Part shown: in pieces, positions 1 to 61,570 of the stretch | Position numbering within the stretch: position 1 is the stretch's first letter | Layout: each line of letters begins with the position of its first letter | Source of the DNA: Fidelibacterota bacterium | GTDB lineage: Bacteria; Fidelibacterota; Marinisomatia; Marinisomatales; TCS55 | Length of the DNA: 61,570 bases | Assembly (NCBI GenBank): GCA_030746535.1 | Contig: JASLML010000002.1 | Span: 1 to 61,570, forward strand | Direction of reading: 5' to 3' | Translations under genes and position numbers: made by a program | Notes under the pieces: generated by a model | The model's input: the letters and a program-made list of their open reading frames with translations, nothing else | The model's database searches: none | What the model was told of the DNA's origin: nothing

Positions 1-480
1 AATACGACGGTTATGTGCCACAAAATCGCCATTGAAGCGATACGGGCCGGAATAAATACCGCAAAAATTCATCAGGATGTTTATGAATCGCGCCCGATAG
101 AAAAAATGAAACTTTTAAGTAAAGTAATTGATAATGTTGAGCTGGACTGTGGAGGTGAGCTGGCTTGGTTTACCGTAGATGAAACAATGGTAGAATCTGC
201 CGGTGCCGAAAAGAAACATGTGGACGGATTTACGGATGTTGTCCGAAAAATTAAAGGCGTTGAAGTGGCAGTAATGATCTTCGAAAACGAAAAATCCTGC
301 AGGGTAAACTTCCGGTCTAAAGGGAAATATATTGTTAACGGAATTGCGCTTGAGCTTGGCGGCGGCGGACACCAGCTTGCATGCGGCGCAGTAGTAAAGG
401 GAACTGTGGATGAAGTGCTTCCCAAGGTATTGGATTTGACAAAAGCTGAGCTTGCATCTCAGAAGGAGAAAGAAGCTTGA
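1..480 (+). CDS. nrnA: DHH/DHHA1 phosphoesterase, C-terminal part (NrnA-like), 5' end outside window
   Basis: The reading frame is open from the first base, so the gene begins upstream of the window; the ATG at 13 in the ORF track is internal. About 159 residues are visible and end with the DHHA1 substrate-binding motif GGGGHQLACGA. Proteins of this family (NrnA) degrade short oligoribonucleotides and many also dephosphorylate 3'-phosphoadenosine 5'-phosphate in the cytoplasm. The catalytic DHH half with its metal ligands is not visible, so the exact subfamily cannot be fixed. The gene overlaps ispH by four bases (TTGA) and probably shares a transcript with it. Confidence 0.85.
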   Translation, partial: NTTVMCHKIAIEAIRAGINTAKIHQDVYESRPIEKMKLLSKVIDNVELDCGGELAWFTVDETMVESAGAEKKHVDGFTDVVRKIKGVEVAVMIFENEKSCRVNFRSKGKYIVNGIALELGGGGHQLACGAVVKGTVDEVLPKVLDLTKAELASQKEKEA

Positions 481-1340
481 AAATTATTGTAGCAAAAGAT
501 GCAGGATATTGCTTTGGAGTTCGAGACGCTGTAGATCTCGCGTATGAAACTGCCGGAGAAGACGGCGATGTGTATATGCTCGGCCATATTGTTCATAATG
601 AAAATGTTGTGGACGATTTGGATGATGCCGGTGCAAAAGTGGTGGATTCGCTAGAAAATGTTCCTGACGGGAAACCGATCCTGTTTCGCGCACACGGAAC
701 AGCAACGGATGTGTGGGATGCGGCAAAAGAAAAGAGAATGAATATCGTAGATGCTACATGTCCTCTTGTAAAAGAAATACATGATGAAGTCACGGAGCTG
801 GAACAGGAAGGACGGCGCATTATCATTATCGGCGACCACGGCCATGATGAAGTTGTCGGCATTGCGAGCCAAGTAGAAAAACCACTGATTGTTGCCACAC
901 CGGAAGAAGCAATCGCTCTGCGAAAAATGAAGAGAGCCGGTGTTGTGAGCCAATCGACTCAAACCATTGAAAATGTTCAAGACATCATAAATATTCTCAT
1001 GACAAAAGTGTTCGATTTACGGTTTGTAAATACAATCTGTTTTCCTACAAAGCGGAACCAGACGCAAATAAAAGAATTGGCAAAACAATGCGATATCATG
1101 GTTATTATCGGTTCCTTTACGAGTGCAAACTCAAAGCGGCTTACGCAGCTTGCGCTGGAGCGGAATAAAAAATCTTACCAGGTAACCTGCGCAGAAGATT
1201 TGAATGAAGAATGGTTTCAAGACGTTGAAACAGTCGGAATATCAGCCGGCGCGTCCACACCGGATAATATCATTGAAGAAGTGACAGAAAAAATTAAGCA
1301 AATCGGGAATGTAACCGAGAAGGAGGAAATCCATGGCTAA
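477..1340 (+). CDS. ispH: 4-hydroxy-3-methylbut-2-enyl diphosphate reductase (IspH)
   Basis: IspH catalyses the last step of the MEP isoprenoid pathway, reducing HMBPP to IPP and DMAPP with a [4Fe-4S] cluster. The 287-aa product carries the three cluster cysteines in family context: C12 (AGYCFGV), C95 (DATCPLV) and C188 (NTICFPT), plus the conserved H40 region and STQT. The TTG start is chosen because the protein begins directly with [15 protein letters not shown] and an AGGAG lies about ten bases upstream; TTG overlaps the upstream TGA. The 3' end overlaps pdxS by eight bases. dxs, encoding the first enzyme of the same pathway, lies three genes downstream. Confidence 0.97.
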
Positions 1341-2214
1341 GGGAACATTTGAAGTAAAAGTAGGACTCGCGGAAATGCTAAAAGGCGGAGTAATCATGGA
1401 TGTGATGAATCCGGAACAGGCACAAATTGCGGAGGATGCAGGAGCCGTGGCCGTGATGGCGCTGGAGCGGATTCCCGCGCTAATCCGCGAAGAAGGTGGC
1501 ATTGCAAGAATGAGCGATCCGGAGATGATTAAAGAAATTCAGGAAAAAGTTTCCATCCCGGTGATGGCAAAAGTGAGAATCGGGCATTTTGCGGAAGCGC
1601 AAATTTTAGAAGCGCTTGAAGTTGATTTCATTGACGAAAGCGAAGTGCTTACGCCGGCCGATGAAGCCAATCATATTTGGAAACATGATTTTAAGGTTCC
1701 TTTCGTCTGCGGCTGCCGAAACCTTGGTGAAGCGCTCAGAAGAATCGGAGAAGGCGCAGCACTTATCCGGACCAAAGGGGAAGCAGGAAGCGGAAATATT
1801 GTGGAAGCTGTACGCCATATGAGGATGGTGACTTCTTCCATAAAAAAATTGACAACGATGGGACAGGATGAATTGATGGCTGAAGCAAAAGATATGGGCG
1901 CTCCGTTCAGTCTTGTTCAGCAGGTTGGCAAGTTAGGGAAACTGCCTGTCCCGAATTTTGCCGCTGGAGGCGTTGCTACTCCGGCCGATGCATCTCTCAT
2001 GATGCAGCTCGGCGCTGAAACTGTTTTTGTCGGTTCAGGTATTTTCATGAGCGAAGAACCTGCCCAACGAGCAAAGGCAATTGTGGAAGCCGTAACCTAT
2101 GCGGATGATCCCGGGAAGCTTGCTGATATTTCATCCGGCCTCAAAAAAGCCATGAAAGGATTGGATATTTCCGAGATTCCTGAAGATCAAATGCTACAGG
2201 AGAGAGGCTGGTAA
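1333..2214 (+). CDS. pdxS: Pyridoxal 5'-phosphate synthase, lyase subunit PdxS
   Basis: PdxS builds PLP from ribose 5-phosphate, glyceraldehyde 3-phosphate and ammonia, without needing deoxyxylulose phosphate. The 293-aa protein has the normal family length and a TIM-barrel pattern. D23 (IMDVMN) and K80 ([10 protein letters not shown]) match the catalytic Asp and Lys, and the phosphate-binding [12 protein letters not shown] is near the C-terminus. A strong AGGAGG lies just before the ATG. It overlaps ispH by eight bases and pdxT by one (TAATG), so the two subunits of the PLP synthase complex are probably translationally coupled. Confidence 0.98.
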
Positions 2215-2804
2215 TGACCGTAGGCATCCTCGCCCTTCAAGGAAATTTCTCGAAACATTTGGAAAAGCTTCACGCGCTGGACTGCACTGCCTTATTGGTT
2301 AAGTATCCGGAACAGCTACAAGAAGTGGATGGGCTTGTGTTGCCTGGCGGAGAGTCAACTTGCATCACATTGCTGATGGAAAAAACCGGTTTCCATTCCG
2401 CAATATCAGAATTCGCAAAGGAAAAACCGGTCTTTGGAACATGTGCCGGATTAATTCTCATGGCATCCGAACCAAATGATGAAAGAGTGAATTCATTACA
2501 CCTTTTGGATATTTCCGTGAACCGAAACGGTTACGGAAGACAGGTGCATTCCGGCATTCATGAAATTGAGGCACTGGTAAATGGACGTGCTTCCACTCAT
2601 CAGGCTATGTTTATCCGGGCGCCGAAAATCACAAAAACAGGAAATAATGTTTCCGTTTTAGGAAAGCTAAACAATGATCCCGTATTGGTGCAGCAGGGCC
2701 ATCATCTTGCAGCCTGCTTTCACCCTGAAATGAGCGTCGATATTTCTATTTACTCACACTTTTTGGAAATGATTTCATCTAAAAATCTCGCACATGCCGT
2801 ATAA
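2214..2804 (+). CDS. pdxT: Pyridoxal 5'-phosphate synthase, glutaminase subunit PdxT
   Basis: PdxT is the class I glutamine amidotransferase that hydrolyses glutamine and channels ammonia to PdxS. The 196-aa protein shows ALQGNFSKH at the N-terminus, the oxyanion loop PGGEST, nucleophile C77 in FGTCAG, and H170/E172 in FHPEM, which completes the Cys-His-Glu triad. The ATG overlaps the pdxS stop by one base and the 3' end overlaps dxs by eleven bases. The pairing with pdxS makes this assignment secure. Confidence 0.97.
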   Translation: MTVGILALQGNFSKHLEKLHALDCTALLVKYPEQLQEVDGLVLPGGESTCITLLMEKTGFHSAISEFAKEKPVFGTCAGLILMASEPNDERVNSLHLLDISVNRNGYGRQVHSGIHEIEALVNGRASTHQAMFIRAPKITKTGNNVSVLGKLNNDPVLVQQGHHLAACFHPEMSVDISIYSHFLEMISSKNLAHAV

Positions 2805-4680
2805 AATTCTAGACTCTGTAAATGATCCTGCCGATCTGAGATCGCTTTCGAAAGAAGACATCAGTATTCTCAGCGCTGAGCTGAAGGATTATATCATCAA
2901 TGTTGTCGAGGAAAAAGGCGGACATTTTTCCTCTCCGCTCGGTGTAGTTGATTTGACCATTGCACTTCACAAAGTTTATGACACCCCTAAAGATCTCATT
3001 TTATGGGATGTAGGCCATCAGTGCTATGCACATAAAATTTTGACGGGAAGAAGGGATGAATTTCCGACATTGAGACAAAAAGACGGCATCAGCGGATTCT
3101 GTAGGCCGTCCGAAAGTGAATATGATGTATTAGGCGCCGGGCATGCAAGCACGTCCATTTCCGCCGCTCTCGGAATGGCGCAGGCACGAAATATAAAAGG
3201 TCAAGATCATCAGGTTGTTGCTATTATCGGCGACGGCGCCATGACAGGAGGGCTTGCCTTTGAGGCGCTGAATAATGTGACCCAGCTGGACGGACAATTC
3301 TTGATCGTGCTGAATGACAATCAAATGTCCATTTCCCAAACTGTTGGTGCGGTATCCCATTATTTAACGAAGGTTGTAACCAATCCACTTTACAACAGGA
3401 TCAAGGATCTTATTTGGAAAACGACGGAAATGCTGCCAGTTGGGAAAAAGACCGTTCAGCGGTTTCTGCATTCGTTTCAGGAAGGATTGAAGAGTTTTCT
3501 TGTCCCCGGAATGATTTTTGAAGAATTGGGCATCCAGTATATTGGTCCGATTGACGGTCATGATATGGATGAAATGATGGATACGTTTGCCAATTTGAAA
3601 GAACTGAAAAAACCCGCTGTCGTGCATGTACTTACGAAAAAAGGAAGCGGTCAGGATAAAGCGGAAGCCGATCCGCTGAAATATTATAGTACTTCCGGAA
3701 ACAATACATCACCGAATGGTCAAAAGAAAAGCAGTGTTCCGGGATACAGTTCAGTTTTTGGAACGATTGCTGTTGAGATGGCAGAGGCTGATAATAATGT
3801 TTGTGCTGTAGTAGCTGCCATGCGGGAAGGTACTGGATTGAAACCATATGCTGATAAGTTTCCCGACAGATTTTTTGATGTAGGCATTGCGGAAGGGCAC
3901 GCTGTTACATTTGCAACGGGACTTGCTGCAGCAGGACTGAAACCGATTGTTGCGTTATATTCCACATTTATCCAGCGAAGCTTTGACATGGTAGTCCATG
4001 ATGCAGCGCTGCAAAAACTTCCTGTCATCTTTGCATTGGACAGGGGAGGATTTGTTGGTCCGGATGGTCCAACGCACCACGGATCGCTGGATCTCGCATT
4101 TTTACGATGTATTCAAAATATCATCATCACTGCACCGAAGGACGGCAATGAATTGCGAAACCTGTTATTTACAGGGCTGAACCAGGAATCCACGCCGTTT
4201 GTCACGCGCTATCCTAAGGAAAGCGCTCACTCATTCGAAGAAGGGATCATACCGGAAATCCTTCCAGTCGGTTCCTGGGATGTTATCCAAGGTGGCTCTG
4301 ATGTTGCTGTATTGGCTATCGGACCAATGGTGCATACTGTTCAGGGAATATTGAAGAATCTGTCAAATAACGGAATTTCAGTAGAACTGGTTAACTGCCG
4401 TTTTATTAAACCAATGGATGAAGCATATCTTGAAGAAATGATGAACAGGTTTGATAGAATCATTACAATCGAAGACGGCGTTTTAAAAGGCGGCTTCGGC
4501 GAGGGTGTTGCCGCATGGCTTTCGGATAACGGATACGGAGGTAAAGTAATACGCCTTGGACATCCAGATGATTTCGTCGAGCATGGTACTCGAAGCGAAT
4601 TGCTGCAATTTTCTGGGCTCGATGAAAACAGCATAGCGAAGACAATTAATGATTTAGCCGAAGTTTCCAGCATCTATTAG
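2794..4680 (+). CDS. dxs: 1-deoxy-D-xylulose-5-phosphate synthase (Dxs)
   Basis: Dxs condenses pyruvate and glyceraldehyde 3-phosphate into DXP, the entry step of the MEP pathway. The 628-aa product has normal length. It shows the thiamine diphosphate motif GDGAMTGGLAFEALN, the N-terminal DVGHQCYAHKILTGR block, the transketolase-like FDVGIAEGHAVTFA in the middle domain, and a transketolase C domain. It is the last gene of the cluster and is followed by an intrinsic terminator. PdxST do not use DXP, so its presence here is best explained by isoprenoid synthesis together with ispH. Confidence 0.98.
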   Translation: MPYKILDSVNDPADLRSLSKEDISILSAELKDYIINVVEEKGGHFSSPLGVVDLTIALHKVYDTPKDLILWDVGHQCYAHKILTGRRDEFPTLRQKDGISGFCRPSESEYDVLGAGHASTSISAALGMAQARNIKGQDHQVVAIIGDGAMTGGLAFEALNNVTQLDGQFLIVLNDNQMSISQTVGAVSHYLTKVVTNPLYNRIKDLIWKTTEMLPVGKKTVQRFLHSFQEGLKSFLVPGMIFEELGIQYIGPIDGHDMDEMMDTFANLKELKKPAVVHVLTKKGSGQDKAEADPLKYYSTSGNNTSPNGQKKSSVPGYSSVFGTIAVEMAEADNNVCAVVAAMREGTGLKPYADKFPDRFFDVGIAEGHAVTFATGLAAAGLKPIVALYSTFIQRSFDMVVHDAALQKLPVIFALDRGGFVGPDGPTHHGSLDLAFLRCIQNIIITAPKDGNELRNLLFTGLNQESTPFVTRYPKESAHSFEEGIIPEILPVGSWDVIQGGSDVAVLAIGPMVHTVQGILKNLSNNGISVELVNCRFIKPMDEAYLEEMMNRFDRIITIEDGVLKGGFGEGVAAWLSDNGYGGKVIRLGHPDDFVEHGTRSELLQFSGLDENSIAKTINDLAEVSSIY

Positions 4681-4697
4681 ATTACAATCAGTACCAT

Positions 4698-4729
4698 CGT
4701 CCTGGCAAAACTAGGGCGCTTTCTTTTTT
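4698..4729 (+). terminator. Intrinsic terminator after dxs
   Basis: An 8-bp stem CGTCCTGG/CTAGGGCG with two G-T pairs and a five-base loop CAAAA is followed by a T-rich tract, TTTCTTTTTT. It lies 18 bases after the dxs stop and ends the nrnA-dxs transcript before the nuclease-like gene. Confidence 0.75.
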
Positions 4730-4774
4730 CATTGGCTAAGGGTTGATAAAATTTGCGAACACTATAAGTTTAGC

Positions 4775-5428
4775 ATGACATCTAAAAAAGTCCATCCCGA
4801 TTTTGTTTTGGTTTCTCTTTCGCTTGACGAGGTGCAGTCCGCAGTGCACCATGCCATGGATCGTACGAAGGAAATTGTACGGCAGTTCATACCAAAAAAA
4901 TCTGCGCTAAATCATTTGGAAACCAATTATATCGGCATGCTTGGCGAACTTGCCGTGAGAAACTGGGCAGGCATTGATGAAGAATTAATACAAGACTATA
5001 CCGATCACAAGCCTGATGAGGGCGATTTGGATTTGAATGGAAAAGTGTACGATATCAAAACAGAGGCAATCCCGGAAAAGTGGTTTCTTAAATTACAAAC
5101 AGGGGGTATTAGGAAATTTGATCCGTACGGGTGCCGTGTGTTTACGGAAAAGCATTACCATCATATCAAGAAATACTCAGGCGGTATCATTTTTTGTTCC
5201 CTGCCGGTAAAAGACGGTGAAACGGCTAAAGATGAAAAAATCAGGGAATCGCTTCTCCTTACGCGAGACATCATGATTACAGGCTTCATTTCACCGGAAG
5301 AAATCGGGATCAAAAATCCTACGTGGTACACACCTAAAAACCCAAAAGGCGGACGCAGAAAGTACAATTCAAAAAATTATATTTTTCACCATACCGATCT
5401 TACACCGGTGCGCCAGATCCTAAAGTGA
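4775..5428 (+). CDS. Putative PD-(D/E)xK endonuclease, candidate restriction enzyme
   Basis: I do not recognise a named family for this 217-aa protein. What can be seen is a core like the PD-(D/E)xK nuclease fold: E58 in GMLGELAV, then D84 in DEGDLD, then D93-x-K95 in VYDIKTE, with the right order and spacing for the metal-binding centre. The C-terminus is basic and aromatic (GGRRKYNSKNY). The gene ends nine bases inside the 3' end of a DNA methyltransferase gene on the other strand, so I infer it is the endonuclease of a type II restriction-modification system. An archaeal-type resolvase-like or repair nuclease is an alternative. The start is the first ATG after the dxs terminator; no clear Shine-Dalgarno is seen. 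Confidence 0.6.
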   Translation: MTSKKVHPDFVLVSLSLDEVQSAVHHAMDRTKEIVRQFIPKKSALNHLETNYIGMLGELAVRNWAGIDEELIQDYTDHKPDEGDLDLNGKVYDIKTEAIPEKWFLKLQTGGIRKFDPYGCRVFTEKHYHHIKKYSGGIIFCSLPVKDGETAKDEKIRESLLLTRDIMITGFISPEEIGIKNPTWYTPKNPKGGRRKYNSKNYIFHHTDLTPVRQILK

Positions 5429-6196
5429 ATCAATTCTCTTTTCCGCCATACGGATGAAATCCGCGTTCAGTTCATAACCCATATAATTTCTTTCAAGCTT
5501 TTTTGCTGCGACCGCTGTCGTCCCCGAACCCATAAACGGATCGAGAATAGTGTCTCCCGTAAAAGAAAACATGCGGATGAGCCGGTGCGGAAGTTCTTCC
5601 GGATACGGTGCTGGATGGGACCGGTCTTTTTCTGGCGGAAAGCGCCAAATGCTTCCAATATATTCACGCCAGTCTTCCTTATTAAGCCTGCTGGCTTCTT
5701 TGAGTTCTTTTTCAATTTTTTCGGGAGGTCCGTCCTTAACAAAAAGGTTAATGAATTCGATGGTATTCAATCCGTAAAAATTTGGAGGATACGGATACGA
5801 ACCCATCATCAGCTGATCGGTGCTGCCTTTATCCCAGATGATGAGATCATAACGAAAGAGTTCAGTTTCGGATAAAATGCTGGCTTCAATATCGTTATTG
5901 ATATTTTGGTAATCTCTGTTGTGATGTGTATGCATTACCGCTTTTTCCATGGGAAGGATTGGTGTATTGATGCACAGCTTTCCATTCGGTTTTAATACTC
6001 GGAAACATTCTTTCCAAACCGGTACCATGGAAGCGATATAATGTTCGTAGGACTCGCTCGATAAACCGATCTGTCCATCGGTTCCATAATCCTTTGCGTT
6101 AAAATACGGCGGGCTTGTTACAATGAGGCGGATGGAATCATCTGGAATCTCATCCATTTTTTCGCAGGATTTCTCAAATATAATGTTGGTTTCCAT
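5420..6196 (-). CDS. DNA methyltransferase, beta class (N4-cytosine or N6-adenine)
   Basis: This 258-aa protein has catalytic motif IV, TSPPYFN, near the N-terminus (about residue 27) and the SAM-binding motif I, DPFMGSGTTAVAAK, near the C-terminus (about residue 218). That order is typical of beta-class DNA methyltransferases. The SPPY form is commonest in N4-cytosine enzymes but also occurs in N6-adenine enzymes. The start is set at METNIIFEKS; the ORF track's 80 extra N-terminal residues run into the divergent mutase gene and look unlike the family. It is convergent and overlapping with the putative nuclease gene, which suggests a restriction-modification pair. Specificity cannot be read from the sequence. 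Confidence 0.88.
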   Translation of the reverse strand: METNIIFEKSCEKMDEIPDDSIRLIVTSPPYFNAKDYGTDGQIGLSSESYEHYIASMVPVWKECFRVLKPNGKLCINTPILPMEKAVMHTHHNRDYQNINNDIEASILSETELFRYDLIIWDKGSTDQLMMGSYPYPPNFYGLNTIEFINLFVKDGPPEKIEKELKEASRLNKEDWREYIGSIWRFPPEKDRSHPAPYPEELPHRLIRMFSFTGDTILDPFMGSGTTAVAAKKLERNYMGYELNADFIRMAEKRIDSL

Positions 6197-6263
6197 TGTA
6201 GGTAGTTTACAGAGTTTTACAGAAAAAATCTCCCCCGAAGTATCGTTTTCAAAACGGTCAAAA

Positions 6264-6292
6264 TTCACAGAAAATTTTACTAATTTTATAAT
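6264..6292 (+). promoter_or_regulatory. Sigma70-type promoter upstream of the acyl-CoA mutase gene
   Basis: TTCACA (6264-6269) and a perfect TATAAT (6287-6292) are separated by exactly 17 bases. Transcription would start near 6299, about 20 bases before the mutase ATG. It lies in the divergent gap between the methyltransferase and mutase genes and probably drives the long ccm-containing block. Confidence 0.6.
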
Positions 6293-6318
6293 CTCTATCA
6301 GCAGCCAATGATTATACA

Positions 6319-7980
6319 ATGACGAAGCAGTTAGATCTATTTGAGGAAGCAGAATCCCTTTGGAAGGATGAAGCAGATCAACCCTCTGCGCGTGAATATG
6401 ATTTTGACACGTTAAGTGGCGATCCGCTGGAAACACTGTATTATCCTTCAGACGGTAATCAAAACGGTTATCTCGAGAATCTTGGATTCCCAGGGCAATA
6501 TCCGTTTACGAGAGGAATCCATGCCAATATGTACCGAGGGAAACTTTGGACGATGCGGCAGTTTTCGGGCTTTGGAACTCCGAAAGAAACCAATGAGCGA
6601 TACCATTTTCTGATGAAAGAAGGGCAAATGGGACTTTCGGTGGCGTATGATATGCCGACGCTGATGGGCTACGATCCCGGCCATTCGTTTTCAGAAGGAG
6701 AAGTAGGGAAGTGCGGCGTCAGCGTTGCATCGCTGAAAGATATGGAAACACTGTTCAATGGAATTGACCTCGGCAAAATTTCTGTTTCCCAGACCATTAA
6801 CGGACCCGCAGTCATTTTGCTGGCTTTCTATATCGCGATCGCCGAAAAACAAGGTGTTCCGCTGGATCAGCTTCGCGGCACTATGCAAAATGATATTCTC
6901 AAGGAATTCATTGCCCAAAAAGAATGGATATTCCCGCCGGAAGCTTCCATGAGAGTAATCACAGACATGATGCGGTACTGCACGGAACATATGCCGAAAT
7001 TCAATACCATTTCCATTTCCGGTTACCACATTCGCGAAGCGGGATCTACGGCAGTGCAGGAATTAGCCTTTACGCTTGCCAACGGGTTCACCTACGTGGA
7101 ATACGCGATGAAAGCCGGGCTAGATGTGGACGGATTTGCTCCGCGGCTTTCTTTCTTTTTCAATTCGCATCTTGATTTCTTTGAAGAGATCGCAAAATTC
7201 CGGGCAGCCCGTCGAATTTGGGCGCGCCGTTTAAAGGAAAAATATGGAGCGAAAAATCCGCGATCCTGGAAATTGCGGTTCCACACGCAAACAGCCGGAT
7301 GTTCGCTCACGGCCCATCAGCCGGAAAACAATATTTCGAGGACTGCCTTCCAGGCCATGGCCGCGGTGCTCGGCGGAACCCAGTCGCTTCATACGAATTC
7401 CATGGATGAAACGCTTGCGCTCCCGACAAGAAAAGCAGCGGAAATTGCACTCAGAACGCAGCAGTTGATCGCATTCGAAACAGGAGTTGCGAATGTTGCC
7501 GACCCGCTTGGAGGATCGTGGTATATTGAGTCCCTTACAGACCGTATGGAAAAGGAAGCGGAAGCATATTTCAGGCAAATCGAAGATTTTGGAGGCGTAA
7601 TTCCGGCAATAGAGGAAGGATTCTTCCAGCGTGAGATTGCGCATGCCGCTTCGGACTACCAGAAAAAGGTGGACGAAAGATCACGAGTTGTGGTTGGCGT
7701 AAATAGATTCGAAAAAGAAAATGAGGAAATCGAAATTCCGATTCTGGAAATAGGCAATGCAGCGGAGGAAGAACAGGTCAAGGCACTTCATGATCTGCGG
7801 AGGGAACGAAATCAGGATGAAGTGGATGCAGCGCTTGCAGAAATTCGAGAAACCGCATCAGGGACGGGAAATATATTGCCGCCGATTCTGAAGGCCGCAA
7901 AAGCGTATGCTACGCTCGGTGAAATTGTGGATACCATGAAGCTGGAATTTGGCGAGTGGCAGGAATCAGCGGTGTTTTGA
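6319..7980 (+). CDS. Acyl-CoA mutase large subunit, isobutyryl-CoA-mutase-like, B12-dependent family
   Basis: The 553-aa protein is the substrate-binding barrel of a methylmalonyl-CoA mutase family enzyme, with no C-terminal cobalamin domain. In this architecture B12 is carried by a separate small subunit, which is not in the window. Family blocks are [39 protein letters not shown] and [14 protein letters not shown]. The position of the active-site Tyr of methylmalonyl-CoA mutase (RQYAGF) is Phe (RQFSGF), and the CoA-carboxylate-binding Arg (VRNTY) is Gln (AQKEW). This Phe/Gln pair is known from isobutyryl-CoA mutase, so methylmalonyl-CoA is a less likely substrate. The stop overlaps ccmE by one base. 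Confidence 0.85.
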
Positions 7981-8414
7981 TGGAACAGCGGAATAAAATT
8001 TTTCTGGCGGTTTCCGGAATTGTATTTGTCGCCCTCTTTTGGATTTTCCGCATTTCAACCGAAGCCGATGCGCAGGATGCATTGATGATTTCCTTTTTAT
8101 CGTTGGAAAATATCGAAGATGCCGGAGACCGGCGTGTTAGGCTCGGCGGGATTGTAGATCCTGGATCCATTGTCATTCAAAAGGAAAATTTGCTGGACTG
8201 CAATTTCACGTTGGCGCAGGGATCGTTTAAAGTACCGGTGCATTATACGCAAGTCCGCCCGGACCTTTTTAAGGATGAAGCTGAAGTGATTGTTACAGGT
8301 CAATATGTGAATGGCGTGTTTGAAGCGGACGAATTGCAGACCAAATGTGCATCGCGGTATGAAGGCGATCTGCGAAATGAATCCAGCTACCAGTTAGAGG
8401 ATTTGGATATATGA
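7980..8414 (+). CDS. ccmE: Cytochrome c maturation protein CcmE, CxxxY variant
   Basis: CcmE is the periplasmic heme chaperone of cytochrome c maturation system I. The 144-aa protein has one N-terminal membrane anchor (about residues 7-23) and the OB-fold block RRVRLGGIVDPGS. In most CcmE proteins heme binds the His of an HxxxY motif; here the equivalent position is C123 in CASRY, giving CxxxY. This variant is known from archaea and some sulfate reducers whose Ccm systems lack CcmG and CcmH. The start ATG is inside the mutase stop (TGATG); the ORF track's start eight codons earlier is rejected because it runs back into the mutase gene. The 3' end overlaps ccmF by four bases. Confidence 0.9.
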   Translation: MEQRNKIFLAVSGIVFVALFWIFRISTEADAQDALMISFLSLENIEDAGDRRVRLGGIVDPGSIVIQKENLLDCNFTLAQGSFKVPVHYTQVRPDLFKDEAEVIVTGQYVNGVFEADELQTKCASRYEGDLRNESSYQLEDLDI

Positions 8415-10378
8415 CACCAGTTGCCGGCGGCTATGCCCTGAATCTCGCTCTAGGGTTTAGCCTTTTTTCAATCATTTCAGTTTTTTGGTTCCATTATAAT
8501 AAGGATGCCCGGCTTTATTTTACTGCTCAGCGCCTTGTTTTAGGATCTTGCCTACTTGTTGGTTTTGCTACGTTTGTGCTCGCAGCAGAACTCATCAACA
8601 GCAATTTCGACATTGATTATGTCGCTCACTACACAAGTTTGGAAACGCCTGCAGTCTATAAATTGACAGCGCTCTGGGCAGGGCAGGAAGGATCGCTTCT
8701 GTTCTGGCTTTTTATTTTGTCCATCTACGCCGGCACCGTTGTCATCCAGAACCAGCGAAGAAATGTTAACCTGATGCCTTGGGTGCTTGTTGTTCTGAGC
8801 GTTGTGATGGGATTTTTTCTCGTTCTCACAAATTTTGTGGCAAATCCATTTGCACCTACGGATGCGGACTTTCAGGTAATGAACGGCAACGGCCTGAATC
8901 CGCTTCTTCAAAATGCGACGATGGCGATCCATCCTCCGACCCTGTATCTGGGGTACATCGGATTCACTGTTCCGTTCGCATTTGCGATTGCAGCATTAAT
9001 TTCCGGCGATACAGGTTCTCTCTGGATTCGATCGGTTCGAAGGTGGACGCTTGTAACGTGGATGTTCCTCAGTATTGGCATCATTTTGGGAGGATGGTGG
9101 GCCTATCAGGAGCTCGGCTGGGGCGGCTACTGGGCATGGGATCCTGTGGAAAATGCATCCTTCATGCCTTGGCTGACCGGTACTGCATTCATTCATTCCA
9201 TTTTAATCCAGGAAAAGAGAGATATGCTCAAAACATGGAATATGGTTTTGATCATCCTGACATTTTCACTGGTCATTTTCGGTACCTTTCTAACACGGAG
9301 CGGGGTGATGTCATCCGTGCATTCTTTTTCGGCATCATCCCTCGGGCCCTTGTTTCTGGGTTTTGTTTTCTTTTTGCTGGCAAGTTCGTTCGCTTTGCTG
9401 GCTTGGAGATATTCATCCCTAAAATCGGATTCAAAAATTCAATCCATTTCATCAAGAGAAAGCGGATTTGTTTTTAACAATGTTCTGTTTGTGGTGCTTT
9501 GCTTTGCAGTGTTTTGGGGAACGATGTTTCCTGTTCTCACCGAAGCAGTTCAGGGAACGAAGATTACGGTCGGCCCGCCATTTTTCAATCAGATCGTAAC
9601 TCCGCTGGCATTAGCGCTGCTCCTTCTGACAGGTGTGGGACCGCTTCTTGTTTGGCGAAAAACGTCAAAAACCAGCTTCTATAAAAATTTCCCCATCCCC
9701 ATTTTTATCGGATTGACTGCGGCAATTGTTCTGATAATAATTGGTTTCGGCAGTTCGGTCGTTATGACTGCGTCTCTGTCCGCGTTTGTTCTCGCAGCGA
9801 TTATGTTAGAATTTGGTAAAGGAATGCAGATTCGCAAAACAAAGCTGGGTGAAACCTATTCCGCATCTTTGATGCATATGATAAGCAGAAACAGAAGCCG
9901 GTACGGTGGCTATATTGCCCATGTTGGAATCGTAATTATGTTCTTGGGATTTACGGGAAAAGCATTTGATCAGGAAGCGGAATGGGGATTACGCAAAGGG
10001 GAAGAAGGCCATCTTGCCGGATACCGATTTTCTTTGGTTCAATTATCTGAAGCGGAGCGCCCGAACCATTATGCGTGGATAGCGGAGATCAGCGTTGAGG
10101 ACATCGGTGGGGAAAAGGTAACTTCCCTTCATCCCGAAAAACGGGTGTATTTTCACAATAATCCCAATCCGGACCGCAGGCAGCCTCACAGCGAGCTTGA
10201 CATTCATTCCACTTTCAGGCGGGACATTTATTCTGTTTTGTCCGCCGTCGACACAGAATCCGGAACCGCATTCATGAAGATAATGATCAATCCTCTCGTA
10301 AGGCTTGTGTGGATAGGTGGGATCATCCTAGTATTTGGCACTCTTATTTCTCTTTGGCCAAGAAAAGAGGCAAATTGA
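8411..10378 (+). CDS. ccmF: Heme lyase component CcmF
   Basis: CcmF takes heme from CcmE and joins it to apocytochrome c at the outer face of the inner membrane. The 655-aa protein is close to the usual length. It has many hydrophobic spans and the tryptophan-rich WWD domain, GGYWAWDPVENASFMPW, that binds heme, followed by TFLTRSGVMSSVHSF. A periplasmic domain precedes the last span. It overlaps ccmE by ATGA and the next gene by TTGA. With no CcmH or CcmG nearby, it may act with the small CcmI-like protein alone. Confidence 0.97.
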   Translation: MTPVAGGYALNLALGFSLFSIISVFWFHYNKDARLYFTAQRLVLGSCLLVGFATFVLAAELINSNFDIDYVAHYTSLETPAVYKLTALWAGQEGSLLFWLFILSIYAGTVVIQNQRRNVNLMPWVLVVLSVVMGFFLVLTNFVANPFAPTDADFQVMNGNGLNPLLQNATMAIHPPTLYLGYIGFTVPFAFAIAALISGDTGSLWIRSVRRWTLVTWMFLSIGIILGGWWAYQELGWGGYWAWDPVENASFMPWLTGTAFIHSILIQEKRDMLKTWNMVLIILTFSLVIFGTFLTRSGVMSSVHSFSASSLGPLFLGFVFFLLASSFALLAWRYSSLKSDSKIQSISSRESGFVFNNVLFVVLCFAVFWGTMFPVLTEAVQGTKITVGPPFFNQIVTPLALALLLLTGVGPLLVWRKTSKTSFYKNFPIPIFIGLTAAIVLIIIGFGSSVVMTASLSAFVLAAIMLEFGKGMQIRKTKLGETYSASLMHMISRNRSRYGGYIAHVGIVIMFLGFTGKAFDQEAEWGLRKGEEGHLAGYRFSLVQLSEAERPNHYAWIAEISVEDIGGEKVTSLHPEKRVYFHNNPNPDRRQPHSELDIHSTFRRDIYSVLSAVDTESGTAFMKIMINPLVRLVWIGGIILVFGTLISLWPRKEAN

Positions 10379-10653
10379 CTTTGCTTACGACTATTGTTTT
10401 GTTATTTGTATTTGCCGTGCCTGTAATATTCGCCGTTCAGCCGATGCTGGGGCCGCGATTAACAATTCCACAGGACACCGGCCGGTCACCCGAATCTTTA
10501 AAAAGAAAAAAACAGCTTCTGTACCGGCAAATAAAGGAATTGGAATTGGAACACGGGCTCGGGCTTGTACCGGAAAACGAATTCAACACACTTCGTCAGG
10601 AATTAAAAAAGCAGGTTTCTGAAATCATGGAAGCCATCAGGAAACATTCATGA
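10375..10653 (+). CDS. Small CcmI-like membrane protein of the ccm cluster
   Basis: The 92-aa product has one N-terminal membrane segment (about residues 3-20), then a charged helical region: LYRQIKELELEHGLG, then VPENEFNTLRQEL. This pattern resembles the N-terminal part of CcmI, where a membrane anchor is followed by a short cytoplasmic helix pair. No TPR domain and no CxxC are present, so it is neither a full CcmI nor a CcmH. The TTG start overlapping the ccmF TGA is preferred because AAGAGG sits just upstream and the hydrophobic segment begins at once; the ORF track's earlier start lies inside ccmF. It overlaps ccmA by four bases. Confidence 0.75.
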   Translation: MTLLTTIVLLFVFAVPVIFAVQPMLGPRLTIPQDTGRSPESLKRKKQLLYRQIKELELEHGLGLVPENEFNTLRQELKKQVSEIMEAIRKHS

Positions 10654-11267
10654 TTTCACTCGAAGTCACGGATGTGAAAAAATCTTTTTTCCGAAAACCG
10701 GTTTTGGACGGAGTGTCTTTTGAAATAAAGGAAAGGGATGCTGTGTCCCTTGCCGGTGCAAACGGATCAGGGAAAACGACTCTTCTCAAAATTCTTAGCG
10801 GTATTACATCCAAAGATTCAGGTGAAATTCACAACCCATTCCAGAAACTCCTCTATTTGGGTCATGCTCCGGGAGTTTATGCGGGCTTGTCACCGATCGA
10901 AAATATGCGTCTGAAATGCAATCTCTACGGACAATCGTCCGATGAACATTTATTAGTCGAAACACTATCAGATGTTGGTTTAGAAAATCATAAAAAAAAA
11001 CCGTGCCGTGTGCTTTCCCAGGGAATGCTTCAGCGACTGAAATTCGCAACTGCTTCTCTAATCAGATGGGACATTCTTTTATTTGATGAACCTTTTGCTG
11101 CATTGGATGAAGACGGAAAATCACTTGCTGAATCATTTTTCAGATCGTGGAACGAAAGCGGCAAAACGCTGCTGTTTACAGATCATGATTCCGAACGTTC
11201 ATTGGATTTGGCGTCGCGGCAGCTAGCAATCGAAGACGGAGGATTGAAAGAAAGGGAATTATCCTGA
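10650..11267 (+). CDS. ccmA: Cytochrome c maturation ABC transporter ATPase CcmA
   Basis: CcmA is the ATPase of the CcmABCD complex that releases holo-CcmE after heme loading. The 205-aa protein has Walker A GANGSGKT (37-44), the signature region LSQGMLQRL and Walker B DILLFDEP. Length and motif spacing are normal for CcmA. It overlaps the CcmI-like gene by ATGA and ccmB by one base, so the cluster is probably translated as a coupled unit. Confidence 0.95.
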   Translation: MISLEVTDVKKSFFRKPVLDGVSFEIKERDAVSLAGANGSGKTTLLKILSGITSKDSGEIHNPFQKLLYLGHAPGVYAGLSPIENMRLKCNLYGQSSDEHLLVETLSDVGLENHKKKPCRVLSQGMLQRLKFATASLIRWDILLFDEPFAALDEDGKSLAESFFRSWNESGKTLLFTDHDSERSLDLASRQLAIEDGGLKERELS

Positions 11268-11929
11268 TGCTTGGCTTTCTCATCAAAAAAGAATTACTGA
11301 TTGAATTACGGGCGAAAGAATCATTCATTACAATGGCGTCGTTCAGTGTGGTAATGATCGTCACCTTTGCATTTACCTTCACTACCACCAGCGGACGATT
11401 TATGGAAATGGCGTCCGGATTGTTTTGGATGATGGCGCTGTTTACTTCGGTGCTGGGATTACAGCGGTCATACTCTTACGAAAGTGAATTTGATGCATTC
11501 TCCGCGTTGCTGTCTTCGCCGGTTGACCGCGGTCAAATATTTTTAGCAAAATGGTTCAGCGGATTCATTCTATTAACTCTTATTGAATTCATCGCATTGG
11601 TTCCTTTTCTATTGTTTTTAAGAATTCAAATTCCTGAAAACTTTATACAGGGAATTGGAATTATACTTCTGGGAAATTCGGCAATGATGTGTCTCGGGAG
11701 TTTTTTGTCCGGAATGGCAATGAGGTCCCGTCTCAGCAATGTGCTCGTGCCCATAATTCTTTTTCCACTGCTTTGCCCGGTTATTATTGCATCTGTTAAA
11801 TCAACCGGAAGCTGGATGAGAGGATTCCCATTAACTGACTGGGACACTTGGGTATATGTATTGGTCTCATTTATCGTCATATTCGGATTATTGGGATACG
11901 CTCTTTTTGAACACATAACGGAAGAATGA
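11267..11929 (+). CDS. ccmB: Cytochrome c maturation ABC permease CcmB
   Basis: CcmB is the integral membrane subunit that pairs with CcmA. The 220-aa protein is strongly hydrophobic with about six predicted spans. It begins with KKELLIELRAKES, followed by SGLFWMMALFTSVLGLQRSY, a recognisable CcmB region. It overlaps both ccmA (one base) and ccmC (four bases). Assignment rests on sequence pattern and on its place between ccmA and ccmC. Confidence 0.95.
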   Translation: MLGFLIKKELLIELRAKESFITMASFSVVMIVTFAFTFTTTSGRFMEMASGLFWMMALFTSVLGLQRSYSYESEFDAFSALLSSPVDRGQIFLAKWFSGFILLTLIEFIALVPFLLFLRIQIPENFIQGIGIILLGNSAMMCLGSFLSGMAMRSRLSNVLVPIILFPLLCPVIIASVKSTGSWMRGFPLTDWDTWVYVLVSFIVIFGLLGYALFEHITEE

Positions 11930-12603
11930 TGCAGCCTTTCTTTTCAGATAGAAAAAACTTCGCATGGCTCATTGCGGTCATGGCTCTCATGGCACTGAAC
12001 CTCGTTTCAATAATATACCGCACGCCTATGGTGCCGGAGCAGGAATGGGCGCAAAAAATCTTTTATCTGCATGTACCGTCTGCTTGGACGGGATTTTTGT
12101 CCTATTTTATTGTCATGGTTGCAGGAATAATGTTTCTTTCAAAAAAGGATCAAAAATGGGATAGGGTCGGACTTGCCGCAGCGGAAATTGGAACGTTGTT
12201 CATTGCCCTTGTGCTGATTACAGGACCGGTCTGGGCAAAACCGATTTGGGGGCGCGCATGGATTTGGGAGCCGAGACTCACAACTACGCTCGTTCTATTC
12301 CTGATTTACATCGGGTATTTTATGATGAGGTCATTCAGTGAATATCCGGAACGCGCCGCACGGACAGCGGCGGTACTCGGAATCATCGCATTTGCGGATG
12401 TACCTCTTATTTTTCTATCGGTGAAATTTTGGTCGCCGGAAATTCAATCGCATCCGCAGGTAGAAATGGCTAGCCAGCCGCCGGGAATTCTCCTGCCGTT
12501 TTTATTCTCTTTATTTTGTTTCACGATCCTGTATTTTCTTATGTTACGATATAGGATTCATGTCTTAAAATTGCACGATCGAAAAGACAGAAATGGTATA
12601 TAA
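11926..12603 (+). CDS. ccmC: Heme-handling protein CcmC
   Basis: CcmC loads heme onto CcmE in the inner membrane. The 225-aa protein has about six spans, the histidine motif FYLHVPSAW (H48), and the tryptophan-rich WGRAWIWEPRLTTTL that forms the heme-binding WWD-type domain. It overlaps ccmB by ATGA. Its last eleven bases overlap a 36-aa CcmD-like reading frame. Confidence 0.96.
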   Translation: MMQPFFSDRKNFAWLIAVMALMALNLVSIIYRTPMVPEQEWAQKIFYLHVPSAWTGFLSYFIVMVAGIMFLSKKDQKWDRVGLAAAEIGTLFIALVLITGPVWAKPIWGRAWIWEPRLTTTLVLFLIYIGYFMMRSFSEYPERAARTAAVLGIIAFADVPLIFLSVKFWSPEIQSHPQVEMASQPPGILLPFLFSLFCFTILYFLMLRYRIHVLKLHDRKDRNGI

Positions 12604-12703
12604 TTTCCTACCCTATTTTATGTTCGTTTTGTTCAGTGTCATTGGAACAATATTGGGGTGGTTTTTATATCAGATGTACAAAGAAAAAGAATTCAATAAA
12701 TAA
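12593..12703 (+). CDS. ccmD: Small CcmD-like membrane protein (36 aa)
   Basis: This frame is too short for the ORF track. It encodes 36 residues, MVYNFLPYFMFVLFSVIG onward, with one membrane span followed by a positively charged tail ending KEKEFNK. CcmD proteins are exactly this type: short, single-span, positively charged at the cytoplasmic end, and encoded right after ccmC. The ATG lies inside the end of ccmC, an eleven-base overlap. CcmD proteins share little sequence, so the call rests on size, topology and position. Confidence 0.65.
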   Translation: MVYNFLPYFMFVLFSVIGTILGWFLYQMYKEKEFNK

Positions 12704-12719
12704 ATTCGGATAATTAATA

Positions 12720-13784
12720 ATGAGTGAAAAAATAGTACACGTAGTAGGGACCGGAACCATCGGCGAACCGCTGATTGGCCTCCTGTGTGATTATCGAGAA
12801 AAACTCGGTATTGATGAAGTTACGTTCCATAAATACACACCCCTTCGTGAGGACAGGTCCAAAGTTTATGATCTTATGAAGCGTGGAGCAAAATTGGCTG
12901 TAATGGATGATCGAAAAAAGGAATTCAAAGATTTAGGGATGGATCCGACAATCGAGACTACGGAAGCCATCGCAAGAGCATCGGTCATTATTGATTGCAC
13001 TCCCAAAGGTTTTGGACATCAGAATAAGTCGCAATTCTATGAAAAATTCAAGGACGGTAAAGGATTTTTGGCTCAGGGAAGTGAAGACGGTTTTGGGAAA
13101 AAATATGCTCGCGGCATAAACGATTCAGCATTGGTGCAGGGTAAAGATCAGTTCATTCAGATCGTATCCTGCAATACGCACAATGTTGCATGTATTACGA
13201 ATACTTTAGCGCTTAATAATAATGATCCTAATAATTTGGTTGAAGGCCGATATGTTTGTGTTCGCCGCGCTGCCGATATCAGTCAGACATCCGCTATCGC
13301 TTCACCACAGGTTAATGACCATCAATACGGAGATTACGGTTCCCATCATGCAAAGGATGCTGCTGACTTATTCCGCACAATGGATCTGGATTTGAATCTT
13401 TTTTCTTCGGCGATGAAAATTCCCAGTCAGTATATGCATATTCTCTGGTTTAACCTTAAGGTAAAAGAACCAACATCTTTGAATGAAGTCATGGACAAAC
13501 TGGAAGCAAATCCTTTGGTGGCGCTTACCTCCAAAGATATGACCGGAACTGTTTTTTCCTTTGGGAGAGATCACGGGCATTTCGGGAGAATTCTGAATGA
13601 AACAGTTGTGGTAGAACAAACGCTTAGTGTAAGGAGCGATCATGAGATTACAGGTTTTTGCTTTACTCCTCAGGATGGCAATTCGCTGTTAAGTTCGCTT
13701 GCTGCAACGGAATGGTTTCTCTATCCGGATGAGTACGAAGATAAAATCCAGTGCTTATCCCATCTCTTTTACCAAGATATTTGA
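12720..13784 (+). CDS. Type II (archaeal-type) glyceraldehyde-3-phosphate dehydrogenase
   Basis: The 354-aa protein matches type II GAPDH of archaea rather than the common bacterial GapA. Shared blocks are the Rossmann loop GTGTIG, IIDCTPKGFGHQN, the catalytic cysteine C151 in IVSCNTHN, VRRAAD, GSHHAKD and PSQYMH. Type II enzymes interconvert glyceraldehyde 3-phosphate and 1,3-bisphosphoglycerate, often with either NAD or NADP. Whether it serves glycolysis or gluconeogenesis here cannot be told. No clear Shine-Dalgarno precedes the ATG, and the gap after the CcmD-like frame is only 16 bases. The stop TGA overlaps the TTG start of the next gene. Confidence 0.85.
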   Translation: MSEKIVHVVGTGTIGEPLIGLLCDYREKLGIDEVTFHKYTPLREDRSKVYDLMKRGAKLAVMDDRKKEFKDLGMDPTIETTEAIARASVIIDCTPKGFGHQNKSQFYEKFKDGKGFLAQGSEDGFGKKYARGINDSALVQGKDQFIQIVSCNTHNVACITNTLALNNNDPNNLVEGRYVCVRRAADISQTSAIASPQVNDHQYGDYGSHHAKDAADLFRTMDLDLNLFSSAMKIPSQYMHILWFNLKVKEPTSLNEVMDKLEANPLVALTSKDMTGTVFSFGRDHGHFGRILNETVVVEQTLSVRSDHEITGFCFTPQDGNSLLSSLAATEWFLYPDEYEDKIQCLSHLFYQDI

Positions 13785-14428
13785 GCATCAAAGTCCGGTC
13801 CGTTACAACTGGGCCTTTTCAGGAAAATACGTATTTCATCGGTTTGGAAAAGCCGCAAGAATGTCTCATCATCGATCCCGGCGATGAAACCGATGTGCTG
13901 ATTAAAGAAATTGAATCATATGGCAAGCCTGTGGCAATGCTGTGCACGCATGCGCATTTGGATCACATAGGATCTGCGCATGCGCTAAAAAAGAAATATG
14001 AGTGTCCCGTTTATATGCACCAGCAAGATAAACCAGTCTTGGATTGGTTTGAAGATTCCAGAACCCTATTCGGATTGGATCCTGCACCAAAACCGGAAAT
14101 TGATGAATGGATTACGACTGAAGATGATTTATCATTTGGAGATCTTACCATAAAGGTAATGCATACACCGGGACACACACCGGGAAGTACTTGTTATAAA
14201 ATTGACGGGCATGTATTTACCGGAGATACTTTGTTTGCCGGAACCGTAGGCAGAACGGATTTGCCGGGCGGCAGCTGGGATGAGCTGAATGCATCATTGA
14301 CTCGTCTAATCAAAACACTTCCACACGAAACAATCGTCCATTCGGGGCACGGTCCGGACACGACTATGGCGGTTGAAAAAGAACAAAACCCCTTTTTAAT
14401 TCCTCTACTAAGGCATGTAGATTCCTGA
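13781..14428 (+). CDS. MBL-fold metallo-hydrolase, glyoxalase II-like
   Basis: The 215-aa protein is a metallo-beta-lactamase-fold hydrolase. Metal ligands are clear: H57, H59, D61 and H62 in THAHLDH, then MHTPGHTPGS, FTGDTLF and HSGHGPDT. This set fits the YcbL/GloB-like group, which hydrolyses thioesters such as S-lactoylglutathione in some members; the real substrate is unknown. I take the TTG at 13781, which overlaps the GAPDH stop as TTGA and gives MSIKVRSVTTGPFQENTY, a typical N-terminus. The ORF track's GTG at 13751 adds ten residues inside GAPDH. Confidence 0.88.
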   Translation: MSIKVRSVTTGPFQENTYFIGLEKPQECLIIDPGDETDVLIKEIESYGKPVAMLCTHAHLDHIGSAHALKKKYECPVYMHQQDKPVLDWFEDSRTLFGLDPAPKPEIDEWITTEDDLSFGDLTIKVMHTPGHTPGSTCYKIDGHVFTGDTLFAGTVGRTDLPGGSWDELNASLTRLIKTLPHETIVHSGHGPDTTMAVEKEQNPFLIPLLRHVDS

Positions 14429-14430
14429 TT

Positions 14431-15375
14431 ATGAAGGTAACGGACTTTATTCAGAATGCAGAGAAAACGCTCTTCAGCTATGAGATTATTCCTCCCATGC
14501 GCGGAGGAAATGCAGCGGATATTTTTAAGCTTGTAGACCAGCTCATGCCGTATGATCCGCCGTTTATCGATCTTACGAGCAGATCGGCTGAAGTGTATTA
14601 CGAAAAGAAAACCGACGGCACAGACCGAAAACATATTAAGCGGAAACGGCCGGGCACCATCGGGCTCAGCGCTGCGATAAAAAACCGGTACAATGTGGAA
14701 ACGGTTCCGCATATCCTGTGCAACGGATTTACAAAGGAAGAGACCGAAGATGCACTGATCGAACTCAGTTATTTGGGAATCGATAATGTGCTGGCGGTCC
14801 GCGGTGATGATTTGAGGAAAGATCCTTCAAACGGGAACGGAAGAAGCCGGAACCGGTATGCTTCTGATCTTGTTGAGCAAATTACCCAATTAAACCGAGG
14901 ACAGTATCTTGAAGAATTGCGCGATTCAAGTCCGACGAATTTTTGCATCGGTGTCGGCGGCTACCCGGAAACGCACATTGATTCAGAGAATGTCGAATCG
15001 GACATGGAATTCCTCAAAAAAAAGGTGGACAAAGGTGCCGATTATATTGTGACGCAAATGTTCTTCAACAATCCAGCTTATTTTGATTTTGTTCAAAGAG
15101 CAAGAAATACCGGCATTACGGTACCCATTATCCCGGGAATAAAGATTTTAACACTTGAAAGCCACCTGAAAATCATTCCGGATATTTTTCATATTGATAT
15201 TCCCGGTGAATTGCAGGATAAAGTAAGAGGAAAATCCAAATCGGAAATCAAAACCGCCGGCATTGACTGGGCCATGAAACAGGTTCAGGAACTTGTAGAC
15301 GCTGAAGTGCCTTGCGTCCATTTTTACATCATGTCATCTGCAAAAGCCGTCACCGAAATCGTTTCCCAATTTTAA
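14431..15375 (+). CDS. metF: Methylenetetrahydrofolate reductase
   Basis: MetF reduces 5,10-methylene-THF to 5-methyl-THF for methionine synthesis, using FAD. The 314-aa protein has the catalytic Glu region FSYEIIPP, the FAD-binding DNVLAVRGDD, the folate-site region GGYPETH, and DYIVTQMFFNN. Length fits the bacterial enzyme with no regulatory domain. It starts two bases after the MBL gene. Another folate gene (folP) lies downstream in the same block and ftcD elsewhere in the window. Confidence 0.95.
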   Translation: MKVTDFIQNAEKTLFSYEIIPPMRGGNAADIFKLVDQLMPYDPPFIDLTSRSAEVYYEKKTDGTDRKHIKRKRPGTIGLSAAIKNRYNVETVPHILCNGFTKEETEDALIELSYLGIDNVLAVRGDDLRKDPSNGNGRSRNRYASDLVEQITQLNRGQYLEELRDSSPTNFCIGVGGYPETHIDSENVESDMEFLKKKVDKGADYIVTQMFFNNPAYFDFVQRARNTGITVPIIPGIKILTLESHLKIIPDIFHIDIPGELQDKVRGKSKSEIKTAGIDWAMKQVQELVDAEVPCVHFYIMSSAKAVTEIVSQF

Positions 15376-15385
15376 AAGAACTCCC

Positions 15386-16744
15386 ATGGATTTTGAACAA
15401 TCCTTTCATCGGCATATTTTTTCTGTTCAGCTAATCGACCCCGGATCTACTGTGATTGCTGCTGTTTCCGGCGGACGGGATTCCATGGCGCTTTTGCATG
15501 TTTTGCGTTCACTGGAAAAACCAATGGAATTAACAATCTACGCTGGGCATGTGAATCATTGCCTGCGGGAATCATCAGATGATGACGCCGCTTTTGTCGA
15601 AAGAAAATCCAATGACTTGGGAATCCCGTTTCTGTATGCTGAGCTTGACCCGAACAAGAAGAAAAAATCAAAAAGTCCGGAAGAATGGGCAAGGGAAGAA
15701 CGGTATAAAGCACTTCAAGAAATACTGGAATCCATTAACGGCGACTGCATTGCGACGGCGCACCACGCTAATGATCAGGCAGAAACCGTTTTATTCCGGC
15801 TTCAGCAAAAATCAGGGATTGACGGTTTGCGGGGAATTCATGAAAAAAGAGGGAATATTATTCGCCCTTTCCTGCCGTTTAAGAGACGTGATATTGACAT
15901 TTATATCGAAAATCATTCCATCTCGTTTATCGAAGACAAGACCAATAGAGATACCAAAATTCCGCGAAATTTCATTCGGCATAAAATCCTGAATCCATGG
16001 GAAGAACAGGACGGAGGTGTCATTGATGCGCTGGTGAGTGTCAGCGAAGAATCAAAAAAATTGGCGGGATTCATGAATCAGGCACTTTCCAATTTTATCG
16101 GCAGGCACGTCCATTCTGAATCGTCCGGAGAATTCACGATTCATACCGAGGCGCTTTCTGCACTGCCGGAGAAGCTCCAGTCCAGAGTTATCAAAATGCT
16201 CGCTGGTGAATCCGAAAATCCATGGCGGCGGCATCAATGGAATGATGTGTCAGAATTTTTGAGAGAATCCGACACAGGGAATATTTTGAATTTGCCGTTT
16301 GGTTACAGGCTGCTTAAAGACAGGAATCACTGGATTATAACAAACAATTCAGCCGAACCGGTTGAAATTGTGCTGAATCCGGGAGAGCCAGTAAACTGGA
16401 TGGAAAGTCGAATCACATGGGACTGGGCAAAGAAGGAAAGCGGATTTTCATCCAATCCGAATACGGAATTGGTTGACGGCCGGTTATTTAGTGACAATCC
16501 TGTCATCCTCAGAAATTGGAAGCCGGGTGATAGATTTAATCCGCTGGGAATGAATCATTCAAAAAAGGTGAGCGATTTTCTGACGGATGAAAAATCGAAC
16601 CGCTTTGAAAAGGAACAGCAATTGGTAATTGAGGTGGGCAATGAAATTGTATGGGTATGCGGAAAAAGAATCAGCGAAACGGTTAGGGTTACTTCAGAAT
16701 CCTTGGTAACAGCAACCCTCGTAGCAGAAAAAATAAAGGCATAG
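15386..16744 (+). CDS. tilS: tRNA(Ile)-lysidine synthase TilS
   Basis: TilS adds lysine to the wobble C34 of tRNA-Ile(CAU), allowing it to read AUA. The 452-aa protein carries the PP-loop SGGRDS at residues 28-33, then TAHHANDQAETVLFRL, a conserved TilS block, and FIRHKILNPW. The C-terminal TilS domain includes RNWKPGDRFNPLG and KKVSDFLTDEK. It lies directly before hpt and ftsH, an order (tilS-hpt-ftsH) found in many bacteria. Confidence 0.97.
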   Translation: MDFEQSFHRHIFSVQLIDPGSTVIAAVSGGRDSMALLHVLRSLEKPMELTIYAGHVNHCLRESSDDDAAFVERKSNDLGIPFLYAELDPNKKKKSKSPEEWAREERYKALQEILESINGDCIATAHHANDQAETVLFRLQQKSGIDGLRGIHEKRGNIIRPFLPFKRRDIDIYIENHSISFIEDKTNRDTKIPRNFIRHKILNPWEEQDGGVIDALVSVSEESKKLAGFMNQALSNFIGRHVHSESSGEFTIHTEALSALPEKLQSRVIKMLAGESENPWRRHQWNDVSEFLRESDTGNILNLPFGYRLLKDRNHWIITNNSAEPVEIVLNPGEPVNWMESRITWDWAKKESGFSSNPNTELVDGRLFSDNPVILRNWKPGDRFNPLGMNHSKKVSDFLTDEKSNRFEKEQQLVIEVGNEIVWVCGKRISETVRVTSESLVTATLVAEKIKA

Positions 16745-16745
16745 T

Positions 16746-17276
16746 TTGGAACGCTTCGAAATACTCATTTCTGCACAGCAAATTGCATCAAGGATTAAGG
16801 AAATTGCGGCTGAATTGGATGAAACATTCAAAGAAGAGGTCCCCATATTCATCGGAATCCTGAACGGAAGTTTTATGTTTATGGCTGATTTGCTGCGTGA
16901 GGTAAAGATGGACTGCGAGATGGATTTCATCAAATTGTCCAGCTACCGAGGAAACGAAACAAGCGGAACCGTTCGTCTATTGAAGGATATTTCCGCGGAC
17001 ATTACAGGCCGACATGTCGTCATTGTAGAAGATATTGTGGATTCCGGGCTAACCATAAAATTTATCAAAGACAGAATGATGGAAGCGGATCCGGCATCAT
17101 TAACCATCGTTTCTCTGCTGCATAAACCAGATGTTGCGAAACTTGATTTTGCTATTGATATCGTCGGATTTGAAATATCACCGGAATTTGTTGTAGGTTA
17201 TGGGTTGGATTATGATCAAAAATTCAGGAACTTCGATGGAATTTATCGTTTGAAGGAAGGGCCAGAGGATAATTAG
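16746..17276 (+). CDS. hpt: Hypoxanthine phosphoribosyltransferase
   Basis: Hpt salvages hypoxanthine (and usually guanine) to the nucleotide using PRPP. The 176-aa protein has the PRPP-binding loop VVIVEDIVDSG (91-101), the early FIGILNGSFMF block, and VVGYGLDYDQKFRN at the C-terminal side. The start is TTG, one base after the tilS stop, with AAAGG upstream. The tilS-hpt-ftsH order supports the assignment. Confidence 0.95.
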   Translation: MERFEILISAQQIASRIKEIAAELDETFKEEVPIFIGILNGSFMFMADLLREVKMDCEMDFIKLSSYRGNETSGTVRLLKDISADITGRHVVIVEDIVDSGLTIKFIKDRMMEADPASLTIVSLLHKPDVAKLDFAIDIVGFEISPEFVVGYGLDYDQKFRNFDGIYRLKEGPEDN

Positions 17277-17287
17277 GATTTTAATAA

Positions 17288-19300
17288 ATGGAAAACAATA
17301 GCAACAGCGAAACAAAGGGTTCCGGTAATTCACCGGGCTCACATAAAGATAAACCAAACTCCAAGAATGAATTTCATTGGAAACGGGCTGCAAGGACATC
17401 CTTAATTTGGGTTTTCATCTTTAGTGCAGCCATTTTTATTTCCAACCTGTTCACGAATGAAGGACAAAACCGCTCCACCATAACCTATCAGAAATACAGG
17501 GAATTCCTTGAAGACAGGAAAATTTCGGATGTTGTAGTCATTGAAAAAACTGTTACGGGGAATTTATCCGCGCTAGAAACGATTGAAGATGAAGCCGGGA
17601 TTTCAAAGGAAATAAACAAGTTTGAAGTCATCCTGCCGTTCGTTGACAAAGAAGTGATGGCAGAGTGGGACGGATTCGGCGTGGAGTACACGTTCAAGGA
17701 AAAGAGCATTGACTGGACCGGATATTTCTTAAATATCCTCCCATGGCTGCTGATCATCGCATTCTGGATTTTCCTGATGAGGCGGATGCAGGGCGGCGGC
17801 AGCGGAATGAAAAGCATTTTCAACTTCGGGAAAAGCAAGGCACGAATCTGGACATCAGATAAACCGAAAGTTACCTTCGATGATATTGCCGGCTGTGTAG
17901 AAGCAAAAGAGGAGCTGAACGAAGTCATTGATTTCCTGAAAAAACCGAACCGATTTCAAAAACTCGGCGCCACCATTCCCAAAGGCGTATTGCTTGTCGG
18001 CCGGCCGGGAACCGGAAAGACTCTGCTTGCCCGTGCTGTCGCAGGAGAAGCGGGTGTGCCGTTTTTCAGTTTAAGCGGCGCGGACTTCGTGGAAATGTTC
18101 GTAGGCGTAGGCGCTTCCCGTGTCCGGGATCTGTTTGAGCAGGGAACAAAGAATTCACCGTGTATCATTTTTATTGATGAACTTGATGCAGTCGGGCGCC
18201 AACGCGGTGCCGGCCTCGGCGGAGGACATGATGAGCGTGAGCAAACCCTTAACCAGCTTTTGGTGGAAATGGACGGATTTGAAGCGAATCAGAATATAAT
18301 TGTTATGGCGGCAACCAACCGGCCGGATGTTTTGGACCATGCGCTTCTCAGGCCCGGTAGATTTGACAGGCAGGTCGTCATTGATGTTCCGGATCTCAAA
18401 GGCAGACTCGGTATCTTAAAGGTTCACGTCAAAAAAATTGTTCTCAATAAGCGGAAAGTAAAACTCAAAGACCTTGCAAAAGGGACTCCCGGGCTCGTCG
18501 GCGCTGATTTGGCAAACATTGTTAACGAAGCGGCACTGCTGGCAGCCAGAAAGAAGAAGAAATCGGTGGATATGACCGATTTTGACGAAGCAAAAGATAA
18601 AGTGATGATGGGTGTTCAGCGAAAAAGCGTGATCTTGTCTGATAAAGAAAAGAAAGTCACTGCATACCATGAGTCTGGTCATGCACTTGTTGCGATGAAA
18701 ACTCCCGGAGCTGACCCTGTACACAAAGTGACTATTATTCCGCGGGGTCAGGCATTGGGTGTTACAACGCAGCTTCCGATAGATGAAAAGCACACCTACC
18801 GGAAAGATTATATTGAAGGGATGCTGAATGTTATGATGGGAGGCCGTGCTGCCGAGATGCTAATCTTCAATGAAATGACAACCGGCGCAGGTGATGATAT
18901 AGAAAAAGCAACCAACATTGCAAGGAAAATGGTTTGTGAGTGGGGTATGAGCGAAAAGCTCGGTCCAATGACATTCGGAAAGAAAAATGAAGAAGTGTTC
19001 TTGGGAAGGGATTTCCATTCCGAACGCAACTACAGCGATGAAACCGCCTCATTAATCGATGAGGAAGTTGTGAAAATTATTCGGAAGGCAGAATCAAACG
19101 CTGATAAAATTCTAGCGAAAAATATCGAAATCCTGCACAGGATGGCGGATGAATTGCTGAAGCACGAGACGCTGGATTCCGCTGATATCGAAAAGATTCT
19201 GGACGGAAAGACAATCCGCAGATCGAAAAATGGAAAGGCGAAAGCTTCATCCGCGAAAAAGAAAAAGGCTGCCCGGAAAAAATCCGCTAAAAAGGATTGA
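17288..19300 (+). CDS. ftsH: ATP-dependent zinc metalloprotease FtsH
   Basis: FtsH is a membrane-anchored AAA+ protease that degrades misfolded and regulatory proteins. The 670-aa protein has two membrane spans (about residues 38-55 and 153-168) around a periplasmic domain, then the AAA domain with Walker A near residue 238 and Walker [12 protein letters not shown], then the zinc motif HESGH near residue 461. Walker A reads GRPGTGKT where nearly all FtsH have GPPGTGKT; the changed residue is a free position of GxxGxGK[ST]. The last 30 residues are a Lys/Ala/Ser-rich tail. It starts twelve bases after hpt. Confidence 0.97.
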
Positions 19301-19378
19301 CCCTTTTCAAATTTCACCGTTCTCCCGTACCGAGATTTTGACGCGGGATTATTTAACCAGACTCCCGTAATTTTCAGG

Positions 19379-20215
19379 ATGAACCGAAGCCAATTTCAAT
19401 CCTGGATTCAAAACAATCAGCATCAATCTCTGGTGATGGGAATTCTCAACGTAACGCCTGATTCGTTCAGCGACGGCGGAAAATATCTTGAAATAGAAAA
19501 AGCAGTCGCCCACGGGGTCGTTCTTATTGAGGAGGGTGCTGACATTCTTGATATAGGGGGCGAATCCACGCGCCCCGGTTCTGATCCTGTCCCCGCTGAA
19601 GTGGAAACTTCCCGCGTCATTCCGGTAATTGAACAGATCCGCAGGCAGTCGGATTGCCTGATTTCCATTGATACGATGAAAGCGGATGTTGCCGATGCTG
19701 CCATTCGCGCCGGTGCCGATATGGTAAACGATGTGAGTGGACTCAGGTCTGAGGCAATGCGGAGAGTGGTTGCTGATCATAAGGTTCCGGTTGTCATTAT
19801 ACATATGAAGGACATGCCCAAAACCATGCAGGATAATCCGGATTATGTGTCGCTGATGGATGACATCACCTCATTCTTTCAGCAACAGATTGATGCAGCG
19901 GTTCGCGACGGCATTCCTAACGAAAATATCATTGTTGATCCGGGAATAGGATTCGGGAAAACAGCCGAAGACAATTTTGAACTGATTCGCAAACTGGATG
20001 CTTTTCTGCCGCTAAAAAAACCCATCCTTGTCGGCCCGTCTCGCAAATCCTTCATCGGCCTCGCACTGGATCTTCCGGAACATGAGAGAATGGAAGGCAC
20101 CTCCGCAGCGGTAACGGCCGGCATCCTGAACGGAGCAAGCATTGTCCGTGTCCATGATGTAAAAGAAATGAAACGCGTTGCCGTCATTGCCGATAGAATT
20201 CGAGGCATTGCCTAA
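19379..20215 (+). CDS. folP: Dihydropteroate synthase
   Basis: FolP joins para-aminobenzoate to hydroxymethyl-dihydropterin diphosphate in folate synthesis. The 278-aa protein has the signatures MGILNVTPDSFSDGG and DIGGESTRPGSDPV, then NDVSGL, VDPGIGFGK and the C-terminal GPSRKSFIG. The first ten or so residues precede the barrel normally. It overlaps the diadenylate cyclase gene by one base, a pairing seen in several FCB bacteria. The 78-base gap after ftsH holds no convincing terminator. Confidence 0.97.
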   Translation: MNRSQFQSWIQNNQHQSLVMGILNVTPDSFSDGGKYLEIEKAVAHGVVLIEEGADILDIGGESTRPGSDPVPAEVETSRVIPVIEQIRRQSDCLISIDTMKADVADAAIRAGADMVNDVSGLRSEAMRRVVADHKVPVVIIHMKDMPKTMQDNPDYVSLMDDITSFFQQQIDAAVRDGIPNENIIVDPGIGFGKTAEDNFELIRKLDAFLPLKKPILVGPSRKSFIGLALDLPEHERMEGTSAAVTAGILNGASIVRVHDVKEMKRVAVIADRIRGIA

Positions 20216-20994
20216 TGATAGAATTGTTCAAAATCGGTTTCTTATCCGTTACCCTCATTGATCTTGTTGACCTGATTCTGGTCAGCTGGATCTTTTACAA
20301 GGTGTATCAGTATTTCCGCGGAACGCGTGCGGGACAGATGCTAGTTGGACTCATCATACTTTTGATCATTTCCTTTCTGTTCAATGCTTTCGGCCTCAGC
20401 GCATCATCATGGCTTGTGAACCAGTTCCAGACCGTCTGGGTCGTTGCCTTTGTCATTCTTTTTCAGCCGGAATTGAGACGGCTATTGATCTATGTTGGAC
20501 AGACACGATTTTTTCAAAAGATTTTCCGCGTAGGTTCAAGCCGCACTATAGAAGCGCTTGTGGAAGCATCGCAAATTTTGGTAAAAAAGGGATGGGGCGG
20601 ACTGATCGTTATCCAGCGGGAAACAGGACTCAGAAGCTACAAGGAAGCAGGAACGCCCCTGAAAGCGGAAGTATCAGCGCCGCTTTTGGTTTCCATCTTT
20701 AATCCGTCCTCGCCTCTGCATGACGGCGCCGTGGTCCTTCAAAATGACATCATCGAAGCCGCCGCATGCATTTTGCCGCTTACTGAAAGTTCCATGGTCG
20801 ATCCTGAAATGGGAACCCGCCACCGGGCCGCGCTGGGATTGAGCGAAGAAACCGACGCCATCGTAATTGTCATATCCGAAGAAAAGAAACGTGTAACCGT
20901 TGCAGAGGAAGGACGATTTGTTAAAATTGATATGGATGAAACTGACCTCCGTCGGTTCTTGAATGAGCGGCTGTTTATTTCTTCCGGTGATTAG
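20215..20994 (+). CDS. cdaA: Diadenylate cyclase CdaA (c-di-AMP synthase)
   Basis: CdaA makes the second messenger c-di-AMP from two ATP. The 259-aa protein has three predicted membrane segments in the first 85 residues, then the DAC domain with DGA (170-172, HDGAVVL) and GTRHR (200-204), the two motifs needed for catalysis. Known members control osmolyte uptake and cell-wall homeostasis. It overlaps folP by one base. No CdaR-like regulator or phosphodiesterase gene is adjacent. Confidence 0.95.
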   Translation: MIELFKIGFLSVTLIDLVDLILVSWIFYKVYQYFRGTRAGQMLVGLIILLIISFLFNAFGLSASSWLVNQFQTVWVVAFVILFQPELRRLLIYVGQTRFFQKIFRVGSSRTIEALVEASQILVKKGWGGLIVIQRETGLRSYKEAGTPLKAEVSAPLLVSIFNPSSPLHDGAVVLQNDIIEAAACILPLTESSMVDPEMGTRHRAALGLSEETDAIVIVISEEKKRVTVAEEGRFVKIDMDETDLRRFLNERLFISSGD

Positions 20995-21051
20995 CGCTAT
21001 CTTGCGTTTATCGGTTTTCCAGTTATTCGTAAAGCGGTGTAGATTCGTCCC

Positions 21052-22171
21052 ATGGATTGGCCCGAAATAAAAGAAACATTCCAGCAGACACGCGAGAGGT
21101 TCCTCGAACTCAGGAGGTACCTTTGACTTGGATGCCCTGCAGAAGAATCTGGAAATGCACAGGGAAACATCCCTGAAACCCAAATTCTGGTCCGACCAGG
21201 ACAAAGCTTCGGCTACCCTCAAAAAAATATCCCGCATCGAAAAGGAAATAGAACTTTGGCAAAACCTCGATACGCTGAACGGTGATATTGAGGTGCTTTT
21301 GGAATTCGGCGAGGAAGGCGAATCGACTCCGAAGGAAGTGAGTGCCGAATTGAAGAAATTCACGTCCCGGGTGGATGATTTGGAACTGAGGCTCATGCTG
21401 AGCGGAGAACAGGACGATAAGGATGCGATTGTGACGATCCATCCGGGAGCCGGCGGAACCGAAAGCCAGGATTGGGCGGACATGCTGTACCGCATGTACA
21501 CGCGGTGGGTTGAGAAAAAAGAATTTTCGAAGGAAGTAATTGACTACCAGTCGGGCGATGAAGCAGGCATCAAGGATGTAACATTTGAAGTGAAAGGCGA
21601 TTTTGCATACGGTATGCTCAAAAGCGAAGCAGGCATTCACCGGCTTGTAAGGATTTCACCGTTTGATTCCAACAGCAGGCGGCACACATCATTTGCATCC
21701 GTTTTTGTCACGCCTTCCATTGATGAAGAAATTGAAATTGCCATTGATCCGAATGACCTCAGGATTGATACGTACCGAGCCAGCGGAGCAGGCGGTCAGC
21801 ATGTAAACAGGACAGATTCAGCCGTCAGGATAACGCACGTACCGACGGGCATCGTGGCAACCTGTCAGAATGAAAGGTCTCAGCATAAAAATAAAGCGCA
21901 GGCGATGAAGGTGTTAAAATCCCGGCTCTACCAACTTGAGCTGGAAAAAGAACGGGAAGCCGTGAAAGAGCTGGAAGGGGAAAAGAAAGATATCGGCTGG
22001 GGAAGCCAGATTCGGTCCTATGTGTTTCATCCGTATACGATGGTCAAAGATCACCGGACGAAAGAAGAGACAGGAAATGCACAGAGTGTAATGGACGGTG
22101 ACCTTGACAAATTTATGCGGACTTTTCTCATGGGAGAAGTGTCCGCCCACCAGGAAGCATTAACTGAATAG
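21052..22171 (+). CDS. prfB: Peptide chain release factor 2, read through a programmed +1 frameshift
   Basis: RF2 reads UGA and UAA stop codons. The first 24 codons, from ATG 21052, end in an in-frame TGA at 21124-21126. A +1 shift at CTT-TGA-C continues into the 347-aa ORF of the track, giving about 372 aa in all, the normal RF2 length. The joined protein has the SPF recognition tripeptide (ISPFDSNSRR) and the catalytic GGQ in SGAGGQHVNRTDSAVR at about 247-249. Translation would be join(21052..21123, 21125..22171). The frameshift senses RF2 levels and autoregulates the gene. lysS follows four bases later, as in many bacteria. Confidence 0.96.
21112..21127 (+). promoter_or_regulatory. RF2 programmed +1 frameshift signal
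   Basis: AGGAGG (21112-21117) lies three bases before CTT TGA C (21121-21127). The internal Shine-Dalgarno, the three-base spacing and the slippery CUU-UGA-C are the same arrangement as in Escherichia coli prfB (AGGGGG TAT CTT TGA C). Confidence 0.95.
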
Positions 22172-22175
22172 AAAT

Positions 22176-23672
22176 ATGAGCGAAGAAAAGAAAAATCTAT
22201 CTGAAATCATGAAATTCCGCATGGAAAAACTGGATTCCCTGAGGGAAGCGGGCGTAGAACCGTATCCGCATAAATTCGCGCCGACACACCAAAGTGCTAC
22301 AATCCACGACGATTTCGCCGACCTTGATGGGAAACAGGTAGTTGTCGCAGGAAGAATTATGACTGTGCGGAAAATGGGGAAAGCATCCTTTTTCAATATT
22401 CAGGATGAAGCCGGACGGATTCAGGTATACATCAAGCGGGATGATGTCGGCGAAGATTCGTATGCCCATTTTAAGCTGCTGGATATCGGCGACATTGTCG
22501 GTGTCGGCGGATTTGTATTCAAGACGAAAACTGGAGAAACATCCGTCCATGCGGAATCTTTTACGGTGCTGGCAAAAAGCATCCGCCCCATTCCTGTGGT
22601 CAAGGAAAAGGAAGGCGAAGTGTATGATGCGTTTGCCGATAAGGAACTGCGCTATAAAAATAGGCATCTGGATTTGATCGTCAATCCGGAATCGAAAGAA
22701 GTATTCGTAAAGCGGACTAAAATCATTCAGGCCGTCCGTGCATTTTTGGACGATCAGGGTTTTCTGGAGGTGGAAACGCCGGTGCTGCAGCCGATCTACG
22801 GCGGTGCAAATGCGCGCCCGTTCACGACACATCACAACGCACTGGACCGTCAACTTTACCTGCGGATTGCCGATGAACTTTACCTGAAGCGCCTCATCAT
22901 CGGCGGATTCCAAAAAGTGTATGAAATTGCCAAAGATTTCAGAAACGAAGGCATGGATCGGAACCACAATCCTGAATTCACAATGCTGGAATTTTACCAG
23001 TCGTACGCAGATTATGAAGACAATATGGCTCTTGTGGAATCAATGTTCCGTTCTGCAGCGGAAGCAATTGGACCTTTAAAAATTTCCTGGCAGGATGCGG
23101 ACATTGATTTGTCAAAGCCGTTTGCACGCAAACCGATCTTTGAATTGCTGAAAGAAAAACTAGGGAAGGACGTTTACGGCGCGGACGAAAAAGAATTGAG
23201 AGCCATTTGCAAAGAACATGATTTTGAAGTCGGGAAAAATGACAATTACGGCCAATTGCTGGATGAATTGATGAAGCGCCTTATTGAGCCTGAATTGATT
23301 CAGCCGACATTTGTCACGGATTATCCCCGCAGCATTTCTCCGCTTGCGAAAGTCCATAGAAACGGCGATCCAAATATGGTAGAGCGGTTCGAGCTATTCA
23401 TCGGCGGTGCAGAATTTGCGAATGCATTTTCTGAGCTGAACGACCCGATTGACCAGAGGCAGCGGTTGGAGGCGCAGGCCGACCTTAAAGAAAAAGGCGA
23501 TGAAGAAGCACAGCCTGTGGATGAGAATTTTATCCAGGCGATGGAATGCGGGATGCCGCCGACCGGAGGTGTAGGCATCGGCATAGACCGGCTTGTAATG
23601 CTGCTCACGGGACAGCGGTGGATCCGCGATGTAATCCTGTTTCCGATCATGCGGTCGTCAGGAGACGAATAA
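22176..23672 (+). CDS. lysS: Lysyl-tRNA synthetase, class II
   Basis: LysS charges tRNA-Lys. The 498-aa protein has the N-terminal OB-fold anticodon domain (VVAGRIMTVRKMGKASF) and the class II core: motif 1 region FLDDQGFLEVETPVLQ, motif 2 FRNEGMDRNHNPEFTMLE and motif 3 GVGIGIDRLVMLLT. Length is standard. It starts four bases after prfB, the classic prfB-lysS order. Confidence 0.98.
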   Translation: MSEEKKNLSEIMKFRMEKLDSLREAGVEPYPHKFAPTHQSATIHDDFADLDGKQVVVAGRIMTVRKMGKASFFNIQDEAGRIQVYIKRDDVGEDSYAHFKLLDIGDIVGVGGFVFKTKTGETSVHAESFTVLAKSIRPIPVVKEKEGEVYDAFADKELRYKNRHLDLIVNPESKEVFVKRTKIIQAVRAFLDDQGFLEVETPVLQPIYGGANARPFTTHHNALDRQLYLRIADELYLKRLIIGGFQKVYEIAKDFRNEGMDRNHNPEFTMLEFYQSYADYEDNMALVESMFRSAAEAIGPLKISWQDADIDLSKPFARKPIFELLKEKLGKDVYGADEKELRAICKEHDFEVGKNDNYGQLLDELMKRLIEPELIQPTFVTDYPRSISPLAKVHRNGDPNMVERFELFIGGAEFANAFSELNDPIDQRQRLEAQADLKEKGDEEAQPVDENFIQAMECGMPPTGGVGIGIDRLVMLLTGQRWIRDVILFPIMRSSGDE

Positions 23673-23706
23673 CTTTCTGTCCGCCGGCTAGGAAGCGGAA
23701 CAACTG

Positions 23707-24921
23707 ATGATGCGGTTTTCGTTTACCATCGCGCTTCGATATTTACGCACTCCCGGATTAAAAACATTCACTTCCTTCGCAGCGAAGTTTGCCATGATCG
23801 GACTTTCGATCGGCGTGGCTTCTCTGCTCTTGACCTCGGGCATCCTGAACGGATTCAAGAATGTATTATCCGAAAAAATTTCCGGCTTTGACGGCGACAT
23901 TCGCATTCAGCATTTTTTAAGCCAGCCGCTCGAAAGAGAAAACGTGGAAAGTGCAAAAATCTTTTCCACTATTTCGGACATAGACGAAGCCGCGGAAGTC
24001 AGGGCATTTATTCAGAGTCCGGCGCTGATTCGCATCGGCAAGCAAGCGGAAGGTGTTTTAGCGGAAGGGATTGAATCGGGAACGCATCCGCCTACCGCAA
24101 AGCTTTTGATCGAGGGAAAGTGGCCAGCAACAGAATCCGAAGTTGTCATCGGAAAAACGCTGGCGGACAAATTCGGGCTATCGGTTGGTTCATCCGCCGC
24201 TCTTTTTGACATGGCTTCTATTTCCGGTTCGCTGGGCTACCGCCGCGCAAAATCATTTACTGTTTCAGGTTTGTTTCACTCCGGTCTCGGAGAATACGAC
24301 AAATCGCTCGTTTTTATGGATCTGAATGCAGCCGCGGCATTATTCCAATACGAGAATAAAGTAAGCGGATGGTCGATCCATGGCCTCGGACCGGAATCAG
24401 CGGCAAGTGCTGCGGCTGCTCTGGATGAAGTGCTTCCGTATCCCTATTACACACAAACCTATATCGATAAACATTTTGTCCTGTTTGAATGGATTCGCGT
24501 TCAGCAATGGCCGATTTTTATTTTATTCGGGCTCATTACTCTGGTGGGATTGGTTAATATCATCTCCGCCTTGTCTATGATCGTTTTAGAAAAATCAGGT
24601 GACATGGGAGTACTGCTTGCACTAGGCATTCCGCGGAAAGGCATTCGTGCCGTATTCCTTTTGAAAGGGCTGCTGATCGGCATCGGCGGCGGCTTGACGG
24701 GATGCGTGCTTGCCTTCAGCATTGGATATCTGCAGTCCGTTTTCGGGCTTATTCCAATTCCCGAGGATATCTATTTCATGGACAGGATTCCGATAGATTT
24801 CAGCATTACAACTTCGCTGGTAATTGTAGCTTTTGCCACGGCCGGATCGGCACTCGCATCCTTTCTGCCGGCGGCATCCGTTGCCAACCTTAAGCCTTCA
24901 GCCGTGCTGAGGTACGAATGA
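23707..24921 (+). CDS. lolC: ABC transporter permease, LolC/LolE family (first copy)
   Basis: The 404-aa protein is a lipoprotein-releasing ABC permease: one N-terminal span (ending IGVASLLLTSGILNGF), a large periplasmic domain, then three C-terminal spans of the FtsX domain including GDMGVLLALGIPRKGI. LolC/E take outer-membrane lipoproteins from the inner membrane and pass them to LolA. It overlaps the second permease gene by ATGA. Whether it is the LolC or LolE equivalent cannot be settled without alignment. No lolA is in the window. Confidence 0.85.
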   Translation: MMRFSFTIALRYLRTPGLKTFTSFAAKFAMIGLSIGVASLLLTSGILNGFKNVLSEKISGFDGDIRIQHFLSQPLERENVESAKIFSTISDIDEAAEVRAFIQSPALIRIGKQAEGVLAEGIESGTHPPTAKLLIEGKWPATESEVVIGKTLADKFGLSVGSSAALFDMASISGSLGYRRAKSFTVSGLFHSGLGEYDKSLVFMDLNAAAALFQYENKVSGWSIHGLGPESAASAAAALDEVLPYPYYTQTYIDKHFVLFEWIRVQQWPIFILFGLITLVGLVNIISALSMIVLEKSGDMGVLLALGIPRKGIRAVFLLKGLLIGIGGGLTGCVLAFSIGYLQSVFGLIPIPEDIYFMDRIPIDFSITTSLVIVAFATAGSALASFLPAASVANLKPSAVLRYE

Positions 24922-26108
24922 ATCTGAAAATGAAACTTGCATCGCGGTTCCTGTTGAGCCGCCGCGAAAACAGTCCCGGGAAATTATCGGCGTGGATTGC
25001 TGTTATCGGACTTTCGGTCGGATGTTTTTCCATGATTGTCGCCACGGCCGTGCTGAGAGGATTTGAGGAAAAAGTAACCGAACGCCTTGCATCCATCGAA
25101 GGAGACCTGCGCATCACCGGATTTACATCGGAGAAAAATGTAACCGAAGCAATAACCGTTTTGTCAGAAGAAGCACCCGTTAAGGCATTTGCGCCGTTCA
25201 TGGAAAGAAAAGGATTGATTTCGGTTAATGGGAAATATCATAAAATGGTCACTATGAAGGCGCTGGATACGAAACGGCTGGAATCGGTTTACGGTATTCC
25301 GTTTTCGGGAACAGACGGAACATTCGGCATTGCAGCAGGCCGGCACCTTGCACAAAGGCTGAACGCCGGTACGGGTTCTGAAGTGCAGCTGCTGAGTCCC
25401 GTGGACCAGCCGGCTCTGTTCGGACTTCCGCTAACGGTAAAAGGAATGATAACTGAAATTTTTCAGACCGATGTTCTGGATTACGATGACAGGCTCGTTT
25501 TTATTCCGATGGAGATTGGTAGAAAACTCTTCGCAAGGAAGCAGCTTCCGGACGGAATTGACATTCGCTTGAACGGCACCGACGCAAAAACGATGCAGGC
25601 AATCCTGAAAGATAAGCTGCCGTCGAACCTATCGTTAAACACATGGAAATCGGTGCATCCGAGTTTGCTGAATGCCATGAAGCTGGAACGCATCGGCGCA
25701 CTTGTTGTGTTAAGCCTTATCATCATTGTTTCGGGTTTCAACCTGGCATCAACACTTTTTCTCATCATCATCCGCAAAACGAAGGAATTCGGAATTCTGC
25801 GCGCTGTAGGACTTGAAAAGAAGAAGGTTCGATCCGTTATTATTACGCAGGGCATGCTGATCGGCGGTGCGGGAATCAGTTCGGGATGTATCATCGGGCT
25901 CATCCTCGTTTGGGTGCAGCAGGCTACGGGACTTATTCCCCTGCCTTCCGATATTTATTTTCTGAATGCAGTTCCGATGGAACTCACAACGGCGGACGTA
26001 ATTGGAGTGCTTGCGATATCGTTGGTTTTGGTGCTGGGCTTTATTATCATTACCTCATGGAAAGCAAACAGGATTCCGTTGTTTGAATCGCTGCAGTACG
26101 AAAAATGA
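24918..26108 (+). CDS. lolE: ABC transporter permease, LolC/LolE family (second copy)
   Basis: The 396-aa protein has the same layout as its upstream neighbour: N-terminal span with WIAVIGLSVGCFSMIVATAVL, a periplasmic domain of about 230 residues, and an FtsX domain with KTKEFGILRAVGLEKKKV. Two different permeases in tandem imply a heterodimeric LolCE-type exporter rather than a single-permease LolF type. It overlaps the first permease and the ATPase gene by ATGA each, indicating a tightly coupled complex. Confidence 0.85.
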   Translation: MNLKMKLASRFLLSRRENSPGKLSAWIAVIGLSVGCFSMIVATAVLRGFEEKVTERLASIEGDLRITGFTSEKNVTEAITVLSEEAPVKAFAPFMERKGLISVNGKYHKMVTMKALDTKRLESVYGIPFSGTDGTFGIAAGRHLAQRLNAGTGSEVQLLSPVDQPALFGLPLTVKGMITEIFQTDVLDYDDRLVFIPMEIGRKLFARKQLPDGIDIRLNGTDAKTMQAILKDKLPSNLSLNTWKSVHPSLLNAMKLERIGALVVLSLIIIVSGFNLASTLFLIIIRKTKEFGILRAVGLEKKKVRSVIITQGMLIGGAGISSGCIIGLILVWVQQATGLIPLPSDIYFLNAVPMELTTADVIGVLAISLVLVLGFIIITSWKANRIPLFESLQYEK

Positions 26109-26782
26109 TCTTATCCGCCAACAGCATATCCAAATCATTTGCCAAGGGATCAGAAACGATAACCGTTTTTGATAATCTGTCTTTGGAAGTGCATGCCGGT
26201 GATCTCATTACTATTATCGGCCCCTCCGGCGCCGGAAAGTCAACGCTTCTTAATATTCTAGGTACGCTGGATTCGCCCGATTCAGGGACGGTGTCCATTC
26301 ACGGGGAAAACACAAACGGCCTGAATGACGCAGACCTTGCGGCGGTGAGGAATACGTCCATGGGATTTGTATTTCAATTTCATCATTTGCTTCCGGAATT
26401 CACAGCGCTGGAAAATATATTGATTCCTGCTGAGATCAGCAGTAGCGGTAAAGTAGCGGAAGCAAAAGCACTGGAACTGCTAGATTATATCGGACTTGCA
26501 GACCGAAAGAGTCATTATCCATCCGAACTTTCCGGCGGAGAACGATCCCGCGTAGCTGTGATCCGCGCACTGATCAATGATCCGGATATTGTATTTGCGG
26601 ATGAGCCGACAGGAAATCTTGACGCGGAGAACGCCAAAAAATTAATAGAACTGATTCAAATGCTTCATAAGGACACCAAAAAGGCATTTGTGATAGCGAC
26701 GCACAATGCGGAGGTTGCGGATATCGGAACGCGAAATTGTGAGCTGAAAGACAGGATCCTTTCTGAAAATGATGTACTTTAA
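26105..26782 (+). CDS. lolD: Lipoprotein-releasing system ATPase LolD
   Basis: The 225-aa protein is the ATPase of the Lol exporter. It has Walker A GPSGAGKST, the Q-loop region GFVFQFHHLLPEFTALENI typical of the LolD/MacB group, the signature LSGGERSRVAVIRAL and Walker B IVFADEPTGNLD. It is the last of three overlapping genes. A MacB- or FtsE-type role is less likely because of the two LolC/E-like permeases directly upstream. Confidence 0.92.
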   Translation: MILSANSISKSFAKGSETITVFDNLSLEVHAGDLITIIGPSGAGKSTLLNILGTLDSPDSGTVSIHGENTNGLNDADLAAVRNTSMGFVFQFHHLLPEFTALENILIPAEISSSGKVAEAKALELLDYIGLADRKSHYPSELSGGERSRVAVIRALINDPDIVFADEPTGNLDAENAKKLIELIQMLHKDTKKAFVIATHNAEVADIGTRNCELKDRILSENDVL

Positions 26783-26812
26783 GAAAAAGTGTATATAGAT
26801 TAACCCAAGGCA

Positions 26813-29317
26813 ATGAAAGAAAATTTTTCCAAGCGCGTGCAGGCAGTCATGAAAACCGCCAAAGAAGAAGCGATTCGCCTGGGACACAGTTATGTCGGAT
26901 CCGAGCATTTGCTGTTGGGGCTTTTCAAAAATGAGGACGGCCTTGCCGCAAAGATTTTTGATATTTACAATTGTGATGTGGAAGATATGCGTACAATGGT
27001 CATTGATATGATCAAAACTTCCGGCGGCACGATGACGCTAGGGCACCTTCCGCTCACCCGCCGCGCAGAGCGGATTTTGCGGAACGCATTCAATGAGGCG
27101 GCGGCGATTGGATCATCCGTTGCGGATGATGAACATTTATTGCTTGCTATGCTGAAGGAATCCGAAGGGATCGCTTTCGAAGTGCTGAACTCCTTCAATA
27201 TGGATTACGACAGCGTAGGCGATCTGATTCGTTCTGATGCCGATGAGCCGGAACCGATTGCTCCGGAAAAATTCAAGAAATCCAATAAGTCTAAAACACC
27301 AGCACTCGACCATTTTTCTCGCGATATTACCAAACTTGCAGCCGATGGCAAACTTGATCCTGTCATCGGAAGAGCGGAAGAGATTGAACGTGTCGCGCAA
27401 ATTTTAACACGGCGGAAAAAGAATAATCCGGTGCTTATCGGTGAGCCGGGAGTCGGCAAAACCGCTATCATCGAAGGGCTTGCCCAGCGTGTGCATAAAA
27501 AGGAAGTTCCAAGGCTTTTGTACAATAAGCGCATTCTTGCAATTGACCTTGCCGCAATTGTTGCAGGAACCAAGTACCGGGGACAGTTTGAAGAGCGGAT
27601 GAAAACCATTATGGTGGAATTGGAAACCGTGGACAATGTGGTGCTTTTTATTGATGAGGTGCACACGCTTGTAGGTGCCGGAGGCGCTTCGGGTTCATTG
27701 GATGCATCCAATATGTTCAAACCGGCGCTGGCGCGAGGCGAACTGCATTGTATAGGAGCGACAACGCTGGATGAATATCGGAAATATATCGAAAAGGATG
27801 GCGCGCTTGAACGCCGCTTCCAAAAAATAATGATTAATCCGCCAACGGTTGATGAATCCATTCAAATATTAAACGGGCTAAAGGATAAATACGAAAAACA
27901 CCACAGTGTTATGTATGAGCCTGATGCAATAGAAGCGTGCGTACATTTATCTAACCGTTATATTTCAGATAAATTTCTTCCTGACAAGGCAATCGATATC
28001 ATGGACGAGTCAGGCTCGCGTGCACATATGATGAATATGAAAGTTCCTCAGGATGTGATTGATATTGAGCTGGAACTGGAAAAGGTAAAGTCTGAAAAAG
28101 AAGCAAAGGTTGCAGAGCAAGATTTTGAAAAAGCCGCAACCCTTCGCGATACGGAGCAAAGTTTGTTATCGATTCTTGCATCGCATCAGAAAAAATGGCA
28201 AAAGAAGGAACGTTTGAACCCGGTTGTAATCACGGAGGAAAAAGTGGCTGATGTTGTCGCTATGGTGACTGGAATTCCAGTGAATAAAGTGGCGCAATCG
28301 GAATCGCAAAAGCTGTTAAAAATGAAGGACAAGCTTAGTAACGAAATTATTGGCCAGTCCGAAGCAATCAGCAGTGTTTCAAAATCCATTCAGAGAACAC
28401 GGGCGGGGTTAAAAAGCCCCAACAGGCCGATTGGTGTATTTTTATTTCTAGGACCTACCGGTGTCGGCAAAACTGAACTGGCAAAGGTGCTTGCAAAATA
28501 TCTCTTCAATCATACGGACTCACTCGTAAAAATTGACATGTCGGAGTATGGAGAACGTTTTTCCGTTTCAAGGTTGATCGGCGCGCCTCCGGGATATGTC
28601 GGATATGAAGAAGGCGGAGAACTGACCGAGCGCGTGCGGCGGAATCCGTATTCCGTTGTACTGTTTGATGAAATTGAAAAAGCGCATCCCGACATTTTCA
28701 ATGTTCTGTTGCAAATGTTTGACGAAGGAGTGCTTACAGACGGATTGGGAAGAAAGGTGGATTTCAGGAATGCGATCATCATTATGACTTCCAATCTTGC
28801 CAGCAAAGAAATTCAGGGTGGCGGATCATACGGTTTTATCGAAGATTCTCCTGAAAACAGCTATGAAGCAATGAGAGGCCGCGTACTGGAACAGGTAAAG
28901 CAAACGTTCAATCCGGAATTTTTGAACAGGGTGGATGAGTCTGTGGTTTTTCATCCGCTTCTGCAAAAGGATATTCTCAAAATTATTGATCTCCAGCTCA
29001 AGGACTTAATGGATAATCTTGGTAAAAAGTCCATCAAACTGACTTTATCAAAAAAGGCGAAACGTTTCATTTTGAAAGACGGATACAGCCCGGAATACGG
29101 CGTCCGGCGGCTCAGGAGAGAAATTCAGGTTCTGCTTGAAGATCCGCTATCGGAAAAATTGTTGAATCAGACGTTTGTTGACGGCGACGCAGTTAAAGTG
29201 GATGTGAAAGATGAAGAACTTGTCTTTTCCCATGCAAAGCGAACCAGGAAAAATTCCGCACCGTCCGATCAGAAAAAGCAGAAACAGCCAAAAGCAAAAT
29301 CGAAGATTAAATCGTAA
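26813..29317 (+). CDS. clpC: AAA+ chaperone/protease ATPase ClpC
   Basis: ClpC unfolds substrates for the ClpP peptidase. The 834-aa protein has the double Clp N-domain (about 1-150), AAA-1 with GEPGVGKT at residue 210, a UVR-type middle region with EKAATLRDTEQSLL, AAA-2 with GPTGVGKT at residue 547, and the Clp D2 C-domain. The short middle region makes it ClpC rather than ClpB. The C-terminus is a Lys/Gln-rich tail ending KPKAKSKIKS-like, longer than usual. It follows lolD by 30 bases and may have its own promoter. Confidence 0.95.
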   Translation: MKENFSKRVQAVMKTAKEEAIRLGHSYVGSEHLLLGLFKNEDGLAAKIFDIYNCDVEDMRTMVIDMIKTSGGTMTLGHLPLTRRAERILRNAFNEAAAIGSSVADDEHLLLAMLKESEGIAFEVLNSFNMDYDSVGDLIRSDADEPEPIAPEKFKKSNKSKTPALDHFSRDITKLAADGKLDPVIGRAEEIERVAQILTRRKKNNPVLIGEPGVGKTAIIEGLAQRVHKKEVPRLLYNKRILAIDLAAIVAGTKYRGQFEERMKTIMVELETVDNVVLFIDEVHTLVGAGGASGSLDASNMFKPALARGELHCIGATTLDEYRKYIEKDGALERRFQKIMINPPTVDESIQILNGLKDKYEKHHSVMYEPDAIEACVHLSNRYISDKFLPDKAIDIMDESGSRAHMMNMKVPQDVIDIELELEKVKSEKEAKVAEQDFEKAATLRDTEQSLLSILASHQKKWQKKERLNPVVITEEKVADVVAMVTGIPVNKVAQSESQKLLKMKDKLSNEIIGQSEAISSVSKSIQRTRAGLKSPNRPIGVFLFLGPTGVGKTELAKVLAKYLFNHTDSLVKIDMSEYGERFSVSRLIGAPPGYVGYEEGGELTERVRRNPYSVVLFDEIEKAHPDIFNVLLQMFDEGVLTDGLGRKVDFRNAIIIMTSNLASKEIQGGGSYGFIEDSPENSYEAMRGRVLEQVKQTFNPEFLNRVDESVVFHPLLQKDILKIIDLQLKDLMDNLGKKSIKLTLSKKAKRFILKDGYSPEYGVRRLRREIQVLLEDPLSEKLLNQTFVDGDAVKVDVKDEELVFSHAKRTRKNSAPSDQKKQKQPKAKSKIKS

Positions 29318-29318
29318 T

Positions 29319-29382
29319 TTCTGCCATATAAAGGTAAGAAATGCCCACATTCTGCCAAATAGGTTAAAAATAACGTTTGGCA
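29319..29382 (+). promoter_or_regulatory. TGCCA repeats upstream of dnaK (possible operator)
   Basis: TTCTGCCA occurs twice, at 29319 and 29350, exactly 31 bases apart and in similar flanking sequence. The second copy also forms an inverted repeat, TGCCAAA...TTTGGCA (ending 29382), with a 16-base loop. No CIRCE element (TTAGCACTC-N9-GAGTGCTAA) is present. The spacing of three helical turns suggests binding of a regulator, but none is identified. Confidence 0.35.
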
Positions 29383-29440
29383 TATTTATTGTGTAATTAC
29401 AACCAGTTTCTATCAGACACTCTAAAATTGGAGAAAAATC

Positions 29441-31333
29441 ATGAGTAAAATTATCGGAATTGACTTGGGAACCACGAATTCTTGCGTAGCAGTTTTGGAA
29501 GGCGGAGAGCCCACAGTCATCACAAGTCCGGAAGGAGGAAGAACAACTCCCTCCGTTGTTGCATTCACTAAAGATGGCGAACGGATGGTTGGTCAGCCGG
29601 CAAAGCGTCAGGCTGTGACCAATCCTGAAAATACCGTTTTTTCCATCAAGCGATTTATGGGACGAAATTTTGACGAAGTGGGCACGGAGCTTGAAGAGGT
29701 GCCGTATAAAGTAACCAAAAAAGCCGGCGGCGGATTGGTCATTGAAGCCGGAGGAAACCAGTATTCACCCGCGGAAATCAGCGCAATGACACTGCAAAAA
29801 CTGAAACAGATGGCGGAAGACCACTTGGGGGCCACGGTAACGGATGCCGTTATTACGGTTCCGGCGTATTTCAATGATACACAGCGCCAGGCAACAAAGG
29901 ATGCTGGGAAGATTGCCGGACTCAATGTCCGCAGAATTATCAATGAACCGACAGCCGCTTCTCTGGCATACGGCATGGACAAGAAGAAGGATGAAAAAAT
30001 TGCTGTATTCGATTTGGGCGGAGGAACATTCGACATATCCATTTTGGAACTTGGCGACGGTGTGTTTGAAGTAAAATCTACCAACGGCGATACTCATCTC
30101 GGCGGAGACGATTTTGATCAGCGCATCATCAACTGGATGGCGGACGAATTCAAAAAGAGCGACGGGATAGACCTTAAAAAGGATCCGATGGCACTTCAGC
30201 GTTTGAGAGACGCGGCAGAAAATGCAAAGCAGGAATTGTCCAGCTCAAAACAGACGGACATCAATTTGCCCTTTGTGACTGCAGATGCATCCGGACCGAA
30301 ACATTTGAACCTCAGCCTGACCCGTGCAAAGTTTGAAGATTTGGTGAGCGATCTTGTAAAGCGCACCATTGAACCGTGCAAAAAGGCTATCACTGACGCA
30401 GGTCTATCAGCAGACGACATTGATGAAATCATCCTCGTTGGCGGTTCCACTCGCATTCCGAAGATTCAGGAAGTTGTCAAGGAAATTTTTGGTAAAGACC
30501 CTAATCGAAGCGTAAATCCCGATGAAGTTGTGGCGGTCGGCGCAGCTATTCAGGGCGGTGTTCTTGCCGGAGATGTTGATGATATTCTTCTTCTGGATGT
30601 TACTCCGCTTACTCTAGGAATTGAAACACTCGGCAGTGTGAGAACAGCGCTGATTGATCGAAATACGACAATTCCATCAAAAAAATCAGAAGTATTCAGC
30701 ACAGCGGCGGACAACCAAACCACCGTGGAAATTCATGTGCTTCAGGGCGAGCGGGAAATGGCGGTTGACAATAAAACCATCGGCCGGTTTCATTTGGACG
30801 GTATTCCGCCGGCACCGAGAGGCATGCCGCAAATTGAAGTTACTTTTGACATCGATGCGAACGGCATCCTGAATGTCAGCGCCAAAGACAAGGCAACAGG
30901 CAAAGAGCAGAGCATTCGGATTGAAGCCTCCAGCGGATTGTCGGAAAATGAGATCGATAAAATGGTACAGGACGCAAAAAAGAATGAATCCGAAGATAAG
31001 AAAAAGCGGGAAGAAGTGGATGTCCACAACCAGGCAGAACAGCTGATCTACCAGACAGAAAAGAACTTGGAGGAATTCAAGGAAAAACTGGAAAAAGCCG
31101 ACGCTGAAGCACTTAAGTCTAGCGTTGAAAAGTTAAAAACAGCACACGGCGGGTCCAATCTCGAGGATATTAAATCAGCAATGGATGAGGTGAATCAGGG
31201 CTGGAATCAAATCGCTGCTAAGATGTATGACGCAACCAAAGACCAGGCTCCTCCTCAGGAACCGGCGGATTCTTCTTCAGATGAGAAAAAAGAAGGTGAA
31301 ATTGAAGACGCTGATTTTGAAGTGGTAAAATAA
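29441..31333 (+). CDS. dnaK: Chaperone DnaK (Hsp70)
   Basis: DnaK is the main ATP-dependent Hsp70 chaperone. The 630-aa protein begins [16 protein letters not shown], the phosphate-1 ATPase motif, and has [36 protein letters not shown] and [14 protein letters not shown]. The substrate-binding domain starts with [14 protein letters not shown], and the tail ends in the acidic [10 protein letters not shown] good GGAG precedes the ATG. grpE and dnaJ are not adjacent; the gene stands alone between upstream repeats and a strong terminator. Confidence 0.98.
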
Positions 31334-31351
31334 CATCAATTTTATTCAGGT

Positions 31352-31381
31352 AAAAAAAGCGTCCTAAGGGACGCTTTTTTT
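31352..31381 (+). terminator. Intrinsic terminator after dnaK
   Basis: The stem GCGTCC/GGACGC with a four-base TAAG loop is flanked by seven As and seven Ts, extending the hairpin. It lies 18 bases after the dnaK stop. The A/T symmetry means it could also act on the other strand. Confidence 0.9.
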
Positions 31382-31435
31382 GTATTTGGAACTGCTCGTC
31401 AGTATATTCGTTATTCGGGAAACAAATCCATTCCA

Positions 31436-34400
31436 TTGAAAAAAATACGAACCGGTTTAATAACTCTCATTTTTGCACTGGCAATTGCCGGTGCATTCCT
31501 GTTTAAAGTCAGCTTTTGGGAAACAAAGGTGGAGCAGTTTCTCAATGAAAATATCAGTCAGGACGGATGGACGGCAGCCATAGGAAGCCTGAACGGACAT
31601 TTGCTTTCAACCGTTTCTGCAGAAAATATTCAGTTTTTTCATCAAGACAGCACGCAGGTGATGGTTGCGTATTCCGAAGCAAATATCAATATTTGGCGCT
31701 CCATCATTTTCGGCGGCATCAATATGGACAGGATCATTGTCCGCGGTCTGCAGGTTATTCCCGGCAACATTACTTTGGAACCGTCTTCGGATGAAATTCA
31801 GGTTCGTCCGCCAAAACTTCCGCGCATCAAATTTGACCTAAAAAACTTTGAATTGGATGGTTCCGTCCCGCTGACAATTAAGGATGAACTGCGCCTTTAT
31901 TCCATTGCTTTTAAGGGTGACTACAGTCAGAAAGATGGAAAGGCTTCACTCAGGATTGAAGATTTTTCCGGAGGTTCATCCAAGAATTCGAACGCTTTTT
32001 CAGTAACTAACGTATTTGCCGAACTGGATTCTTCCCGGTTTCATATGTTCACCAATAATGGGTCTGTCATGGGTGTTGATTTCAGCGGTACCGTTAATGC
32101 TCTCTTTAGTGAAAAGCAGTCCTTAACTATAGATCTTGCATTTGCAGAATACACATTTCCCGATTACATTTTTGAAAGGCTGCCGCTCCAGCCAAAATTT
32201 TCATCTCTGGAATCCACTATTCATCTTTCTTCAGACTTCCACAGATTTACGGGAGATGTTTATGTTAAAAATCCCCTCGGGCTCAATATGGAAGGGACCA
32301 TATCGCTCAGGAATGAGCCGAACCACATTGCCGTGGACCAGATCGATTTGAAGAGTGAAACAGCACGGCTCACACTACAGGGAATCATAGAATACGCAGG
32401 AAGGTTCAACGGAACTGTCAGCCTGACACATTTAAATCTAAAAGAATGGATTACGGGCCAGCAGGATACAGATATAACAGGATTTGTTTTATTTGAGGGA
32501 CTGATAGATTCAACTGGACAGGTTAGTGACATTGATTTAACTGCAGAAGTGCAGGAAACAGAAATATATGCTGACAAGGATGTTGTTGTTTCAGGGTCTG
32601 TGCAACTTCACGATGACCTTATTAAGGTATCGCATCCGCTTACTCTTTCGATTGGACCAAGTTCAGTGATTGTGCAAGGAGAAGCTGATTTGGCATCTGA
32701 ATATGTCGATTTCAATCTTAAGCTTAAGGATGCAGATGTATTTCTGATCAATAATTTTTGGGACGATTCACTTACAAGTGGAACAGCTACCGGATCATTG
32801 GAACTGCAGGGCCCGTTGGATATACCGACAGTAAAGGGCGATCTTATATGCCAAAATATAGGATTCCGGAATACGCATTTGGAATACGCCGAAATGACCT
32901 GTCAAATCAACCGTATTTGGGATTTTTCCAGTGGTTGGCTTCAAATGGATATTGGCAAAGGAACATGGAACGAATATGGCTTTGATAATGGTGCCGTTGA
33001 TGTGCAGTTCCAATCAGAAGCATGGAAACTGTCTCGTTTGGAATTCAAAGACGGAGAAGATTTTCTACAACTATCGGGATCTGTTTCAATTGGTGAAATA
33101 GCAAAGCTGGACCGCATTCAGTTTGCTTACCGTGGCCATTATCTTGCCAGCACAAAGCCGCTTGTTATTCATTTTATTGAAGATGATATAAAGCTCGATC
33201 CGTTCGAGATTCATATTGATGACGGTATTATGAAAGGAGAATTTTATCGCGGAGATTCTCTAGACGGCAAGCTGAACCTTTCCAACATAGATGCAGATAT
33301 TGTTCAATCCATTTTGGGTATGCAGGATTTTCCAATAACGGGCATTGCTTTTGGAAAAGCTGTGTTCAGCATGGATTCATTGCGAACGCAGTTCATGCTG
33401 AACGGATCCATAAAGAATGGAACATTCTTTGATCATCCCTATGACAATTTGGATCTTTCTGTTGAGTACAAAGACAGAACCTTTTCAATTGAGCGCTTTC
33501 AAATGGAAGAGAATGGCAGGACATCGCTAAACGTGAATGGAGAATTTCCTCTCCCAGAACATCGGGATGAGCCACTGGATATTAAACTGATTGCACAATT
33601 GGACCAGATTGCAATGCCTCTTGTTTCAAAACTGCTGCTTAATGGAATGCCGATCAAAGGATTGGCAACGGGTATTTGGAAATTCGGAGGCAATACTGAA
33701 AGCACTCAATTTCATTTTGACCTTGATATTACGGATTGTTATTACGATCTGATTCCGCTCGGACAGGTACAGGGTAAAGCGGAATATACGGGACGAAGGC
33801 TGGTGTTTGACAATTATACATCAAATTATAGAGAAAATTTACTTTCTGGAAGCGGCTACCTGCCCATGGATTTGAATATCGGCTCTGAGAGTTTTGGGAC
33901 ATTCATACGATCCGATTCCATGCATATTTCGACGGAAGGTTCGGTTGGCGCTCTCAATTTCCTTTCTCCCTACATCAGCAGCATTGATTCCATTACGGGA
34001 TCCTTTGACATCGGCCTCATTATCCGCGGGTTTCCCGATGCAATTATGAGAGACGGTTATTTATCTGGTACAGATGCAGCTATGTATCCTGTAATGTTAC
34101 AGAAACCGATTGTAGTCGCTAATGCTTCTGCCATTCTTACTGAAAATGTATTTGAAATTCGGTATTTCGATGCAGTGATGGTTAAAGAAGGATCACAAAG
34201 TCCGAATCTGGCCTTGTCAGGAAACTTGAACCTAGATTCTTTTTTCAAGCCAAAATACGATATTGAATTGACGGGTTCAGATGTGTATTTCAAAACACTG
34301 TTCGGTGATATCGAAGGAATTGTTGATTTAGACCTGGAAGTCTCAGGCCGCGATACGATTTTGATTTCAGGCGATATTGCCCCCAAAGAGGGAGTCATCC

Positions 34401-35215
34401 GAAAAGAATTCACTTCTTCAGCCGTTGCATCGGTTGCATCTGAGCCCGGCAGGGTCATAACACATTATCAGATTCATTTTCCGATTCAGCAGGAATTTTT
34501 GCTCCAAAATAGCCAAGTGGATGCGATCGTAACCGGGGATATTTCTATTTCGAAATTTGGTGAATCAGATTCGGATTTTTCGGGAGAATTGATGGTTAGT
34601 GATGGAAAATTTTACTATTACCACGATGTATTCAAGGAACTACGAGGGCCGCTTGTTTTTGATGGTAAGGGATTTCATCCCACCATGGATATATCAGCAT
34701 CTACAACGATCGGGAAGGAAGAAATCAGCATTACGCTAGTAGGCCCGCTGGAAAATCCGGATCTGTATTTAGAGTCAGCAAGCGGGTTTTCCCAAAGCGA
34801 TATTCTGGAACTTCTAACGTTTCATCGCCGGTTCGAGGATCAGGAAATTTCCTCCGAAGGATTTGGAGCGCAAGCACAAACGATCTTAGGCGCATATTTG
34901 GAAAGCCAGCTCGAAAAGAATTTATTTAAAATAAGCGGTATCGAAGATATGGGACTTGTTGATGATGTAAGTGTCACCGGCATGGGAAGTTTGATAAATC
35001 CTGAAAGTGATGAAGAATTCACCATCAAAGCTGAACGAAAAATTTCTGATAATCTTTCGCTTAATTATTCCTATAAACGGTCATTTTCTCTGGTAAATCC
35101 AAATCAGAGTAAGATGGGTGTAGAATTGAAATTAAATCCGTATTTTTCCCTCGTGGGCAGCGTAGATGAAGAAGGTTTCATGAGTGTTAAATACCGTCTC
35201 CGGTACTCTTACTAA
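31436..35215 (+). CDS. tamB: TamB-like inner-membrane-anchored translocation/assembly protein
   Basis: The 1259-aa protein has an N-terminal membrane anchor (about residues 7-25), then a very long stretch of alternating beta strands, and ends with a TamB/DUF490 domain (about 1000-1259) that finishes in YRLRYSY. Such AsmA/TamB-type proteins span the periplasm as a hydrophobic groove and work with Omp85 proteins or move lipids to the outer membrane. The start is TTG, giving MKKIRTGLITLIFALA; no better start is seen. An Omp85 gene follows nine bases later, which supports a Tam-like pair. Confidence 0.88.
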   Translation: MKKIRTGLITLIFALAIAGAFLFKVSFWETKVEQFLNENISQDGWTAAIGSLNGHLLSTVSAENIQFFHQDSTQVMVAYSEANINIWRSIIFGGINMDRIIVRGLQVIPGNITLEPSSDEIQVRPPKLPRIKFDLKNFELDGSVPLTIKDELRLYSIAFKGDYSQKDGKASLRIEDFSGGSSKNSNAFSVTNVFAELDSSRFHMFTNNGSVMGVDFSGTVNALFSEKQSLTIDLAFAEYTFPDYIFERLPLQPKFSSLESTIHLSSDFHRFTGDVYVKNPLGLNMEGTISLRNEPNHIAVDQIDLKSETARLTLQGIIEYAGRFNGTVSLTHLNLKEWITGQQDTDITGFVLFEGLIDSTGQVSDIDLTAEVQETEIYADKDVVVSGSVQLHDDLIKVSHPLTLSIGPSSVIVQGEADLASEYVDFNLKLKDADVFLINNFWDDSLTSGTATGSLELQGPLDIPTVKGDLICQNIGFRNTHLEYAEMTCQINRIWDFSSGWLQMDIGKGTWNEYGFDNGAVDVQFQSEAWKLSRLEFKDGEDFLQLSGSVSIGEIAKLDRIQFAYRGHYLASTKPLVIHFIEDDIKLDPFEIHIDDGIMKGEFYRGDSLDGKLNLSNIDADIVQSILGMQDFPITGIAFGKAVFSMDSLRTQFMLNGSIKNGTFFDHPYDNLDLSVEYKDRTFSIERFQMEENGRTSLNVNGEFPLPEHRDEPLDIKLIAQLDQIAMPLVSKLLLNGMPIKGLATGIWKFGGNTESTQFHFDLDITDCYYDLIPLGQVQGKAEYTGRRLVFDNYTSNYRENLLSGSGYLPMDLNIGSESFGTFIRSDSMHISTEGSVGALNFLSPYISSIDSITGSFDIGLIIRGFPDAIMRDGYLSGTDAAMYPVMLQKPIVVANASAILTENVFEIRYFDAVMVKEGSQSPNLALSGNLNLDSFFKPKYDIELTGSDVYFKTLFGDIEGIVDLDLEVSGRDTILISGDIAPKEGVIRKEFTSSAVASVASEPGRVITHYQIHFPIQQEFLLQNSQVDAIVTGDISISKFGESDSDFSGELMVSDGKFYYYHDVFKELRGPLVFDGKGFHPTMDISASTTIGKEEISITLVGPLENPDLYLESASGFSQSDILELLTFHRRFEDQEISSEGFGAQAQTILGAYLESQLEKNLFKISGIEDMGLVDDVSVTGMGSLINPESDEEFTIKAERKISDNLSLNYSYKRSFSLVNPNQSKMGVELKLNPYFSLVGSVDEEGFMSVKYRLRYSY

Positions 35216-35224
35216 GACCATCCC

Positions 35225-37036
35225 ATGATTCGCATCAAAGCGGGACTTTGGGCTCTGCTGGTACTTTCGAATTTCGGATGGTCAACGCAGCCGTCTGCCT
35301 ATGTGACAAAGGTGGAATTCCACGGGAATGCGTCTCTCAAAGCGAAGCAATTGCTTTCGGTTCTGGAACTGCAAGAACCGTGGCTCTTTTCCTATAAAGA
35401 ATTTGATCCCCGCATCCAAAAACTAGACGCCATTTCACTAAAAACATATTATGTATCAAACGGATTTTTAGCAGCATCTGTTCGAGATTCATTCACAATT
35501 GAGGAAGATAGGGCAACGCTTTATTACACCATCAATGAGGGGAAACAGTATTTATTGAACTCCATTGATGTAAGGGGAAATGAGGCAATCTCTGATGATA
35601 ACATAACAGATCAATTAGGACTCAAGATAGGGAAACCGTTCAATCCTGTTCGGATCAACGCTGAAATGCCGGCGCTGGAGGAATTGTATCAGCATCACAG
35701 CAAATTGTATGTATCCTTCGATTTTATTCCTGATATCAAAGATTCGGTGAATGCTGTTCTGAAAGTTGTGGAGGGGCCGGATGTATCCATTGAAAGAATC
35801 ACGTTTGTTGAAATTGATTCTTCCGACATTGCGCTGGTATCAAGGGAGTTGGTTTTTGAGCCTGGAGATTATTACACAAAAAAAGCAATTGATGATTCCA
35901 AAAGAAGAATCCTCGAAACAGGGCTATTTTCATCATCAAGCATTGTACCGGTCTTGGGTACACCTACTGATTCCGCTATTACGGTAAAGGTTCAGGTAAA
36001 ATCTTTTAAAGATAAACGGGCCATTCAATCAGACGGCGGGTTTGATAAGATTGAGATTAGCGATGGACTCCTTCCTGTCCCGGGCCTTGGCGGAAATCTG
36101 GAATGGCTTAACAGGAGCCTGTTCGGATCTAGCAATAGACTCAGCTCCAACATTTCAGCTGAATTACCTTTGGAAGAGAAATTTAATTATCCGCGGATGC
36201 GCATTGATGCAAATCTGTTGAATCAGTGGATTGGCCCAGTAAGAATACCGACACGCCTGAAAGGATTTTTCCATTTATTTAAGAATTTTGCGAATTTGGA
36301 AGGACCATTTATTCTCAGGTACGGAGCCCAGATATCGACAATCCATAAATTTGGTGATAGAAGCTATATAGACTTCAGCCTGAAATGGGAAAAATTTGTA
36401 GAACCGGAGGAAATCATAGAAAATGTGGAGCAGCGGAAAGTGGATATTCATTACAGACTGGACAAAACAAATCATCCCTTCTTCCCTTCAAAAGGATCCA
36501 TTGTATCGGTTAGGCTGAACGGCACTGGCGGCATTTTAGGCGGCAACAGGGAATTTATTAAAATGGAAATTGACGGAAGAAATTATATCAGCCTATTTAC
36601 TAATTCTGTTTTTGCTGTTCGCGGTAATATTGGAATTCTGAAAGGATGGGATGAGAATGACGAGCAATATGAACATATTTTGTATGATAAATTTTATCTT
36701 GGCGGCAGCACTAACCTAAGGGCATGGGATCCCTTGGAATTTGCAGTTGAAACAGATTCATCGGGAACTACAGTTCCAAAAGGTGAAACTCATCGAATTA
36801 TCATAAACACTGAATTCCGATTTCCGCTGTACGGCTTGTTTGGCGGAGTATTATTTCTGGACGGGGGCAAATTGAGTAATCTACATGATTGGAATTCATT
36901 TACCGGTATGAGCTGGGACAGCGGATTTGGCTTTACTATCAAAACTCCTTTAGGACCAGTCAGGCTGGATTATGCGCGTCAGATGAGCGATCCCAGCAAA
37001 TGGAAAATACATCTAGGTGTATTGTACGCCTTCTAG
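35225..37036 (+). CDS. tamA: Omp85-family outer-membrane protein (TamA/BamA-like)
   Basis: The 603-aa protein has a signal peptide (about residues 1-24), three or so POTRA-like repeats up to about residue 260, and a 16-stranded-type Omp85 barrel. The lid-loop region reads GGSTNLRAWDP in place of the usual VRGF/Y, and the last residue is Phe (LGVLYAF), as expected for barrel insertion. BamA usually has five POTRAs and about 750-800 residues, so TamA fits better. The tamB-like gene upstream supports this. A BamA role cannot be excluded. Confidence 0.82.
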   Translation: MIRIKAGLWALLVLSNFGWSTQPSAYVTKVEFHGNASLKAKQLLSVLELQEPWLFSYKEFDPRIQKLDAISLKTYYVSNGFLAASVRDSFTIEEDRATLYYTINEGKQYLLNSIDVRGNEAISDDNITDQLGLKIGKPFNPVRINAEMPALEELYQHHSKLYVSFDFIPDIKDSVNAVLKVVEGPDVSIERITFVEIDSSDIALVSRELVFEPGDYYTKKAIDDSKRRILETGLFSSSSIVPVLGTPTDSAITVKVQVKSFKDKRAIQSDGGFDKIEISDGLLPVPGLGGNLEWLNRSLFGSSNRLSSNISAELPLEEKFNYPRMRIDANLLNQWIGPVRIPTRLKGFFHLFKNFANLEGPFILRYGAQISTIHKFGDRSYIDFSLKWEKFVEPEEIIENVEQRKVDIHYRLDKTNHPFFPSKGSIVSVRLNGTGGILGGNREFIKMEIDGRNYISLFTNSVFAVRGNIGILKGWDENDEQYEHILYDKFYLGGSTNLRAWDPLEFAVETDSSGTTVPKGETHRIIINTEFRFPLYGLFGGVLFLDGGKLSNLHDWNSFTGMSWDSGFGFTIKTPLGPVRLDYARQMSDPSKWKIHLGVLYAF

Positions 37037-37063
37037 GAACCTGTAGCAATCGGCGTAGTATAA

Positions 37064-37081
37064 GCAAGAAATCCCTCTTGC
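37064..37081 (+). other. Small perfect hairpin between the Omp85 gene and the TPR gene
   Basis: GCAAGA and TCTTGC pair perfectly around the six-base loop AATCCC. No T tract follows, so it is not an intrinsic terminator. It may be an RNA processing or stability element in the transcript. Confidence 0.35.
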
Positions 37082-37128
37082 GAGCGGAGGATAGTACGAA
37101 TAAATTCACGAACTTTTTTGAGAGGTAT

Positions 37129-37620
37129 ATGAAAAATACAACCATTTTACTGGCAGCAGCTACACTTGTACTGACGTCTTGGAACTGCGCCAAACCGTTG
37201 ACTGCAGAAGAATTGTTTGCCCGTGCAGAAAGCAAACGAAACGTGAAAAATTTTCCGGGAGCGCTGGAGGATTTGGAAACGCTGGTAAATAAATATCCTG
37301 AGCATGAACTTGTTGCAAAGTCCCGCTATTTTGTAGGTGATATTTATATGAATAATATGAAAGATTTCCAATCAGCCATTACAGCATACAGGAAGGTTGT
37401 GGAATTGCATCAGGGCAGCGGAATGGATGCCAATGCACAGTTTTTAATTGGCTTTATCTTTGCTAATTATATCAATGACCTAGATAATGCGAAGATAGAG
37501 TATTCACGATTCTTAGAGCAGTACCCTGACCATAACCTTGTAAAGGATGTAAATTTCGAATTGCAGTACCTCGGTAAGGATATCAACCAGATTCCCGTTC
37601 TGAAAAAAGTCGCTTCCTGA
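37129..37620 (+). CDS. TPR-repeat periplasmic protein or lipoprotein (BamD/YbgF-like)
   Basis: The 163-aa protein has an N-terminal signal (MKNTTILLAAATLVLTSWNC) and about three TPR-like repeats, including FPGALEDLETLVNKYPEHE, then DAKIEYSRFLEQYPDH-type spacing. The Cys at 20 could be lipidated, but SWN-C is a poor lipobox. TPR proteins of this type assist outer-membrane assembly (BamD) or the cell envelope (YbgF); at 163 residues it is shorter than BamD. The ORF track starts 80 codons earlier inside the Omp85 gene; AGAGG four bases before ATG 37129 and the signal peptide fix the start. Confidence 0.78.
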   Translation: MKNTTILLAAATLVLTSWNCAKPLTAEELFARAESKRNVKNFPGALEDLETLVNKYPEHELVAKSRYFVGDIYMNNMKDFQSAITAYRKVVELHQGSGMDANAQFLIGFIFANYINDLDNAKIEYSRFLEQYPDHNLVKDVNFELQYLGKDINQIPVLKKVAS

Positions 37621-37632
37621 TCTGAAATCATA

Positions 37633-38628
37633 ATGTCAGAATTCAGTTTATCCGAGATCAACGAAAAAATATCTGCGCATTCGGGCTTTGTAGATGATTT
37701 GAAAAAAGGCCTGTCGCAGGTTATTGTCGGCCAGGATGAACTGGTCAATAAAATTATCATCAGCCTCCTTGCGAACGGGCATATACTTCTGGAAGGCGTC
37801 CCGGGACTTGCAAAAACGCTGACGGTTAAAACCATTGCCCAGCTTATCGATACAAAATTTCAGCGCATCCAGTTTACACCCGACATGCTGCCGGCCGATT
37901 TGCTTGGAACCCTTATCTACAATCAGAAGTCAGGATCCTTTGAAACTCGGAAAGGTCCGATTTTTTCAAATATCATTTTAGCGGATGAAATCAACAGGGC
38001 GCCTTCCAAAGTACAAAGCGCTTTGTTGGAAGCAATGCAGGAAAGGCAGATCACCATTGGGGAAAAATCCTATATTCTTGATAAACCTTTTCTGGTGTTA
38101 GCAACGCAGAATCCAATTGAGCAGGAAGGCACTTATCCATTGCCTGAGGCACAGGTGGACCGATTCATGCTGAAGCTAAAGGTGGATTATCCAACCAAAG
38201 AGGAAGAGCGCGTCATTCTGAGGAAATCAGCAAAAACTGAAGCCGCTGAACCCGTAAAACCGGTAATTACACCCGATGCAGTTTTGAAGACTCAATCGCT
38301 TCTGGATGAAATTTATGTTGATGAAAAAGTGGAGGAATATGTTCTGAATCTGGTTTTTGCCACGCGGGATCCTGAAGAAGCGGGACTGGCCGATCTGGAA
38401 GGTTTGATTGAATACGGCGCTTCACCAAGAGCAACGATTAACCTTATTCTTGCCGCAAAGGCGAGGGCTTTTCTCGAACACAGAGGATACATTACGCCGG
38501 AGGATGTCCGATACATTGCCATGGATGTTTTGCGGCACCGCATTATTTTGAATTTTGAAGCGGAAGCAGAAGAAATTTCAACCGAAGACATGATCCAGCG
38601 CCTTTTGGAGACTGTCGTTATTCCCTGA
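37633..38628 (+). CDS. MoxR-family AAA+ ATPase
   Basis: The 331-aa protein has a Walker A-like GVPGLAKT and Walker B NIILADEINRAPSKVQSALLEAMQE, both typical of MoxR (RavA/MRP group). These ATPases are thought to act as chaperones in assembling enzyme complexes or envelope proteins. DUF58 and a membrane lipoprotein gene follow, a partial form of the Bat-type cluster. No VWA (BatA/BatB) proteins are nearby. Confidence 0.93.
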   Translation: MSEFSLSEINEKISAHSGFVDDLKKGLSQVIVGQDELVNKIIISLLANGHILLEGVPGLAKTLTVKTIAQLIDTKFQRIQFTPDMLPADLLGTLIYNQKSGSFETRKGPIFSNIILADEINRAPSKVQSALLEAMQERQITIGEKSYILDKPFLVLATQNPIEQEGTYPLPEAQVDRFMLKLKVDYPTKEEERVILRKSAKTEAAEPVKPVITPDAVLKTQSLLDEIYVDEKVEEYVLNLVFATRDPEEAGLADLEGLIEYGASPRATINLILAAKARAFLEHRGYITPEDVRYIAMDVLRHRIILNFEAEAEEISTEDMIQRLLETVVIP

Positions 38629-38639
38629 ATCCGGGCGGT

Positions 38640-39515
38640 ATGATTCCCCGGGAAATCATCAAAAAAGTCCGAAGAATCGAAATCCGAACCCGCGGGCTCG
38701 TGAACGATCTTTTCAGCGGCGAATATCACTCTGTTTTTAAAGGAAGGGGGATGTCTTTTTCAGAGGTGCGCGAATATGTCCCGGGGGATGATATCAGACT
38801 GATAGATTGGAATGTAACTGCACGAACCGGCGATCCGTTTATTAAAATTTTTGAAGAGGAACGTGAACTTACGGTCATCCTAATGGTGGACATGAGCGCT
38901 TCTGGACAGTTCGGAACAGCATCAAAGCTCAAAACAGAGCTTGCGGCAGAACTCGCTGCCGTACTCGGTTTTTCAGCAATAAAGAACAATGATAAGGTTG
39001 GTGTTATTTTCTTCACCGATGAAGTAGAAAAGTACATTCCACCTAAAAAAGGCCGGTCCCACATTCTTCGTGTCATTCGGGAAATATTGTATTTCACTCC
39101 GGAGAAAAAAGGAACATCGCTCGGAAACGCTCTTGATTTTTTACTGCACACCGCAAAACGAAGATCAGTTGTCTTTCTCATTTCGGATTTCATGAATGAG
39201 GGGTATTGGAGATCACTCAAAGTAGCAAATAGAAAGCATGATTTAATTGGCGTGCAGATACACGATCCTGCGGAAGAGGATATTCCCGACATCGGCATGG
39301 TAAAGGTGAAGGATCCGGAAACAAATGATGTTTTTTGGGTAGATACCGGATCGGCAGCAGATAGAAAAGCAGTTAAAGAACTTCGGGAAATGAATAAAAC
39401 TGAATTCATGGATGCATGCAGAAAAAGCAGATTTGACATTATACCGATTTCCACAAAGGAAGATTACGTGGAACCGCTGATGAATTATTTCAGAATGAGG
39501 GAAAAACGATTTTGA
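38640..39515 (+). CDS. DUF58 protein (von Willebrand-like fold)
   Basis: The 291-aa protein matches DUF58, which regularly partners MoxR ATPases: RGLVNDLFSGEYHSVFKGRG, YVPGDDIRLIDWNVTAR, and the MIDAS-like VDMSASGQFG with a C-terminal VVFLISDF. The exact role is unknown in the family. It lies eleven bases after moxR, and its TGA overlaps a TTG start of the next gene. Confidence 0.92.
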   Translation: MIPREIIKKVRRIEIRTRGLVNDLFSGEYHSVFKGRGMSFSEVREYVPGDDIRLIDWNVTARTGDPFIKIFEEERELTVILMVDMSASGQFGTASKLKTELAAELAAVLGFSAIKNNDKVGVIFFTDEVEKYIPPKKGRSHILRVIREILYFTPEKKGTSLGNALDFLLHTAKRRSVVFLISDFMNEGYWRSLKVANRKHDLIGVQIHDPAEEDIPDIGMVKVKDPETNDVFWVDTGSAADRKAVKELREMNKTEFMDACRKSRFDIIPISTKEDYVEPLMNYFRMREKRF

Positions 39516-40477
39516 ATTTGCTGGTGAAAAAGGACCTTATTCCTCTTTTTCTTTTTTTCATTCTGGCAGGCTGTTCCGAACAAACAAAAGAGAATCAGCT
39601 TAATGCGGAAGCGGAAATTGATACAAACCGAGTCGCGATTGGCGATGTATTCCATTACACCGTTACGGCTTCGGCACCGGATGACAGGCTGCTGGGTTTT
39701 CCGGAATTGGAAGGAAGCACCGCACTTGAAGTGAGAAGCAGCGATCACTCCGTTGATGACTATGGAATGCACAAAGTTGAATTTAAATTGGCTTTATGGG
39801 ACACGGGTTATCATTCTGTTCCTGCTTATCCCATTGAAGTTTTTCTGCGGGATTCGACGCTGGAACAGGTGATCCGCTTAGACAGCCTGAATGTTTTTGT
39901 ATTTTCCTCCATCGCCGAAGATTCCCTTTTTCAGGCATCCGGCACCGTCGGTTTAAAACCAGTAAAAAATCCCGTTCCAGTAGAGATACCACTTCCTCTG
40001 AAAACGATTGGACTTGCTGCGCTAATGCTGATATTGCTTGGATTGATAATTTTTATTTGGTTTCGCAGAACCCCTGACCGCTTCCGGTTTGCTGAACCAT
40101 TCGTGGATGCAGCGCCGCCGGATGAGGCGGCACTCGGCAAATTAAAGGAACTCGTCAAACAAGTCGAAAAGGGGGAATCTTCTGTGAAGGAATATTATAC
40201 ATCTCTATCGCATATCATCAGGGAATACCTGGAATTTGCATTTTTTGTAAAAACACTTGAAATGACAACGGAAGAGATTGAACGGTTTTCCGGAAATTTC
40301 CCGTTTGCATCTGCTACTAAAGATGAATGGAAAAAGGTTTTAAAGCAGGCGGATATGGTGAAATATGCAAAAGAATCAGCTGATATTTCCAACGTACAGA
40401 AAGATATCAGGTCAGCGGAAGCATTCATAAAAAATACGACAATATTTTGGAAGCGAAACGATAGCACTCTTCCGTAA
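39512..40477 (+). CDS. Membrane lipoprotein of unknown function linked to MoxR/DUF58
   Basis: The 321-aa protein starts at TTG within the DUF58 stop (TTGA). It has a lipoprotein signal with a good lipobox, FFILAGC, a periplasmic beta-rich domain (about 25-150), one membrane span near 165-190 (LAALMLILLGLIIFIWF) and a helical cytoplasmic tail. The layout resembles a shortened BatD or a DUF4381-like protein. I infer it works with the MoxR/DUF58 pair at the membrane; no catalytic motif is seen. Confidence 0.75.
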   Translation: MNLLVKKDLIPLFLFFILAGCSEQTKENQLNAEAEIDTNRVAIGDVFHYTVTASAPDDRLLGFPELEGSTALEVRSSDHSVDDYGMHKVEFKLALWDTGYHSVPAYPIEVFLRDSTLEQVIRLDSLNVFVFSSIAEDSLFQASGTVGLKPVKNPVPVEIPLPLKTIGLAALMLILLGLIIFIWFRRTPDRFRFAEPFVDAAPPDEAALGKLKELVKQVEKGESSVKEYYTSLSHIIREYLEFAFFVKTLEMTTEEIERFSGNFPFASATKDEWKKVLKQADMVKYAKESADISNVQKDIRSAEAFIKNTTIFWKRNDSTLP

Positions 40478-40528
40478 TTTTCTGAGGATTTATTCGTAAG
40501 TTATTCGGTTGGCTCAGTTCGAAAAATA

Positions 40529-41092
40529 ATGGCGACTACAGCAGATATCAGAAACGGCGCTGTTCTGTTTCATAAAGGCAAACGCATGAAAGTGATTGAA
40601 TTCCTCCATGTGAAACCCGGGAAAGGCGGAGCGTTCGTCCGAACAAAACTCAAAGATATTCAATCGGGAAAAGTGATAGACGAAACATTTAACGGCGGAG
40701 CGAAAATTGAACTGGTCCGCGTTGAAGCAAAAACAATGCAGTTTTTATATGCCGACGGCGAAGATTTCATTTTCATGGATAATCAGACTTACGAACAATT
40801 ACTGGTAAGTGGAATGACGGTCGGTTCCGCAAAGAATTATTTGATTGCAGGGCAGGAGGTTGATTTGCTGTTCGACGGCAGTGAAATTCTCGATGTAAGA
40901 ATGCCGGCACATGTTATTTTGGAAGTAACGCATACAGAACCCGGAATGCGCGGCAATACGGCAACCGGCGCCACCAAGCCCGCGACGCTTGAAACGGGGT
41001 ATGCTGTTCAGGTACCCTTATTTGTTGATGAAGGTGATAGATTGAAGGTTGATACCCGTTCCGGTGAATATGTTGAGCGGGCAAAATTGTAA
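40529..41092 (+). CDS. efp: Elongation factor P
   Basis: EF-P relieves ribosome stalling at proline stretches. The 187-aa protein has the three OB-like domains and the modified-lysine loop HVKPGKGGAF, with Lys32 at the tip where E. coli EF-P carries beta-lysine. No epmA/epmB or earP is in the window, so the modification, if any, is unknown. It is followed by accB and accC, an order (efp-accB-accC) known from several phyla. Confidence 0.97.
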   Translation: MATTADIRNGAVLFHKGKRMKVIEFLHVKPGKGGAFVRTKLKDIQSGKVIDETFNGGAKIELVRVEAKTMQFLYADGEDFIFMDNQTYEQLLVSGMTVGSAKNYLIAGQEVDLLFDGSEILDVRMPAHVILEVTHTEPGMRGNTATGATKPATLETGYAVQVPLFVDEGDRLKVDTRSGEYVERAKL

Positions 41093-41121
41093 GCGGATTT
41101 TACCGAACTTAAGGAAAGCAT

Positions 41122-41574
41122 ATGTGGAAAGATAAGGTGAAAGAAATCATATATATCCTGGAGAACAGCGATATTGAAGAAATTGATATTACCTTTTGGG
41201 GGAAACGGATTCGTGTATCCAAATCCGGCAGCGTCATTGAAGGCTCGGTTTCGCCGACAGCAACGGCAGTACAGTCTAGCTCCATCGAAGCACCTGAGGC
41301 GACTCCGGCATCAGCTCCGCCAGCGGAAACAGGCGGTGAGCAAATTTTATCTCCAATGCCCGGTACCTTTTACAGAGCAGCTAGTCCGGAAAGCGATCCA
41401 TTTATCAACGAAGGTGACACGGTGAAAAAAGGGCAGACACTGTGCATCATTGAAGCAATGAAAATTATGAATGAGATTGAGGCAGAGCAGGACGGCGTTA
41501 TCCGAAACATTTTAGTGGAAGACGGAAAACCTGTGGAATTCAATCAGCCGTTATTCACGATTGAACCCTCCTGA
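41122..41574 (+). CDS. accB: Biotin carboxyl carrier protein of acetyl-CoA carboxylase
   Basis: AccB carries biotin between the carboxylase and transferase halves of acetyl-CoA carboxylase. The 150-aa protein has an Ala/Pro-rich linker (about 50-75) and a C-terminal biotinyl domain with EAMKIMNEI; the biotinylated lysine is K114. Length is normal. accC follows 25 bases later; accA and accD are not in the window. Confidence 0.96.
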   Translation: MWKDKVKEIIYILENSDIEEIDITFWGKRIRVSKSGSVIEGSVSPTATAVQSSSIEAPEATPASAPPAETGGEQILSPMPGTFYRAASPESDPFINEGDTVKKGQTLCIIEAMKIMNEIEAEQDGVIRNILVEDGKPVEFNQPLFTIEPS

Positions 41575-41599
41575 TCCGCCTCCATTGATCTAAGATCTT

Positions 41600-42955
41600 A
41601 TGTTTAAAAAAATCCTGATCGCTAACCGCGGGGAAATTGCTCTTCGGATTATCCGGGCCTGCCACGAATTAGGCATCAAAACGGTTGCTGTTTATTCTAC
41701 GGCTGATGAATTGTCACTTCATGTCAAATTTGCGGATGAGGCTGTATGCATAGGGCCGCCGCCGGGCAAGGACAGCTATCTGAATATTCCGAGGATCATC
41801 GCGGCAGGAGAAATAACAAACTCTGATGCGATCCATCCTGGTTATGGCTTCCTCGCAGAGAATGCTGAATTTTCTCATATAGCCCAGGAAAACGATTTCA
41901 CATTTATTGGTCCAAACCCTGAAACCATCAATTCGATGGGGAATAAATCCCAAGCGAAGGACACCATGAAAGCAGCAGGCGTGCCTGTGATTCCCGGCAG
42001 TGATGGAATCATTGAAAATCCTGAAGAAGGGAAAAAGCTGGCAAAGGAAATGGGTTATCCAGTGATGATAAAAGCATCATCCGGAGGCGGCGGAAAAGGC
42101 ATGCGGTATGTCGAAAAGGAAGATGAGTTTGACAAAGCATTTGACACTGCAAAAAACGAAGCGCTGACCGCATTCGGCGACGGAGATGTTTACCTGGAAA
42201 AATTCCTGGTGAATCCAAGGCATATTGAGGTGCAGGTTCTGGCCGATTCCAAGGGGAATGTTGTGCATCTCGGTGAACGCGAATGCACCATCCAGCGGCG
42301 GCACCAGAAACTGATAGAAGAATCTCCCTCGGTGGCTGTGGATGAATCCATCCGAAAAGCAATGGGAGAGATGGCCGTTCGCGGAACGAAGGCTGTGGAC
42401 TATATCGGCGTAGGCACCATGGAATTCCTCATGGACAAGAATAAAGATTTTTATTTTATGGAAATGAATACACGGATCCAGGTGGAGCATCCTGTTACCG
42501 AAATGGTTGTTGGCGTGGACCTCATTAAGCAGCAGATCCGCATGCACGCCGGTGAATCTTTTCCGGAATATTTAAATGATTTGCAGCTCCGCGGACATTC
42601 CATTGAATGCAGAATCAATGCTGAGGATCCCGCTAATAATTTTATTCCGTTTCCCGCAATTATTTCAAGTTTTCATCTTCCCGGTGGGAAAGGGATCCGT
42701 GTGGATACCCATGCGTATGCAGGATATGAGATTCCGACACATTACGATTCGATGATCGGCAAATTGATTGTTCACGCTTCGAACCGGGAAAAAGCTATCA
42801 ACCGCATGCAGCGGGCATTGGAAGAGTGCATTATTGAAGGGCCGAAAACAACCATTCCGTTTCATCAGGCCATCATGAAAGATTCCCAGTTCCAAGCCGG
42901 TGAATTTGATACGGGATTTTTAGAAACTTTTGAATACAATCCTGAAAAGGAATAA
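41600..42955 (+). CDS. accC: Biotin carboxylase subunit of acetyl-CoA carboxylase
   Basis: AccC carboxylates the biotin on AccB using ATP and bicarbonate. The 451-aa protein begins [18 protein letters not shown] and has SGGGGKGMR, the ATP-grasp glycine loop, plus EVQVLAD and [16 protein letters not shown]. All are core biotin carboxylase motifs. Size fits a stand-alone subunit. The next gene, gcvH, starts ten bases later. Confidence 0.97.
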
Positions 42956-42965
42956 GGAAAATACC

Positions 42966-43352
42966 ATGAACATACCCGACGAATTACGATACACGAAGGA
43001 CCACGAATGGGTAAGAGAGGACGGAGATGCTGCTGTTGTGGGAATCACCGAACATGCTCAGGGAGAGCTCGGCGATATTGTATTTGTTGAATTCCCCGAA
43101 GCCGGAGACAACGTAACCAAAAACGAACCGTTTGGAACCATTGAAGCTGTAAAAACAGTTGCAGACCTATTTGCACCTATTTCCGGTGAAGTGCTTGAAA
43201 TAAATGAAGCAATTGAAGATGCGCCGGAGCTTGCCAACTCCGATCCGTATGGTGAAGGATGGCTTATAAAAATATCAATATCTAATGCTGAAGAACTGGA
43301 TTCCCTCATGTCAGCTTCTGGCTATAAATTATTTATTGAAAGCGAGGGGTAA
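42966..43352 (+). CDS. gcvH: Glycine cleavage system H protein
   Basis: GcvH carries the aminomethyl group on a lipoyl arm in glycine cleavage. The 128-aa protein has DHEWVREDG and the lipoylation loop GTIEAVKTVADLF with lysine K63. The ORF track's start 12 codons earlier lies within accC; ATG 42966 is preferred, with AAGGA upstream and the usual N-terminus MNIPDELRYTKDHEW. No gcvT or gcvP is nearby. Confidence 0.95.
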   Translation: MNIPDELRYTKDHEWVREDGDAAVVGITEHAQGELGDIVFVEFPEAGDNVTKNEPFGTIEAVKTVADLFAPISGEVLEINEAIEDAPELANSDPYGEGWLIKISISNAEELDSLMSASGYKLFIESEG

Positions 43353-43358
43353 ATTCCG

Positions 43359-44111
43359 GTGAGCGGTTCTGTTTATCAGTCATTGCTGAGCGCTGCGGAA
43401 ACACGCGGCGGAGGATACATTGTCTTGATCGATCCTGATAGGAAGTATGATAATTCGTTGGAAGCACGTGTTGAATCCGCACACAATGCCGGCGCAGACG
43501 CGATATTTGTCGGCGGAAGTTTAATGATGGACGGGCAATACCATGACCGCATCAAACGGATTAAAGAAAATTCCACGATTCCCGTCATCTTTTTTCCGGG
43601 CGGAGTGAATCAGCTTAACGAACATTTTGACGCAATTCTTTTTACGGCTGTTTTATCGGGAAGAAATCCGCATTATCTTATTGGCGAACAGGTTATCGCG
43701 GCGCCGATCGTGAAGGACCTTGGACTTGAGGTGATTCCAACAAGTTATTTGTTGTTTGACGGCGGCTCGCATTCCACGGTTGAATTTATGAGCGGCACGC
43801 GGCCGCTCCCGATACATCGGCCGGACATTGCCGTTGCACACGCACTGGCTTCGGAATATTTGGGAAAACAGCTGATTTATCTCGAAGCGGGCAGCGGAGC
43901 GAAGGAATCCGTGCCCAATGAAACGGTCAAGGAAATCTGCGGACAAGTATCAGTTCCGGTGCTTGTCGGAGGCGGTATCACATCGCCGGAAGCAGCCCGT
44001 GAAAAAGTGGAAGCAGGAGCAATTTTCATTGTGACGGGAACCGCTGTTGAAAACGGCGAGTCATCAAATCTTATGAAAGCATTTTCAGATGCAATTCATA
44101 CAAAGGAGTAA
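43359..44111 (+). CDS. Geranylgeranylglyceryl phosphate synthase family protein
   Basis: The 250-aa protein is a PcrB/GGGPS-type TIM barrel. Blocks are LIDPDR, GADAIFVGGS, YLIGEQVIAAP, SYLLFDGG, IYLEAGSGA and VLVGGGITSPE. GGGPS couples GGPP to sn-glycerol 1-phosphate through an ether bond, the first committed step of archaeal membrane lipids; the Bacillus PcrB relative uses heptaprenyl diphosphate. The size and blocks fit the group shared by archaea and Bacteroidetes-type bacteria. The start is GTG, just after gcvH. FCB-group bacteria have been reported to carry such genes. The prenyl donor length cannot be read by eye. Confidence 0.85.
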   Translation: MSGSVYQSLLSAAETRGGGYIVLIDPDRKYDNSLEARVESAHNAGADAIFVGGSLMMDGQYHDRIKRIKENSTIPVIFFPGGVNQLNEHFDAILFTAVLSGRNPHYLIGEQVIAAPIVKDLGLEVIPTSYLLFDGGSHSTVEFMSGTRPLPIHRPDIAVAHALASEYLGKQLIYLEAGSGAKESVPNETVKEICGQVSVPVLVGGGITSPEAAREKVEAGAIFIVTGTAVENGESSNLMKAFSDAIHTKE

Positions 44112-44114
44112 CTC

Positions 44115-44693
44115 ATGAGTGATCGCGCAGAAATAAACAGGCAGCTTGAAGAAAGCGCAAACGTAAAGCAGGAAATGATAACATCGTGCGCGGAAACAAT
44201 TGAATCTGCCTCCGAACTTTTGAAGAAATCGCTTAAGAACGGCAACAAGGTATTATGGGCAGGTAACGGCGGAAGCGCTGGACAGGCGCAGCATTTGTCT
44301 ACCGAACTGATCGGCGGCCTCAGAGATCATACGTGGAAAGGTGTTCCATCCATATCATTGACCGTGGATTCGTCCTTTATTACTGCGTGGGCAAACGATG
44401 TCGGTTTTAAGTCGGTCTTTGCTCAGCAGGTTGGTGCACTCGGAACAGAAGGTGATGTATTTATCGCGCTTTCTACAAGCGGAAATTCCGGGAATGTCAT
44501 CGAAGCGGTGGAAAAGGCGCGCAGCATAGGCATGAAAATTATTGTATTCACTGGCAGATCCGGCGGAAAGCTGAAACCGATGGGAGATGTTGTCATATCC
44601 ATTCCAAGTGATGACTGCCAGCGCATTCAGGAAGGGCACATCCTCGCCGGCCACATTATGTGTGAACTGGTCGAGCAGGAGTTCACACGATAA
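44115..44693 (+). CDS. gmhA: Phosphoheptose isomerase (GmhA-type SIS domain)
   Basis: GmhA converts sedoheptulose 7-phosphate to D-glycero-D-manno-heptose 7-phosphate for lipopolysaccharide core heptose. The 192-aa SIS-domain protein has WAGNGGSAGQAQHLSTELIGG, LTVDSSFITAWANDVGF and STSGNSGNVIEA, all GmhA-type. It starts three bases after the GGGPS gene. The rest of the heptose pathway is not in the window. Confidence 0.92.
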   Translation: MSDRAEINRQLEESANVKQEMITSCAETIESASELLKKSLKNGNKVLWAGNGGSAGQAQHLSTELIGGLRDHTWKGVPSISLTVDSSFITAWANDVGFKSVFAQQVGALGTEGDVFIALSTSGNSGNVIEAVEKARSIGMKIIVFTGRSGGKLKPMGDVVISIPSDDCQRIQEGHILAGHIMCELVEQEFTR

Positions 44694-44699
44694 CCTTTC

Positions 44700-45593
44700 G
44701 TGGAAACTCATTTTCAGGATTATATCACCATGATCCGGGTTGAAAAAAATCTGGCGCAAAATACAGTTGAGGCTTACGAAAGGGACATCAGCCGTTATCT
44801 GAAATTTTTGGAGGAAGAGAAAAAGGTAACATCCATCAGGCGCGTAAAGGACAGCCAAATCAGAGAATTTATCAGAGCACTTTCGGATTTGGAACTGGCT
44901 CCGTCCACACTCCACCGTAATTTTTCGGCAATACGGTCCTACCATGATTTTCTCGTGGAATCGGAAATAACGGATGAAAGCCCGGCGCAATTATTGGTTC
45001 CTCCAAAAAGGGATCAAAAAATCCCTGACGTGCTTTCAATTGAAGAAGTTGAACAAATCATTGGCGCGATCAATAGTGATTCGGATGCATTTGTAAGGGA
45101 TAAAGCGTTGCTCGAAGTGCTGTATTCCACAGGAGTAAGGGTGTCTGAATTATGCAATTTGGAAATGGCGGACATTCAAAATAAATCGGGAGTGCTTCGG
45201 ATAAAGGGGAAAGGGAAAAAAGAGCGTTTGGTTCCGATTGGCGGCAAGGCAGTGGATGTACTTGATAATTATATAAAAAAAATGAGATTCAGGTTAACAG
45301 AGAAAAATTTAGACAATGGTAAAGTATTTTTAAGTATGAATGGACGTCCGCTTACGCGTTCTGCTGTTTGGCAAATACTCAAAAAGTGGACAGCAGAATC
45401 GGGAATTAAAAAAAACATTAGTCCGCATACTTTTCGCCATTCATTCGCTACGCATTTATTGGAAGGCGGGGCAGACTTGCGAGCGATTCAGGAAATGCTC
45501 GGGCACGAAAGCATTACCACAACAGAATTGTATACGCATTTGGACAAACAATATCTTGCGGAAGTGCACAAGGCATTTCATCCGAGGTGGTAG
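44700..45593 (+). CDS. xerD: Tyrosine recombinase XerC/XerD family
   Basis: The 297-aa protein is a Xer-type site-specific recombinase. It has the N-terminal SAM-like DNA-binding domain and catalytic residues in STGVRVSEL (Arg), HTFRHSFATHLLEGG (His-x-x-Arg), LGHESITTTELYTHL (His and nucleophile Tyr). Length and position in a housekeeping block fit a chromosome-dimer-resolving XerD/C rather than a mobile integrase. The start is GTG. The next gene's ATG follows its stop without a gap. Confidence 0.92.
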   Translation: METHFQDYITMIRVEKNLAQNTVEAYERDISRYLKFLEEEKKVTSIRRVKDSQIREFIRALSDLELAPSTLHRNFSAIRSYHDFLVESEITDESPAQLLVPPKRDQKIPDVLSIEEVEQIIGAINSDSDAFVRDKALLEVLYSTGVRVSELCNLEMADIQNKSGVLRIKGKGKKERLVPIGGKAVDVLDNYIKKMRFRLTEKNLDNGKVFLSMNGRPLTRSAVWQILKKWTAESGIKKNISPHTFRHSFATHLLEGGADLRAIQEMLGHESITTTELYTHLDKQYLAEVHKAFHPRW

Positions 45594-46244
45594 ATGGGAA
45601 TTGCGTCTTTAGATCCAGCTGTTCAGGTCATTCTTATTCCGGTCATTTTATTTTCGCTCTCGTTTCACGAATTTGCTCACGGATGGGTGGCATTTCGCTT
45701 TGGCGATCCGACTGCTCACAGTCACGGCAGACTGACCTTAAATCCGCTGGCACATTTGGATATGTTCGGAACATTAGCACTGTATTTCATGGGGTTCGGA
45801 TGGGCAAAACCGGTACCCGTAGATGTCGGCAGGCTGCATAATCCAAAACGCGATTCCACGCTAGTTGCGCTGGCCGGTCCGGGATCCAATTTTCTGCTGG
45901 CGTTAATTTGCGGTGTGAGTTTTTCCATCCTTTTGAAAATGGCGGCTGCAGGCACGGAAGTACCTATGATCGTTTTAGATGTGCTGCAGGTCGGACTTTT
46001 TATCAATACAACGCTCGGTGTATTCAATTTTCTTCCGATTCCACCTTTGGACGGCTCGCGGATACTGGAAGGATTCATTCCATATGAACACCGCGATCTT
46101 GTCATCAAAATGGAGCATTACGGACCGATGGTTCTTATTGGCCTGATAGCATTCGGATGGATTAGTGGATTCAGCATAATCTGGACGGTAATGGGGCCGA
46201 TCATTCGGACACTGACGAGCATATTCACCGGCGGAATTCTTTAA
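45594..46244 (+). CDS. M50 site-2 protease family membrane metallopeptidase
   Basis: The 216-aa protein is an intramembrane zinc protease of the short Rip-like M50 group. It has HEFAH at 25-29 in SFHEFAHGWVAF, and the second metal motif PIPPLDGSRIL. Several hydrophobic segments fit a polytopic protein with no PDZ or CBS domain. Members cleave membrane proteins within the bilayer; the substrate here is unknown. It overlaps the next small gene by one base. Confidence 0.9.
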   Translation: MGIASLDPAVQVILIPVILFSLSFHEFAHGWVAFRFGDPTAHSHGRLTLNPLAHLDMFGTLALYFMGFGWAKPVPVDVGRLHNPKRDSTLVALAGPGSNFLLALICGVSFSILLKMAAAGTEVPMIVLDVLQVGLFINTTLGVFNFLPIPPLDGSRILEGFIPYEHRDLVIKMEHYGPMVLIGLIAFGWISGFSIIWTVMGPIIRTLTSIFTGGIL

Positions 46245-46378
46245 TGAGCGGAAACCTATTTCGAAAGATTCTTCCGGACAGAAAGCGGAAGGGGCGGACG
46301 CTTATCTGGACGGGAATTCTTCTACTTGCGGTTATTTTTCTTATCGCATATTTAAACAGCGTAAGCCTGGGAAGATAG
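46244..46378 (+). CDS. Small single-span membrane protein (44 aa), unknown function
   Basis: This frame is below the ORF track cut-off. The ATG overlaps the protease stop (TAATG) and the stop is one base before ftcD. The 44 residues comprise a basic N-terminus (FRKILPDRKRKGRT) and one hydrophobic span, LIWTGILLLAVIFLIAYL, ending in SVSLGR. It fills the gap between two real genes exactly, which supports translation. I recognise no family. Confidence 0.6.
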   Translation: MSGNLFRKILPDRKRKGRTLIWTGILLLAVIFLIAYLNSVSLGR

Positions 46379-46379
46379 C

Positions 46380-48080
46380 ATGCAGTTAATGGAATGCGTA
46401 CCGAATTTCAGTGAAGGCCGCGACCTTAAAAAGATCAAAACTATCACCGATGCGATGGCATCAGTTGCCGGAATCACTTTATTGGATGTAGATCCGGGAG
46501 AGGACACCAATCGGACTGTTGTCACCATTGTCGGTGAACCCGATGCTGTTTCCGAAGCGGCTTTCATCGGAATTAAGACTGCTTCCGAAGTGCTGGATAT
46601 GAGCACACACACCGGCGCACACGCGCGGATGGGCGCTACCGATGTTTGTCCGTTTGTTCCGGTTTCAGGCGTAACGATGGATGACTGCATTGCCGTTTCA
46701 AAATCCGTCGGAGAACGTGTCGGTGCTGAGCTTGGTATCCCGGTTTTCCTGTACGAAAATTCAGCTAAGACGGAAGAAAGGCAGAATCTTGCCAATGTCC
46801 GCAGCGGCGAATACGAAGGGCTGAAGGAAAAACTGACCGATCCGTCTTGGAAACCGGATTTCGGTCCGGCAGAATTCAAAGCCAAAGCCGGCGCAACAGC
46901 TATCGGCGCAAGGGAATTCCTGATTGCGTACAATATCAATTTGAATACGCGGGATAAACGCCTTGCCACGGACATTGCATTTGAGCTGCGCGAAAAAGGG
47001 CGCAGCAAACGCATTCCGAATCCGCATTCAAAAAACTTGCTGGACGGTGAAATTGTCCGCCATGAAGACGGAAAGCCGGTAAAGGTTCCGGGACTTTTCA
47101 AGGATGTGAAAGCCGTCGGTTGGATAATTGAAACCTACAACCGCGCGCAAATTTCCATCAATTTCACGAATTACAAAGTATCGCCGGTGCACGAAGTGTT
47201 TGACGCCGCCTGCAGGCTTGCGGAAGAGCGCGGACTTCGGGTGACAGGAAGCGAACTTGTCGGACTCATTCCGCTGGAAGCTATAAGGCAGGCGGGATTC
47301 CATTATCTGAAAAAACAGGGGAACACGCCCGGAATTCCTGAAAGCGATCTTGTAGAAACAGCAATTCAGTCGCTAGGGTTAAACGATGTTGCACCGTTTG
47401 ATCCGAAAGAAAAAATCATTGAATATGCGGTCCAAAATGAAGAGGAGAATCTTATGAGTCAACCCATGGAAGCATTTGTACAGGAACTCTCAACCAACAG
47501 CCCCGCGCCGGGAGGCGGAAGTGTTTCCGCGCTTGCCGGAAGCCTTGCAGCAGGACTCGCATCCATGGTGGCGGCGCTTACGCACGAGAAAAAAGGATTC
47601 GAAATGTCCAAGGATGAAATGGAATCCATCGGATCCGAAGCGCAAAATTTGAAGGACAGGCTCGTAAAACTGGTAGATGAAGATACAGAAGCATTTAACC
47701 AAATGATGGCAGCCGGAAGGCTTCCGGGAAAATCGGATGATGAAAAGAAAGCAAAAGCGGAAGCTGTGGAAGCTGCGGCAAAGAACGGTGTAGCCGTTCC
47801 GCTTGAGACGGCAGATGCGGCCATGAACATCCTGAAAATGGCATCGGTTCTGGTAGAAAAGGGAAATCCGAATTCCGTGAGTGATGCTGGAGTCGCCGGC
47901 GAAATGGCGTTTGGTGCCGTTCGCGGCGGCGTGATGAATGCCATGATCAATCTTCCCGGAATAGAGGATAATAGTTTTACGGAAGAAACCCGGAAAAAAT
48001 GCGAAGATCTGTTGAAAAATGCTGAAGCACTGCATTCCCAAGTATTTTCAAAGACTATGGACACGATAAAAGCCGGCTGA
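46380..48080 (+). CDS. ftcD: Glutamate formimidoyltransferase / formimidoyl-THF cyclodeaminase fusion
   Basis: The 566-aa protein joins two enzymes. The N-terminal part (1-about 330) begins MQLMECVPNFSEGRD and includes THTGAHARMGATDVCPF, the formimidoyltransferase. The C-terminal part (about 365-566) has NSPAPGGGSVSALAGSLAAGLASMV in overlapping blocks, the cyclodeaminase. Together they move the formimino group from histidine breakdown to tetrahydrofolate and release ammonia. No hut genes are in the window, so its role here may be one-carbon supply. mutL follows eight bases later. Confidence 0.95.
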   Translation: MQLMECVPNFSEGRDLKKIKTITDAMASVAGITLLDVDPGEDTNRTVVTIVGEPDAVSEAAFIGIKTASEVLDMSTHTGAHARMGATDVCPFVPVSGVTMDDCIAVSKSVGERVGAELGIPVFLYENSAKTEERQNLANVRSGEYEGLKEKLTDPSWKPDFGPAEFKAKAGATAIGAREFLIAYNINLNTRDKRLATDIAFELREKGRSKRIPNPHSKNLLDGEIVRHEDGKPVKVPGLFKDVKAVGWIIETYNRAQISINFTNYKVSPVHEVFDAACRLAEERGLRVTGSELVGLIPLEAIRQAGFHYLKKQGNTPGIPESDLVETAIQSLGLNDVAPFDPKEKIIEYAVQNEEENLMSQPMEAFVQELSTNSPAPGGGSVSALAGSLAAGLASMVAALTHEKKGFEMSKDEMESIGSEAQNLKDRLVKLVDEDTEAFNQMMAAGRLPGKSDDEKKAKAEAVEAAAKNGVAVPLETADAAMNILKMASVLVEKGNPNSVSDAGVAGEMAFGAVRGGVMNAMINLPGIEDNSFTEETRKKCEDLLKNAEALHSQVFSKTMDTIKAG

Positions 48081-48087
48081 GACTTTC

Positions 48088-49812
48088 GTGCCTATCAAAC
48101 CGCTGACCGAAGACCTACGAAACAAGATCGCTGCCGGCGAGGTAGTGGAACGCCCGGCATCTGTGGTGAAAGAGCTGGTGGAAAATAGCCTTGACGCCGG
48201 TGCCAATCAGATCTCGATCGTGGTGGAACAGGGCGGCGAAACGCTGATTCAGGTTACGGATGACGGATCCGGTATACCGCAGGAAGAAATGACGCTTGCC
48301 GTTCAGCGCTACACCACGAGCAAAATCAATAAAGCGAATGATTTGTTCGACATCCAAACGCTTGGTTTCCGCGGTGAAGGGCTTGCAAGCATTGCTGCTG
48401 TTGCGGAGTTGGAAATGGTGTCCTGCGTTAACGGGGAAGGGCACAGTGTAAAAGTGGCTGACGGAATTGCCGGTGAGCCGGAACCTGCAGCGGGAGTGAA
48501 GGGAACACAGGTGACTATTCGGAACCTGTTTTACAATACACCTGCCCGAAAAAAATTCCTGAAAAAGCAGCGCACCGAATTCAGAAAGATCGTGGATATG
48601 GTGCGCCGGTTTTCACTAATGTACCCTGAAAACGGATTTAAACTCGTATCGGATAACCGCAGCATTCTTGACCTTAAACCGGAATCTTTGGAAGACCGAA
48701 TTGCCGCTGTTACGGATCCGCTGTACAAGGAAAATGTTCTTCCGGTAAGTTTGGCTAAAGGCGATTATTTGGTAACGGGTTTTGTCGGAAATCTGACATT
48801 GGTGAGAAAAAAGCCGGGAGAGCAGTATTTATTCCTGAATCGGCGTTTCATCCAAAACAGGATGCTGAATTCCGCTGTGTACAATGCATTCAAATCGCTG
48901 GTTGCGCGCGGAGAATTTCCCTTCTTTGTCATCAATCTATCCCTGCCCTTTGATCAGGTGGATGTGAATGTGCATCCGATGAAAACGGAAGTGCGCTTCA
49001 AGGATGAATGGCGGATTTATCATGTTGTGAAATCAGCAGTGGAACAGGCGCTTGAACCGATCCTTTCCACTATTCCGGATTTTTCTCAACAGGAACGTGG
49101 TTTCGATTTTTTCGATCGCCCGCCGGCGGAAAATGAGAGCCAGTCTTCCATCGGATTCCAGCCGCCGTCAGAACCGCCGAAGCTGGACCGTGCGAAATCC
49201 TATGCAACCAATCTTGCCGGCGGTGAGGATCAGGAAGAAGCATTCGATTTTGAATCCATGTGGCAGGTGCACAAGAAATACATCGTTTCTCAGATTCAAA
49301 GCGGACTTGTGATCATCGATCAGCACGTGGCGCACGAGCGCGTTTTGTACGAAGAAGCGCTTACTGCTTTTGACGGTGACGCTCTTGCCGCCCAGACCCT
49401 GCTCTTTCCTGAGGTGCAGGAATTCAGTCCGGATGATTATTCCGTTCTGCTGGAAATTTTGCCCTATCTCGAAAAAATGGGTTTCCGGATGAAAGAATTC
49501 GGCGAAACAGCGGTTATGATGGAAGCGATTCCGTCCGAAATGGCGTGGGGCGCGGAACGGGCAGTGATTCGGGAAATGCTAGACAATTATCAGGAATACC
49601 AGAAAAAATACGCTTCATTCCAGGAAGCGCTGGCGGCATCCTTTGCCTGCCATGCCGCTGTAAAGGCAGGCGATCAGCTAACACATGAAGAAATGTCAGC
49701 CCTGGTAAACCGACTCTTTGGAACCAAGCATCCGTACTATTGTCCGCACGGCCGCCCTGTTATTATTCAGCTTTCGCTTGATGAACTCGATCATCGGTTT
49801 GAAAGAACTTAG
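48088..49812 (+). CDS. mutL: DNA mismatch repair protein MutL, endonuclease type
   Basis: MutL couples mismatch recognition by MutS to strand removal. The 574-aa protein has the GHKL ATPase N-domain: IAAGEVVERPASVVKELVENS, DAGAN, TDDGSGIP and GFRGEGLASI. The C-domain carries DQHVAHERVLYE, close to the DQHA(X)2E(X)4E nicking motif with Val for Ala, and a C-terminal CPHGRP motif. This implies an endonuclease MutL that needs no MutH. The start is GTG, giving MPIKPLTEDLRNKIAAGE. Confidence 0.96.
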   Translation: MPIKPLTEDLRNKIAAGEVVERPASVVKELVENSLDAGANQISIVVEQGGETLIQVTDDGSGIPQEEMTLAVQRYTTSKINKANDLFDIQTLGFRGEGLASIAAVAELEMVSCVNGEGHSVKVADGIAGEPEPAAGVKGTQVTIRNLFYNTPARKKFLKKQRTEFRKIVDMVRRFSLMYPENGFKLVSDNRSILDLKPESLEDRIAAVTDPLYKENVLPVSLAKGDYLVTGFVGNLTLVRKKPGEQYLFLNRRFIQNRMLNSAVYNAFKSLVARGEFPFFVINLSLPFDQVDVNVHPMKTEVRFKDEWRIYHVVKSAVEQALEPILSTIPDFSQQERGFDFFDRPPAENESQSSIGFQPPSEPPKLDRAKSYATNLAGGEDQEEAFDFESMWQVHKKYIVSQIQSGLVIIDQHVAHERVLYEEALTAFDGDALAAQTLLFPEVQEFSPDDYSVLLEILPYLEKMGFRMKEFGETAVMMEAIPSEMAWGAERAVIREMLDNYQEYQKKYASFQEALAASFACHAAVKAGDQLTHEEMSALVNRLFGTKHPYYCPHGRPVIIQLSLDELDHRFERT

Positions 49813-49840
49813 CATTCAGCAAAGATTATAAATTTTCTAT

Positions 49841-50554
49841 TTAGCCCCGTTTCTTGAGGACCATCAGCAGGTTCTTGCCTATCGGAGGGCGTAGCGCTTG
49901 TTCTATTTTTTGTATGATTGGTACTACAATTCTGTCGTAATAAGATACGTGTGTACTGATCATTGTTTTTTTACATAGTACAAACCAAATATACCAGGGC
50001 ACTATTCCTGTAAAGTCGAAATAATGCATTTTTACTACGGAAAAACCGGATGAGTGGGCCAAGTTTATGAGGTCTTTTTTGTGATATCTGCGAAAATGCC
50101 CCAAATCCTTGTCCAGATCGCTGTACAGAAAACGTAATGCCGGTACAAATATGAGTGCATGACCGCCCTGTTGCAACACATCAAAGATATGCGACAATTC
50201 CGCAGCATCGTCTTTAATATGTTCAAGGACATTGACGTATATTACAGTATCTAAGTTTGTTTTATGTTCACTGGGCGCTTCAATAAAAGTACTGTGTACA
50301 GATTGCACTTGCGGATGTTCAGTAAATCGTTGATTTAGCAATGGATACATATTGTCTGATGGTTCGAATACTGTTAATTGTTCCAAATTTTCAATCAGCA
50401 ATTCCGAAAAATTGCCGCTCCCAGCACCTACTTCAGCAACTTTATTACCAAAATACGGTTTGAATTCTTCTAAGATCCATTTATGATAATTTATGGCGAA
50501 AGACATGGCCTCCAGATCACGGCCAAAGTAGTTTTGGGTTTTGTGTTCGGTCAT
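49841..50554 (-). CDS. Class I SAM-dependent methyltransferase, unknown substrate
   Basis: The 237-aa protein has motif I VAEVGAGSGNFSE, an acidic motif II VFEPSDNM, and VNVLEHIKDD, all typical of small-molecule or lipid/quinone methyltransferases. The later HFRRYHKKDLINLA block is common in methyltransferases near glycosyltransferase and polysaccharide genes. It is the only minus-strand gene between the mutase and nrdJ, and looks AT-richer and looser in spacing than its neighbours, so it could be a later insertion. The substrate cannot be named. Confidence 0.8.
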   Translation of the reverse strand: MTEHKTQNYFGRDLEAMSFAINYHKWILEEFKPYFGNKVAEVGAGSGNFSELLIENLEQLTVFEPSDNMYPLLNQRFTEHPQVQSVHSTFIEAPSEHKTNLDTVIYVNVLEHIKDDAAELSHIFDVLQQGGHALIFVPALRFLYSDLDKDLGHFRRYHKKDLINLAHSSGFSVVKMHYFDFTGIVPWYIWFVLCKKTMISTHVSYYDRIVVPIIQKIEQALRPPIGKNLLMVLKKRG

Positions 50555-50670
50555 ATTCTAATGCTAAATTATTTTGTCATTTGGTTAGATTAGGCATAAA
50601 AGCATATTTGCAAACAACCTCAATTTAAAGGACAGATTCTGAATAATCTACAAGCTGTTATGAACGTGCT

Positions 50671-51597
50671 GTGAAAACACAGTTAATTATTGTTGGACCC
50701 ACAGCTGCCGGCAAATCTGCAGCTGCCGTATCTGTTGCCAAGATTCTGAATGGCGAAATCATTGGGCTTGATTCCCGTCAGATATACAAAGATATGCAGA
50801 TCGGCACCGCACAGCCATCCGAAGATGAACAACAGGGTATTGTGCACCATTTAATCGGCATTCAGGATCCCACCGAACCGGTATCCGCCGGAGCATACTC
50901 TGAGCTTGTAGCGGATGCCATCCAAACGATACGTGATAAGGGAAAAGAGCCCATTATCTGCGGCGGCGCCGGGCTGTATTACCGAGCCTTGGTGAAAGGA
51001 ATTTTTGAGGGAAGCGTATCGGATGCAGAAATACGGCAGCAGTTGGAATCCGAATACGACCAATTCGGTTATAAACCATTGCTAGAGCGCTTACAGGAGG
51101 TTGATCCTGATTATGCAGAAATCGTACATCCGAATAACCGAAAACGGCTTGTTCGCGCGCTTGAGATCTATCAATCAACAGGTGTTCCTCCATCGATGCA
51201 TTTTCAGCAACAGCAAACTGCGGATGAAGCCAAGCTGAACACTTTTACGGTGCTTATTTCTTTGCCGCCCGATGCACTAGAAAAACAAATCCGGAAACGA
51301 ACTGCCAACATGCTGGCTATGGGATGGATCGAAGAAACGCAGCGCCTTGAAGAAAAATACGGACGCGAAAAAGTGCATGCGCTGGATTCGATCGGGTACC
51401 GGCAGATATTGCAGCATTTGGACGGAAAAATGACACGGGAAGATATGGAAGAGGATATCGTGATTCGTACGCGGCAGTTTGCCAAGCGCCAGCGGACGTG
51501 GTTCCGGAAAGAGAAGATTGACCTGGAAGTGAACCCCGAAGATTTTTCGGATGATGCGAACATTGCGGATTTTATTGTGAATGAACTTACTCAATAG
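50671..51597 (+). CDS. miaA: tRNA dimethylallyltransferase MiaA
   Basis: MiaA adds a dimethylallyl group to A37 of tRNAs reading UNN codons. The 308-aa protein has the P-loop GPTAAGKS at 9-16, GLDSRQIYKDMQIGTAQPS, CGGAGLYYRAL and the zinc-free catalytic core RQFAKRQRTWFRK. The start is GTG with no clear Shine-Dalgarno; the nearby upstream ATG is out of frame and stops after four codons. It is transcribed away from the divergent methyltransferase gene, across a 116-base gap in which I see no firm promoter. Confidence 0.95.
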   Translation: MKTQLIIVGPTAAGKSAAAVSVAKILNGEIIGLDSRQIYKDMQIGTAQPSEDEQQGIVHHLIGIQDPTEPVSAGAYSELVADAIQTIRDKGKEPIICGGAGLYYRALVKGIFEGSVSDAEIRQQLESEYDQFGYKPLLERLQEVDPDYAEIVHPNNRKRLVRALEIYQSTGVPPSMHFQQQQTADEAKLNTFTVLISLPPDALEKQIRKRTANMLAMGWIEETQRLEEKYGREKVHALDSIGYRQILQHLDGKMTREDMEEDIVIRTRQFAKRQRTWFRKEKIDLEVNPEDFSDDANIADFIVNELTQ

Positions 51598-51674
51598 TGA
51601 TATAGGGGTGAGTAATCTTTAAATAATGCATTATAAAATATTCTGACATTGTATTAACTTTCGCGCCGAAACGA

Positions 51675-51770
51675 CCCTTTAAACCGGTCCTGTGAGACGG
51701 TAAGGGCAGTGAATGAGACCTCCGTCTCTGTATTCCGCAAGCGCGGAAAGCAGCTGCCCGGGGGTTTTTT
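51675..51770 (+). promoter_or_regulatory. PyrR-binding attenuation leader of the pyr operon
   Basis: A PyrR-type RNA loop spans 51675-51706: lower stem CCCTT/AAGGG, upper stem ACCG.GTC/GACGGT with one bulged G, and hexaloop CTGTGA, matching the CNGNGA hexaloop of Bacillus PyrR sites. Two alternative folds follow. GAGACGG (51694-51700) is perfectly complementary to CCGTCTC (51722-51728), an antiterminator candidate. Otherwise ACCTCC or GGGCAG pair with GGGGGT or CTGCCC ahead of the T tract (51765-51770), with the hairpin TTCCGC/GCGGAA inside. The logic predicts that UMP-bound PyrR favours termination before pyrR. Confidence 0.8.
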
Positions 51771-51784
51771 GTTAGGAAGAAGAC

Positions 51785-52345
51785 ATGACAAAACCGAAAC
51801 AGAAACTGCTCTTCGATGAGACGGAAATCAAAAGCATGGTTATCCGGCTCAGCCATGAGATTTTGGAACACAATCCCAATACGGATGATCTTCTGCTTAT
51901 CGGCATTCAGACGCGCGGCGAACCGCTTGCGAAACGCATCCATTCCGAACTGAAAAAAATATCCAAAACAGACGTGCCGATGGGCGAAGTGAATATTGCA
52001 TTTCACCGTGACGATTTCCGCGAACGGCTGGTAGTTCCGCAAGTGAAGGGTTCCGACATCCCCGTTTCCGTGGATGATAAAACGGTCGTTCTTGTGGATG
52101 ACGTTTTGTTCACCGGCAGGACGATCCGCGCTGCGATGGATGAACTTTTTACTTATGGCCGTCCGGCAAAAATACAGCTCTGTGTGCTTGTGGACCGAGG
52201 CCACAGAGAAATTCCGATCCGCGGTGATTATGTCGGTAAAAATATTCCGACGAGCGAAGGCGAGCACGTCAATGTATTGCTGAAAGAAATAGACGGGGAG
52301 GACGCTATCCTTCTGCTTTCATTCAAGGAGGATGTCGATGCTTGA
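51785..52345 (+). CDS. pyrR: Pyrimidine operon attenuator / uracil phosphoribosyltransferase PyrR
   Basis: PyrR binds the pyr leader RNA when UMP is high and also has weak uracil phosphoribosyltransferase activity. The 186-aa protein has the PRPP loop VVLVDDVLFTGRT (101-113) and the conserved LLIGIQTRGEPLA. It is the first gene after the leader described above and precedes pyrB and pyrC. A GGAAGAAG lies just before the ATG. The 3' end overlaps pyrB by eight bases. Confidence 0.97.
   Translation: MTKPKQKLLFDETEIKSMVIRLSHEILEHNPNTDDLLLIGIQTRGEPLAKRIHSELKKISKTDVPMGEVNIAFHRDDFRERLVVPQVKGSDIPVSVDDKTVVLVDDVLFTGRTIRAAMDELFTYGRPAKIQLCVLVDRGHREIPIRGDYVGKNIPTSEGEHVNVLLKEIDGEDAILLLSFKEDVDA
52325..52331 (+). 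promoter_or_regulatory. Shine-Dalgarno that decides the pyrB start
   Basis: AAGGAGG ends right before ATG 52332 but lies six bases before ATG 52338. Only the second start has workable spacing, so pyrB is placed at 52338. Confidence 0.8.
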
Positions 52346-53264
52346 GCAGAAACATTTGCTTGGTCTGGATGGATATCCGGCGAAGGATATAGAAACCATC
52401 ATCGATACGGCCTTTTCGTTCCGCGAAGTGCTCGACCGGCCGATTAAAAAAGTACCGTCGCTTCAGGGGAAAACGATTGTAAACCTCTTTTTCGAAAATT
52501 CCACGCGCACGCGCATCAGTTTTGAGCTCGCCCAGAAAAGGCTTAGCGCGGACACGGTCAATTTTTCGGCGTCAACATCCAGCCTGAAAAAAGGCGAAAG
52601 TTTTAAGGACACCGCTCAAAATATCGAAGCAATGAAAATTGACGCTGTCGTGATGCGCCATCCCGATCCCGGCGCACCACTGCATTTAACAAAACACGTG
52701 GATGCCGTTGTCATCAATGCGGGGGACGGCAAGCACGAGCATCCCACGCAGGCGATTTTAGATATGATGAGCCTTAAGGAAGTGTTCGGGAAGATCGAAG
52801 GGCTGAATGTGGCGCTTGTCGGCGATATTTCCCACAGCCGCGTGGCGCTGAGCAATATCCACGGACTGAAAGCACTCGGCGCAAATGTGACGGTCTGCGG
52901 CCCGCCGACACTGATACCGCCGCATATCGGATCGCTTGGCGTAACCGTGAGCCACGACCTTGATGAAGTGATCGAATGGGCGGATGCGCTCAATATATTA
53001 CGGATTCAGATGGAGCGCATGGGCGTGGGGCTTTTTCCATCGGTGCGGGAGTACAGGGATGTGTTCGGCGTGAATACCGAACGGCTGGATCGCCATAAAA
53101 AAGAACTCATTATTATGCATCCGGGGCCGATGAACCGCGGCATCGAAATTGATAGCGCTGTTGCGGACAGCAAACAGGCGATCATTCTTGATCAGGTGCT
53201 GAACGGCGTGGCTTCGCGGATGGCGATTTTATATCTGCTTCTCGGTGGAAAGGCGGAAGAATGA
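52338..53264 (+). CDS. pyrB: Aspartate carbamoyltransferase catalytic subunit
   Basis: PyrB makes carbamoyl-aspartate, the committed step of pyrimidine synthesis. The 308-aa protein has the carbamoyl-phosphate loop FFENSTRTRISFELA, KKGESFKDT, and HPTQAILDMMSL. The start is two codons later than in the ORF track, chosen by Shine-Dalgarno spacing. No pyrI regulatory subunit is present, so control is probably through PyrR. It overlaps pyrC by four bases (ATGA). Confidence 0.97.
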   Translation: MLEQKHLLGLDGYPAKDIETIIDTAFSFREVLDRPIKKVPSLQGKTIVNLFFENSTRTRISFELAQKRLSADTVNFSASTSSLKKGESFKDTAQNIEAMKIDAVVMRHPDPGAPLHLTKHVDAVVINAGDGKHEHPTQAILDMMSLKEVFGKIEGLNVALVGDISHSRVALSNIHGLKALGANVTVCGPPTLIPPHIGSLGVTVSHDLDEVIEWADALNILRIQMERMGVGLFPSVREYRDVFGVNTERLDRHKKELIIMHPGPMNRGIEIDSAVADSKQAIILDQVLNGVASRMAILYLLLGGKAEE

Positions 53265-54550
53265 AGATAAGGAAACTGCCGAAAACGACTTTTCTGAAAG
53301 GCGGAACCGTACTTGATCCGCTGAAAGAGACGTCCGCTAAAAAAGATGTGCTGATTGTAAACGGAAAAATCAAATCTGTGGGAAAAGGAAAAGCACCGGC
53401 ATCATCAGAAGTTGTAGACTGCACCGGAAAAGTGATTACACACGGATTCTGCGACGTGCATGTGCATTTCCGCGAACCGGGACGGGAAGACAAGGAAACG
53501 CTTCAGACCGGATCACGAGCAGCGCTTGCCGGAGGATTCACGAGAGTATGTGTTATGCCAAATACCGATCCGCCGCTGGATTCGCCGGAATCCATTCGTT
53601 TCATCGCGGAAAAGGCGGAGGACTGTCCGGTGCATATTCATCCGATCGGCGCCGTTACCAAAGGGCAGAAAGGATCCGAAATTACCGAAATGTCCGCGAT
53701 GGTGCGTGAAGGCGCCGTCGCATTCAGCGATGACGGCATTCCGATCGCAAATGCGGCTGTGATGCGCAGGGCTCTTGAATATGCATCTATGCTCGGCAAA
53801 CCGATCATCAATCATGCGGAAGATCTTGACTTGCGTGATGACGGAGTAATGCATGAAGGCGAAATGTCCCTGAAACTCGGGCTGGACGGCAATCCGGCAC
53901 TTGCAGAGTCGCTGATGGTTTTGCGTGACCTCGATCTGGCAAAACTTGCGAGCGCATTTGTGCATATTCCGCACGTCAGCACAAGAGAAAGCGTACAGCA
54001 TATTGTGGTTGCAAAAAAAGGGGGAACGCCTGTTAGCGCCGAAGTTTCGCCGCATCACCTGTATTTTAATGACACTGCGCTGAATTCCTACAATACCAAT
54101 TTTAAGGTAGCGCCGCCGCTGAGAGAAGAAGCGGACCGAAAGGCGCTGGTAAAAGGAATCGTATCGGGTACCATTGACTGCATCGCCACGGATCATGCAC
54201 CGCACACAATTGAGGAGAAAGAAGCAACATTTGTCAATGCACCGTTCGGTATGATCGGATTGGAATCCTGCTTTGGCGCAGTCCATACCGTTTTGATGAA
54301 AGAAAAGCAAATGACTCTGGCGAACATTGTAAAACTCATGACGGTAAATCCGAGGAACATCATGGGTTTTGAAACAGATTTATTTAAGACCGGAACAGAA
54401 GCGGAGTTGACCGTGCTTGATCCGAAAGAATCCTGGACTTTCGATGAGGATTCCATTTATTCACGGTCAAAGAATTCACCTTATATTGGCGAAATTTTTA
54501 CGGGAAAAGTGGATTCGGTTATTACCAAAGGGAACATAACTGATCTCTAA
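53261..54550 (+). CDS. pyrC: Dihydroorotase (class I)
   Basis: PyrC cyclises carbamoyl-aspartate to dihydroorotate. The 429-aa protein has the metal motif DVHVHFREPG, the early PNTDPPLDS block, INHAEDLDL, and CIATDHAPHT, giving a full amidohydrolase metal centre of the class I type. It overlaps pyrB by ATGA and ends the pyr cluster; carAB, pyrD, pyrE and pyrF are elsewhere. No convincing terminator follows it. Confidence 0.96.
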   Translation: MKIRKLPKTTFLKGGTVLDPLKETSAKKDVLIVNGKIKSVGKGKAPASSEVVDCTGKVITHGFCDVHVHFREPGREDKETLQTGSRAALAGGFTRVCVMPNTDPPLDSPESIRFIAEKAEDCPVHIHPIGAVTKGQKGSEITEMSAMVREGAVAFSDDGIPIANAAVMRRALEYASMLGKPIINHAEDLDLRDDGVMHEGEMSLKLGLDGNPALAESLMVLRDLDLAKLASAFVHIPHVSTRESVQHIVVAKKGGTPVSAEVSPHHLYFNDTALNSYNTNFKVAPPLREEADRKALVKGIVSGTIDCIATDHAPHTIEEKEATFVNAPFGMIGLESCFGAVHTVLMKEKQMTLANIVKLMTVNPRNIMGFETDLFKTGTEAELTVLDPKESWTFDEDSIYSRSKNSPYIGEIFTGKVDSVITKGNITDL

Positions 54551-54580
54551 AACAGTTGTTATTTTTTCTTTATAATTACT

Positions 54581-54609
54581 TTGAAACTGAAGATATATTT
54601 ATCTAATTT
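54581..54609 (+). promoter_or_regulatory. Promoter candidate upstream of rplM
   Basis: TTGAAA (54581-54586) and TAATTT (54604-54609) are exactly 17 bases apart. The same bases also fit the Bacteroidetes-type pattern TTTG-N20-TAnnTTTG with one mismatch (TTTG at 54580, TAATTTCG at 54604). Transcription would start near 54616, about 20 bases before rplM. Confidence 0.5.
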
Positions 54610-54635
54610 CGTCAGCTTTTTTCGATGTGAAAATC

Positions 54636-55064
54636 ATGAGAACAAAAACACTCAAAGCACATGAAATAACACGCGACTGGTTTATCGCCGACGCCACGGG
54701 GAAAACCCTCGGCAGATTCTCGAGTCAGGTCGCCCAGATATTAAGAGGCAAGCATAAGCCTGCCTTCAGCCCGCATTTGGATATGGGGGATTTTGTTGTT
54801 GTAGTCAATGCCGACAAAATCAAAATGTCCGGCGACAAGGAATCTAAAAAGGAATATTTTAAGCATTCGGGGTATCCCGGCGGAATGTCCTTGACGGATT
54901 ATCAGCAGCTCATGAAAACACATCCCGAAAGAATTGTAACCGGATCGGTAAAAGGCATGTTGCCGAAAAACCGGCTCGGTAGAAAATTGATGTCCCATTT
55001 AAAAGTGTACGCCGGAGAAGATCACCCGCACGCAGCACAAAACCCGAAACCGCTGGATATTTAA
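54636..55064 (+). CDS. rplM: 50S ribosomal protein L13
   Basis: L13 is an early-assembly protein of the large subunit. From ATG 54636 the product is 142 aa, the standard length, beginning MRTKTLKAHEITRDWFIADA. It has HPERIVTGSVKGMLPKNRLGR in overlapping blocks and ends in the usual HPHAAQNPKPLDI. The ORF track's GTG start three codons earlier is less likely because of the family N-terminus. It overlaps rpsI by one base. Confidence 0.97.
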   Translation: MRTKTLKAHEITRDWFIADATGKTLGRFSSQVAQILRGKHKPAFSPHLDMGDFVVVVNADKIKMSGDKESKKEYFKHSGYPGGMSLTDYQQLMKTHPERIVTGSVKGMLPKNRLGRKLMSHLKVYAGEDHPHAAQNPKPLDI

Positions 55065-55456
55065 TGTCAGATAATACCCATGTAGCAGTTGGAAGACGAA
55101 AACGGTCCGTAGCCCGAGTTTATCTCAAACCGGGGAAAGGCAACATTGCCGTAAACGGCCGTCCCTTTAAAGATTATCTCTGCAGGGATGTGCTCGCAAC
55201 CATTGTTTCTCAACCCCTCATGGAAGTGGAAGCAGCAGAATCATTTGACATTAATGCAAAAGTATACGGAGGCGGACTAACAGGCCAGGCCGGAGCTCTC
55301 AGGCTCGGAATCGCACGAGCGCTGATTGCCGCAAGCCCGTCGTACCGTCCTGCGCTGAAAAAAGCAGGATTTTTAACTAGAGATGCCCGCGTTGTGGAAC
55401 GAAAGAAATACGGACAGCCCGGCGCCCGCAAACGATTCCAATTTTCGAAGAGGTAA
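55064..55456 (+). CDS. rpsI: 30S ribosomal protein S9
   Basis: S9 contacts the P-site tRNA with its C-terminal tail. The 130-aa protein has [15 protein letters not shown], the block [18 protein letters not shown], and a canonical basic tail ending RKRFQFSKR. The ATG overlaps the rplM stop (TAATG), the usual rplM-rpsI order. rpsB starts one base after its stop. Confidence 0.98.
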
Positions 55457-55457
55457 T

Positions 55458-56315
55458 ATGTCGGAAATCAAATTTGAAGACCTTCTTGCAACCGGTGCCC
55501 ATTTTGGGCATGTAACCCGGAAATGGCACCCCAGTTTTAAGCCGTACATCCTTATGGAAAAAAACGGCGTCTACATCATCAACCTCGAAGAAACCATTAA
55601 ATGCCTTGAAAAAGCCTGCGAACTGATTCGTTCAATCGTGAAGCGCAACGGCGAAGTACTCTTTGTCGGAACGAAAAAAGCCGCCCGTGATATTGTTCAG
55701 GAAGAGGCTGACCGCTGCGGTATGTTCTACGTGGTGGAGCGCTGGCTCGGCGGAACGCTAACTAATTTTTCCACTATCCGCAAAAGTATCAAACGATTGC
55801 AACTTCTTGAAAAGGAAGGATCCAGCATCTACGAAAACATGACCAAAAAAGAAGTACAGATGCTGAACCGTGAGCGGATCAAACTTGCCGATCAGCACAG
55901 AGGTATCAAAGATATGAAGCGCCTTCCGGATGTTATTGTTGTTGTGGACGGCAAATATGAAACCACCGCGATCCAGGAAGCCAAAAGATTAGAAATTCCG
56001 ATTGTTGCGCTAGTGGACAGCAACACGGATCCAAACATTGTTCCCTACCCGATTCCCGGAAATGATGATTCCATCCGGACCATACACCTGATCGTCGGCG
56101 CCATTGCAGATGAAATTATTGCCGTTAGAGAAGGCGTGAATGCTTCTTTGGATGAACCGTCAGCAAATGGTGAGACCAAATCCGAAGAAGTGAAACCTGC
56201 CGAACCAAAAACTAAGGCAGCATTCGAAGAATCATCACTGGAGCCGAAAGCATCTGCTGAAGAATCGGCAATTGAGGAACCAGCAGAAAAAAAGGAAAAT
56301 TCAGAAGACTCATGA
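55458..56315 (+). CDS. rpsB: 30S ribosomal protein S2 with acidic C-terminal extension
   Basis: S2 is a late-assembly protein of the small subunit. From ATG 55458 the product is 285 aa; it begins [25 protein letters not shown]-like and has [13 protein letters not shown] and PDVIVVVDG. The core ends near residue 230, and about 55 further residues are rich in Glu, Ala, Lys and Ser (for example [18 protein letters not shown]). The ORF track's earlier start lies within rpsI. The 3' end overlaps tsf by four bases. Confidence 0.96.
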
Positions 56316-56929
56316 GTATTGATGCAGCATTAGTAAAAGAATTACGCGATAAAACAGGCGCCGGAATGATGGACTGCAAAAAGGCGCTGTCAGAAAACGG
56401 CGGCGACTTAGATAAGGCCATTGACTATTTAAGGAAATCTGGTATTGCCAAAGCCGCCAAAAAAGGTGTACGCACCGCGAAAGAAGGCATTGTTTTTTCT
56501 TACATCCATCATGGCGGACGCCTCGGTGTTTTACTTGAGATCAACTGCGAAACCGATTTTGTTGCCAAAACATCCGGATTTCAGGAATTGGCTCATAATA
56601 TTGCCATGCAGGTAGCCGCAACAAATCCGGCAGCCGTAAGGCAGGAAGACCTTTCGGAAGCAGACATTTCCAAAGAGCGTGAAATTTATGAAGAGCAGGC
56701 CAAGGCATCCGGAAAACCCGACAATGTGATTGAAAAAATCGTTGAAGGACGCCTTGAAAAATACTACCAGGAAGTGTGCCTCCTGAATCAGCAGTTCATT
56801 AAAGATCCCGATAAGAAAGTCGGCGATCTCATCACAGAAGCGGTAACATCTCTCGGTGAGAATATCCAGATTAGCCGCTTCACTCGTTACGCCATTGGTG
56901 AAATGGGCGTTAACGGGCAAATGTCCTAA
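56312..56929 (+). CDS. tsf: Elongation factor Ts, short form
   Basis: EF-Ts exchanges GDP for GTP on EF-Tu. The 205-aa protein has the N-terminal [16 protein letters not shown], the [10 protein letters not shown] core motif and a single core domain. E. coli EF-Ts is about 283 aa; the short form resembles that of Thermus, which lacks part of the C-terminal region. It overlaps rpsB by ATGA and precedes pyrH by eight bases. Confidence 0.97.
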
Positions 56930-56937
56930 ATATCACT

Positions 56938-57654
56938 GTGTCCAACCCCGTTTATAAGCGGGTCCTTCTCAAGCTCAGCGGAGAAGTCCTGGCCGGAAAT
57001 GAAGGCTTCGGGATTGATCCGAAACGGGCACATTCTCTTGCAGAAGAAATCAAATCCGTTCGCGATCTCGGTGTGGATGTCGGGCTTATCATCGGTGCCG
57101 GAAATTTATTCCGCGGTGTTAAGGCAGCAGGAAAAGGAATGGACAGAGTTACCGGCGATTATCTTGGCATGCTTGCCACCATCATGAATGCAATCAGTGT
57201 GCAGGATGCCTTGGAACATTTAGATTGTGATACGCGAACGCTTTCCGCCATCAGTGTTTCGCAAATTGCGGAACCGTACATTCGCCGAAGGGCGCTTCGC
57301 CATTTGGAAAAAGGCCGTGTGGTGATCGTCGCCGGCGGAACAGGAAATCCCTATTTTACCACAGATACTGCTGCCGTGCTTCGTGCCACCGAACTCAAAG
57401 CGGATGTTGTCCTGAAAGGCACCAAAGTTGATGGTGTGTTTGACAAAGATCCCGAAGTATATTCGGATGCAGTGAAATTTGATACGATTACATTCAAGGA
57501 AGTTCTGACGCAGGAATTGCGTGTGATGGATTTGACGGCAATTACGCTTTGCAAAGAAAATGAATTGCCGCTCCGCGTTTTTAACATCAACGCCTCCGGT
57601 GACTTTAAACGGATCGTGCTTGGTGAAACGATCGGAACGTTGGTGAAGGATTAA
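56938..57654 (+). CDS. pyrH: UMP kinase
   Basis: PyrH phosphorylates UMP to UDP. The 238-aa amino-acid-kinase-fold protein has KLSGEVLAGNEGFGID, GAGNLFRG, and VVIVAGGTGNPYFTTDTAAVLRA in adjacent blocks. The start is GTG. It lies in the conserved rpsB-tsf-pyrH-frr order and links this translation operon to the pyr genes just upstream. frr starts four bases after its stop. Confidence 0.98.
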   Translation: MSNPVYKRVLLKLSGEVLAGNEGFGIDPKRAHSLAEEIKSVRDLGVDVGLIIGAGNLFRGVKAAGKGMDRVTGDYLGMLATIMNAISVQDALEHLDCDTRTLSAISVSQIAEPYIRRRALRHLEKGRVVIVAGGTGNPYFTTDTAAVLRATELKADVVLKGTKVDGVFDKDPEVYSDAVKFDTITFKEVLTQELRVMDLTAITLCKENELPLRVFNINASGDFKRIVLGETIGTLVKD

Positions 57655-57658
57655 CACA

Positions 57659-58216
57659 ATGCTGGATGAAATTCAAAGTGACGCAAAACACCGCATGGAT
57701 CAGGCCGTGGAGCATACGCGGATGGAACTTGTTAAGATCAGAACCGGCCGCGCGAATCCTGAAGTACTGAATTCTGTTACAGTAGATTATTACGGAACGA
57801 AGACGCCGCTGAATCAGATATCAAACATTACGGTTCCGGAAGCAAGGCTCATCACCATTCAGCCGTTTGAAAAACATTTGATTCCGGAGATTGAAAAAGC
57901 AATTATGGATAGCAACATCGGACTCACGCCGAACAACAACGGAACGGCGATCCTGCTTCCAGTTCCTGCACTGTCGGAAGAGCGGAGGAAAGATTTAATC
58001 CGGATGGTTCACCAGCAGGTGGAGGAAGGACGAGTGGCAGTTCGCAACGTACGAAGGGATGCGATTCATCATGTTCGGGATTACGGGAAAGAGGAGCATA
58101 TTTCCGAGGATGAAATCAGAATGGTCGAACAGGATATGCAGGAAATGACTGATAAGCATGTGGAATCGCTTAATACGCTGCAGGAACATAAAGAAAAAGA
58201 GCTGATGGAATTCTAA
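57659..58216 (+). CDS. frr: Ribosome recycling factor
   Basis: RRF splits post-termination ribosomes with EF-G. The 185-aa protein has the three-helix bundle blocks LVKIRTGRANPEVL, YYGTKTPLNQISNITVPEAR and VAVRNVRRDAIHHV. Length is standard. It is the last gene of the rplM-frr unit and is followed by a strong bidirectional terminator. Confidence 0.98.
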   Translation: MLDEIQSDAKHRMDQAVEHTRMELVKIRTGRANPEVLNSVTVDYYGTKTPLNQISNITVPEARLITIQPFEKHLIPEIEKAIMDSNIGLTPNNNGTAILLPVPALSEERRKDLIRMVHQQVEEGRVAVRNVRRDAIHHVRDYGKEEHISEDEIRMVEQDMQEMTDKHVESLNTLQEHKEKELMEF

Positions 58217-58239
58217 ATGGCTGGAAACATTTTGGTAAT

Positions 58240-58272
58240 AAAAAAAGCCTCCCCAAAAGGGAGGCTTTTTTT
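58240..58272. terminator. Bidirectional intrinsic terminator between frr and nrdJ
   Basis: The stem GCCTCCC/GGGAGGC with a five-base loop CAAAA is flanked by seven As and seven Ts. It lies between the converging stops of frr (plus) and nrdJ (minus), and the A/T symmetry lets it end both transcripts. Confidence 0.92.
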
Positions 58273-58292
58273 ATGATCGATGAATGAACCGT

Positions 58293-60719
58293 TTATTCAC
58301 ATTTTGAAAATCCGCATCCAGGGCAGGTGACGCAACCGCCTTCGTGGGTGACGTCGCTTCCGCAGTCTGGACAGGTTGAAATATTCTTGAATGTGAAATC
58401 TGTTACGGGCTTGCCGCTTGTCTCTGCATCCGAGACCATCGTGAACTGGGCGCCGGGATGCTCTTCATCGGTTCCGTTGGGGCGTCCGTCCTTCAAATAA
58501 TCATCAAGAGCTTTGCCAATAGCATCGGGAGTGGATAAGACAAGTCGCCCATCTTCCCATGCGGGATTTGGGCCGCTGATGCCTTTTAATTGTTTTACAA
58601 TAGCATGCGGATCAATGCCGGACCGGAGTGCGAGTGAAATCAATCGGCTAATGGCCTCTGACTGGGCTGCGGCATTTCCGCCGGCTTTTCCGATGGTTGT
58701 AAATATTTCGCACAGGCCGTTCTCATCTTCGTTGATGGTGATGTAGAGCGATCCTTCTCCTGTGCGGATGCGCCGTGTCTGGCCTTTGGTTGTGCCGGGC
58801 CGGTTTCGCGGCGCTTTGGACCCGCGCGGTTCGATCGCTTCGGCGGGCATGAACTCCTGCTGGCCGTTTGTCTGGGGAATTTCTTTCTCTTCATCTTTTT
58901 CTGTAATGAGAATGCCTTCACGGCTGCCTTCACGGTACACCGTAATTCCTTTAAGGCCTTCTTTATACGCAGTGATGTAAATATCGCCGACTGTTTCCAC
59001 ATCAATTTCATTCGGAAGATTGACGGTGGATGAAATGGATGAGTCGATATATTTCTGAATTACGCCCTGCATCTTTACGCGGAAATACGGATCAATGTCG
59101 TGGGACGTCACCACGAAGTCCGGAAGGTTTTCATCCGAGCCGAATAATTTTTCAATGATCGGATGATAGACTTTGTATTCGTCAAATGTTTTTCCGTATC
59201 CGCCATCATTCTTTTTTACACGCCTCATGTAGGATGTCGCAAAAATTGGTTCTATGCCGGATGTGACTCTGGCAACTATTGCGCCGCTTCCTGTCGGCGG
59301 AACGGTGAGTACGGTGGAGTTCCGGATGCCGTTTTCGCGAATCTTGTCTCGGAGGCGCTTGGGCAGATTCTTGATAAATTTACTTTTGCTGTAGCCGTCC
59401 CAGTCAAAATTTGGGAAGATGTTCTTTTCACGGGCGAGATCAGCGCTGGTTTCATACGCCGTATTTCGGAACATGCTCATAATTTGGTCAATGGTTTCCA
59501 GCGCATCTTCGCTGTCATACTTTGTTCCCATTTTCACCAACATATCACCGAGCCCGAGAATTCCGAGACCGATACGCCTGTCATTTTTAGCATTAGCCTG
59601 CTGAGATTTCAGCGCATGCCTATCGAGGTTGTAATCAATCACGTTATCAAGAAAACGTGTAGCGAACTGCACACATTCCTTGAATTCGTCAATCATAAAA
59701 TTTCCTTTTTCATCCACGAAACGTTCAAGATTTATGGATCCGAGGTTGCAGCATCCGCCGTCGGGCAAAGGCTGTTCTGCGCAGGGATTGGTGGAAACCA
59801 GAGGACTGCAATATTCCGCATTATGGTATTCTTTCATTGTGTCCCAGTACAGTAGTCCAGGTTCGGCGCTGGCGTGCGCATATTCAATGATCCGGTTCCA
59901 AAGGTCCTTGGCACGGATCGTTTTATATACTTCACCTTCGTAGGTGAGGTCGAAATCCGTATCATTCTCCACCGCGTTCATGAATGCGTGCGTAAGGAGG
60001 ACGGAAATGTTGGAATATTTTACCATATCTACATCGCCGGTTTTGATCTCGATGAATTTTTCAATATCGGGATGATCTACGCGAAGCGTCTGCATATTGG
60101 CGCCGCGCCTTCCGTGCTGGGCGATGGTATTGGTATTTTCGCTGTAGAGATTCATGAAGCCGGTCGGGCCGCAGGACTGTCCGCCGGTACCGTGAATATC
60201 ATCGCCGGAGGGGCGGAGGACCGAAAGGTCGTGCCCGCAGCCGCCGCCGAATTTGTAGGTCAACGCTTCTTCTCTAATGGCGCGGTAGATGGATTCCAGA
60301 TCATCATCCTTGATGGCAACAACGTAGCAGTTGTTGAGCGTGGTGGTAATGTCTTCCCGGCCGGCGCCGTGCATAATTCTGCCGCCGGGAGTAAAACGGA
60401 AATCCTCGAGGATAGACATAAATTTGGCTTCCCACTCGGTTTGGAGGCGTTTGGTTTTTTCAACGCCGGCGAGTGCTTTCGCCTGGCGTACCCAAAGTTC
60501 GTACGGATGTTTTTCCCACGGGGCGAGGTATTTGTTCTTCAGTACATCGGACCCGAGAGAGTCTCCTTTATAATATGTTTCGATGGTGTACGCTTCGGGA
60601 ATGTCGGGTTTGCCGTTTTCCGAGCGCTCGATTTCGCGGACTTTTTCTTCTACAAGTGATTTGATTTGTTCCTTTTGCCCATCTGAGTCTGCAAAAGGGA
60701 ACTCCATCGCTTCAGCCAT
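58293..60719 (-). CDS. nrdJ: Ribonucleotide reductase class II, adenosylcobalamin-dependent
   Basis: NrdJ makes deoxyribonucleotides using an adenosylcobalamin radical, with or without oxygen. The 808-aa protein has the N-terminal region RFTPGGRIMHGAG, the first redox cysteine in LNNCYVVAI, KFGGGCGHDLS, the radical-site block STNPCAEQPLPDGGCCNLGS, VPPTGSGAI, and a C-terminal zinc-ribbon with CPDCG and CPGCGF. This is the NrdJ architecture with extra C-terminal domain. AGGA precedes the ATG. A promoter overlapped by an NrdR-like box and a terminator-like leader hairpin lie upstream. No class I or III reductase is in the window. Confidence 0.97.
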   Translation of the reverse strand: MAEAMEFPFADSDGQKEQIKSLVEEKVREIERSENGKPDIPEAYTIETYYKGDSLGSDVLKNKYLAPWEKHPYELWVRQAKALAGVEKTKRLQTEWEAKFMSILEDFRFTPGGRIMHGAGREDITTTLNNCYVVAIKDDDLESIYRAIREEALTYKFGGGCGHDLSVLRPSGDDIHGTGGQSCGPTGFMNLYSENTNTIAQHGRRGANMQTLRVDHPDIEKFIEIKTGDVDMVKYSNISVLLTHAFMNAVENDTDFDLTYEGEVYKTIRAKDLWNRIIEYAHASAEPGLLYWDTMKEYHNAEYCSPLVSTNPCAEQPLPDGGCCNLGSINLERFVDEKGNFMIDEFKECVQFATRFLDNVIDYNLDRHALKSQQANAKNDRRIGLGILGLGDMLVKMGTKYDSEDALETIDQIMSMFRNTAYETSADLAREKNIFPNFDWDGYSKSKFIKNLPKRLRDKIRENGIRNSTVLTVPPTGSGAIVARVTSGIEPIFATSYMRRVKKNDGGYGKTFDEYKVYHPIIEKLFGSDENLPDFVVTSHDIDPYFRVKMQGVIQKYIDSSISSTVNLPNEIDVETVGDIYITAYKEGLKGITVYREGSREGILITEKDEEKEIPQTNGQQEFMPAEAIEPRGSKAPRNRPGTTKGQTRRIRTGEGSLYITINEDENGLCEIFTTIGKAGGNAAAQSEAISRLISLALRSGIDPHAIVKQLKGISGPNPAWEDGRLVLSTPDAIGKALDDYLKDGRPNGTDEEHPGAQFTMVSDAETSGKPVTDFTFKNISTCPDCGSDVTHEGGCVTCPGCGFSKCE

Positions 60720-60754
60720 ATGTTATCCTAAATGGTATGTGGTACTAACCGTTT

Positions 60755-60776
60755 AAAAAAACCGCCTTAGGCCGGC
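60755..60776 (-). terminator. Terminator-like hairpin in the nrdJ leader (possible attenuator)
   Basis: Read on the minus strand, CCGGCCTAAGGCGG folds into a five-pair stem with one bulged G and a TAA loop, followed by seven Ts. It lies between the nrdJ promoter and its ATG, so readthrough would be needed for expression. The stem is modest, and the alternative fold that would relieve it is not obvious. Confidence 0.4.
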
Positions 60777-60816
60777 AATGCGTGAAAAGAAGAAAAAAAG
60801 ACTTGGTTGGCAGGCC

Positions 60817-60846
60817 CAATATATTGCTCCATGAAAAGGCGGTCAA
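60817..60846 (-). promoter_or_regulatory. nrdJ promoter overlapped by an NrdR-like box
   Basis: On the minus strand TTGACC (60846-60841) and TATATT (60823-60818) are separated by exactly 17 bases. The -10 element lies within CAATATATTG (60817-60826), a perfect palindrome matching the core of the NrdR operator (CwATATATwG). NrdR represses ribonucleotide reductase genes when dATP is high. Only one box is seen, whereas known NrdR sites usually occur in pairs. Confidence 0.65.
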
Positions 60847-60900
60847 GAAGAAAAGTGGACTTTTCCATTTATTAAAGGAAAAAATCAGGCATACAAAAAG

Positions 60901-60909
60901 TTATCCACA
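60901..60909 (+). promoter_or_regulatory. Perfect DnaA box upstream of nrdJ
   Basis: TTATCCACA matches the DnaA-box consensus TTATNCACA exactly, about 180 bases before the nrdJ start. A weaker TTGTCAACA follows at 60913. DnaA binding near reductase promoters is known in E. coli (nrdAB). A single box is too little to call a replication origin. Confidence 0.5.
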
Positions 60910-61034
60910 TTTTGTCAACAGGATTTATGGAGGATTCACATTCGTACATATTTAGATTAATGATAAATAATATTTGATGATATTTTTTCATGCAAAAGCA
61001 GGTCTTTGTGTAGTATCGATGATCGTCAGAATTG

Positions 61035-61040
61035 TATAAT
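61035..61040 (+). promoter_or_regulatory. Perfect -10 hexamer upstream of the hupE-like gene
   Basis: TATAAT lies 28 bases before the ATG at 61069. No matching -35 hexamer is found at 16-18 bases, so this is a weak promoter call. Confidence 0.3.
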
Positions 61041-61068
61041 TAAAATTTTTTTCACTAACTTAATTGAT

Positions 61069-61570
61069 ATGATAAAACGCTTTTATATGTTCATGCTGCT
61101 CCCGCTCATCCTTTTCGCCCACGGCGTTCCGACAGGTGACCAAGGATACATCCAGGAAATCAGCGGAGTGAATTTTATTCCGTTTATGTATTTGGGCGCA
61201 AAACACATGGTAACGGGATACGACCATTTGCTTTTTCTTGTCGGCGTCATATTTTTCCTGTACCGGTTAAAGGATATCGGTATTTATGTCAGCCTCTTTG
61301 CCGTGGGGCATTCGTCAACATTGCTGTTTGGCGTATTTGCGGATATCCATATCAATGCATATATCATCGATGCAATCATCGGTTTATCCGTTGTGTACAA
61401 AGCATTGGATAATCTGGATGCTTTTCAAAAATGGTTCGGAATTGAGCCGAATACAAAAATTTCCACCTTCGTATTTGGATTATTCCACGGATTCGGGCTG
61501 GCGGCAAAGATTATTGAATTTGAACTGGATTCGAACGGTCTGTTTACCAATTTGATCGCCTTTAACGTAG
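61069..61570 (+). CDS. HupE/UreJ-like membrane protein, 3' end outside window
   Basis: The frame is open to the window edge, giving 167 residues. It has an N-terminal signal-like segment (MIKRFYMFMLLPLILFAHG), then GAKHMVTGYDHLLFLVGVIFF in overlapping blocks, AVGHSSTLLFG and GLFHGFGLA, the histidine-rich membrane motifs of the HupE/UreJ_2 family. Such proteins are linked to nickel or cobalt handling, though the substrate of this subgroup is not established. It is divergent from the B12-dependent nrdJ. The ORF track shows only a shadow frame here. Confidence 0.82.
   Translation, partial: MIKRFYMFMLLPLILFAHGVPTGDQGYIQEISGVNFIPFMYLGAKHMVTGYDHLLFLVGVIFFLYRLKDIGIYVSLFAVGHSSTLLFGVFADIHINAYIIDAIIGLSVVYKALDNLDAFQKWFGIEPNTKISTFVFGLFHGFGLAAKIIEFELDSNGLFTNLIAFNV

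Follow-up and report, generated by a model that had tools for sequence, protein, structure and literature searches.

A probable mobile type II restriction-modification system with a candidate PD-(D/E)xK endonuclease of an undescribed family in Neomarinimicrobiota

A convergent gene pair between dxs and a mutase gene

The stretch of DNA analyzed here (the window; 61,570 nucleotides) carries two convergent genes with overlapping 3′ ends, R and M, which lie between dxs on the left and a methylmalonyl-CoA mutase gene that begins at 6319 on the right (Table 1). An earlier reading of the sequence alone had proposed a 217-aa open reading frame (ORF) and a methyltransferase gene on opposite strands with a 9-bp tail-to-tail overlap, and the coordinates bear this out. 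Because R and M overlap, no small ORF for a C protein can lie between them. The same reading placed a terminator before the pair and a divergent promoter after it. Such sequences are there: the hairpin is a stem of 8 pairs followed by CTTTCTTTTT, and the promoter-like sites read TTCACA-17-TATAAT on the + strand and CTGATA-16-TAAAAT on the − strand; terminator-like and promoter-like matches around R and M are, however, no more frequent than in shuffled sequence.

Table 1. Features of the R/M locus (window coordinates).
Feature	Position	Strand	Basis
Terminator-like hairpin 3′ of dxs, left edge of the R/M cassette	4698..4718	+	
R, candidate type II restriction endonuclease, 217 aa	4775..5428	+	ORF; methyltransferase linkage in every relative
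E58 of R, candidate catalytic glutamate preceding the PD-(D/E)xK core	4946..4948	+	invariant in 6 homologues
D84 of R, candidate catalytic aspartate, "PD" position	5024..5026	+	invariant in 6 homologues
D93-I94-K95 of R, candidate (D/E)xK	5051..5059	+	K95 invariant in 6 homologues
R/M tail-to-tail overlap, 9 bp	5420..5428	.	ORF coordinates
M, beta-class DNA methyltransferase, 258 aa, probably m4C	5420..6196	-	PF01555, 1.4e-45; PADLOC MTase_II PDLC03353, 1.3e-72
M motif I, DPFMGSGTT, aa 219-227	5516..5542	-	after motif IV (beta order)
M motif IV, TSPPY, aa 27-31	6104..6118	-	
Divergent promoter-like region between M and the mutase gene	6264..6301	.	consensus matches only

The convergent layout recurs in both other genomes of the window's genus, which comprises G000 (the genome that contains the window), G001 (L003, 15-bp overlap) and G002 (L007, 9-bp overlap), so that it is no peculiarity of a single genome. 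This locus is also present in the metagenome-assembled genome (MAG) record JAAZYX010000033.1, where R is 70% identical. Tail-to-tail overlaps are seen in other restriction-modification (R-M) systems too, of 12 bp in MthZI (9 bp in the window pair) and of 23 bp on a Helicobacter suis plasmid, and convergence is among the R-M architectures that have been described (PMC5333194).

M is a beta-class methyltransferase

The TSPPY and DPFMGSGTT motifs named in the sequence-only reading are both present in M, which matches PF01555 and has motif IV ahead of motif I, the arrangement that defines beta-class amino-methyltransferases. The SPPY form of motif IV and the m4C relatives of M suggest that its product is probably N4-methylcytosine (m4C). 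A search of G000 (85% completeness) for four methyltransferase families found no canonical DNA methyltransferase besides M; no protein of the m5C (PF00145), N6_Mtase (PF02384) or D12 (PF02086) families was found, and M is therefore the only recognized candidate for the source of methylation marks in this genome. A second PF01555 protein of G000 (L196 1480-2541, G000:C44; also L194 and L195), which occurs genus-wide in a housekeeping context, was left uncounted because its motif IV is degenerate (TKPPEYP, no PPY); it may be inactive or a non-DNA methyltransferase.

R has conserved candidate catalytic residues but no named family

That R belongs to no recognized family held up in the searches: Pfam, NCBIfam and PADLOC contained no match to R, PHROGs and, by sequence, the PDB none that was significant, and five members of its family searched against Pfam up to an E-value of 10 matched no family. 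PDB profile matches to eS19, a flavin-binding protein and large T antigen were rejected as chance (E ≥ 0.2). No relative of R was found in phage records, and none of R or of M in viral contigs. The R family is accordingly one that none of the databases searched names, as far as sequence comparison reaches; REBASE may contain an entry for it, unpublished or putative. Restriction endonucleases are so dissimilar to each other that annotation pipelines overlook them. A lack of matches like that of R is common for the type II enzymes, whose sequences have little in common outside groups of isoschizomers (PMC4081073).

E58, D84 and D93-I-K95 of R, which the sequence-only reading took for a PD-(D/E)xK nuclease center, are at the positions it named. 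From a single sequence such a motif is nearly worthless: the loose form of E...D...(D/E)xK occurs in 83% of shuffled copies of R and a stricter form in 3%, so that a nuclease call from R alone would be a near-guess. The motif is upheld, however, by comparison of six homologues (the three of the genus, that of G182, and two plasmid proteins with 22–25% identity). Across this alignment, in which the lowest identity is 22%, 22 positions are invariant, and the only charged residues among them, out of 73, are R30, E58, D81, D84 and K95; three residues that the sequence-only reading had picked before any comparison are among these five, for which the probability by chance is 1.6e-4. Position 93 is D in five of the six homologues and E in that of Psychrobacter, which is the exchange expected there, and the family as a whole keeps E, D and (D/E)xK in the PD-(D/E)xK order. 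These residues point to R as a candidate metal-dependent PD-(D/E)xK endonuclease.

A different role for R has to be weighed, in which R is another methyltransferase-linked protein (a regulator, a nickase or a second subunit) and M an orphan methyltransferase beside a gene of different function. AlphaFold models of R from one-sequence and two-sequence inputs were unusable (mean pLDDT 32 and 31), which leaves room for such a role; against it, the residues that are conserved are the candidate catalytic ones.

R is found only with M

Among 245 genomes of the phylum, R was found in five and M orthologues at least 73% identical in six, including all five with R. A sixth R match, in G049, proved to belong to DnaG and was not counted. 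M is linked close by in all five genomes with R, a count that overstates independence, since these genomes represent about three independent lineages, three of them being one genus. R adjoins M in G000, G001, G002 and G018, and one gene intervenes in G182, which belongs to another order. The two genes are thus separate and closely linked, and in the genomes scanned R never occurs without M, as in type II R-M systems. Homologues of R that are common without an adjacent methyltransferase, which the sequence-only reading had named as the finding that would speak against a pair, were not seen in the 245 genomes or in plasmid and phage records.

The gene between R and M in G182 encodes a UvrD-like helicase of 914 aa that has a PDDEXK_1 domain at its C terminus (L042, G182:C10, 3133-5877, − strand); it comes directly after R, the two overlapping by 4 bp (ATGA type), converges with M, and may serve this lineage as a third member of the system. 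An integrase-type transposase gene adjoins M in the same genome.

M occurs without R only in G023, where M is at the same locus and R is deleted. In G018, M is intact and R is frameshifted, for which MAG assembly error may account. The persistence of M in G023 would fit an orphan methyltransferase, but the pattern is one-sided, M sometimes lacking R and R never lacking M, and this is what a nuclease and the enzyme that protects against it should show; R has decayed or been lost only where M is intact, as would be natural for a toxic nuclease. Beside M in the three genomes of the genus, moreover, there is no restriction candidate other than R.

The pair was inserted and is under selection

The dxs-mutase gap measures 31 bp in G005, 39 bp in G012, 59 bp in G037 and 6 bp in G048, compared with 1.6 kb in the window and about 1.8 kb in many other relatives. 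Because many relatives have dxs and the mutase gene side by side, the R/M pair is a cassette inserted beside the mutase gene, and the earlier suggestion of an inserted cassette is sustained by this comparison. The junction (window 4677-6319) is variable, being empty, filled with about 1.8 kb of extra DNA or, in the window's genus, occupied by the R-M genes. A CstA-like gene is present there in G018 and G023; the order in G018 is dxs, CstA-like gene, R, M, mutase gene, and the extra gene is presumably a CstA-like transporter, a reading of its sequence rather than a profile match. M of the window is 73% identical to M of G182 and 74% to that of G018; G182 is the more distant relative, and the near-equal values suggest horizontal transfer.

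Within the genus R is intact in three species, with 59–70% identity, and its pN (0.18–0.27) is low relative to a saturated pS (0.74–0.79), which indicates purifying selection on R. R is less constrained than M (pN 0.09–0.12) and the flanking genes (0.06–0.09); in R-M pairs the endonuclease usually evolves faster than the methyltransferase. It is hard to reconcile this selection on an intact R with the pair being what remains, decaying or without function, of an earlier R-M insertion, a reading to which the frameshifted R of G018 and the lost R of G023 lend something and which we consider very unlikely.

Comparison with known systems

The only homologues of R detected outside the phylum are encoded on Acinetobacter and Psychrobacter plasmids (NZ_CP114603, NZ_MN657046). 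They carry the same candidate residues, and a profile comparison of the R family with these two proteins gave a probability of 95.4 and an E-value of 1.8e-8 over the catalytic region. Their setting differs from that in the window: their neighbors are an m5C and an Eco57I-type methyltransferase (fused in Psychrobacter), together with a protein matching PADLOC REase_II PDLC03488, so that restriction there may not depend on the R homologue alone. This different neighbor is a further point for assigning R some role other than that of restriction partner. Taken with the asymmetric occurrence and the conserved residues described above, such a role for R is improbable, and R is better read as the endonuclease of the pair. 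The PDLC03488 protein is annotated as hypothetical. The Psychrobacter and Acinetobacter clusters (L047 3234-8873; L008 3965-4476 with L009 1-3814) also include folE in Psychrobacter, and the Acinetobacter plasmid has a viperin gene; the Acinetobacter R homologue spans the record start and is absent from the gene table.

In MthZI of the Methanothermobacter plasmid pFZ1, as in the window, a beta-class methyltransferase (32% identical to M) and an endonuclease of about 200 aa are encoded tail to tail on opposite strands; M.MthZI is a CTAG m4C enzyme (PMC5867850). The MthZI endonuclease belongs to RE_MjaI (PF09568, 5.7e-64), whereas no similarity between it and R could be detected (BLASTP E 0.39, hhalign probability 0.3). 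Membership of R in RE_MjaI was rejected, as R has no profile match and G000, G001 and G002 have no MjaI match.

Systems of the MjaI family (CTAG) are fairly common in Neomarinimicrobiota (G003, G038, G048, G206, G207, G209, G216, G218, G219, G221 and G243; loci L052-L061 and L018-L032), and CTAG is depleted in four sampled carrier genomes. Their endonuclease-linked methyltransferases make up the large group closest to M within the phylum (about 41–46% identity over the shared region); they differ from the window in that most are longer (about 430 aa) and in that the endonuclease is of another family. Outside the phylum, the closest M found is that of Helicobacter suis pSNTW101c_1 (50% identity). 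R and the M genes converge there as in the window, but that system has two methyltransferases, and its R is an annotated endonuclease of 432 aa without a Pfam match.

Candidate recognition sites

Site avoidance was compared between four genomes that have an intact R and seven that do not, using 41–459 kb per genome. CCAGG/CCTGG (CCWGG) is the most depleted of the 512 5-mers in G000, G001 and G002 (observed/expected 0.58, 0.64 and 0.52; z −11.1, −6.2 and −8.4); its rank is 13th in G182 and between 27th and 204th across the seven genomes without intact R. GGCC and CTAG also separate genomes with R from three relatives without it, and both are depleted in MjaI-bearing genomes as well. In the latter, CTAG stands at 0.25–0.57 of expectation, which validates the avoidance method. 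Avoidance thus favors CCWGG as the leading candidate, among several sites that separate the genome groups and with few lineages compared.

CTAG is the alternative to which the homology of M points. R would then be an unrelated isoschizomer of MjaI, and the system would share the specificity of MjaI and MthZI; only the site is at issue, not the type of system. The next relatives of M in the phylum (41–46% identical, mostly 427–459 aa) adjoin MjaI-family endonucleases (PF09568) in 11 genomes, M.MthZI is likewise convergent with its own endonuclease gene, and CTAG observed/expected is 0.70–0.75 in genomes with R and 0.89–1.04 in those without. The depletion within the genus is nevertheless mild (15th to 22nd by z) next to that in MjaI-bearing genomes, and the closest plasmid relative of M, from H. 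suis, belongs to a system whose two methyltransferases suggest an asymmetric site, so that identity of about 45–50% does not fix specificity. CTAG specificity is accordingly doubtful. In our judgement, which was not computed, CCWGG has roughly an even chance, or slightly below that; CTAG and sites other than these three are both unlikely, to about the same degree, and GGCC is rather less likely again. The candidates nonetheless give concrete motifs for which long-read methylation data can be examined, beginning with CCWGG and going on to CTAG and GGCC.

In two MjaI-bearing genomes GGCC depletion is extreme or strong: 9 occurrences were seen in G209 against 417 expected (L177-L181), and G218 (L167-L171) is strongly depleted; this points to other strong restriction systems there.

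Proposed function of the pair

Every test run on the central claim of the sequence-only reading, that R and M are an R-M pair with an unrecognized nuclease family, inserted as a cassette, was favorable. The pair is very probably a mobile type II system whose endonuclease is a PD-(D/E)xK enzyme of an undescribed family. As a kind of system it is ordinary and well known. M would methylate a short palindromic site, probably at cytosine N4, and so protect the chromosome; R would cleave the same site when unmethylated, for example in incoming phage or plasmid DNA. Recognition of the R family would thereby supply a plausible phage-defense gene for uncultured Neomarinimicrobiota and a possible new enzyme.

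A more specific proposal is tentative, and we think it possible rather than probable: R would be the founder of a new sequence family of type II endonucleases, without sequence kin in solved structures or Pfam models, cutting CCWGG and partnered by an m4C methyltransferase, and its remote relatives would be auxiliary nucleases in the mixed m5C/m6A systems of Moraxellaceae plasmids.

As pure speculation, the 3′ overlap might allow antisense transcription to balance R and M, as the sequence-only reading imagined. Antisense RNAs have been reported for the EcoRI and Eco29kI systems, both of which have operon layouts (PMC3874152).
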